From IMG/VR virus record IMGVR_UViG_3300037847_001041, positions 1-36,664 of that record: a DNA stretch of 36,664 bases, one strand, 5' to 3'. The translations under genes were made by a program, and so were the position numbers. Origin of the DNA: a virus. Below, in pieces: positions 1 through 36,664 of the stretch (position 1 is the first letter of the stretch; each line of letters begins with the position of its first letter). Below the pieces are notes generated by a model. It worked only from the letters and a program-made list of their open reading frames with translations. It was not told where the DNA came from and did no database searches.

Positions 1-147
1 AGCAAAAAGAGCAGAATAATCATCTACTAATCCACGGAATACAGATTTTCTTTCAAAATACTTATAGATTCCATCTGCCCAGATTTCAGGAATAAAATGC
101 TGGTCAGTGGAATTGGTAACAGCGTTACCTTGATACATTTTAGACAT
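1..147 (-). CDS. Major capsid protein, N-terminal fragment (left allele)
   Basis: Forty-nine codons read from the start at 147 and run off the window edge in frame. The product begins MSKMYQGNAVTNSTDQHF, and the full-length capsid protein at the other end begins MSKHYQGNAVTNTTDQHF. The start lies 5 nt after the scaffold stop and has AGGTAAA upstream as a weak ribosome binding site. The gene is cut only by the window edge; I see no frameshift. It would form the capsid shell. The assignment rests on similarity to the right-end copy. Confidence 0.85.
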   Translation of the reverse strand, partial: MSKMYQGNAVTNSTDQHFIPEIWADGIYKYFERKSVFRGLVDDYSALFA

Positions 148-152
148 TTGTT

Positions 153-656
153 TTACCTTTTAACGTATGACTCCAATATCGTACCCCAGTTCCTTCTACG
201 TTCTTCACTAGACATCTTAGTCCAATCTCCTATCTTTTCAGTAGGAACTGTTCCTTTAGTGTCTGGTGGATTTACTTTTTCTACTTCTGTAAACTCTTCA
301 ACAATACTTAAAAGAACCTCAGTATCAACATTGGCAAATTTTTCTCTTTTTGATTCAGGAAGTTGAGCCAAAGCACCTTCACGAAGTCTTTTATCCATTG
401 AATCCCATCTATCCTTGTAGGGTTTATAAGAATCAAGTTGTTTGACAAGCTCTGCATTGAGTTCTTGCCACTTTTCTTCTTCTTGAAGTTTTGCTCTTTT
501 GCTTTCTTCCTCTTTACTTTTAAATGATTCAAGCATCTCACGAAGTTTATTTCTTTCTGAAATAACTTCATTCAATCTTGAAATAGGTACATTGTTTTCG
601 CCTTGTGTGACGTTTTCCTGTTTTACATCTGGCTCGATGGTCGTTTCTTCAGACAT
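153..656 (-). CDS. Capsid scaffolding protein (left allele)
   Basis: This 167-residue protein is acidic, rich in Glu and Lys, and predicted to be mostly helical, with a probable coiled coil at residues 27-75. It lies directly upstream of the major capsid gene. Size, composition and position fit an internal scaffolding protein that guides procapsid assembly and then leaves or is degraded. No head protease gene was recognised. The N-terminal 36 residues are identical to the right-end copy and residues 79-115 are identical as well; most changes fall in residues 37-78, within the coiled coil. Function is inferred from context. Confidence 0.75.
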   Translation of the reverse strand: MSEETTIEPDVKQENVTQGENNVPISRLNEVISERNKLREMLESFKSKEEESKRAKLQEEEKWQELNAELVKQLDSYKPYKDRWDSMDKRLREGALAQLPESKREKFANVDTEVLLSIVEEFTEVEKVNPPDTKGTVPTEKIGDWTKMSSEERRRNWGTILESYVKR

Positions 657-742
657 TTTTACCTCTTTAGTGAGTTATGAATTATGCAAGAATTATCCTT
701 GCATTAAAGATATGCTATAATGTAAGTTAGTTAAGTATTCTA
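657..742. promoter_or_regulatory. Divergent control region between scaffold and TerL
   Basis: This 86-bp gap separates leftward scaffold/capsid genes from rightward TerL/portal genes. On the plus strand 713-721 reads TGCTATAAT, a consensus extended -10 element; the -35 at a 17-bp spacing (TTATCC, 693-698) is poor, as is common for extended -10 promoters. A perfect inverted repeat, ATGCAAG / CTTGCAT (684-690 and 698-704, 7-nt spacer), overlaps the upstream part and could be an operator. No clear leftward promoter was found, although CATAAT and GATAAT -10-like hexamers occur. TerL has no evident Shine-Dalgarno site here. Confidence 0.5.
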
Positions 743-2056
743 ATGCAAGAAAAAAATTACGAATTTAAGAAAAAGTGGTTTGACTACTTAGGATATAAAC
801 CTCATAGTGGTCAAATGCCTTTGCATTACCCTAAAAAGCAAGATGCCAGATTTCAAGTGGTGGTATGTGGTAGAAGATTTGGTAAGACTTGGGCAAGTGC
901 AATGGAAGCTACTTATGTAGCATCTCAGCCAAACAAAAGAATTTGGGTGGTAGGGATGTCATACAAAAAAGCTAGATTGATATTTCGTGAAATTTGGCAA
1001 CGTATGGTTATTGGTCATGCAGATGACATAGACAAGGCATCAGAAAAAGATATGTACATTCGTTTTAAATGGGGTACAATCGTAGAAGGAATGTCAGCAG
1101 ACAATCCATCAAGTCTTGTTGGTGAAGGTTTAGACCTCTTAGTAATTGATGAGGTTGCCAAAATGAATAAGAAAATTTGGGATATGTACTTATCTCCAAC
1201 AGTTGCAGGTAGAAAAGGTAAAGTTATATTTATAACAACACCAGAAGGTAGAAACTGGATATATGATTTGTTTAAGTTAGGAGCAGATGATCCAATGTGG
1301 GAAAGTCATACATCTCCATCATGGATAAATGAACACGAGTTTCCATTAGGATTAAATGATCCTGCTATAATTGAAAGAAAAAGAAATATGTCTAAGGAAC
1401 TTTTTGGGCAAGAGTTCGGAGCAGAGTTTTCTGTGTTTGAGGGAAAAGTTTGGGACTTTAATAGAGACTTAGATACTGGAGATTTTCCATACGATCCTAA
1501 CCTACCTACATACTGTTCTATTGACTTTGGCTATCGTATGCCAGCAGTTTTATTTATGCAAACATATTGGGATGGAGAACTAGAACATATTAGAGTTTTT
1601 GATTCTATACTACATAAACAAAATATAAAAACAGAAGATTTAATAAAAATGATCAAAACCAAAGGCTATCCTATTATGTCTTTTTATGGTGACCCTGCTG
1701 GTAGCAATGTTCAAGGTCAGAGTGGTGCTGGAGATATGGAGATATTTAGACGTAGTGGCATTAGGATTATATCAGCAAGAGATAGGATGAGTAGAAATCT
1801 TGTTGCTAGTATAGCATACACAAGAGGATTTTTTGAAAGTGCAGATGGAATAAGGAGAGTCCATGTAGATAAAAAATGTACAGATTTAATAGAAGATTTT
1901 GAGGAGTACAGGTACCCTGAAAGCGAAGATGGGAAACCAATAAAAGAAGAACCATTAAAAGATGGTACCCATGATCACGGAAATGATGCTTTCAGATATT
2001 TTATTATTAATAGGTTTCCTATGAGGAATAACGAAATGAAGAGGATTCAAAGATGA
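743..2056 (+). CDS. terL: Terminase large subunit
   Basis: The ATPase and nuclease motor that packages DNA into the prohead through the portal. Of 437 residues, the N-terminal ATPase has Walker A GRRFGKT (residues 43-49), Walker B LLVIDE (132-137) and a coupling motif ITTPEG (164-169). The C-terminal RNase H-like nuclease shows the expected acidic residues: D261 in SIDFGY, D317 in YGDPAG and D415 in HGNDAFRY. Length is normal to short for the family. The stop overlaps the portal start (ATGA). It is not beside TerS, which lies about 2 kb away on the other strand. Confidence 0.95.
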   Translation: MQEKNYEFKKKWFDYLGYKPHSGQMPLHYPKKQDARFQVVVCGRRFGKTWASAMEATYVASQPNKRIWVVGMSYKKARLIFREIWQRMVIGHADDIDKASEKDMYIRFKWGTIVEGMSADNPSSLVGEGLDLLVIDEVAKMNKKIWDMYLSPTVAGRKGKVIFITTPEGRNWIYDLFKLGADDPMWESHTSPSWINEHEFPLGLNDPAIIERKRNMSKELFGQEFGAEFSVFEGKVWDFNRDLDTGDFPYDPNLPTYCSIDFGYRMPAVLFMQTYWDGELEHIRVFDSILHKQNIKTEDLIKMIKTKGYPIMSFYGDPAGSNVQGQSGAGDMEIFRRSGIRIISARDRMSRNLVASIAYTRGFFESADGIRRVHVDKKCTDLIEDFEEYRYPESEDGKPIKEEPLKDGTHDHGNDAFRYFIINRFPMRNNEMKRIQR

Positions 2057-3333
2057 TTCAAAGAGTATTAAAAGATAAATTACTAGAAACAAAGCTAATG
2101 ATTTCCCATGCTAGGAGAAATGAAATAAGAAAGCACTTAGATTACTATTCTGGGGTTTCAGTAGAGCAATATATAACCAATTACTTTAATGGTGATGCTT
2201 TTAGAGAGATACCACCAAGTGTAACTAACTTTACTAGAAAATTTATCAACAAGATAAGCCGTATCTACAGTTTAGGAGCAAAAAGAAACGTAGGTGATGC
2301 TACAGAACGCTATGAGCAGTTAATACCAACCAAAAATGTTCGTATGAAACACTCAGAAAGAATGACTAGGCTTTTAGGTACTGTTGCTAATAGAGTTTAT
2401 TGGAAAGATAGTTACTTTGACTATAGACCTATTTATTACTTTGAAGTTTACTTTGATGATGACCCATTTGTGCCTAGTTCTATAGTGTATCCATTGCTAA
2501 ATAATACAGCAGACCTATCCAACACAGATAATATGCAATGGGAATACTGGGATAGTGAAAAATATGGACTAATGGATGAAGAAGGTAAGATGTTGAGTGA
2601 AATACCTAATCCTTACGGCATTATTCCTTTTGTTTTTACTCATAGGGAAGATCAGATAGACTCTTTTTTTGTTGAAGGTGCCTCTGATATTGTAAACTGC
2701 AATGAGCAGGTAAATATAGCTCTTACTGAGATGAACTTAGGTATGAGGTTCAATATGTTTGGTCAGCCGTGGGTTACAGGACTTAGAGCAGATCAAAGTA
2801 TGCTAAGAGCAGGCTCCAACACAATCTTAGATATGGGTGAAGATGGTGCTTACAATATAACAAGTCCATCAGGCAATATTATGGAAGCTATAGAGAATAT
2901 AAAGTTTCAAATGGAGCTTGTAGCTATCAATAATCATTTATGGATACAGTTTGCTGAATCTGGCGGTGAAGTTCCTAGTGGAATATCACTAATGATTAAA
3001 GATATGGAGAGAAAAGAAGATTACTATGACGATATTGCTCTTTGGAGAATGTATGAACAAGATTTTTACAATGTTGAGCGTGTTATAGCAGGATATAATG
3101 GTATAAACTTGCCAGAACAGTTCGGAGTAGACTTTGAAGAAATTGATTATCCTAAGACAGTGCAGGATCAGATATTAAAAGATCAGTTTGACATTCAAAA
3201 TAACCTAACTACTAGAGCAAAAATAATGGTTCGTGATAATAAAGACCTTACAGTTGAACAAGCACAAGCTATTATTGAAGAAAATAAGTCTGTAAATGAC
3301 CTAGAGCCAACTCAACAAGCACAACAGTCATAG
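2053..3333 (+). CDS. Portal protein
   Basis: This 426-residue protein follows TerL with a 4-bp ATGA overlap, the usual terminase-portal arrangement. Portal proteins form the dodecameric ring at one capsid vertex, dock the terminase and join the tail. The N-terminal part contains NFTRKFINKISRIYS (about residues 58-72), a motif type typical of siphophage portals, and the C-terminus is a Gln- and Glu-rich helical tail. Length matches the SPP1/HK97 portal range. The call rests on position, length and general resemblance. Confidence 0.85.
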   Translation: MIQRVLKDKLLETKLMISHARRNEIRKHLDYYSGVSVEQYITNYFNGDAFREIPPSVTNFTRKFINKISRIYSLGAKRNVGDATERYEQLIPTKNVRMKHSERMTRLLGTVANRVYWKDSYFDYRPIYYFEVYFDDDPFVPSSIVYPLLNNTADLSNTDNMQWEYWDSEKYGLMDEEGKMLSEIPNPYGIIPFVFTHREDQIDSFFVEGASDIVNCNEQVNIALTEMNLGMRFNMFGQPWVTGLRADQSMLRAGSNTILDMGEDGAYNITSPSGNIMEAIENIKFQMELVAINNHLWIQFAESGGEVPSGISLMIKDMERKEDYYDDIALWRMYEQDFYNVERVIAGYNGINLPEQFGVDFEEIDYPKTVQDQILKDQFDIQNNLTTRAKIMVRDNKDLTVEQAQAIIEENKSVNDLEPTQQAQQS

Positions 3334-3743
3334 TGGACATAAAAATAACAACAAACTTTAGTTTTTCTAAGTTGTTGAGCGAAATAAAAAGCATTAAAAA
3401 AGACTTTGCTAAACAATTTGCTAAAAATGCTGAAAAAGTATCAAAAGCAAATATAGATAGTGGTCAGCTTGCTCCATTAAAAGAATCTACTAAAAAATGG
3501 AGAAAAAGAGAGGGTTTTCCTACATCTCCTCCATTAAAAGCATCTGGTAAAATGTATGACAGCATAAAAGCAGAAGATAATAAGCTATCTGTGTTAAAAT
3601 ATGGTAAATATCATAACGATGGGAAAGTTCCAACTACTGTTGCTAGACCTTTTATATCTGGATTAAGTATTACTAATATAGAAGAAGTAGATAAAATGAA
3701 GAAAAAACTTGTTCAGGATATAAATAAAGCACTAAAAAAATAA
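3333..3743 (+). CDS. Mu gpG-like virion morphogenesis / neck protein
   Basis: This 136-residue basic protein starts with GTG inside the portal stop (TAGTG), so translation is probably coupled to the portal. The C-terminal half, YGKYHNDGKVPTTVARPFI (about residues 90-108), is the pattern of phage virion morphogenesis (Mu gpG) and HK97 gp10-like neck proteins, where a YHxxG segment precedes the PARPF-like element. Such proteins act in head-tail joining or tail completion. Being beside the portal rather than the tail genes is unusual. The family match is from memory of the motif. Confidence 0.65.
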   Translation: MDIKITTNFSFSKLLSEIKSIKKDFAKQFAKNAEKVSKANIDSGQLAPLKESTKKWRKREGFPTSPPLKASGKMYDSIKAEDNKLSVLKYGKYHNDGKVPTTVARPFISGLSITNIEEVDKMKKKLVQDINKALKK

Positions 3744-3746
3744 TAA

Positions 3747-3796
3747 ATATTGTATTAGACAATATATTTAAAGTATATTGTACTATGAACAATATA
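3747..3796 (+). repeat. Tandem pair of related hairpins over a start codon
   Basis: The first inverted repeat is ATATTGT/ACAATAT with a 5-nt loop (3747-3765). The second is TATATTGT/ACAATATA with a 7-nt loop (3774-3796). The halves resemble each other, as if duplicated at a 27-28 nt step. The loop of the second contains the ATG (3785-3787) of the next gene, and no Shine-Dalgarno site is visible. The structure could expose or mask this start in mRNA, or be a pair of protein-binding dyads in DNA. Confidence 0.6.
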
Positions 3797-4045
3797 GAAG
3801 ATTATTTATTACGCTTATTACTTGAGTGCTTAACTGCACAAGAATATGAAATAAAAAGACTAGATAAAAAACTAGACAAAATACAAGAGTTAATTTTAAT
3901 GAATAATGATTTGTTGGGATTTTTAGCTAAAAACTCAATGCCAGCAGATCAAATGATCCTAAACACAGAAATACCATTGAACCAAGAATTGTGGGAAGAG
4001 CTAATAAAGTATTCTGCAGAATTGGAAAAATGGGGAAAGGCTTGA
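3785..4045 (+). CDS. Small acidic helical protein, unknown function
   Basis: This 86-residue protein is not recognised. Residues 1-50 are Leu-, Glu- and Lys-rich and look like an amphipathic or coiled-coil helix (EIKRLDKKLDKIQELILMNN). The start ATG lies in the loop of an inverted repeat and lacks a visible ribosome binding site. It is third after TerL and portal and overlaps the next small gene by 16 nt, so it belongs to this short rightward operon. A role in the virion or in packaging is possible but unsupported. Confidence 0.6.
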   Translation: MNNIEDYLLRLLLECLTAQEYEIKRLDKKLDKIQELILMNNDLLGFLAKNSMPADQMILNTEIPLNQELWEELIKYSAELEKWGKA

Positions 4046-4182
4046 AAAAATTTACTCTTATAAATTGTATATGTTTAACTTGTCATTGGGTATGGGAAGT
4101 ATTAGCAGTTAATGTAGACAGAGAGCAAGAATGTCCTGAATGTAAGTCTTATGATGTTAAGACTTTTTTAAAGGAATATTAA
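4030..4182 (+). CDS. Small zinc-ribbon protein
   Basis: This 50-residue protein starts at ATG 4030 inside the preceding gene, read in another frame. A longer form from 3991 would overlap that gene by 55 nt and is less likely. It has two Cys pairs, CLTC (15-18) and CPEC (35-38), with CHWVWEV between them: a rubredoxin-like or zinc-ribbon knuckle, probably binding one zinc ion. The partner is unknown. Its last 26 nt overlap the 3' end of the convergent TerS gene. Confidence 0.6.
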   Translation: MGKGLKKFTLINCICLTCHWVWEVLAVNVDREQECPECKSYDVKTFLKEY

Positions 4183-4804
4183 GTGCTTTTTCTCTTTTTA
4201 CTACTCGTTCCTGCCAAGCTTTTCTTTGTGCTGGAGTTTGCCTGCCTTTATTTGGTCTTGCAATACCTACGGCTTCAGCTCTCTGCCTCCAACGCCTAGC
4301 TTCCCTACGCTTTTCATTTTTTTTATCTACTTTCTTTTGTTGAGCAGATAACTCTTTCTTGGTAGGTGGTTTTTCTGGAATAACAGGTCGCTGAGGTAAA
4401 ACCTCTATATCTTCGTAATCAGCTTCTAAAACCTCAACTTCTTCCATATCTGATGCTTGGGAGCTAAGAAACTTTTCAAAAGGACTTTGATGGTTGTTGA
4501 CCTCAACTCGTTTAATAAGTTTACCTGAGTGTTCTAAAACTAATCTACCAGCCTGCACATTTCCAGCCTCAGCCTCACGAACCATACTGTTAAGCACAGT
4601 TGGCAACCTAGACCCAAATACAACCATATACTTTTGATAGAACACTTCTACAAACTCAGGATCTTTCATCCATCGTCTAATAGTGGATACATTTACCCCT
4701 GATTTTTCAGCTACATCTTTTATTTTAGCTTCAGGATCATTGACTAAAAGGTCTATAGCCAGAACCATAGAAGGCTTTATCTTTGAAGGTATATTAACAC
4801 TCAT
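4157..4804 (-). CDS. terS: Terminase small subunit
   Basis: TerS recognises phage DNA and regulates TerL at the start of packaging. The N-terminal part (about residues 16-52) is a helix-turn-helix of the small-terminase type, with IKDVAEKSGVNVSTIRRWMKDPEF matching the usual 'vaeel Gvs..TI.rW..dpeF' pattern. A helical middle region (about 55-95) would oligomerise. The C-terminal third is very Lys/Arg-rich (PPTKKELSAQQKKVDKKNEK) and may contact DNA or TerL. At 215 residues it is normal. It is on the strand opposite TerL and convergent to it, which is unusual. Confidence 0.8.
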   Translation of the reverse strand: MSVNIPSKIKPSMVLAIDLLVNDPEAKIKDVAEKSGVNVSTIRRWMKDPEFVEVFYQKYMVVFGSRLPTVLNSMVREAEAGNVQAGRLVLEHSGKLIKRVEVNNHQSPFEKFLSSQASDMEEVEVLEADYEDIEVLPQRPVIPEKPPTKKELSAQQKKVDKKNEKRREARRWRQRAEAVGIARPNKGRQTPAQRKAWQERVVKREKALNIPLKKS

Positions 4805-4812
4805 TATGGTAT

Positions 4813-4841
4813 ATTATACGGACTTTATTACTTTAGTGCAA
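4813..4841 (-). promoter_or_regulatory. Promoter for terS giving a near-leaderless transcript
   Basis: On the minus strand the -35 is TTGCAC (4836-4841) and the -10 is a perfect TATAAT (4813-4818), separated by 17 bp. The expected start site is 4805-4807, one to three bases before the ATG at 4802-4804, so the mRNA would have practically no leader and no Shine-Dalgarno site. Three copies of AAAGTCC (minus strand; 4820-4826, 4850-4856, 4887-4893) lie here, one inside the promoter spacer, and could be operator sites. Confidence 0.7.
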
Positions 4842-4932
4842 GTATTAATGGACTTTCTTTTGAACTTTTTTACAGTATGCCCAATAGGACTTTGTTTTTA
4901 TTTATTTTATGGGGAACACGGAATAACGCAAT

Positions 4933-5013
4933 CGCTCAAATCGCTCATCCCCCCTACACCCTAAACGCTCATAACGCTCATTTATGCAATATATTAAACG
5001 CTCATAACGCTCA
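4933..5013 (+). repeat. Iteron array: three CGCTCA doublets at exact 33-bp steps
   Basis: CGCTCA begins at 4933, 4942, 4966, 4975, 4999 and 5008. Within each doublet the copies are 9 bp apart, and doublets recur every 33 bp. Doublets two and three share AAACGCTCATAACGCTCAT exactly; the first is more degenerate (ATCGCTCAAATCGCTCAT). An inverted copy (TGAGCGTTT) lies at 5199-5207, beyond the promoter at 5039. Such phasing is typical of protein-binding iterons at replication origins or cooperative operators. Confidence 0.8.
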
Positions 5014-5038
5014 TATTTAAAATAAATATATTTTTTAC

Positions 5039-5067
5039 TTGACAAATGGGAGTTGGGGAGCTATACC
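5039..5067 (+). promoter_or_regulatory. Strong rightward early promoter
   Basis: TTGACA (5039-5044), a 17-bp spacer and TATACC (5062-5067) match the sigma70 consensus well (6/6 and 4/6). Transcription would start near 5074 and leave a leader of about 450 nt before the first early gene at 5523. The promoter lies 26 bp after the last CGCTCA iteron, so a protein bound there could activate or repress it. Confidence 0.7.
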
Positions 5068-5522
5068 TTTTAAAATCCAAATAAAAAAAAATAATCCTTG
5101 CATTTAGACAAAAGGCTCCAATTAAATATTAATACTCTATATATGTTTTACTTGCATATGTCCCTAATTAGTTGTATGAGGGTTCACCTCGCACTTTTTG
5201 AGCGTTTTACTGAGAATAAAAGCCGTAAACATAGCCTAAAAAGCCATAAAAAGATTTTTTAATGTAAATGTATGAATGGCTAGAATGTAGCGAAATAGAT
5301 ATCATTTAGAGCCAAATAAAGGCATTGTAAATTGATAGGTAAATAATAGAATTAACTGGCATTAATTCAGCTAAAAAACTAAAGTTTTTTCCCTCACATA
5401 TATAAGGTGTAAATATTTTGTTACATATTTAACAAAATATTTGTTGCATTTAATTCTAGTAATACCTAACCTCTATCAACAATTAAATATTAATCAACGC
5501 CCTTTGGGCATTAGGAGAACAA
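5068..5522 (+). promoter_or_regulatory. Long early leader with clustered inverted repeats
   Basis: No credible gene is seen here. The leader holds a weak GAGG/CCTC hairpin followed by T5 (5178-5199, possible attenuator), GAATTAA/TTAATTC (5349-5368), AAAAAACT/AGTTTTTT (5373-5390), the 13-bp-arm dyad at 5411-5442 and GCCC/GGGC (5499-5509) just before the AGGAG site of the next gene. A 15-bp direct repeat, CAATTAAATATTAAT, occurs at 5119-5133 and 5480-5494. It may be an untranslated regulatory RNA or part of an origin. Confidence 0.5.
5411..5442. repeat. Extended dyad, degenerate copy of the 16-bp palindrome
   Basis: AAATATTTTGTTA and TAACAAAATATTT form perfect 13-bp inverted arms around a 6-nt spacer. 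The core at 5419-5434 (TGTTACATATTTAACA) differs at two positions from the 16-bp palindrome found exactly elsewhere in this genome. It lies 81 bp before the first early gene, and the long perfect arms suggest a strong binding site. Confidence 0.7.
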
Positions 5523-6065
5523 ATGAAAACAATAAAAGAAGCTACCGAGTTAATTGAGTTAGGTATTAAAAGCATGGGAGCAGATCAGCATTTAACAGAC
5601 CAAATAAAAGCAGATGTTTTAAAGGTTGATTTAAACGGACAATGTAACTTCACGAAAGCACTTGACAAGATGTTGAAAGATAAAGACGAAAACAAACAGA
5701 AAGAAGTTAGAAGTTTTATTAGAACTAAGTTGCAAACCTTAATTAAAGCGAAAGCCACCCAGAAAAGTTTGTTAGGTGATAAGGTTAAAAACTTCAGCGT
5801 GACAATTAGAAAAGTAAATAAGCCAATGATTGAGAACGCTGAAAATGTCTTTTGTAATGTTGTTAATGGAAAGCCTAGCGTATTTAATGAGACAGATGAA
5901 AAGTCAGTTAGGGTTGTGTTAGTCTCTAAAGAAGAAAAAGAAAAGAAAGGATTCTTGGAACAGCTAGAGAACTTATGCGAAAAGCATAATAAAACCTTTG
6001 AGGATGTTTTTAAAATATCGGCTGAACAGTTGGGAATAAAATATGATGAAATATACGGAGCGTAA
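5523..6065 (+). CDS. First early gene, unknown function
   Basis: This 180-residue charged protein is not recognised. The start has AGGAGAACAAATG. The N-terminal 100 residues look helical and Lys-rich; the middle (about 100-140) has beta-type segments such as FSVTIRKVNK and VRVVLVSKEEK; the C-terminal 35 residues look helical. It is the first gene after the strong promoter and the iterons and is followed by an intrinsic terminator, so it may be transcribed alone in large amounts. It could be a regulator, a host-takeover protein or an iteron-binding protein; none of these is shown. Confidence 0.7.
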   Translation: MKTIKEATELIELGIKSMGADQHLTDQIKADVLKVDLNGQCNFTKALDKMLKDKDENKQKEVRSFIRTKLQTLIKAKATQKSLLGDKVKNFSVTIRKVNKPMIENAENVFCNVVNGKPSVFNETDEKSVRVVLVSKEEKEKKGFLEQLENLCEKHNKTFEDVFKISAEQLGIKYDEIYGA

Positions 6066-6093
6066 AATCATAGAATAAAACTTTCCACATATT

Positions 6094-6132
6094 AAACCCT
6101 TTGAGCCGATTCATAAAATCGGCTTTTTGGGT
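6094..6132 (+). terminator. Intrinsic terminator, conserved hairpin copy 1
   Basis: Stem AGCCGAT/ATCGGCT (6104-6110 and 6118-6124), a TCATAAA loop and a T5 run (6124-6128). It lies 39 nt after the first early gene. The flanks AAACCC (6094-6099) and GGGT (6129-6132) can form an outer stem. A closely related element lies at 7802-7842, also just before a small gene. Confidence 0.75.
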
Positions 6133-6146
6133 GGGAGGACAAATAA

Positions 6147-6704
6147 ATGAAATACTCGGAAATAATACAGACAAAAGAATATAAACAAGACTGGAATTGC
6201 TGTACAGTAGTTGCATCTTCAGTCATATTCAACAAGCCATTTGGAGAAATGCAAAAATTTTATGATCATCACGGCAGAAAGAGAAAGCAAGGTTATAGAG
6301 ACTGGAAAGAAGCTATAATTGAATTATGCGAAAAATATAACTATTCATATAAAAAATATGCTGTAATGCGTAGAGTTGAGAACGGCACCTTAAAAAGTGG
6401 GTACGAAGTAAGGCAGACAAAATGGACAGGTGGACAAATTGAAAACGCTGAAATATTATGCAGACTAAAGACAAGGAACAGTTTAAACATTTCAAATTTT
6501 AATCAGTACTTACCGAAGGGTAGTTATATAATGGGGTTTAATGGGTCAATTTGCCATGTTGGAGCCGTTAAAAACGGAATCGTGGAAGATTGGACAGACG
6601 GCAGAAGATATGTCATTTCCTCATTATTTAAGATAGAGAAAAATGAAAGTGTTAAATGTTTAACAAAATCATTATTAAAAGATTTTGAATCATTCGGATT
6701 CTAA
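6147..6704 (+). CDS. Papain-fold-like cysteine peptidase-type protein (predicted)
   Basis: This 185-residue protein shows the layout of small papain/C39-like folds. NCCTVVASSVIF (residues 17-28) puts a Cys at the start of a hydrophobic helix (C18 or C19). SYIMGFNGSICHVGAVKNGIVEDW (126-149 region) gives a beta-strand, a candidate catalytic H137, a turn and D148 or D151. A peptidase, deubiquitinase-like or amidase role against a host target is possible, but residual non-enzymatic function cannot be excluded. The start is preceded by GGGAGG. The 16-bp palindrome lies in its 3' end, read as VKCLT. Confidence 0.55.
   Translation: MKYSEIIQTKEYKQDWNCCTVVASSVIFNKPFGEMQKFYDHHGRKRKQGYRDWKEAIIELCEKYNYSYKKYAVMRRVENGTLKSGYEVRQTKWTGGQIENAEILCRLKTRNSLNISNFNQYLPKGSYIMGFNGSICHVGAVKNGIVEDWTDGRRYVISSLFKIEKNESVKCLTKSLLKDFESFGF
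6650..6665. repeat. 16-bp palindrome, copy within a coding end
   Basis: TGTTAAATGTTTAACA, perfect 7-bp arms around TG. It lies inside the papain-like gene, 39 bp before its stop and 66 bp before the next start. Flanking bases do not extend the symmetry, which helps define the 16-bp core as the conserved unit. Confidence 0.8.
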
Positions 6705-6731
6705 TTAAACCAAAAAGGAGAAAAAAACAAC

Positions 6732-7337
6732 ATGATAAAACAAGTAGATAAAAATATTGTACAATTAGACGGCTTTGACTTATTTGTACACTTACAAGAG
6801 AAAAATAATTGGAGCGACAAAAGAACATTCGAGTTCATGAAGAAACATAATCAAGATGTTTCATTTTATGCTGAATTTGAAAGAGTTAAAAAAGAGCATT
6901 TAAGAAAGGAACAGTTTAAAAGACAGAGCATTATAAATGGATACTCACATGACGACCCTCAAGTAATTGCTGTTAGCAAGTCGGCAGATGTAACACCAGT
7001 TGAAGCCATTGATTTATTGATTGATGAAGATTGGATCTGCTTAACAGACGAAGAAGCAGACGAAAGAGCCGAAGAGTATATTTTAGAGTCATTATGGGCA
7101 TTTAATCCATCTTTTTTATCTGCTCATAGTGATATTGATGAAAGCGTTTTTGAGTTGCTACAAGAAAAATGCGAAGATGCAAACGAGGCAATTTTTACAA
7201 TGATTAAGGATGTAACAGGTTTCATATATGATGCCATAAGTGCAGACGGAAGAGGGCATTTTATAAGCCATTACGATGGGGAAGAACACGAACACAAAAT
7301 AAACAACGAGTGGTATTATTGCTATAAAATGAACTAG
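6732..7337 (+). CDS. Conserved phage protein, unknown function
   Basis: This 201-residue acidic protein has a good AAAGGAG site upstream. The C-terminal half, from about residue 110 (DERAEEYILESLWAFNPSF, then ADGRGHFISHYDGEE near 170-184 and a WYYCYKMN end), resembles a family I recall from many phage genomes without known function. The sequence around DGRGHFISHYDGEE is the most conserved-looking part. It shows no membrane segment or known catalytic motif. It could be a DNA-mimic or host-takeover protein given its acidity; this is speculation. Confidence 0.65.
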   Translation: MIKQVDKNIVQLDGFDLFVHLQEKNNWSDKRTFEFMKKHNQDVSFYAEFERVKKEHLRKEQFKRQSIINGYSHDDPQVIAVSKSADVTPVEAIDLLIDEDWICLTDEEADERAEEYILESLWAFNPSFLSAHSDIDESVFELLQEKCEDANEAIFTMIKDVTGFIYDAISADGRGHFISHYDGEEHEHKINNEWYYCYKMN

Positions 7338-7365
7338 GCTAACTGAAGAGGGTTTTATATCCGAA

Positions 7366-7385
7366 ACGGCAATTTAAGTTGCCGT
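7366..7385 (+). terminator. Hairpin after the 201-residue gene
   Basis: ACGGCAA/TTGCCGT (7366-7372 and 7379-7385) with a TTTAAG loop, 28 nt after the stop. No T-run follows, so it may act in RNA processing or stability, or be a weak terminator. Confidence 0.5.
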
Positions 7386-7396
7386 CTTAGTCAAAA

Positions 7397-7418
7397 TTTT
7401 GTTAAATGTTTAACAAAA
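7397..7418. repeat. 16-bp palindrome, copy beside a ribosome binding site
   Basis: The core at 7400-7415 is exact; symmetry extends to 10-bp arms by flanking TTT/AAA. It ends directly before AAAGGAT and the GTG start at 7432. In RNA it could form a hairpin abutting the ribosome binding site; in DNA it is a dyad operator. Confidence 0.8.
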
Positions 7419-7431
7419 AAAGGATAAAAAA

Positions 7432-7629
7432 GTGAAAAATAACATTGAAGAAAAAGATCAATTCATCAAAGATATAAGTAACTATTTAAATGAATTAGAC
7501 ACTAAAGGGTCAACTTCATTAACTACGCTTTTTAAACTTGCTGGAAAATATGGAAAAGAAAAAGTAAGAAACGAAGCTAACAAACAGCTAAAAAATAAAG
7601 GTTTAAAAAACTTTCAAAAAAGAGGTTAA
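7432..7629 (+). CDS. Small charged helical protein, unknown
   Basis: This 65-residue protein starts with GTG after AAAGGAT. It is Lys- and Glu-rich; residues 33-62 (LFKLAGKYGKEKVRNEANKQ) form a basic amphipathic helix. It lies directly downstream of the 16-bp palindrome, so it may be a direct regulatory target. No family is recognised. Confidence 0.6.
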   Translation: MKNNIEEKDQFIKDISNYLNELDTKGSTSLTTLFKLAGKYGKEKVRNEANKQLKNKGLKNFQKRG

Positions 7630-7630
7630 A

Positions 7631-7717
7631 ATGTTAATTACTATTATAGAATTATTATTTATGACATTAGGATTTTTATTATTTAGATATATAGGTTTAA
7701 AATTATTTAAAGACTAA
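7631..7717 (+). CDS. 28-residue single-pass membrane microprotein
   Basis: It reads MLITIIELLFMTLGFLLFRY and then IGLKLFKD. Residues 2-18 are hydrophobic enough for one membrane helix, and the Arg/Lys residues after them suggest a cytoplasmic C-terminus. Its ATG lies 1 base after the preceding stop, so translation is probably coupled; no independent ribosome site is apparent (AGAGG lies 6-10 bases upstream). Function is unknown, and the small size makes it uncertain. Confidence 0.4.
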   Translation: MLITIIELLFMTLGFLLFRYIGLKLFKD

Positions 7718-7801
7718 TGATTTATATTTTTATTAACTCGAATCCGAAAGGGTTTCATAACTGTTAGAAGGGGTATAAAATGCACTAGGACTAAAGACCC
7801 T

Positions 7802-7842
7802 AAACCCAAATTGAGCCGACTCATATAGTCGGCTTTTGGGGT
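7802..7842 (+). terminator. Conserved hairpin copy 2 (possible attenuator)
   Basis: Stem AGCCGACT/AGTCGGCT (7814-7821 and 7827-7834), a CATAT loop and T4. It is nearly the same sequence as 6094-6132, with compensating changes in the stem. AAACCC (7802-7807) may pair with GGGG after the hairpin or with an upstream GGGTTT at about 7750-7755, so alternative folds are possible. The 150 bp before 7867 hold no gene. Confidence 0.65.
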
Positions 7843-7866
7843 GAAAAAACTAAAGGAGTCATAATT

Positions 7867-8073
7867 ATGTTTTATTTAAACATATCTAAAAAAGGGGAAA
7901 GAGTATTCTTAAATCCCAAGAAAATAAGTTGTATAAAGTTTCATCCAAGATTAATTGAAAGGGGGCAAGATCATATTTATATATATCTTGATAATGAAAA
8001 AGTAATTGAACTTTGTTTTTATAATGAAGCTTTTTATTTTGATGCTTTAGAAAAATTAGAGGAGTTACTATAA
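7867..8073 (+). CDS. Small protein of unknown function
   Basis: This 68-residue protein has AAAGGAG 11 bases before the ATG. The sequence alternates beta-type segments (FYLNISKKGERVFL, KISCIKF, HIYIYLDNEKVIEL) and ends in a short helix, which suggests a compact beta-rich fold. It lies immediately after the conserved hairpin and may be controlled by it. No family is recognised. Confidence 0.6.
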   Translation: MFYLNISKKGERVFLNPKKISCIKFHPRLIERGQDHIYIYLDNEKVIELCFYNEAFYFDALEKLEELL

Positions 8074-8074
8074 A

Positions 8075-8344
8075 ATGAATAAAATAAAAATAGATAAAGA
8101 CTGTCAATTCTTAAAAGACATTGACTTAAAACCACATAGTAATAAGTTTTATAATGGGGTATCATTAGGAGTTTATAATTTAATAACTACAAAAGGTGCT
8201 TTAAAACTTTGGGTAAAAGGTATTAAGCCAAATAGAAATTTTAAATTGATGGATGTAAAATTATATTTTGGTATAAATGGCAACGCCAAAACATTACTTT
8301 ATAAATTAGAAACTATTTCACAAATTATAAAGGGTGAAATATAA
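8075..8344 (+). CDS. Small basic protein of unknown function
   Basis: This 89-residue protein starts 1 base after the preceding stop, with GAGGAG about 10 bases upstream. It is Lys-rich with likely beta strands (GVYNLITTKGALKLWVKGI, FKLMDVKLYFGI) and a short helix at the end. It appears co-translated with the 68-residue gene. Not recognised. Confidence 0.6.
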   Translation: MNKIKIDKDCQFLKDIDLKPHSNKFYNGVSLGVYNLITTKGALKLWVKGIKPNRNFKLMDVKLYFGINGNAKTLLYKLETISQIIKGEI

Positions 8345-8345
8345 C

Positions 8346-8372
8346 TTGACTATTATATTTAGTATATTTAAT
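8346..8372 (+). promoter_or_regulatory. Possible weak internal promoter
   Basis: TTGACT (8346-8351) and TTTAAT (8367-8372) are close to consensus but separated by only 15 bp. It lies in a 53-bp gap before the gene at 8398. The AT-richness of the region makes chance matches likely. Confidence 0.3.
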
Positions 8373-8397
8373 TTAAAATTAATTAGAGGAGGAAATA

Positions 8398-8646
8398 ATG
8401 CCAAAAACAAAAATGGCTTTAATTAATGATCTTGTAAATATGGAATTAGAGTGCGATTACCCTGCAGATTTACATGATGAAAGGGTTGGAACTACAAAAG
8501 AGGAAATAAGAGAACATTTCAATAGTTATAGCATTGAAGAACTTAAAGTTTTGTGGATCGACACTTTTTATGCACAGGTAGAAGAAGAGGCAAATGCAAG
8601 AAATGTTACTTTAGAAACAGTTTTAGAAGATTGGAAAGGGAGATAA
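8398..8646 (+). CDS. Small acidic protein, unknown
   Basis: This 82-residue protein has a strong GAGGAGG site. It is acidic and predicted helical, with DERVGTTKEEIREHFNSYSIEELKVLW (about 24-50) as the most characteristic segment. No catalytic motif is seen. It begins a run of six small genes with short spacings or overlaps (8398-9474). Confidence 0.65.
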   Translation: MPKTKMALINDLVNMELECDYPADLHDERVGTTKEEIREHFNSYSIEELKVLWIDTFYAQVEEEANARNVTLETVLEDWKGR

Positions 8647-8652
8647 GAAGCA

Positions 8653-8826
8653 ATGGAGTTTATACTTTCAATTATATTAGGTCTTATATTTTGCCTACCT
8701 ATGTTATGGGTTGCAAAACTTAAAACAGATCTTGAAATTATGAATCATAAGCTAGATTTTTACAGAGATCAGGCTTTGATTAAAAATCGTATTCTTAAAC
8801 TAAATAACATAGCAACTTGGAGATAA
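8653..8826 (+). CDS. 57-residue membrane-anchored protein
   Basis: It starts at ATG 8653, 6 bases after the preceding stop, with only AAGAAG upstream as a weak site. Residues 2-20 (EFILSIILGLIFCLPMLWV) form one membrane helix. The rest (AKLKTDLEIMNHKLDFYRDQ and on) is a charged helix likely to lie in the cytoplasm. Function is unknown; superinfection exclusion is one common role for such early membrane proteins, but nothing here proves it. Confidence 0.55.
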   Translation: MEFILSIILGLIFCLPMLWVAKLKTDLEIMNHKLDFYRDQALIKNRILKLNNIATWR

Positions 8827-8828
8827 TA

Positions 8829-9011
8829 ATGAAAAAGAAAACATATACATTTGAAGTAAAGCAATCTATATTTTATGAGATTAGTGCAAGTTCTGAAGAG
8901 GAAGCAAGGGAAGAACTTTGTAACAACTTTGACTTGATTCCTAGTGAAGATTCTATTTTAGATGACGCTTATAGAAAAGCTGAATGTGTAGTAATAGAGG
9001 AGATAGTATGA
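8829..9011 (+). CDS. Small protein of unknown function
   Basis: This 60-residue protein is placed at ATG 8829 because GGAG lies 6 bases upstream; the in-frame ATG at 8817 has no site and would overlap the previous gene. KKKTYTFEVKQSIFYEISASSEEEAREELCNNF has the beta-strand, then 'AsSeeEAree' helix, of a short phage family I know only as hypothetical. Its stop overlaps the next start (ATGA). Confidence 0.6.
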   Translation: MKKKTYTFEVKQSIFYEISASSEEEAREELCNNFDLIPSEDSILDDAYRKAECVVIEEIV

Positions 9012-9217
9012 AAAGGTCTGATTGCTGTGGAGCAGAAAAATACGGAGACTATGACATTTGCTTAGATTGTAAAGAACACGCTGACTTTTGGGATGATGAA
9101 GAGCAAGGTTCAAATTTAGATAACCCAGATTATAATTTAAATAATATATTTGGTGATCCCATTGAAGAGTTATCAAGTATTATAAATCAAGTAATCAATG
9201 AAAAGGAGAAAAAATGA
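9008..9217 (+). CDS. Small zinc-binding protein
   Basis: This 69-residue protein starts at ATG 9008 in a 4-bp ATGA overlap with the preceding gene. CCGAEKYGDYDICLDCKEHADF (6-27) gives CC...CxxC plus H, a probable zinc site of the short 'CCgA...iCxxCkEh' type recurrent in phage genomes. The C-terminal 40 residues are acidic and unstructured or helical. The partner is unknown. Confidence 0.6.
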   Translation: MKRSDCCGAEKYGDYDICLDCKEHADFWDDEEQGSNLDNPDYNLNNIFGDPIEELSSIINQVINEKEKK

Positions 9218-9474
9218 TAGGAGACTCAAGAGAGTTTGAATTTGATGCAAAATTAGCAGATTCAACAATACGATATTGTAGAAAATGCAGAAAGTGTTGG
9301 GAAATTGTAATACATCCCACCAAAAGAATTGGATCAAGTAGAAATATAAAAAATGTTTATTATTATAAAGATTTTCCAAGTTATGGAAAAGAAAAGCTAG
9401 AATGTCTACATTGCTCAAGTATTGATTATAATGAGTTTGTAGAAAAATTCTACACAAGAAGAAAAAAATGTTAA
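9214..9474 (+). CDS. Zinc-ribbon protein
   Basis: This 86-residue protein has AAAGGAG upstream and overlaps the preceding stop (ATGA). Two knuckles, CRKCRKC (22-28) and CLHC (64-67), with basic surroundings suggest one bound zinc and possible nucleic-acid contact. Its stop codon TAA lies inside the 16-bp palindrome at 9469-9484. Confidence 0.6.
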   Translation: MIGDSREFEFDAKLADSTIRYCRKCRKCWEIVIHPTKRIGSSRNIKNVYYYKDFPSYGKEKLECLHCSSIDYNEFVEKFYTRRKKC

Positions 9475-9484
9475 ATGTTTAACA
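9469..9484. repeat. 16-bp palindrome, copy overlapping a stop codon
   Basis: TGTTAAATGTTTAACA is exact. It contains the TAA stop of the upstream zinc-ribbon gene and is followed by AAAAGGAGAACAAACAACA and the ATG at 9504. Its position relative to the ribosome binding site matches the copies at 7400 and 15604. Confidence 0.8.
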
Positions 9485-9503
9485 AAAAGGAGAACAAACA
9501 ACA

Positions 9504-9809
9504 ATGAATAGAATAGAAGAAAAAAATGCAGAACTACTTTACGATCTTATAAGTGATGCCTTATTTGAATGGCATGATACAAAAGATGATTCAAGAGATG
9601 ATGAAGATGCAGTAGTTCCTATTGTTTTTAAAAGCTTCTTAGCACAGCATTATGCACATTTTTTTAAAAGAGAAGAAAAGATTATTGACAAATATCTAAA
9701 CTCTTTTAAAGAAATGATCTTGTTTAAATGCAAACATGAAGAAGAAAAAAAAGAAATGAAAAAACTAGGAGAAAGCAATAAGTTTTCTTCACAACGAGGC
9801 ATAGCCTAA
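9504..9809 (+). CDS. Small acidic protein, unknown
   Basis: This 101-residue protein starts after AAAGGAGAACAAACAACA, next to a 16-bp palindrome. It is predicted to be all helical; the N-terminus (EKNAELLYDLISDALFEWHD) is followed by an Asp-rich loop (DDSRDDED), and the C-terminus is Lys/Glu-rich. No family is recognised. Confidence 0.65.
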   Translation: MNRIEEKNAELLYDLISDALFEWHDTKDDSRDDEDAVVPIVFKSFLAQHYAHFFKREEKIIDKYLNSFKEMILFKCKHEEEKKEMKKLGESNKFSSQRGIA

Positions 9810-9820
9810 AAGGAGACAGC

Positions 9821-10108
9821 ATGGTATATTATAATACTACCAATCTAAAAGGAGATGAATTAAAAACATCTCAAAAGAAAGCAGTAAGTCAGGAACAAAA
9901 GATATTAGAGATATTTAAGAATCATCAAATACCTTTAAGTCCTACTGATATTTACAGTAACTTCTTTAAAAAAACACCATTAACATCAATTAGAAGAGCA
10001 TTGTCTAACTTGACAAAAAAGGGTAAGCTTAAAAAAATAAGCAAAAAGAAAATAGGAAGTTATGGTAAACTTGAGCATTGTTGGCAGTTGGTAGGATGCT
10101 TAGACTAA
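9821..10108 (+). CDS. Winged-helix DNA-binding protein
   Basis: This 95-residue protein opens with VYYNTTNLKGDELKTSQKKA, a start shared by a recurrent phage family. Then come a helix (SQEQKILEIFKNH), LSPTDIYSNF, the recognition helix TPLTSIRRALSNLTKKGKL (about 52-70) and a KKISKKKIGSYGKLEHCW wing. This is the winged-helix layout of transcriptional regulators. Its targets could include the palindromes of this genome, although its small size implies dimerisation. It has AAAGGAG and overlaps the next gene by 13 nt. Confidence 0.75.
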   Translation: MVYYNTTNLKGDELKTSQKKAVSQEQKILEIFKNHQIPLSPTDIYSNFFKKTPLTSIRRALSNLTKKGKLKKISKKKIGSYGKLEHCWQLVGCLD

Positions 10109-10314
10109 ACAGAGAAAAGAACAATGTAAGCACTTTTATAAAAAAGGAATGTGCTAATTATAATACTGGCTATCAATGTGATGGAGTTATGATGAATAGA
10201 AAATTGCACCAATGGATTGATGAAAAATATGCAAATAAAAAGTGTAAAGTTGTTGAAGGAAATAAATGTTCCTATTACGATCTATGTTTAAAACCCTTGC
10301 AAGGATCGTATTAA
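10096..10314 (+). CDS. Small cysteine-rich protein
   Basis: This 72-residue basic protein is placed at ATG 10096 inside the end of the winged-helix gene; 10078 would overlap more. ECANYNTGYQC (about 19-29) and CKVVEGNKCSYYDLCLKPL (about 50-68) provide five or more Cys in the pattern CanY..G.C...CkvxeGkxCxYydxClxP that I recall as a widespread phage protein of unknown function, probably binding zinc or another metal. Confidence 0.65.
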   Translation: MLRLNREKNNVSTFIKKECANYNTGYQCDGVMMNRKLHQWIDEKYANKKCKVVEGNKCSYYDLCLKPLQGSY

Positions 10315-10346
10315 TTGAGTATATTAAAGGGGTTTTTTTGTAATTG

Positions 10347-10374
10347 AAAGGGTGGGTTTTATTATCCACCCTTT
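10347..10374 (+). terminator. Stable hairpin before the replication genes
   Basis: AAAGGGTGG/CCACCCTTT (10347-10355 and 10366-10374), 9 bp perfect, with a 10-nt loop. It is followed by GCAAAAGGAG rather than a T-run; a T7 run precedes it at 10333-10339. It may separate the small-gene block from the replication block or protect mRNA. Confidence 0.55.
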
Positions 10375-10389
10375 GCAAAAGGAGAACAA

Positions 10390-11178
10390 ATGATTTTTGG
10401 AAACTATGGTTTTATACCATCCATATTAAGACACCACCCAAAGATAAAAGCAAACTCAAAGCTTTTATATTCTGAAATAACAGCAACCATAGAGCCTAGT
10501 GGGTATTGCGTTAAGAACAATATTTATTTTAGTAAGGTTTTAAATCTTTCAAAGTCTAGCGTTTCACAGCTTGTAAAAGAACTTAGAATCTATGGATTTA
10601 TAAAAGTTGTTATTGAAAATGAGAAAGACACATCAAGATTTAAAAAGAGATATATTTCACTTACCCCCCATGAATTTATAGTAGGGGTATTGAAAAATCT
10701 CAATGATTCCCATAGTGAGAATTTTAATGGGGTATCATTAAATAATGCCTCCACAAGTACATCTAATCAAACACCCCCTTTAAATAACGAGCAACCTATA
10801 TTATTAAATAATAATATAAGATATATATATACTTCTAATAAGAAGGGTGTTGTTAAATTGAATAGGGAGATTAATGATAAGCAACTGGAGTTTATAAAAA
10901 CAATAGTAAAGTATTTTTATTCTACACAGAATTTAAAGTTTCCAAACATGGTAAAAGATTGGAACAATGAATCTGTTATAAATGAATCAGTAAATACAAT
11001 TTTTGATTTGATTGTAAAAGATGGACATGACTCTGATGAATTGAAAAATGTTTTAATGTGGGCGTTAGAAGATAAGTTTTGGCACAAGAATGTTTTTTCA
11101 ATCAAAGCATTAAGAAGTAAATCTAGTAATGGAATTACAAAGTACAACAACATTTTACATTCATACAAAAATCAATAG
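10390..11178 (+). CDS. Replication initiator, helix-turn-helix / DnaD-like
   Basis: This 262-residue protein has AAAGGAGAACAA upstream. Residues 1-90 match phage initiator N-terminal domains: FIPSILRHHPKIKANSKLLYSEITA, then GYCVKNNIYFSKVLNLSKSSVSQLVKELRIYGFI, a winged helix. Residues 110-155 are an Asn/Ser/Thr-rich linker, and 160-262 are a DnaD/O-like domain with ALEDKFWHKNVFSIKALRSK. Such proteins bind origin iterons and recruit the helicase. By analogy with lambda O, the very AT-rich linker-coding DNA (about 10800-10840) could be an unwinding element; I see no iterons there. It is followed directly by primase-helicase. Confidence 0.75.
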   Translation: MIFGNYGFIPSILRHHPKIKANSKLLYSEITATIEPSGYCVKNNIYFSKVLNLSKSSVSQLVKELRIYGFIKVVIENEKDTSRFKKRYISLTPHEFIVGVLKNLNDSHSENFNGVSLNNASTSTSNQTPPLNNEQPILLNNNIRYIYTSNKKGVVKLNREINDKQLEFIKTIVKYFYSTQNLKFPNMVKDWNNESVINESVNTIFDLIVKDGHDSDELKNVLMWALEDKFWHKNVFSIKALRSKSSNGITKYNNILHSYKNQ

Positions 11179-11186
11179 GAGATAAA

Positions 11187-12875
11187 ATGACATTTGAGGA
11201 GAACGGAATTTATGTCAATGCAACTTCAGGAGAAGTTAAAACACAATGTCCAAAGTGTTCTACTAGCAGAAAGAAATCATCTGATCCATGCTTGGCAGTA
11301 AACATTGATGAAGGTGTTTGGTTTTGTCATCATTGTGGTTGGAAGGGATCATTGAAAAATGTTAAACATTTAACAAAATTAGAGGTTGCACCAATACCGA
11401 CATTGCCTGAAGTTCCAAAAACAAACATTCCTGATAAAGTGTACCAATGGTTTGAGGATCGCAAAATAAGTAGAGACACAGTTGATTCTGAAAAAATAGG
11501 TTACGAAAACAGATGGATACATTTTCCATTTTACAAAGATGGTCAAGTTGTAAATGTAAAATCAAGAACTGGAGATAAAAAATTTAGACAATCTAAAAAT
11601 GCAGAAAAATGTTTTTACAGATTTGACAATATGGTAGGAATGGAAACCATCATTATAACTGAAGGTGAAATGGATGCTTTATCTCTTGTAGAATGTGGAT
11701 TTATAAATGCAGTATCTGTTCCTGATGGCGCACCTGCTGAGGGTAGCAAACCAAGTGACAAGAAGTTTAGTTATTTGTTATCAGCAGAAGAACATTTAAT
11801 GAACGCTCAAACTGTTATATTATGCACAGATTCTGATGGTGCAGGTAAACACCTAAGAGATGAATTATCTAGGCGTATAGGGCGTGAAAAATGCTTTAGA
11901 GTGGTATATCCTGATGGATGTAAGGACATCAATGAAGTGCTTATAAATTATGGCAAGGAAAAGGTTGAAGAGATTGTAAGCAATGCCCACCCCTATCCCA
12001 TTGATGGTGTTGTGATGGTTCAAGATGTTGAAGATGATGCCATAGACCTTTTACTAAAACCTGATGTAAAAGGATTGTCTACTGGTTGGTCAGCTATTGA
12101 CGATCACTATTTAGTTAGTCCAAGTGAATTAACTGTTGTAACTGGTGTTCCAAATATGGGAAAGTCGGAATGGATGGATGCAGTTATGATTAATATGGTT
12201 AAGCTATATGGTTGGAACTTCGGTATATTTTCAGCAGAAAATTTTCCAGTAAAGCACCACCTACTTAAATTAGTAGGCAAGTTTTTAAGTCAGCCATTTT
12301 GGGGAGATGATCGCATTAGTGAAAAAAAAGCAAGAAGTACCATGAAAATACTTAACGACCATATTAAATTTATAGGTACACAAGAGGATTCGGTTACAAT
12401 AGAAAACATAATGGATCAAGCTAAGGTCTTAAATTATAGATATGGATTGCAAGGTTTAATAGTGGATCCTTGGAATACTCTTGAGCATAAGTTTGGAGAT
12501 GGAGAAAATGAGACTTTATATGTTTCAAGGGTGCTTTCTCAGTTAAGTGCATTTGCTAAAGTAAATGAGATTCATATATGGTTAGTTGCTCATCCAAGAA
12601 AAATGGAAAATGGCGTAGATAGAAAACCAGTTGTTCCTACGCCTTACGATATTGCAGGATCAGCTAATTGGTATAATAAAGCAGATAACGCCATTACAGT
12701 ACATAGGCATAGAACAGAAACAGATGATTATGCAGGTATTCATGTTCAAAAAATCAGGTTTCAATATAAAAATGGAAAGCCTACAAATAATGAACCTGCT
12801 AAGTTAAAATATGATATTAGAAGAGGAGTTTATGAAGAGTATGTCCAAGAATTTAAAGAAAATCTTTTTAAATAG
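11187..12875 (+). CDS. TOPRIM primase / DnaB-type helicase fusion
   Basis: The bifunctional enzyme that makes RNA primers and unwinds the fork. The N-terminal zinc finger has C21, C24, C47 and C50. The TOPRIM domain has EGE (159-161) and DSDGAG (D215, D217). The RecA-type helicase has Walker A GVPNMGKS (320-327), Walker B LIVDPWN (D427) and the sensor-type LVAHPRK (467-473). At 562 residues it matches the T7 gp4 class. Start: GGAG before ATG 11187, 8 nt after the initiator stop. One 16-bp palindrome lies at codons 58-63. No polymerase was recognised, so the host enzyme probably elongates. Confidence 0.92.
   Translation: MTFEENGIYVNATSGEVKTQCPKCSTSRKKSSDPCLAVNIDEGVWFCHHCGWKGSLKNVKHLTKLEVAPIPTLPEVPKTNIPDKVYQWFEDRKISRDTVDSEKIGYENRWIHFPFYKDGQVVNVKSRTGDKKFRQSKNAEKCFYRFDNMVGMETIIITEGEMDALSLVECGFINAVSVPDGAPAEGSKPSDKKFSYLLSAEEHLMNAQTVILCTDSDGAGKHLRDELSRRIGREKCFRVVYPDGCKDINEVLINYGKEKVEEIVSNAHPYPIDGVVMVQDVEDDAIDLLLKPDVKGLSTGWSAIDDHYLVSPSELTVVTGVPNMGKSEWMDAVMINMVKLYGWNFGIFSAENFPVKHHLLKLVGKFLSQPFWGDDRISEKKARSTMKILNDHIKFIGTQEDSVTIENIMDQAKVLNYRYGLQGLIVDPWNTLEHKFGDGENETLYVSRVLSQLSAFAKVNEIHIWLVAHPRKMENGVDRKPVVPTPYDIAGSANWYNKADNAITVHRHRTETDDYAGIHVQKIRFQYKNGKPTNNEPAKLKYDIRRGVYEEYVQEFKENLFK
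11360..11375. repeat. 16-bp palindrome, copy within primase-helicase
   Basis: TGTTAAACATTTAACA is exact but in the CA-centred orientation. It lies 173 bp after the start of the primase-helicase gene and is read as VKHLT, the same frame as the coding copy at 6650 (VKCLT). Flanks do not extend the symmetry. Confidence 0.8.
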
Positions 12876-13056
12876 ATTGCAAGAGGTTGATGATGATGCT
12901 ATAAAAAATCAAAGCATGGATCGTGGACTTAGACATCTTAGGAAAAGAAATTGGGAAGATTTTGATAGAATATGGGTACAATATAATAATAAAGAAGCTA
13001 CTTTTGAAGAATGGAGCAGATTATTAGATAAGTGGTTAGAATCGGAGGAATTATGA
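12832..13056 (+). CDS. Small protein, unknown
   Basis: This 74-residue protein starts at ATG 12832, chosen because AGAGGAG lies 5 bases upstream inside the helicase gene; the in-frame start at 12811 has no site. It is helical and charged (RLQEVDDDAIKNQSMDRGLR, then NWEDFDRIWVQYNN and FEEWSRLLDKWLES). It overlaps the helicase by 44 nt and the phosphoesterase start by 4 nt, so all three are likely co-translated. Confidence 0.6.
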   Translation: MKSMSKNLKKIFLNRLQEVDDDAIKNQSMDRGLRHLRKRNWEDFDRIWVQYNNKEATFEEWSRLLDKWLESEEL

Positions 13057-13817
13057 AAGTTAAAAGGTATATAGTAACACCTGATAAACATTTTCCTATG
13101 GCTGATATGAAAGCCATAAGTGTTGTTTGTCAAGCTATTGAGATCATACAGCCTGATGGTTATATTGATCTTGGTGATACTGGAGAGTGGGAGTCAGTAT
13201 CGCATTGGCAATGGAAGAAAAAGAAAAGACCACCACTAGAATATCAATTACCATTTGTTAAAAAAGAAATAGAAGAAATAAATAAAGGAATGGATATAAT
13301 TGATGAGTCATTAGATAAAGCAAATGTAAAAGAGAGGCATTTTATTGAAGGCAACCATGAGGACTGGCTTAACAGATTTGTTGAAGAAAACCCCTACCTT
13401 GCTAAGGATTTTCTGGTTAAAAACGCTATTAAATTGGGAGATCGTGGTTATAAATATCATCCATTGGGTAAGATGCTCAAAATTGGTAAACTCAACTTTT
13501 ATCACGGACATCATTTCGCTGGGATTAATCATACTCGCAACCATCTCCTTCGTCTTGGTGGCAATGTTATGTATGGACATCATCACGATATACAACAATC
13601 TTCAGTCACTCACATTGATGGAGTAAAATCTGCTTGGTCAATAGGATGCTTAAAAGATATGAGTGCAGAGTCAAATGCTTGGTTAGGCAATAGGCAACAT
13701 AATTGGCAACACGCTTTTGCTATTGTTGATTTTTATTATTCAGGATTCTTTACAGTTCACTTAGTTCAAATAGTCAATGGTAAGACATCTCTTTGGGGTG
13801 AATTAATTAAAGGATAG
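13053..13817 (+). CDS. Calcineurin-like metallophosphoesterase
   Basis: This 254-residue protein starts at ATG 13053 after CGGAGGAA, in an ATGA overlap. The five metallophosphatase motifs are in order: DxH (D11, H13), GDTGE (41-45), GNHE (100-103), FYHGHH (149-154) and YGHHHD (174-179). These bind two divalent metal ions. Substrates of the superfamily include nucleic acid, nucleotides and phosphoproteins; the location after the helicase suggests DNA or nucleotide processing, but the substrate is unknown. Confidence 0.88.
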   Translation: MKVKRYIVTPDKHFPMADMKAISVVCQAIEIIQPDGYIDLGDTGEWESVSHWQWKKKKRPPLEYQLPFVKKEIEEINKGMDIIDESLDKANVKERHFIEGNHEDWLNRFVEENPYLAKDFLVKNAIKLGDRGYKYHPLGKMLKIGKLNFYHGHHFAGINHTRNHLLRLGGNVMYGHHHDIQQSSVTHIDGVKSAWSIGCLKDMSAESNAWLGNRQHNWQHAFAIVDFYYSGFFTVHLVQIVNGKTSLWGELIKG

Positions 13818-13871
13818 ACTTGATTTATATTATAGTTCTATATTAACTTTAAACATACATAAGGAGAGCGT

Positions 13872-14006
13872 ATGAGAGAAATAACACAAGGGAAATTTAG
13901 AGTAGAGTTTCCAGAAGAGCTAACTCAAGAAGAGATTGATGCTATCAGAATGATGGTGGTAAAACTTCTTGAGCGTAATAATTGCAAGGTCGTTCCAGTT
14001 GAATAG
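13872..14006 (+). CDS. 44-residue protein, unknown
   Basis: It starts at ATG 13872 with AAGGAGAGCG. The sequence REITQGKFRVEFPEELTQEE (2-21) followed by a short helix (IDAIRMMVVKLLERNN) suggests a strand-helix mini-domain. It follows a 54-bp gap containing TTGATT and TATATT hexamers that may be a promoter. Its end overlaps the next gene. Confidence 0.5.
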   Translation: MREITQGKFRVEFPEELTQEEIDAIRMMVVKLLERNNCKVVPVE

Positions 14007-14280
14007 CCAATATGTATATTTAGCTACTATATGTTGGGATGGTTATGATGAATACACAGAAGGCGAATATACTGTAATTAGACATACTCTCAATGATCTA
14101 TTTGAGGGCATAAAAGAATATCTACATACTTACAAAAGCCGTGATCCGTATTTAGAATGTGCTAGTATTGAAACCTATAAAGATGACTCAAGCATACCAG
14201 TAAGCTATAAAGATATTACAGAATCAACAAAAACAATAATAAACGCAAAGGAGAAAAATGCAAAGTCAAGATGCAATTAA
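13999..14280 (+). CDS. Small protein, unknown
   Basis: I place the start at TTG 13999, with AAGGT 9 bases upstream, giving 93 residues that begin NSQYVYLATICWDGYDEYTE; another TTG at 13969 would give 103 residues with more overlap. The N-terminal strand, acidic centre and helical HTLNDLFEGIKEYL (about 28-42) look like a compact alpha-beta fold. It overlaps the next gene by 23 nt. No family is recognised. Confidence 0.5.
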   Translation: MNSQYVYLATICWDGYDEYTEGEYTVIRHTLNDLFEGIKEYLHTYKSRDPYLECASIETYKDDSSIPVSYKDITESTKTIINAKEKNAKSRCN

Positions 14281-14740
14281 ATTGTCACCAAACTCAGATA
14301 ATATAGTTCAAATATTAGGTGTCAAAAGTGATATGGGTAAAAATGGTATGTGGCATTTATATACAGTAAAAAAAGATGGTAAAGTAGTAAAGTTTTTTGC
14401 ACCTACTGAAAAAGTTCATCAGAAACTAAGTGCCTTCAAAGTCAATGACATAGTTAATATTCACAAGGAAGAGTGGGGTGCAGGTAAAACTGTATGGAAA
14501 GTAGAATATCAAGGAGAAGCAAAGGGATCAACCAATGTTTCAATAGACGATAGAACTCACGATATACATAAACAGGTTTGCCTAAAGTTAGCTATGGATA
14601 TGATGGATAAAAAGAATGAAGTATTAACTACAGGTGATCTAGTTGTTATAGAAGCAAATATGATGCAACTACTTACAGTATTAGAAGGAACTAACGAAAC
14701 TGAAAATGAAACAGAAGAAAAAGACGAATTTGATTTTTGA
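14258..14740 (+). CDS. Probable single-stranded DNA-binding protein
   Basis: This 160-residue protein starts after AAAGGAG. Residues 15-90 are beta-rich with aromatic positions (MWHLYTVKKDGKVVKFFAP, NIHKEEWGAGKTVWKVEYQG), as in an OB fold. The C-terminus is an acidic, probably disordered tail ending in EKDEFDF, the hallmark of bacterial SSB and T7 gp2.5-like proteins that recruit partners through a terminal Phe. It lies between helicase and NinG/NinB-like genes, where an SSB is expected. Identity is inferred from fold pattern, tail and context. Confidence 0.65.
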   Translation: MQSQDAIKLSPNSDNIVQILGVKSDMGKNGMWHLYTVKKDGKVVKFFAPTEKVHQKLSAFKVNDIVNIHKEEWGAGKTVWKVEYQGEAKGSTNVSIDDRTHDIHKQVCLKLAMDMMDKKNEVLTTGDLVVIEANMMQLLTVLEGTNETENETEEKDEFDF

Positions 14741-14746
14741 TGCTCT

Positions 14747-15109
14747 GTGAAAAAACAATTATCAAAAAAACTCGACAAATTATGGTCAGACAAGATAAAA
14801 GAATATGGGATGTGCGAACATTGCCACAAAACAAAACCCCTAAATGCACATCACTTTTACTCACGATCCATCAGGTCTGTTCGTTGGGATATTGATAATG
14901 GTTTTTGTCTCTGTGTTGGGTGCCATGTGTTCTCCTCAAGTTTCTCTGCTCACAAAACTCCTGCAGAGTTTGTTGAATGGGCAGTTGAAAAGCGTGGCAC
15001 CCAATGGTATGAGACTGTTAAAGAAAGAAAAAATACTGTGGTAAAGTTTACAGATGATGACTATGAGGAGATAGCATTGAAACTTAAACAAACAACATTT
15101 GACTTTTAG
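14747..15109 (+). CDS. HNH-type, NinG/Rap-like protein
   Basis: This 120-residue protein starts with GTG 6 nt after the SSB stop. The GTG is favoured over an internal ATG (14810) because the Lys-rich helix before CEHCHKT is typical of the family. Motifs: CEHC (23-26), LNAHHFYSRS (32-41, the His pair), then CLCVGCH (54-60), a zinc-binding ββα-metal nuclease pattern. Lambda NinG (Rap) resolves recombination intermediates; a generic HNH nuclease is the alternative. The C-terminal end TTFDF is similar to the neighbouring SSB tip. Confidence 0.7.
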   Translation: MKKQLSKKLDKLWSDKIKEYGMCEHCHKTKPLNAHHFYSRSIRSVRWDIDNGFCLCVGCHVFSSSFSAHKTPAEFVEWAVEKRGTQWYETVKERKNTVVKFTDDDYEEIALKLKQTTFDF

Positions 15110-15148
15110 GTATATAATTGTTAATTTCATATATAAAGGAGAACAAAT

Positions 15149-15376
15149 ATGAAAAACTTACAAACAATAAAAAACAAAATTGGTAGCATTTGGAATTACA
15201 CAGAACTAGAGATGTCAGATTTTTCTAAAGCTGGATTACAAAAACACATCAACGAGATAAGTAATATAGTAAATGATGTACTAGGTGACTTAGAAGAGGT
15301 CAATACTTGTACAGTTTGCCAAAACAATATATGTGGTGCTTGTCTTGACGATATGGCTAAACAATTTAATGATTAA
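15149..15376 (+). CDS. Small protein with a C-terminal Cys pair motif
   Basis: This 75-residue protein has AAAGGAGAACAA. Residues 1-48 form helices (KNKIGSIWNYTELEMSDFSK, KHINEISNIVNDVLGDLEEV). CTVCQNNICGAC (54-65) is a C-x2-C-x5-C-x2-C metal-binding knuckle. No family is recognised. It is followed by a 259-bp non-coding stretch. Confidence 0.55.
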   Translation: MKNLQTIKNKIGSIWNYTELEMSDFSKAGLQKHINEISNIVNDVLGDLEEVNTCTVCQNNICGACLDDMAKQFND

Positions 15377-15379
15377 GAA

Positions 15380-15507
15380 TTGCCCCAATAAATCAATAAC
15401 TAAACCTGTGAGTGAAAAAAATAAACGATCAGGACAATGGTGTATTAGTAATTGAATGACAGATGTAATGTTTTCTTGTGGTTGGCACTAAAAGAAAACT
15501 GGGGCAA
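15380..15507 (+). ncRNA. Candidate structured RNA
   Basis: No ORF with a good start covers this region. TTGCCCCA (15380-15387) is exactly complementary to TGGGGCAA (15500-15507), closing a 128-nt domain. Just inside the 3' arm is a hairpin TTTTCTT/AAGAAAA (15471-15477 and 15492-15498) with an inner GTG/CAC, and CCTG/CAGG (15405-15408 and 15430-15433) may form another. It could be a phage regulatory RNA, a leader or an RNA antitoxin. No tRNA features were seen. Confidence 0.4.
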
Positions 15508-15519
15508 AATATTAGTGGC

Positions 15520-15592
15520 GATAGGGAACAGTAAAAGTTTTTTAACCTTTAATTGTTGTAGTTCTATCATATTAACTTTGACCTTCCCTATC
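15520..15592 (+). ncRNA. Second closed RNA domain
   Basis: GATAGGGAA (15520-15528) pairs perfectly with TTCCCTATC (15584-15592), and AAAGTT/AACTTT (15534-15539 and 15574-15579) extends it inside. It follows the first domain by 13 nt and precedes the 16-bp palindrome. It may be the 3' domain of the same RNA or a leader element for the next gene. Confidence 0.4.
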
Positions 15593-15599
15593 TATGCTA

Positions 15600-15623
15600 A
15601 TTTTGTTAAACATTTAACAAAAT
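15600..15623. repeat. 16-bp palindrome, copy beside a ribosome binding site
   Basis: The core at 15604-15619 is exact (CA-centred). Flanking bases extend symmetry to 11-bp arms. It is followed directly by AAAGGAG and the ATG at 15636, the same geometry as the copies at 7400 and 9469. Confidence 0.8.
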
Positions 15624-15635
15624 AAAGGAGATAAA

Positions 15636-15809
15636 ATGGTATTACATTACTTTACAGAAATACTACAGACCCAAGCATTTGATGTATTGTTATCTAATTT
15701 TTTTTGGGTATGTCTATGGGGATTGATGACATGGAGGCTACATACATTAGAAAAAAGAATCAGAGAATATTTAAACTACACAATGGAGTCTAATAGTGAT
15801 AATGTTTGA
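15636..15809 (+). CDS. 57-residue single-pass membrane protein
   Basis: It starts at ATG 15636 after AAAGGAG. Residues 18-33 (VLLSNFFWVCLWGLMTW region) form a hydrophobic helix, and basic residues after it (R34, K40, R41, R43) place the C-terminus inside. Together with the next gene it makes a pair of overlapping membrane microproteins downstream of the structured region, so an early or middle membrane function is likely. Not recognised. Confidence 0.55.
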   Translation: MVLHYFTEILQTQAFDVLLSNFFWVCLWGLMTWRLHTLEKRIREYLNYTMESNSDNV

Positions 15810-15933
15810 TATTGCAGAGTGGGTTGTAACTTTCTTTTTTTTTAGTTTAGGGTCTCTATTGTTTTCTCTAGCTTTATTGATTGGTTTTCATGTTTTTTTA
15901 CAGATCATAGAAAGATTTCAGTATGAAAGTTAA
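15802..15933 (+). CDS. 43-residue membrane protein
   Basis: It overlaps the preceding gene by 8 nt and the following gene by 11 nt. Residues 8-37 are almost wholly hydrophobic (VVTFFFFSLGSLLFSLALLI and on) and give one long membrane helix; the end is charged (ERFQYES). There is no clear ribosome site, so translation would depend on coupling. Function unknown. Confidence 0.45.
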   Translation: MFDIAEWVVTFFFFSLGSLLFSLALLIGFHVFLQIIERFQYES

Positions 15934-16249
15934 TGACTTTATGAAGTGGGCAAAGTCTATGCAGGATGAAGAAAATAGACTTATGCTAGTTAAAGGAGAA
16001 GAGTACACAGTATCCAATGAAGATAAGTTTAAAAACTTTAAAAGCATTGGAGATAGAATGAATTTAAGAGCAGAGCAGGTTGCTCTTATTTATTTATTAA
16101 AGCACATGGATTCCATCAGAAACTATGTGCTAAATGGTAAGGAAGTATCAGAAGAACCTATAGTTGGTAGAATACAGGATGCACGAAATTATTTATTATT
16201 GCTAGGTGGTATAATTGAAGAAGGTAAAAGCAAAGGAAAAAACAAATAA
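15923..16249 (+). CDS. DUF1599 / nucleotide modification associated domain 1-like protein
   Basis: This 108-residue helical protein shows the family pattern I recall: KGEEYTVSNEDKFKNFKSIGDR (about 24-45), YLLKHMDSIRNYVLN (57-71), then SEEPIVGRIQDARNYLLLLGGII (76-98). The fold is all-alpha, related in shape to MazG-type NTP pyrophosphatases, and the domain is associated with phage nucleotide metabolism or base modification. No base-modifying enzyme was recognised beside it, so the role stays open. Confidence 0.65.
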   Translation: MKVNDFMKWAKSMQDEENRLMLVKGEEYTVSNEDKFKNFKSIGDRMNLRAEQVALIYLLKHMDSIRNYVLNGKEVSEEPIVGRIQDARNYLLLLGGIIEEGKSKGKNK

Positions 16250-16472
16250 ATTTGGCTCTATACAATGGGTTATTGATGCTCTTGATAGTAATATTATAGA
16301 AAAGAAAACAAGAGACAATCATAAAATGGATCAAATCAGAGCAGATGAAAGTCTTTGGTGGTGTCCAGAGTGTCGTAAAAAATGGAATATATTTGAAGGT
16401 GAACTTTGGAAATCTTCCGATATAAAACTGTGGGAAGCTAGGATATGTCCAGACTGCGATTTGCTTGTGTAA
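16215..16472 (+). CDS. Zinc-ribbon protein
   Basis: I place the start at TTG 16215 (AGGTGG 5 bases upstream), giving 85 residues and a 35-nt overlap with the preceding gene; ATG 16326 is a shorter alternative. WWCPECRKKW and ARICPDCDL supply two CPxC knuckles about 30 residues apart, a zinc ribbon. Location next to a NinB-like gene suggests nucleic-acid metabolism, unproven. Confidence 0.55.
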   Translation: MKKVKAKEKTNKFGSIQWVIDALDSNIIEKKTRDNHKMDQIRADESLWWCPECRKKWNIFEGELWKSSDIKLWEARICPDCDLLV

Positions 16473-16804
16473 TAAAAAATGGAAAGATGTCTTTACTAAA
16501 TAGAGCAGAGTTTGATAATGCTATATCTAAGTTACAAGGTGAATATTATATTGAACTAAAAGAAACTGGTGTACGCTCTGCCCAGCAAAATAATTATTAC
16601 TGGAAGATTGTAGGTATATTGGGTGAGGAACTGGGATATACTGAACAAGAAATGCACGCTACTATAAAAAATCATTTTAATGTAGAAAGCACCAAAACAC
16701 TATCAACAAAAGAGTTTTCAGTATTTATAGAGCGTTTAATTAGATGGTCTGCTGTTGAATTAAACATAGTTATTCCTGATCCTAAAACTCTTCTTCAATC
16801 TTGA
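16445..16804 (+). CDS. NinB-like recombination protein
   Basis: This 119-residue protein contains the pattern of lambda NinB-type proteins: YYIELKETGVRSAQQNNYYW (about 34-53, the 'RS.QQN.YYW' core), GYTEQEMHATIKNHF (64-78), then STKEFSVFIERLIRWSA and a VIPDPK end (about 110-115). NinB binds single-stranded DNA and helps recombination. It is last in the rightward early block and overlaps the convergent tail gene by 23 nt at the 3' ends. Confidence 0.7.
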   Translation: MSRLRFACVIKNGKMSLLNRAEFDNAISKLQGEYYIELKETGVRSAQQNNYYWKIVGILGEELGYTEQEMHATIKNHFNVESTKTLSTKEFSVFIERLIRWSAVELNIVIPDPKTLLQS

Positions 16805-17912
16805 GTGATATATTAAATACATCAGGTGCAACTTGATCCATTTCTAAAGAGTCTTGAGCAAATCTAGCGTATATAAATTCGGATTCTGCATTTGAACCAG
16901 TACTAGCTGAGTCTATCGAAAAAACAAAAGGGTGTAGGTTGCCATCTGTCATATTCCATACATCCTGAACAAAAGAATCATTTGTATAGTCTATTATTCC
17001 ATATTCAGTTGGCATTATATCAGAGCTTTGCAAATATGAAAAAGATAGGTCGTAGGCAATTCTTCCCCCAAAAACATATTGACTGTAGCTTGAAGTTGTA
17101 AATGGAGACTTGCTTGTTGTTGTAGCTGTTCTTCCAGTTGATGTTTTAGTAGCGTACCTTTGACCACCTAAAGATTCTTGTATGCTTGTTTTATCATATA
17201 TTATTGATCTTTTGACATTTAAATCAGGAGAAACTGGCATTGTATATACTTCACCTATTTCTATTCCACCAAGAGTTAAATCTGTTGTATTAAAACTTCC
17301 ACTTGAACTTGTATCACTACTTGAACTGTCTCCTTCAAACTGTATTCCTATAAATCTAAATCCTGTAAAATCAGAGCTATCACTTGTTTTTACAATTTTT
17401 ATAATAGTTGTTCCATCAGATGAAGGATGTACATGAATACTTTTACCATTTGAAGATTTAACAATGCTGTCAGCATTTACTACCTCTACTGGAGTATAAT
17501 TAACACCTTCTGGATTGCCTTCATCATCTGTACCTGCACTAAAAGAATTTTCTAAGGCACTTGCTCCGTTTACATCATTTATTTCATCTGCTGAACTGCC
17601 TACAAATATTCTAAATTTACCATTACAGCTATGTAGGTTATGATTTAATATTGTTATAAAAGTTGTACGCCATTGATCAGTTCCCATGTTATAATTAAAT
17701 AAAACATGATCAAGTTTACTAAAGCTAGAAGCACTTGTATTAAATGTGCATAGATCTAAAGGTTTTCCATTATGTAAAGTTGAAATACTTCCTGTTTGAA
17801 AATCAATTAAATCGCTACCTGTAATTATAGATGCTATTGCACCACCCCTACCTCTTTGATGTCTTATTCTATCTGGATAAAAAACTGGTGTTCTAATGTT
17901 CATGTTTGCCAT
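16782..17912 (-). CDS. Virion tail-tip protein (uncertain class)
   Basis: This 376-residue protein is beta-rich with Ser/Thr-rich stretches (a DSSSSDTSSSGSF loop at about 193-205). It is last in the leftward structural operon, after the tape measure and hub-like genes, so a distal tail or tail-tip role is likely. The beginning NMNIRTPVFYPDRIRHQRGR has a positively charged patch. No family match is certain. It lies 1 nt after the 760-residue gene. Confidence 0.55.
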   Translation of the reverse strand: MANMNIRTPVFYPDRIRHQRGRGGAIASIITGSDLIDFQTGSISTLHNGKPLDLCTFNTSASSFSKLDHVLFNYNMGTDQWRTTFITILNHNLHSCNGKFRIFVGSSADEINDVNGASALENSFSAGTDDEGNPEGVNYTPVEVVNADSIVKSSNGKSIHVHPSSDGTTIIKIVKTSDSSDFTGFRFIGIQFEGDSSSSDTSSSGSFNTTDLTLGGIEIGEVYTMPVSPDLNVKRSIIYDKTSIQESLGGQRYATKTSTGRTATTTSKSPFTTSSYSQYVFGGRIAYDLSFSYLQSSDIMPTEYGIIDYTNDSFVQDVWNMTDGNLHPFVFSIDSASTGSNAESEFIYARFAQDSLEMDQVAPDVFNISLKIEEEF

Positions 17913-17913
17913 T

Positions 17914-20196
17914 TTAAATCTCTCTTGCTGTTATTTTAAGTGTTCCAACTGTTCTTTGTGTTCTTACGATCATAAAATTTATATTACTCCAAGATGAAGA
18001 GTTGTCTCCTAATGGAGTCTCAGGAAACATATTATCGTTGTTAAATTTTATTATATTACCTACTTCTAAAGAAATATAACTAGGGTCTACAATTCCAAAG
18101 TCTACTAAAAGCTTAGGTTGTCCAAATATATTCATATAATAATTAGCATAAGAATCATTTGGAGTTGTTCCATTTTGAATAATAGTTGCTCCTTGATAGC
18201 TAATTAAAGTATCTAAATTAACAGTTTTAATATTTTCTTTTGATTGAATATTTAATTCAGATCTAATACCTGAAACTTCAGCAGTTGTTTGCTCTACATA
18301 ATTATTTGTCGCAGGATTTTTATGATAATTTATAATTAATTTAGTAACTAAATTAGTATATGGTAATACTTGAATTTTTACATTGTTTATTTCATTTTTA
18401 CTTAATTCTGTTATTTCTGATGAAGAATAACTATCTTTAATAAATAAATACTGAGGTTGTGTTATGTCTCCCTGTTTGTACCTAAAAATAAATCCATGTT
18501 CTTTTTGCAATTTTTCTAATAAAGATTTTAAAGGCACTTGCTCTGTTGTGTTATATACAAGTTTCCAATTTGCTCTAGCTGTATTTAAATCATCCCATCC
18601 TACTGGGGTAGATGTACTCATATTTGTAAAACTTATTAAAGCTTGTCTATGTGCTTCAGGTGCAGTATCTATAGTAGTTGCACTACCTGAGTATGTTTCT
18701 TTTTCTCCATCTGCTCCTGTGTAAAGAAAATCTCTAGGTTCATCTTTATTGTCTTGCATACTTATTACAACTCTAACATCATGTATTCTAAAAAAAGCTG
18801 AGTATCCACCAGCCTGTGTTTGCTCACTTACATGAGGAGCAGTAGTTACTAATATAAATAAATTTTTTGCTTTGTCAGGATTTGAAACTGTAATGTAGTC
18901 AAGATTAGTTGTGCTATTGCTATCTCCTTGATCATTTACTTTAATTGCTGATGTAGAAGTTGAACTAGGACTTAATGAAAAATTGTCTATTTGAGTAAAA
19001 CCAGTTAAACTTGTATCTGTAGGGTCTGTTTCTGTCCAATTATAATAAATATTCATATTGATATTATTACTTAATGTTGGATCAGCTCCACTAATCCCAT
19101 AAGCATAGTATATTTGAAATTTCATTCCATCTTTTATTTCTCCATCAAAATTAGGTATAGAATATTTTAATAAAGTTCTTTTGTTACCTTGAGTAGTGTT
19201 AACAGTCATATTATTAAATGATATAGTTGCAAAATTAGTAGTATGAGGGTCATCATCTATTAAAAAACTATTGCTTTCAAATTCATAATCAATAGAATTA
19301 TCTAAACCTGTTATGTTGTTTGCACCAGCTACTCTTCTAACAGTTTTAGGTTTAAATTTAAATGCTCTTTCACCTCTTGTTTTTCCATCAATTGAAGAAG
19401 CATCACTTATATCATAATATACTGTTCTGCTATTAACTGTGTCAGAAAGAGTTGTTTTGTCGCTACTTAAAGCTGTAGAAAATGCTGATGAAACTGCTAG
19501 TGGGATCATAAGGTCAGCACTTTTATCGTAAACATAAGAAGTTGTTTGCCCTAATGCAAAACTTCCTGAAATTTTACTTTCATTGTACCCTAAAATGTAA
19601 AAATTTATAGGAACAACAGATGCAATAGCTGGTTGTATTTGATCTTTTACAACAGGACTATAAGGTATTTTTTTATACGTATGGTATAAATTAGGATGTA
19701 CAAATTTAGGATTTGAGTATGAAGTAAAAGCTTGATAACTATTAAAATCTCCATAAGATAAAGGAATTAAAACTCCAGCATCATCTTCATCTTGAGGAAC
19801 AGTAACAAAATCCCACGGCATAGCAGATGAGCAACTTAAATTTATTTTAAAACCATCATACGAAATATCATTTATTCTAAATTTATTTACTGTTGTTGCT
19901 GTTCCATCAATTAACAAATCAACTTGAATTTGTTGATTTATATAAGAGTTTGTCCCACCATAAAGTTCTTCAGACAATTTTTTTGATGAATATTGAAAAT
20001 CAGCAATTTGCAATGATATTGAACTTGTAGTGCTTGTGCTGTTATCTAAATCTATTGCTTCTGTAATTGTAGGTTTATTTAATACAGCTCCATGATAAAA
20101 ATTATTACTATGTGTCACATCTGCAAAAGCAAGTCTTACAAATCCTGAGTTGTTGTTAGATAAAGTAAAAAGCCAATTTTCATTTATATTGCTCAT
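17914..20196 (-). CDS. Large tail-tip / baseplate hub-like protein
   Basis: This 760-residue protein starts directly after the tape measure stop (TAA-ATG). It begins NENWLFTLSNNNSGFVRLAF and is mostly beta-strand with many Thr/Ser/Asn repeats. LISYQGATIIQNGTTPNDSYANYYMNIFG and VGNIIKFNNDN in the C-terminal quarter resemble hub or tail-tip domains built from barrels. The order tape measure, hub, tip is the normal siphovirus arrangement. Function is inferred from position and composition; the receptor may instead be bound by the long fibre. Confidence 0.6.
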   Translation of the reverse strand: MSNINENWLFTLSNNNSGFVRLAFADVTHSNNFYHGAVLNKPTITEAIDLDNSTSTTSSISLQIADFQYSSKKLSEELYGGTNSYINQQIQVDLLIDGTATTVNKFRINDISYDGFKINLSCSSAMPWDFVTVPQDEDDAGVLIPLSYGDFNSYQAFTSYSNPKFVHPNLYHTYKKIPYSPVVKDQIQPAIASVVPINFYILGYNESKISGSFALGQTTSYVYDKSADLMIPLAVSSAFSTALSSDKTTLSDTVNSRTVYYDISDASSIDGKTRGERAFKFKPKTVRRVAGANNITGLDNSIDYEFESNSFLIDDDPHTTNFATISFNNMTVNTTQGNKRTLLKYSIPNFDGEIKDGMKFQIYYAYGISGADPTLSNNINMNIYYNWTETDPTDTSLTGFTQIDNFSLSPSSTSTSAIKVNDQGDSNSTTNLDYITVSNPDKAKNLFILVTTAPHVSEQTQAGGYSAFFRIHDVRVVISMQDNKDEPRDFLYTGADGEKETYSGSATTIDTAPEAHRQALISFTNMSTSTPVGWDDLNTARANWKLVYNTTEQVPLKSLLEKLQKEHGFIFRYKQGDITQPQYLFIKDSYSSSEITELSKNEINNVKIQVLPYTNLVTKLIINYHKNPATNNYVEQTTAEVSGIRSELNIQSKENIKTVNLDTLISYQGATIIQNGTTPNDSYANYYMNIFGQPKLLVDFGIVDPSYISLEVGNIIKFNNDNMFPETPLGDNSSSWSNINFMIVRTQRTVGTLKITAREI

Positions 20197-22737
20197 TTAT
20201 GCTCCTATATTAGCTCTTCCATTTCTTAAAGCCTTATTAATAGCAGGTATTATATTATCTACAACGCTATCATCAACGAGTGGAGCTGAAATATTAATAT
20301 TTACAGATGGCATACTTCTTCCTTGATTAATTTCATTCATTGTTTCTACACCAAGACTTTGAACAGCGTTCCTAGACATTACAAACTCTCCTCTTTCTGC
20401 TTCAATAATTGTTCCACCTTGAGAATGTCTATTACCCCCAACTAATCCACCTGATTCAAAGCTTGGTGGTGGTTGAGAAGCTACAATACCAGCTTGAGCT
20501 AATCCTAATGCTCCAACTAATACAGATAGAGGAATATTAGGCAAAGCCTCAACTACAGCACTTGCTGTATCCATAGCAATTTGAACAAGATTAGCATTTT
20601 TCTTCATATTAAAAATTTTAATTTCTTCTTTAGCAAAACTTTTTGTTACTTCATGCTCCATATTTTTTCTTTCTTCTGCACTAGCTCTTTGAAATCTATT
20701 GGTGCTTCTTAAAGCATTTAATTCATTTTGCTTTCTTCTTTCAAGGTCTTGTTCCATAGCTCCTGTTAAACCATTAAAAGCTCCTAGAGCTAATCCTACT
20801 TGGTCGTTTACCATAGCTGTTCTTGCTTGCATTTCTTCAGCAAAAATTTGTTTTCTTTGTTCTGAGAAAAACATATCTGCTTCTAGCATTTGTTGGTCTG
20901 TTAAGTTTTTACTACTAAAAAATTGCATTTCTAATTTAAGTAAATCACTTAATCTTTTTTCTGAAGTAGTTTTAAGAACTGCATTTTTAGCTTCTTCAGA
21001 TGCTTTAAATCTTTCTAACCCTTTACTTGATCTAAAGTTTTCTATATCTTCATCTAATTTTAAAGATTTTTCTTTTTCTTCATTTAATTTTTTATTAGAC
21101 TTTAATTCACTTTCTTTTGCTATCTTTAAATTTTGAATTGCTAATGTTTCTTTTAAAATTTGATCTATAATTAATTGTTGAAAACCAGTTAAATTCTTTC
21201 TTTCTTTTCCATGTTCTATATCAATTTGTAATGATTTTAATTGAGCTTCTGAGGCTCCTTCTAACTCAGCTCGTTTTAATTTTAACTGTATTAATTCTTC
21301 AGTCAAAGAAGTATTAATAGACTTAGAATTTTTAATTTGCTTATCTCTTAATTTAATATTTCTTTCAATAACATCATTTGCAGTTTCTTCTTGATTTATT
21401 AATTCTTTTATACTTTGCCTTAAAATATTAGCTTTATCTGCTAAATCTTCTTTTTTATCTAATTGTTCTTTAGTTAAATTAGAAGAATTTTTTAATTCAT
21501 CATTATATTGTAAAAAAGTAAAAGTAAGAGTTGTTAATGCTCCAACTAACAAGCCTATTGGATTTTTTAATATAGCAACATTAAAAGCTTTTTGTTGAGT
21601 AGTTGCTAAAAGTACTGCTGTTTTGTAAACACCATAAGCTGTTGCAAGAGACATAATTCCATTAAAAAATGTTTTAAAGTCACTAGCATCTAAAGAATCT
21701 GTTAAATCTCTTGTTATTTCTGCAATAACTTTTAAACTAGGAGCTAAAGCTTTTCCAATTTCTACTGAAAGATCAGATGCAGATGCTCCAAGAGAATCAA
21801 AAGCCATTTGAGTAGTTTCTACTTCTGGTGCAAGTAATTTAGCTAACAAACGAGCTTGCTTCATTGTTTCATTTGTAAAAGCTTGTTTTTTTTCTAAATC
21901 TGTTAAATCACTTGCATTTTTATTTATTTGTTTTGCATAATTTTCATAGGCTTCACTACTTCTAACCATAATACCTATATTATCAAGCATTAATCTTGAT
22001 TGCCTTCCAATACCAGTAACTAATGATTCAACAGATTGAGCTGTATCTCTACCTAAAGCATTTCCGAGTCTTTGAGCTATGTCAAACATTTCAGCCATTT
22101 CATTTGAGTTTTTAGCAACACCTAAAACCATTGCATTGTTTGCTTGCTGAAATAAATCAAAAGATGACATTGTATTATTAGTAGCTTGTCTAAGCTGACT
22201 TAATGCTTGTTGAGCATTTTCAGCTCCACCTGATAAAGCATTAAACGATCTTTCCATAGACTCTACCTTAGCAAATTCTTGAGTAAACCTAAGAAGTTGC
22301 CTTACACCTAAAGCCATAGCAAAATTAAAAAGCAATAACTGTGATCTTAAAACAGCAAATGATCCACCTAATATTCTTGTACTAATATCTGCTTTAGTTT
22401 GCTCTGCTATGTATTTTTTTGTAGCAAGAGTAACTTTTTCTAATGACACTCTACTTCCTGCTAAAGCAGAGCCAAAGTGCTTGTTAGACACAACTACTTT
22501 ATTATAGTCAAAACCTAAAGCAGTTAGTTTTACTCTTAATTTATCTAAAGCTATTGCATTTTTTTCTGCTTGAGTCTTACCTTGTTTTTGAGAAACAGTA
22601 TGTTTTTTATTAGAGTCTATAATTTTTGCTTGTGTATTTAAAAGCTTTTTAGTTTCTTTATCTAAAGCTTTTATAGCTCTTACTAAACTTTCATCTCCAT
22701 CTGGTTTAAAGTGAATTTTTACTATATTATCTGCCAT
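20197..22737 (-). CDS. Tail tape measure protein
   Basis: This 846-residue protein is the ruler for tail length and is packed in the tail tube. It has helical repeats, the typical N-terminal region with SRVSLEKVTLATKKYI and FAKVESMERSFNALSGGAEN (about 158-177), a hydrophobic segment LLVGALTTLTFTFLQ (about 393-407), a long Lys/Glu coiled coil (about 425-610) and a C-terminus ending FESGGLVGGNRHSQGGTI. At about 0.15 nm per residue the tail would be near 125 nm. It overlaps the preceding gene by 11 nt. Confidence 0.9.
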   Translation of the reverse strand: MADNIVKIHFKPDGDESLVRAIKALDKETKKLLNTQAKIIDSNKKHTVSQKQGKTQAEKNAIALDKLRVKLTALGFDYNKVVVSNKHFGSALAGSRVSLEKVTLATKKYIAEQTKADISTRILGGSFAVLRSQLLLFNFAMALGVRQLLRFTQEFAKVESMERSFNALSGGAENAQQALSQLRQATNNTMSSFDLFQQANNAMVLGVAKNSNEMAEMFDIAQRLGNALGRDTAQSVESLVTGIGRQSRLMLDNIGIMVRSSEAYENYAKQINKNASDLTDLEKKQAFTNETMKQARLLAKLLAPEVETTQMAFDSLGASASDLSVEIGKALAPSLKVIAEITRDLTDSLDASDFKTFFNGIMSLATAYGVYKTAVLLATTQQKAFNVAILKNPIGLLVGALTTLTFTFLQYNDELKNSSNLTKEQLDKKEDLADKANILRQSIKELINQEETANDVIERNIKLRDKQIKNSKSINTSLTEELIQLKLKRAELEGASEAQLKSLQIDIEHGKERKNLTGFQQLIIDQILKETLAIQNLKIAKESELKSNKKLNEEKEKSLKLDEDIENFRSSKGLERFKASEEAKNAVLKTTSEKRLSDLLKLEMQFFSSKNLTDQQMLEADMFFSEQRKQIFAEEMQARTAMVNDQVGLALGAFNGLTGAMEQDLERRKQNELNALRSTNRFQRASAEERKNMEHEVTKSFAKEEIKIFNMKKNANLVQIAMDTASAVVEALPNIPLSVLVGALGLAQAGIVASQPPPSFESGGLVGGNRHSQGGTIIEAERGEFVMSRNAVQSLGVETMNEINQGRSMPSVNINISAPLVDDSVVDNIIPAINKALRNGRANIGA

Positions 22738-29330: not shown

Positions 29331-32300
29331 TTATAATACTGTTAACGTTTGACTACCAAATCCTTCAATTATATAATACATAGTGCAGTTTACACTTGAA
29401 GCAGTAACTGTGTACATATAGTTATGAGTTCCTCCACTATTAACATAAGTAAAAGTAATATCATCAGTTCCTGCACCAAATTGTGTTTCATGTAGATCAG
29501 TTTGAGATGCAGAGCCATAGACTGCTTGTAAAATCTTGGTACTCATCATTCCTTTATTAGTGCTATCACACCATACTTGTATGGTATAATTATGGGAGTG
29601 TCCTGATACTATAAAATCGGTTGCTGAACCAGCAGTTAAAGATTTAGACCCAACTATTTTGTAATATTTTTTAGAAGAGTCTGCCCATTGTGGCTTTGCA
29701 CCATAAACTGTTGCACCAGCATCTTGTGCCATATAAACAGCAGTTACATTGGCATTACCAAGTGTTACAGAATTGTCTGCTACTGCTGTTGCCGTTCTTC
29801 CTATCGCTATTCTGTTAATTGCACCTGAAGCATTAGCAGTTGCTTCGCTACCTATAATGACATTAGCTTGTCCATCTGTAACATCTCCACTTCCTGAATG
29901 ACCTGCTTTATACCCTACAAAAACATTATTTCCTCCAGTACTATTGTCTTTTCCAGCTTCAAAACCTACTCCAACACAAGTTCCAACAGTTACATCAGCA
30001 AGAGCAGTATATCCTACTGCTACAGCACCATCAGTAGTAATGTCTGCATTTCCACCAGCTCCAGCACCTACTAAAGTATGCTTATGAGAATCAACTATTG
30101 CATCTCCAGTAGCATAACCTATCATTACAGAGTTCCACCCTGTAGTAATTAATGAGCCACTATTATTACCAACTAAAGTATTATATTGAGATGTTGTAAT
30201 AGCATTACCAGAATTATAACCTATAGCAGTATTATCTGTACCACTTGTAATGCTTTGCAATGCTCCAAAACCTAAAGAACTATTTTCTACACCATTTTCA
30301 ATAATAGACATACTAGCATAACCTATAGCAGTATTATGTGTAGCTGTTAAAGCTGTGCCTGTGCCTGTAGAACCACCTACAGCATGATGACCTATAGCAA
30401 TATTTAAATGTGCTGTATTTAAGGTAGCATCTGAAGTGTTTCCACCACCCATTGCTTTTCTTCCAATAATAGTATTAAAAGATGAGTGATTACTAGTTCC
30501 ATCATCTCCAAGATACCTACCAGCTTCAAAACCAATAGCAGTATTATTATTTGCTGAAGCTGTACCTGAAGAAAGAGCTTTATAACCTATAACAGTATTC
30601 CAACTTGATGTTGTAACATTTCCATTTGCTTCAAGACCTATAGCTACATTGCCAACACCTGTTGTTAATCTTTGTAAAGCTTTACTACCAATGGCAACAG
30701 TTCCGTCTTGGTCGTGGTTTCCTGTTTCTAAAGCTTCTGATCCAATAGCAACTGTTCTTTGAGCTGAAGTAGTAGTTGATCCTGCATAGTAACCCATAAA
30801 AACATTATATGAGCCATCTGTAACAGCATCTCCACTACTTCTCCCTATAACAACATTATGGCTTCCTGTAGTAACAACGTTTAATGCAGAATACCCAAGT
30901 GCTGTATTATTGTTATTACTTTGACCACTTGCTCCTAAACCAGCACCAGTTCCAATAAGAGTATTGTATTGTCCTGTTTGATTATAAAATCCAGCTTCTA
31001 CTCCAATTCCTACATTACCTGTTGTTTCGTTGTTAGAATCAGAATTTTGAGAAAACAAAGAATTAAAACCTATAGCGATTGATCTATCTCCAACATCTTC
31101 AGTTCCTAATGCTCCATATCCAATAGCTACACTTCTAGTTGCTATTGTCATTGCATCACCAGCTTGATAACCAATAACTACATTCCTTGCTCCTGTTGTC
31201 ATTGAGTTACCACTTAAATATCCTATAGCAACATTACCATCGCCAGAAGTCAAATTATCTAATGTACCAAAACCAACTGCAACAGTTCCACTTGCACCAG
31301 CTTCTAAAACACCTACACTCATTGAAGCATATCCAATAGCAGTACAATTATTCACATCATTAGAGACTACACTACCCATTGCATAATTTCCAACAGCTGT
31401 ATTTCCGTCTAAATTAGCAGTAGCTTTTGAAAGTGCTTGAAAACCGATTGCTACATTATGATCTGAAGTTGTAAGGTCATTTCCAGCCTCTTTTCCAATA
31501 AGTAAGTTATAATTACCACCAGAAGCAAGTGCGTTTCCAGCCAATTCTCCAAAAACTGTGTTACCAGCACCACCATCATTATTAGAGAGTGAGATTCTGG
31601 AGTTGGAATCGAGTATCATTCTATTAGTTCCAGTAGTAGCAAACTTTAATACTCCAGTAGCACTTTCTGCATTAAGTGTATGTGTATCTCCAGCATTTGT
31701 TGTAGTTGATGCTGCTATTGTAAGATGTCTTGCATCAGAAGTACCATTTCCACTTCCACCACCTTCAAAATAAGTTCCTGTATCTCCACTTAATTCAACC
31801 TCTAAAGGAACGCTGGGATGATCACAACCAATACCAACCGATCCTGTCTTTATATTAAGTACAGGACTTAATCCACCAGAGCCATCACTTAGACTTAATG
31901 AATTGTTACTTGCATCATTAAATATTATAGCTTTTGCATTAGAACCTTCTCTAAATATAATTTCTGCATCTCTATCAGCAGAACCTCTTAGGTCTAACAT
32001 TACACCATGACTTGCACTTGTTGTTTCAAGTATTAAATGACCAGCTCCACTTGAATTTAAAATGTGCAAGTTTGCTGAAGGACTTGTTCCAATACCAACG
32101 CTACTAGAAAGAAACTGTGTATTTGTTGAATTTATTTCTAATGGAATAGTTGCATCTACTACATCATTTACTGCATTTAGTCGTAAAGATGAACTGTTTG
32201 CACTTGTTGTAAAGTTAACATTAGAGGCTACATTTACATGAAGTTTCTGACTTGCAACAGGAGAAATTCCAATACCGACATTACCATCGGGTTTCACAAT

Positions 32301-34601
32301 AAATCTATAAGTACCATTTGCATTAGCACCAAACAATATTCCAGTAGAATCAGGATCATCTACTCTGACTAGTAAACCACTTGGGTTCCCAGATGTTGCT
32401 GTATTATAAATTCTACTTAACCAGTCTCCTGTAACTGATTTTTCTACTGCTAAAGTATATGCTGGACTTGCAGTTCCAATACCAACCTTATTATCATGGG
32501 TAACTCTCATTACTTCAGCATTTGTACCATTATTTGCAGTATTAAATGTTATATCTGCACTACTATCATTACTAAGTTGCGCTCTATGAGCCATAATAAA
32601 AGCAGTATCTTCGTCTGTACCATGCCAAAAAGAAATTTTAGCGTATGGGTTATTGCTAGTTCTATGTCCTTGCAAAGATAAAATTGGTACAACATCTCCA
32701 GATGTACCAGATGATACAGTTAAAAGTGTGTTTGGACTTATAGTTCCAATACCTACATTTCCAGAGCCATCTACTACTAATCTTGTAGTACCAACAGTTC
32801 TATCAAATATTTCAAATTTACCAGTTGTACCTATATTTTGTCCTATACCAAAAAGCCTAGCAGTTGTTTTAAATTGAAATTCTGCATTTTGATTTGCACC
32901 TGTACTTTCTAATAATGATAATCCAGCAGTACCTTGAATATGCAATAACTGACTAGGACTGTCAGTTCCAATACCCAAGCGTTTATTAGAAGCATCATAA
33001 GTCATTCCAGCAGTACCAATATGATCTCTAAAAAATATTTTTTCAGTAGTTGTAGGTGCTTGTAGTAATAATCCTGTGCTTGAGTTACTAAATAAAGCGT
33101 TATTGTTATTGCCTTCAATCCAACCTGTAAAACTTACATCTCCACCAGATTTAATTCTCATGCGTTCAGAACCACCGACATTAAAAAATAAGTATTCATC
33201 ACCACTATTGTAAAAACCACCGATGTGTCCTATATCGTTATCACTTGCTGAACCAAATTGTACTCTTGAAGAATTAGCATCTGGTGAAAGAATAGATATT
33301 CCTGCATCACCACTATTTTCAACAACTAAATCATTACCAGATGTTCCAGCAGTAACACTTCCAGCACTACCTGAATGAATATGAACCTTGCCATCCCCAG
33401 AAGTAATTCCAATATTAACATTGCCAGAACTATCTATTCTCATGCGTTCAGTACCATCTGTATAAAACTCAATAGCTTCATTCGCAGTAGACATATTTAT
33501 TTTTTCAGCACCACTCAAAGATGTGTTGTTTGCAATCTGAACATTTGAGTTGTCTACATACATTACTAAGTTATTGCTTCCATTAGTAATTTTTCCAATT
33601 TGACCACTTGCACCTCGCATTTCAAAAGCATATCCAGATGAATCATTTTTTACAAAAAGAGGCGTTGTGCCTGTTGCACTTGTATGGTCATTAATAATTG
33701 AAACTAAATTTCTTGTATCTGTAGTAGAAGCATTTGACCTAAAATAAGCAATTCCACCAGTTGTAAGAGAATTAGCTGATCCTGTATTTAAAACATATCC
33801 TGTTGTTTGCTTTGGAGTATTAAATAATAAACCATCAGCAGTAGTCGCTTCTGTATCTATTTCAAGAGCTATTACATTATTATCTTGATTTAAAAAAACT
33901 TTACCATCTGTAGCGATAGTTAAGTGTGGATCAGTTTCTAAAAGAGCAGAACTAGCAATTACAAAAGCATCAGAAGCACTATTATCACATCCAATAGACC
34001 AATCTTGAGCATTAACACCAAATCTTATTAAGGCATCTCCAGAGTTTCCTGTATCATCATTTCTTAAATAAATTTTTGTTGAAGTGCTTGAGCTACTTTC
34101 TACTCTTAACTGTTCTGTAGCACTATTAGCAACAATATGCAAAGGAACAGAATTTGAAGTAACACCAATACCTAAGCCTGTAGAGGTAAATCTTGCTACT
34201 TCAGAACCATTTGATTTTATTTTTAAAGGAGAGTACCCAGAAGCACTTTGATCTAATACTAAACCTGAGCTATCAAATGTTAATGTACCAAAAGCATTAG
34301 TACCATTTCTCTTTATACCTATTTGATTATTAACAGTAAGTTCATGTGAAGGTGCTATACCCACACCCACTCTAGAATTTGTGGTATCTACTATAAATAC
34401 ATCACCACCATCACCATCTTTTCTAACTAATAGTGCTTCCGTGCTATTTATGTCTATTGTTGAAGTGCCTTGTAGTACCTCATTTAAACTTAATGATATG
34501 CCACCTGAAACAGTTAAGTCACCTGTAATAGTGACATCCCCATCCATTGTTCCACCATTGCCAAGATTCTTGACATTGGTTTGCCCCATTGATCCAAACA
34601 T
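29331..34601 (-). CDS. Giant tail fibre / adhesin, 1756 residues
   Basis: The largest gene (5.3 kb). Residues 1-70 include a phage fibre start with GDVTITGDLTVSGGIS, a beta-roll tip type. Residues 70-1010 contain many 'GNVGIGT.SP...L.V' repeats. Residues 1010-1615 contain about 33 copies of a 'nTAIGY.AG...TTG..N' repeat like the YadA head of trimeric autotransporters, implying a long trimeric left-handed beta-roll stalk. The C-terminal 140 residues form a separate beta-rich tip domain (receptor binding is inferred). No intramolecular chaperone peptidase domain was seen. Confidence 0.8.
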   Translation of the reverse strand: MFGSMGQTNVKNLGNGGTMDGDVTITGDLTVSGGISLSLNEVLQGTSTIDINSTEALLVRKDGDGGDVFIVDTTNSRVGVGIAPSHELTVNNQIGIKRNGTNAFGTLTFDSSGLVLDQSASGYSPLKIKSNGSEVARFTSTGLGIGVTSNSVPLHIVANSATEQLRVESSSSTSTKIYLRNDDTGNSGDALIRFGVNAQDWSIGCDNSASDAFVIASSALLETDPHLTIATDGKVFLNQDNNVIALEIDTEATTADGLLFNTPKQTTGYVLNTGSANSLTTGGIAYFRSNASTTDTRNLVSIINDHTSATGTTPLFVKNDSSGYAFEMRGASGQIGKITNGSNNLVMYVDNSNVQIANNTSLSGAEKINMSTANEAIEFYTDGTERMRIDSSGNVNIGITSGDGKVHIHSGSAGSVTAGTSGNDLVVENSGDAGISILSPDANSSRVQFGSASDNDIGHIGGFYNSGDEYLFFNVGGSERMRIKSGGDVSFTGWIEGNNNNALFSNSSTGLLLQAPTTTEKIFFRDHIGTAGMTYDASNKRLGIGTDSPSQLLHIQGTAGLSLLESTGANQNAEFQFKTTARLFGIGQNIGTTGKFEIFDRTVGTTRLVVDGSGNVGIGTISPNTLLTVSSGTSGDVVPILSLQGHRTSNNPYAKISFWHGTDEDTAFIMAHRAQLSNDSSADITFNTANNGTNAEVMRVTHDNKVGIGTASPAYTLAVEKSVTGDWLSRIYNTATSGNPSGLLVRVDDPDSTGILFGANANGTYRFIVKPDGNVGIGISPVASQKLHVNVASNVNFTTSANSSSLRLNAVNDVVDATIPLEINSTNTQFLSSSVGIGTSPSANLHILNSSGAGHLILETTSASHGVMLDLRGSADRDAEIIFREGSNAKAIIFNDASNNSLSLSDGSGGLSPVLNIKTGSVGIGCDHPSVPLEVELSGDTGTYFEGGGSGNGTSDARHLTIAASTTTNAGDTHTLNAESATGVLKFATTGTNRMILDSNSRISLSNNDGGAGNTVFGELAGNALASGGNYNLLIGKEAGNDLTTSDHNVAIGFQALSKATANLDGNTAVGNYAMGSVVSNDVNNCTAIGYASMSVGVLEAGASGTVAVGFGTLDNLTSGDGNVAIGYLSGNSMTTGARNVVIGYQAGDAMTIATRSVAIGYGALGTEDVGDRSIAIGFNSLFSQNSDSNNETTGNVGIGVEAGFYNQTGQYNTLIGTGAGLGASGQSNNNNTALGYSALNVVTTGSHNVVIGRSSGDAVTDGSYNVFMGYYAGSTTTSAQRTVAIGSEALETGNHDQDGTVAIGSKALQRLTTGVGNVAIGLEANGNVTTSSWNTVIGYKALSSGTASANNNTAIGFEAGRYLGDDGTSNHSSFNTIIGRKAMGGGNTSDATLNTAHLNIAIGHHAVGGSTGTGTALTATHNTAIGYASMSIIENGVENSSLGFGALQSITSGTDNTAIGYNSGNAITTSQYNTLVGNNSGSLITTGWNSVMIGYATGDAIVDSHKHTLVGAGAGGNADITTDGAVAVGYTALADVTVGTCVGVGFEAGKDNSTGGNNVFVGYKAGHSGSGDVTDGQANVIIGSEATANASGAINRIAIGRTATAVADNSVTLGNANVTAVYMAQDAGATVYGAKPQWADSSKKYYKIVGSKSLTAGSATDFIVSGHSHNYTIQVWCDSTNKGMMSTKILQAVYGSASQTDLHETQFGAGTDDITFTYVNSGGTHNYMYTVTASSVNCTMYYIIEGFGSQTLTVL

Positions 34602-34602
34602 A

Positions 34603-34947
34603 TTAAATCTCCACCATTCTTACTGCACCTGTAGTAGTGCTAGTAGAATTGAAATTAAAATATACAGTATTGCCTAACCCTCTAGGTACTGTAATAAAAA
34701 ATTGTGTATTAGCTGGTATGAGTAAATCGTTACTAGCATTTACGTTTGTTTCAGATGTAGTAAAGTTATAATATATCTCTACTGCTGAATATACACCTAA
34801 TGTAGATGTGCTACCTAATAATAGTTTATGTGATGTGTTTGCTACGTCTGCTGAACTTCCTGCTGTTCCTGCTGTTGATACTGTCCATTTACCCCCAACT
34901 GTAGCGTTTACTGCTTCTTGTACTGAATGTGTATGTAGGTCTGCCAT
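34603..34947 (-). CDS. Small virion structural protein
   Basis: This 114-residue Ser/Thr-rich, beta-rich protein starts ADLHTHSVQEAVNATVGGKW. Placed between capsid and fibre genes, it may be a capsid decoration or fibre base protein. I recall similarly starting proteins in marine phages as unnamed structural proteins. It directly precedes the fibre gene by 1 nt. Confidence 0.6.
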   Translation of the reverse strand: MADLHTHSVQEAVNATVGGKWTVSTAGTAGSSADVANTSHKLLLGSTSTLGVYSAVEIYYNFTTSETNVNASNDLLIPANTQFFITVPRGLGNTVYFNFNSTSTTTGAVRMVEI

Positions 34948-34970
34948 TTTTCTCCCTCTCTAAGCTATGA

Positions 34971-34993
34971 CACAAGCGTGAACGAGACTTGTG
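34971..34993. terminator. Hairpin between two small virion genes
   Basis: CACAAG/CTTGTG (34971-34976 and 34988-34993) with an 11-nt loop, just after the 57-residue gene on the minus strand. It has no T-run, so it is at best a weak terminator or an RNA-stability element. Confidence 0.4.
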
Positions 34994-35002
34994 ATTATTT
35001 AT

Positions 35003-35176
35003 TTATTCTTCTTCTGAAGATTCCTCAACTGATTCTTTGTATGGAGTCCAATTATCTTCTCCAGTTACCTGTTCATAATCTTTCTTGAGTTCTTCTAATT
35101 TTTCAGGATGATGAAATACAACTGTTGCTTCAATTCTTTCTACTTTACCTGATTTTTTATGTTTCCAATATTGCAT
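35003..35176 (-). CDS. 57-residue protein after capsid gene
   Basis: Starts at ATG 35176, with AGGT 8 bases upstream as a weak site. QYWKHKKSGKVERIEATVVF is a beta-type start, and the end NWTPYKESVEESSEEE is strongly acidic. The 57 residues and the position between capsid and virion genes suggest a small virion or assembly protein; not recognised. Confidence 0.6.
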   Translation of the reverse strand: MQYWKHKKSGKVERIEATVVFHHPEKLEELKKDYEQVTGEDNWTPYKESVEESSEEE

Positions 35177-35189
35177 ATTAACCTCATGT

Positions 35190-35220
35190 TATTGGGGGCA
35201 TAATAAATACACCCCCAATA
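35190..35220. terminator. Stable hairpin after the capsid gene
   Basis: TATTGGGGG/CCCCCAATA (35190-35198 and 35212-35220), 9 bp, 13-nt loop. It lies 15 nt after the capsid stop on the minus strand. There is no T-run, so it may protect abundant capsid mRNA from 3' decay rather than terminate. Confidence 0.6.
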
Positions 35221-35235
35221 TTTTAAGAACACTAA

Positions 35236-36141
35236 TTAAGCGTTACGGATTTTAAGACCTTTCTTATTATCTGTATCGTCTATTCTTTTTACACCATAAA
35301 GCAAATCTGCGACTACTTTAGTACCTAAAGCATCAATCGAATATTCGCTTTGCACCCTAACATCTTGCTGAGAAGCAAAAGCTACGGCTGATTTATGAAA
35401 AATAGCTCCACTAATTGTGTTAGCACCTGCTCCACCTTCGTTAGCTGTATCTACAGTATTTGACATATAAACATCAATCCCGTAAAGTGATCCAACAAGA
35501 CCTGAGCGTAAGCCTCTGTTTCCTTCACCAACAGCATCATTTCTTATAAAGTATTGTGCAATACCAGCAGAAGGATTTAAGATGTCAGCAAATAGTGTTG
35601 GATTAACAACCATTGCACACTCTCCATCCATGTAAGGAATATCTGCTTCACCTAAAGTAGCCAAAGCTTCTTCAAATTTTCCAGCAGTTAGAGTATCATC
35701 AGCAGATAGATTCAATGAATCTTCCAAGCTTTGTAGCTCAGTCCATATATCAGCATCTACTTGACGGCTAAGAGCTTCACCCATCATCCTTGAATACTTT
35801 TCTACTAAATCAGCTTCAGATTGGATCAAAGTCAAATCTTCAAACAACTTAGCGACATATTTGTGCTTATTAACAGTTAACTGAGTTTCTGTAGTTGCAG
35901 TTGCATCATAAGATACATCAGCACCAGCAGATTTATCAGATGCACTTATCAAGCTCATTTCTGGAATATGAAGAACATCTCCATAGCCTTTTCCAGCAAA
36001 AAGAGCAGAATAATCGTCTACTAATCCACGAAATACAGATTTTCTTTCAAAATACTTATAAATTCCATCTGCCCAAATTTCTGGTATAAAATGTTGGTCA
36101 GTTGTGTTGGTAACAGCGTTACCTTGATAATGTTTAGACAT
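35236..36141 (-). CDS. Major capsid protein
   Basis: This 301-residue protein builds the capsid. It begins SKHYQGNAVTNTTDQHFIPE and shows the long N-terminal arm then a beta-rich core (ADVSYDATATTETQLTVNKH, about 73-92), a helix (YSRMMGEALSRQVDADIWTE, about 115-134) and a VVNPTLFADIL segment (about 176-186) typical of HK97-fold coat proteins. It lies directly after the scaffold gene (5 nt) and is the most confident of the leftward head genes. Its first 49 codons recur in the left-end fragment with a few changes. Confidence 0.85.
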   Translation of the reverse strand: MSKHYQGNAVTNTTDQHFIPEIWADGIYKYFERKSVFRGLVDDYSALFAGKGYGDVLHIPEMSLISASDKSAGADVSYDATATTETQLTVNKHKYVAKLFEDLTLIQSEADLVEKYSRMMGEALSRQVDADIWTELQSLEDSLNLSADDTLTAGKFEEALATLGEADIPYMDGECAMVVNPTLFADILNPSAGIAQYFIRNDAVGEGNRGLRSGLVGSLYGIDVYMSNTVDTANEGGAGANTISGAIFHKSAVAFASQQDVRVQSEYSIDALGTKVVADLLYGVKRIDDTDNKKGLKIRNA

Positions 36142-36664
36142 TTATTTTACCTTTTAACGTATGACTCCAATATCGTACCCCAGTTTCTTCTACGTTCTTC
36201 ACTAGACATTTTAGTCCAATCACCCATTTTTTCAGTAGGTATTGTTCCTTTAGTGTCAGGTGGGTTTACTTTTTCTATTTCTGTAAACTCTTCAACGATA
36301 TTTAAAAGAACTTCAGTATCAACATTGGCAAATTTTTCTCGTTTCGATTCAGGAAGTTGAGCTAAAGCACCTTCTCTTAGTCTTGAGTCCATTGCTTCCC
36401 ATCTTTCCTTATAAGGTTTATAAGATTCAATTTCTTGAGCAAGATCAGCATTTAGTTCTTGCCACTTCTCTTCTTCTCTAAGTTTAGTTCTTCTTTCTTC
36501 TTCCTCTTTAGCTTTAAAAGATTCAAGACTTTGCCTAAGTTCATTTCTCTCTGAAATAACTTCATTTAATCTTGAAATCGGTACATTGTTTTCGCCTTGT
36601 GTGACGTTTTCCTGTTTTACATCTGGCTCGATGGTCGTTTCTTCAGACATTTTTACCTCTTTAG
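35995..36664. repeat. Right copy of imperfect terminal redundancy
   Basis: It aligns gap-free to positions 1-670. The window ends exactly at the base corresponding to position 670. Both copies keep intact reading frames, so neither is an obvious pseudogene fragment. Confidence 0.9.
36147..36650 (-). CDS. Capsid scaffolding protein (right allele)
   Basis: This 167-residue protein is the right-end version of the scaffold described at the left end. I count 22 residue differences in 167, mostly in residues 37-78 (the predicted coiled coil: NELRQSLESFKAKEEEERRT and on), while residues 1-36 and 79-115 are the same. The start at 36650 lies 8 nt after AGAGG of the leader. It is complete. Confidence 0.75.
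   Translation of the reverse strand: MSEETTIEPDVKQENVTQGENNVPISRLNEVISERNELRQSLESFKAKEEEERRTKLREEEKWQELNADLAQEIESYKPYKERWEAMDSRLREGALAQLPESKREKFANVDTEVLLNIVEEFTEIEKVNPPDTKGTIPTEKMGDWTKMSSEERRRNWGTILESYVKR

Follow-up and report, generated by a model that had tools for sequence, protein, structure and literature searches.

Phage lambda carries several spaced TerS-binding repeats beside terS, the gene for the small terminase subunit, in the form of cosB with its gpNu1 R sites. In phage SPP1, the pac region contains direct repeats and covers the terS promoters and the start of the gene (PMC4737164), and TerS binds pacL and pacR around pacC (PMC6316719). According to the title of a paper cited in PMC6316719, the SPP1 terminase also represses its own synthesis. 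How small terminases recognize their genomes is nevertheless unsettled: pac sites contain repeats, yet in the related system SF6, where the boxA repeats of SPP1 are absent, individual TerS helix-turn-helix (HTH) motifs bind DNA with little sequence specificity, which counts against the reading of sequence by TerS (PMC4737164). Phages in which one recognition-helix residue varies in step with a repeat array would form a natural series that allows a direct test of whether TerS reads sequence, and they would show packaging specificity evolving through cassette exchange.

Results

The phage record

The window, that is, the whole stretch of DNA analysed here, is a 36.7-kb phage record with a G+C content of 33%. 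terL and the portal gene are read rightward (743-3333); terS is read leftward, as are the structural genes from 16.8 kb. The phage also encodes a primase-helicase and an initiator/O-like protein. It belongs to an uncultured, siphovirus-like group that is probably marine, and its IMG/VR relatives come from what we take, by their sample codes, to be largely marine samples. At the DNA level, no phage record in an annotated phage collection matched the array region, and TerS found no match in INPHARED. The two ends of the record (1-670 and 35995-36664) are copies of each other (670 bp, 89% identity), so that the record joins up with itself by way of two diverged strains. Three near-identical palindromes, TTTTGTTAnnnnnnTAACAAAA, at 5416-5437, 7397-7418 and 15601-15622, lie upstream of ORFs 5523, 7432 and 15636 and resemble operators served by a single phage regulator; among 10 relatives scanned, this palindrome was seen once each in G002 and G020.

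Six CGCTCA copies in three doublets

The hexamer CGCTCA occurs six times on the plus strand, at 4933, 4942, 4966, 4975, 4999 and 5008, and the spacing reported from the sequence-only reading is exact, with the copies grouped into three doublets having an internal step of 9 bp and a doublet-to-doublet distance of 33 bp (Table 1). Within the window, the doublets form a 19-bp family (4930-4948, 4963-4981 and 4996-5014). Counting both strands, the window contains 12 CGCTCA matches against 3.5 expected, a number reached in 0 of 100 shuffles, and the largest number of copies per 90 bp of any 6-mer with at least three G/C was 3 in 300 window shuffles, compared with the 6 observed. The distance of 33 bp had been described as a near-multiple of the helical turn, but it corresponds to 3.14 turns at 10.5 bp per turn, and the fit is only approximate. 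An inverted copy at 5199 is present as described, although it is not a member of the array, because its context, GTCGCACTTTnTGAGCGTTTT, is retained in G020 and G022, both of which lack the array. A coding repeat was suggested by 9, 24 and 33 being multiples of 3 and by a frame that enters the array in some relatives, but it was judged to be no gene, as arrays of the L037 type step by 7 and 8 bp and the third positions of the flanking block also looked conserved. Seven matches to the same repeats in bacterial genomes were all unrelated simple tandem or coding repeats.

Table 1. Coordinates of features in and around the gap upstream of terS (positions in the window).
Feature	Position	Strand	Description
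terS, small terminase subunit	4157..4804	-	215 aa; HTH 28-45, recognition helix 39-45 (predicted)
Likely terS promoter	4806..4841	-	TTGCAC, 17 bp, TATAAT; conserved in relatives
Conserved A/T-rich block	4887..4918	+	GGACTTTGTTTTTATTTATTTTATGGGGAACA; upstream of slot 0
Doublet 1 (slot 0)	4933..4947	+	CGCTCAAATCGCTCA; terS-proximal, immediately before the C-rich block
C-rich block	4948..4959	+	TCCCCCCTACAC in the window, often TACGCCCTACCCC in relatives; between slots 0 and 1
Doublet 2 (slot 1)	4966..4980	+	CGCTCATAACGCTCA
Doublet 3 (slot 2)	4999..5013	+	CGCTCATAACGCTCA
Promoter-like site, rightward	5040..5068	+	TTGACA, 17 bp G-rich spacer, TATACC

The gap between terS and the early genes

The array had been placed in a gene-free gap between divergent terS and early genes, and both points hold: there is no convincing gene from the terS start (4804) to the ORF at 5523, from which the early genes run rightward. 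The promoter downstream of the array, taken earlier to be near consensus, is only half so (TTGACA, 17 bp, TATACC), and a promoter scan rejects the site; comparable sites (TTG..., a G-rich spacer and TAT) are seen in relatives. The likely terS promoter is absent from the promoter scan list, its -35 hexamer matching at 3/6 positions. The C-rich block is retained in most relatives, whether the array is present or absent, and is a candidate core or cleavage region. At 4885-4914, a fraction of 0.85-0.90 of the columns is conserved, and the A/T-rich block is more conserved than the array itself. In several relatives, the C-rich block (4948-4959) and the G-rich promoter spacer (5046-5062) resemble inverted copies (GGGTnGGGCGTATG) that flank the array.

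An optional cassette in register

About 80 related contigs were collected by pattern and TerS searches. Where doublets are present on a contig that includes terS, they are located in the gap upstream of this gene, in a register of approximately 33-bp slots, and they are essentially restricted to one locus per genome (26 records). The slot pattern is +++ in the window, L017, L018 and L032, ++ in L115-L118, + - + in L059 and L060, and + - + + in L043/L044, with slots at 0, +33, +49 and +66 in L037/L041. One of the slots may be inverted or empty: the slot 0 position is also occupied in relatives, and the slot 1 doublet is inverted in L033, L043, L044, L059 and L060. CGTGCA, CGGGCA and CGCCCA occur as half-site variants.

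The array is an optional cassette, absent in close relatives with the same genes. Loss of the array beside retained flanking genes had been named beforehand as evidence against the first interpretation, and G022 presents exactly this situation, carrying no doublet despite 90% identity in TerS and 84% in the 5523 protein. The flanks are unchanged in array-less relatives and the slots hold different DNA; many of these relatives carry, by eye, an AAATTTA-like motif in slot 0. Other repeats occur in this region as well. Four GTCAATGTTT repeats replace the CGCTCA doublets in L083, about 280-330 bp from the terS start, and represent a different repeat type, while upstream of terS in L062, L065 and L076, TGAGCG is mixed with TGGCGTAGT repeats downstream of the C-rich block. 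L021, L027, L029 and L030 have a single CGCTCA doublet upstream of terS, and in most of them TTGAGTAGT/ACTACTCAA forms an inverted pair at a distance of about 20 bp.

Contig ends fell within 300 bp upstream of terS in 11/46 cases, compared with 0/51 downstream. They are strewn over hundreds of base pairs, a pattern more suggestive of breaks in the assembly of a variable region than of a cut, and fixed ends at the array were rejected on account of this scatter. As contigs break unusually often there, the stretch appears to be naturally variable. Overlapping contig ends at scattered positions are equally compatible with permutation or circular assembly.

TerS and its residue 43

TerS of the window matches PHROG 2538 and Pfam PF13022 (37.7 bits against a cutoff of 27.9). 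Its predicted model has a mean pLDDT of 72 (about 83-89 in the HTH), and the best fold match is the phBC6A51 TerS, 2AO9 (Z 10.5 over 100 residues), followed by the TerS proteins of NV1 (Z 6.6) and Sf6 (Z about 5). By both profile and fold, the protein is a small terminase of the PF13022/phBC6A51 type.

In the supported clade that includes the window (27 rows), residue 43 is R or Q in 15/15 phages with at least two doublets or variants, and H or N in 12/12 with one doublet or none; five close relatives with H43 retain one doublet. A tree that excluded the helix gave three well-supported switches, all in the same direction (3 to 0), a number too small for significance. In codons 28-47, the window is 83% identical to the array phages L018 and L032 and 63-67% identical to L021, L022 and L026, which are array-less or single-doublet phages. 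Codons 1-27, nearer to the array, show the reverse, with 83-86% identity to L021, L022 and L026 and 72-73% to L018 and L032. By these identities, the helix segment was swapped independently of its flanks, as a short tract. The mean association of DNA columns with the array was likewise highest in codons 28-47 (phi 0.49, compared with 0.38 in codons 1-27, 0.30 downstream and 0.29 upstream), although single upstream columns correlate with the array up to phi 0.86, which leaves some room for linkage. Six genes sampled on both sides gave 674 variable columns, and among these TerS 43 was the sole well-covered one that separated the two groups; portal 425-426 likewise separate them, but with a coverage of just 5 array rows and 7 others.

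Outside the clade the rule breaks, in four lineages that are more distant. Doublets occur with H43 N44 in L115-L118, L059, L060 and L062-L065/L076, while L058/L078 carry the helix of L060 (TKATIHNW) yet have no array. That the recognition helix would predict the array universally, with R or Q expected at position 43 outside the clade as well, is refuted by H43 in L115-L118. Since these phages, L059, L060 and the L062 group carry H43, either both helix types read CGCTCA, or TerS is not the sole reader, or chance accounts for part of the clade pattern.

Discussion

The array had been proposed to be an iteron origin or a set of cooperative operators. There is good support for cooperative protein binding to an array between divergent genes, because the slots are conserved, orientation can flip within a slot, and the doublets recur in distant relatives; the iteron-origin half does not survive the refuting conditions set for it beforehand. 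As to what binds, the initiator (10390) and the 5523 protein had been put forward, but neither tracks the array, whereas TerS, named then only as a flank, does so within the clade of the window. Our preferred, though tentative, reading is that the array is the variable TerS-recognition part of a pac-like packaging-initiation region upstream of terS, resembling that of SPP1. As in an SPP1-type pac, the array is positioned at terS and its promoter, and direct repeats surround a putative core, the C-rich block separating slot 0 from all later slots.

Most likely, a TerS ring would bind the CGCTCA doublets through its N-terminal HTH and, with slots on opposite sides of the C-rich block, may present this block to TerL for cutting or loading. 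The region probably touches terS and early transcription too. Since both the terS promoter and the early promoter are located in this DNA, TerS bound there may act as a repressor of terS, in the manner of SPP1 gp1. Observed directly are the position of the array, its slot geometry and optional presence, the fold of TerS, and the covariation of its recognition helix with the array within the clade; binding, cleavage, a role in packaging and autoregulation are what we infer, on the strength of that covariation. Being optional, the array can at most be one of the group's packaging signals, and phages without it must package by other DNA.

A possible, if rather doubtful, alternative is that the doublets are operators for cooperative binding by a transcription regulator, of the phage or of the host, that is not TerS and that governs the divergent terS and early promoters, an alternative promoter cassette taking this place in array-less phages. 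The TTGACA hexamer starts 26 bp downstream of the array end, the equivalent stretch of array-less relatives contains GTCAAGTAAAA, a leftward TTGAC-type -35, and doublets are found in lineages whose TerS helices differ, which a shared host factor would permit. However, the confinement of the doublets to essentially one locus in 26 records is not what a regulon of several promoters would give, though it leaves a purely local operator unaffected; among 23 long, syntenic records, no phage gene was specific to array carriers as a class; and such a regulator leaves unexplained why the TerS recognition helix was exchanged on its own. Cutting at the C-rich block to give fixed cohesive ends, with the array as the TerS-binding part of a cosB, is highly improbable. 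A GC-rich conserved core does lie beside terS in a genome of 33% GC, and the long contigs G012 and G019 begin within 213 bp of terS, but contig ends near the array do not fall at a single base, most other near-complete contigs start elsewhere (metagenome contigs being weak evidence on ends), and in G000, G004, G009, G011, G013 and G015 the genes at one end recur at the other, at scattered positions.

It also seems improbable, though less so, that the array is an iteron-type origin at which the initiator binds the doublets and opens the adjoining AT-rich DNA. Direct repeats in register do adjoin a stretch of 90% A+T in the window, much as SPP1 oriL and oriR consist of direct repeats and an AT-rich element (PMC6316719); the phage encodes a primase-helicase and the initiator/O-like protein, and the initiator gene and its vicinity hold no strong iteron family, only weak two-copy families. 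Against this, the initiator shares 79% identity with its counterpart in array-less G022 but only about 44% with those in array-bearing G002-G004, unlike a cognate initiator, and the A+T content after the array ranges from 0.50 to 0.90 among array phages (0.50-0.60 in L033, L037, L041, L043 and L044), so the AT-rich element is not conserved. DnaA-box matches occur in chance number, none of them near the array. A skew minimum away from the array had been named beforehand as refuting this reading; cumulative GC skew reaches its minimum at the ends of the window and merely follows gene orientation, by which it is confounded.

If the packaging reading is correct, the TerS recognition helix and the pac array might further constitute a matched, swappable specificity cassette, comparable to an immunity type, whose HTH segment and array are exchanged together in natural populations; we regard this as speculative and on balance unlikely. 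Were it true, TerS would read pac repeats by base sequence, and packaging specificity would diversify quickly, perhaps escaping satellites that borrow the packaging site.

Among known systems, phBC6A51 (2AO9) provides the top fold and family match for the N-terminal 100 residues of the window TerS, although identity is about 17% and a charged extra C-terminal half is present only in the window protein. Lambda cosB resembles the locus in its several spaced repeats beside terS, which in lambda bind TerS, but motif and spacing differ and no fixed ends are seen in the window group. The short direct repeats near A+T-rich DNA recall SPP1 oriL/oriR and the lambda O iterons, whereas the array lies outside the initiator gene, is untracked by the initiator, and has no conserved A+T element. 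With the pac regions of SPP1 and SF6 (pacL-pacC-pacR, boxA/B/C), the locus shares direct repeats at terS and its promoters, an HTH TerS, and a repeat type that varies between close relatives. It differs from them in that its array lies outside terS, with doublets in 33-bp slots, and seems tied to a specific recognition-helix residue, whereas the HTHs of SF6 show little sequence specificity.
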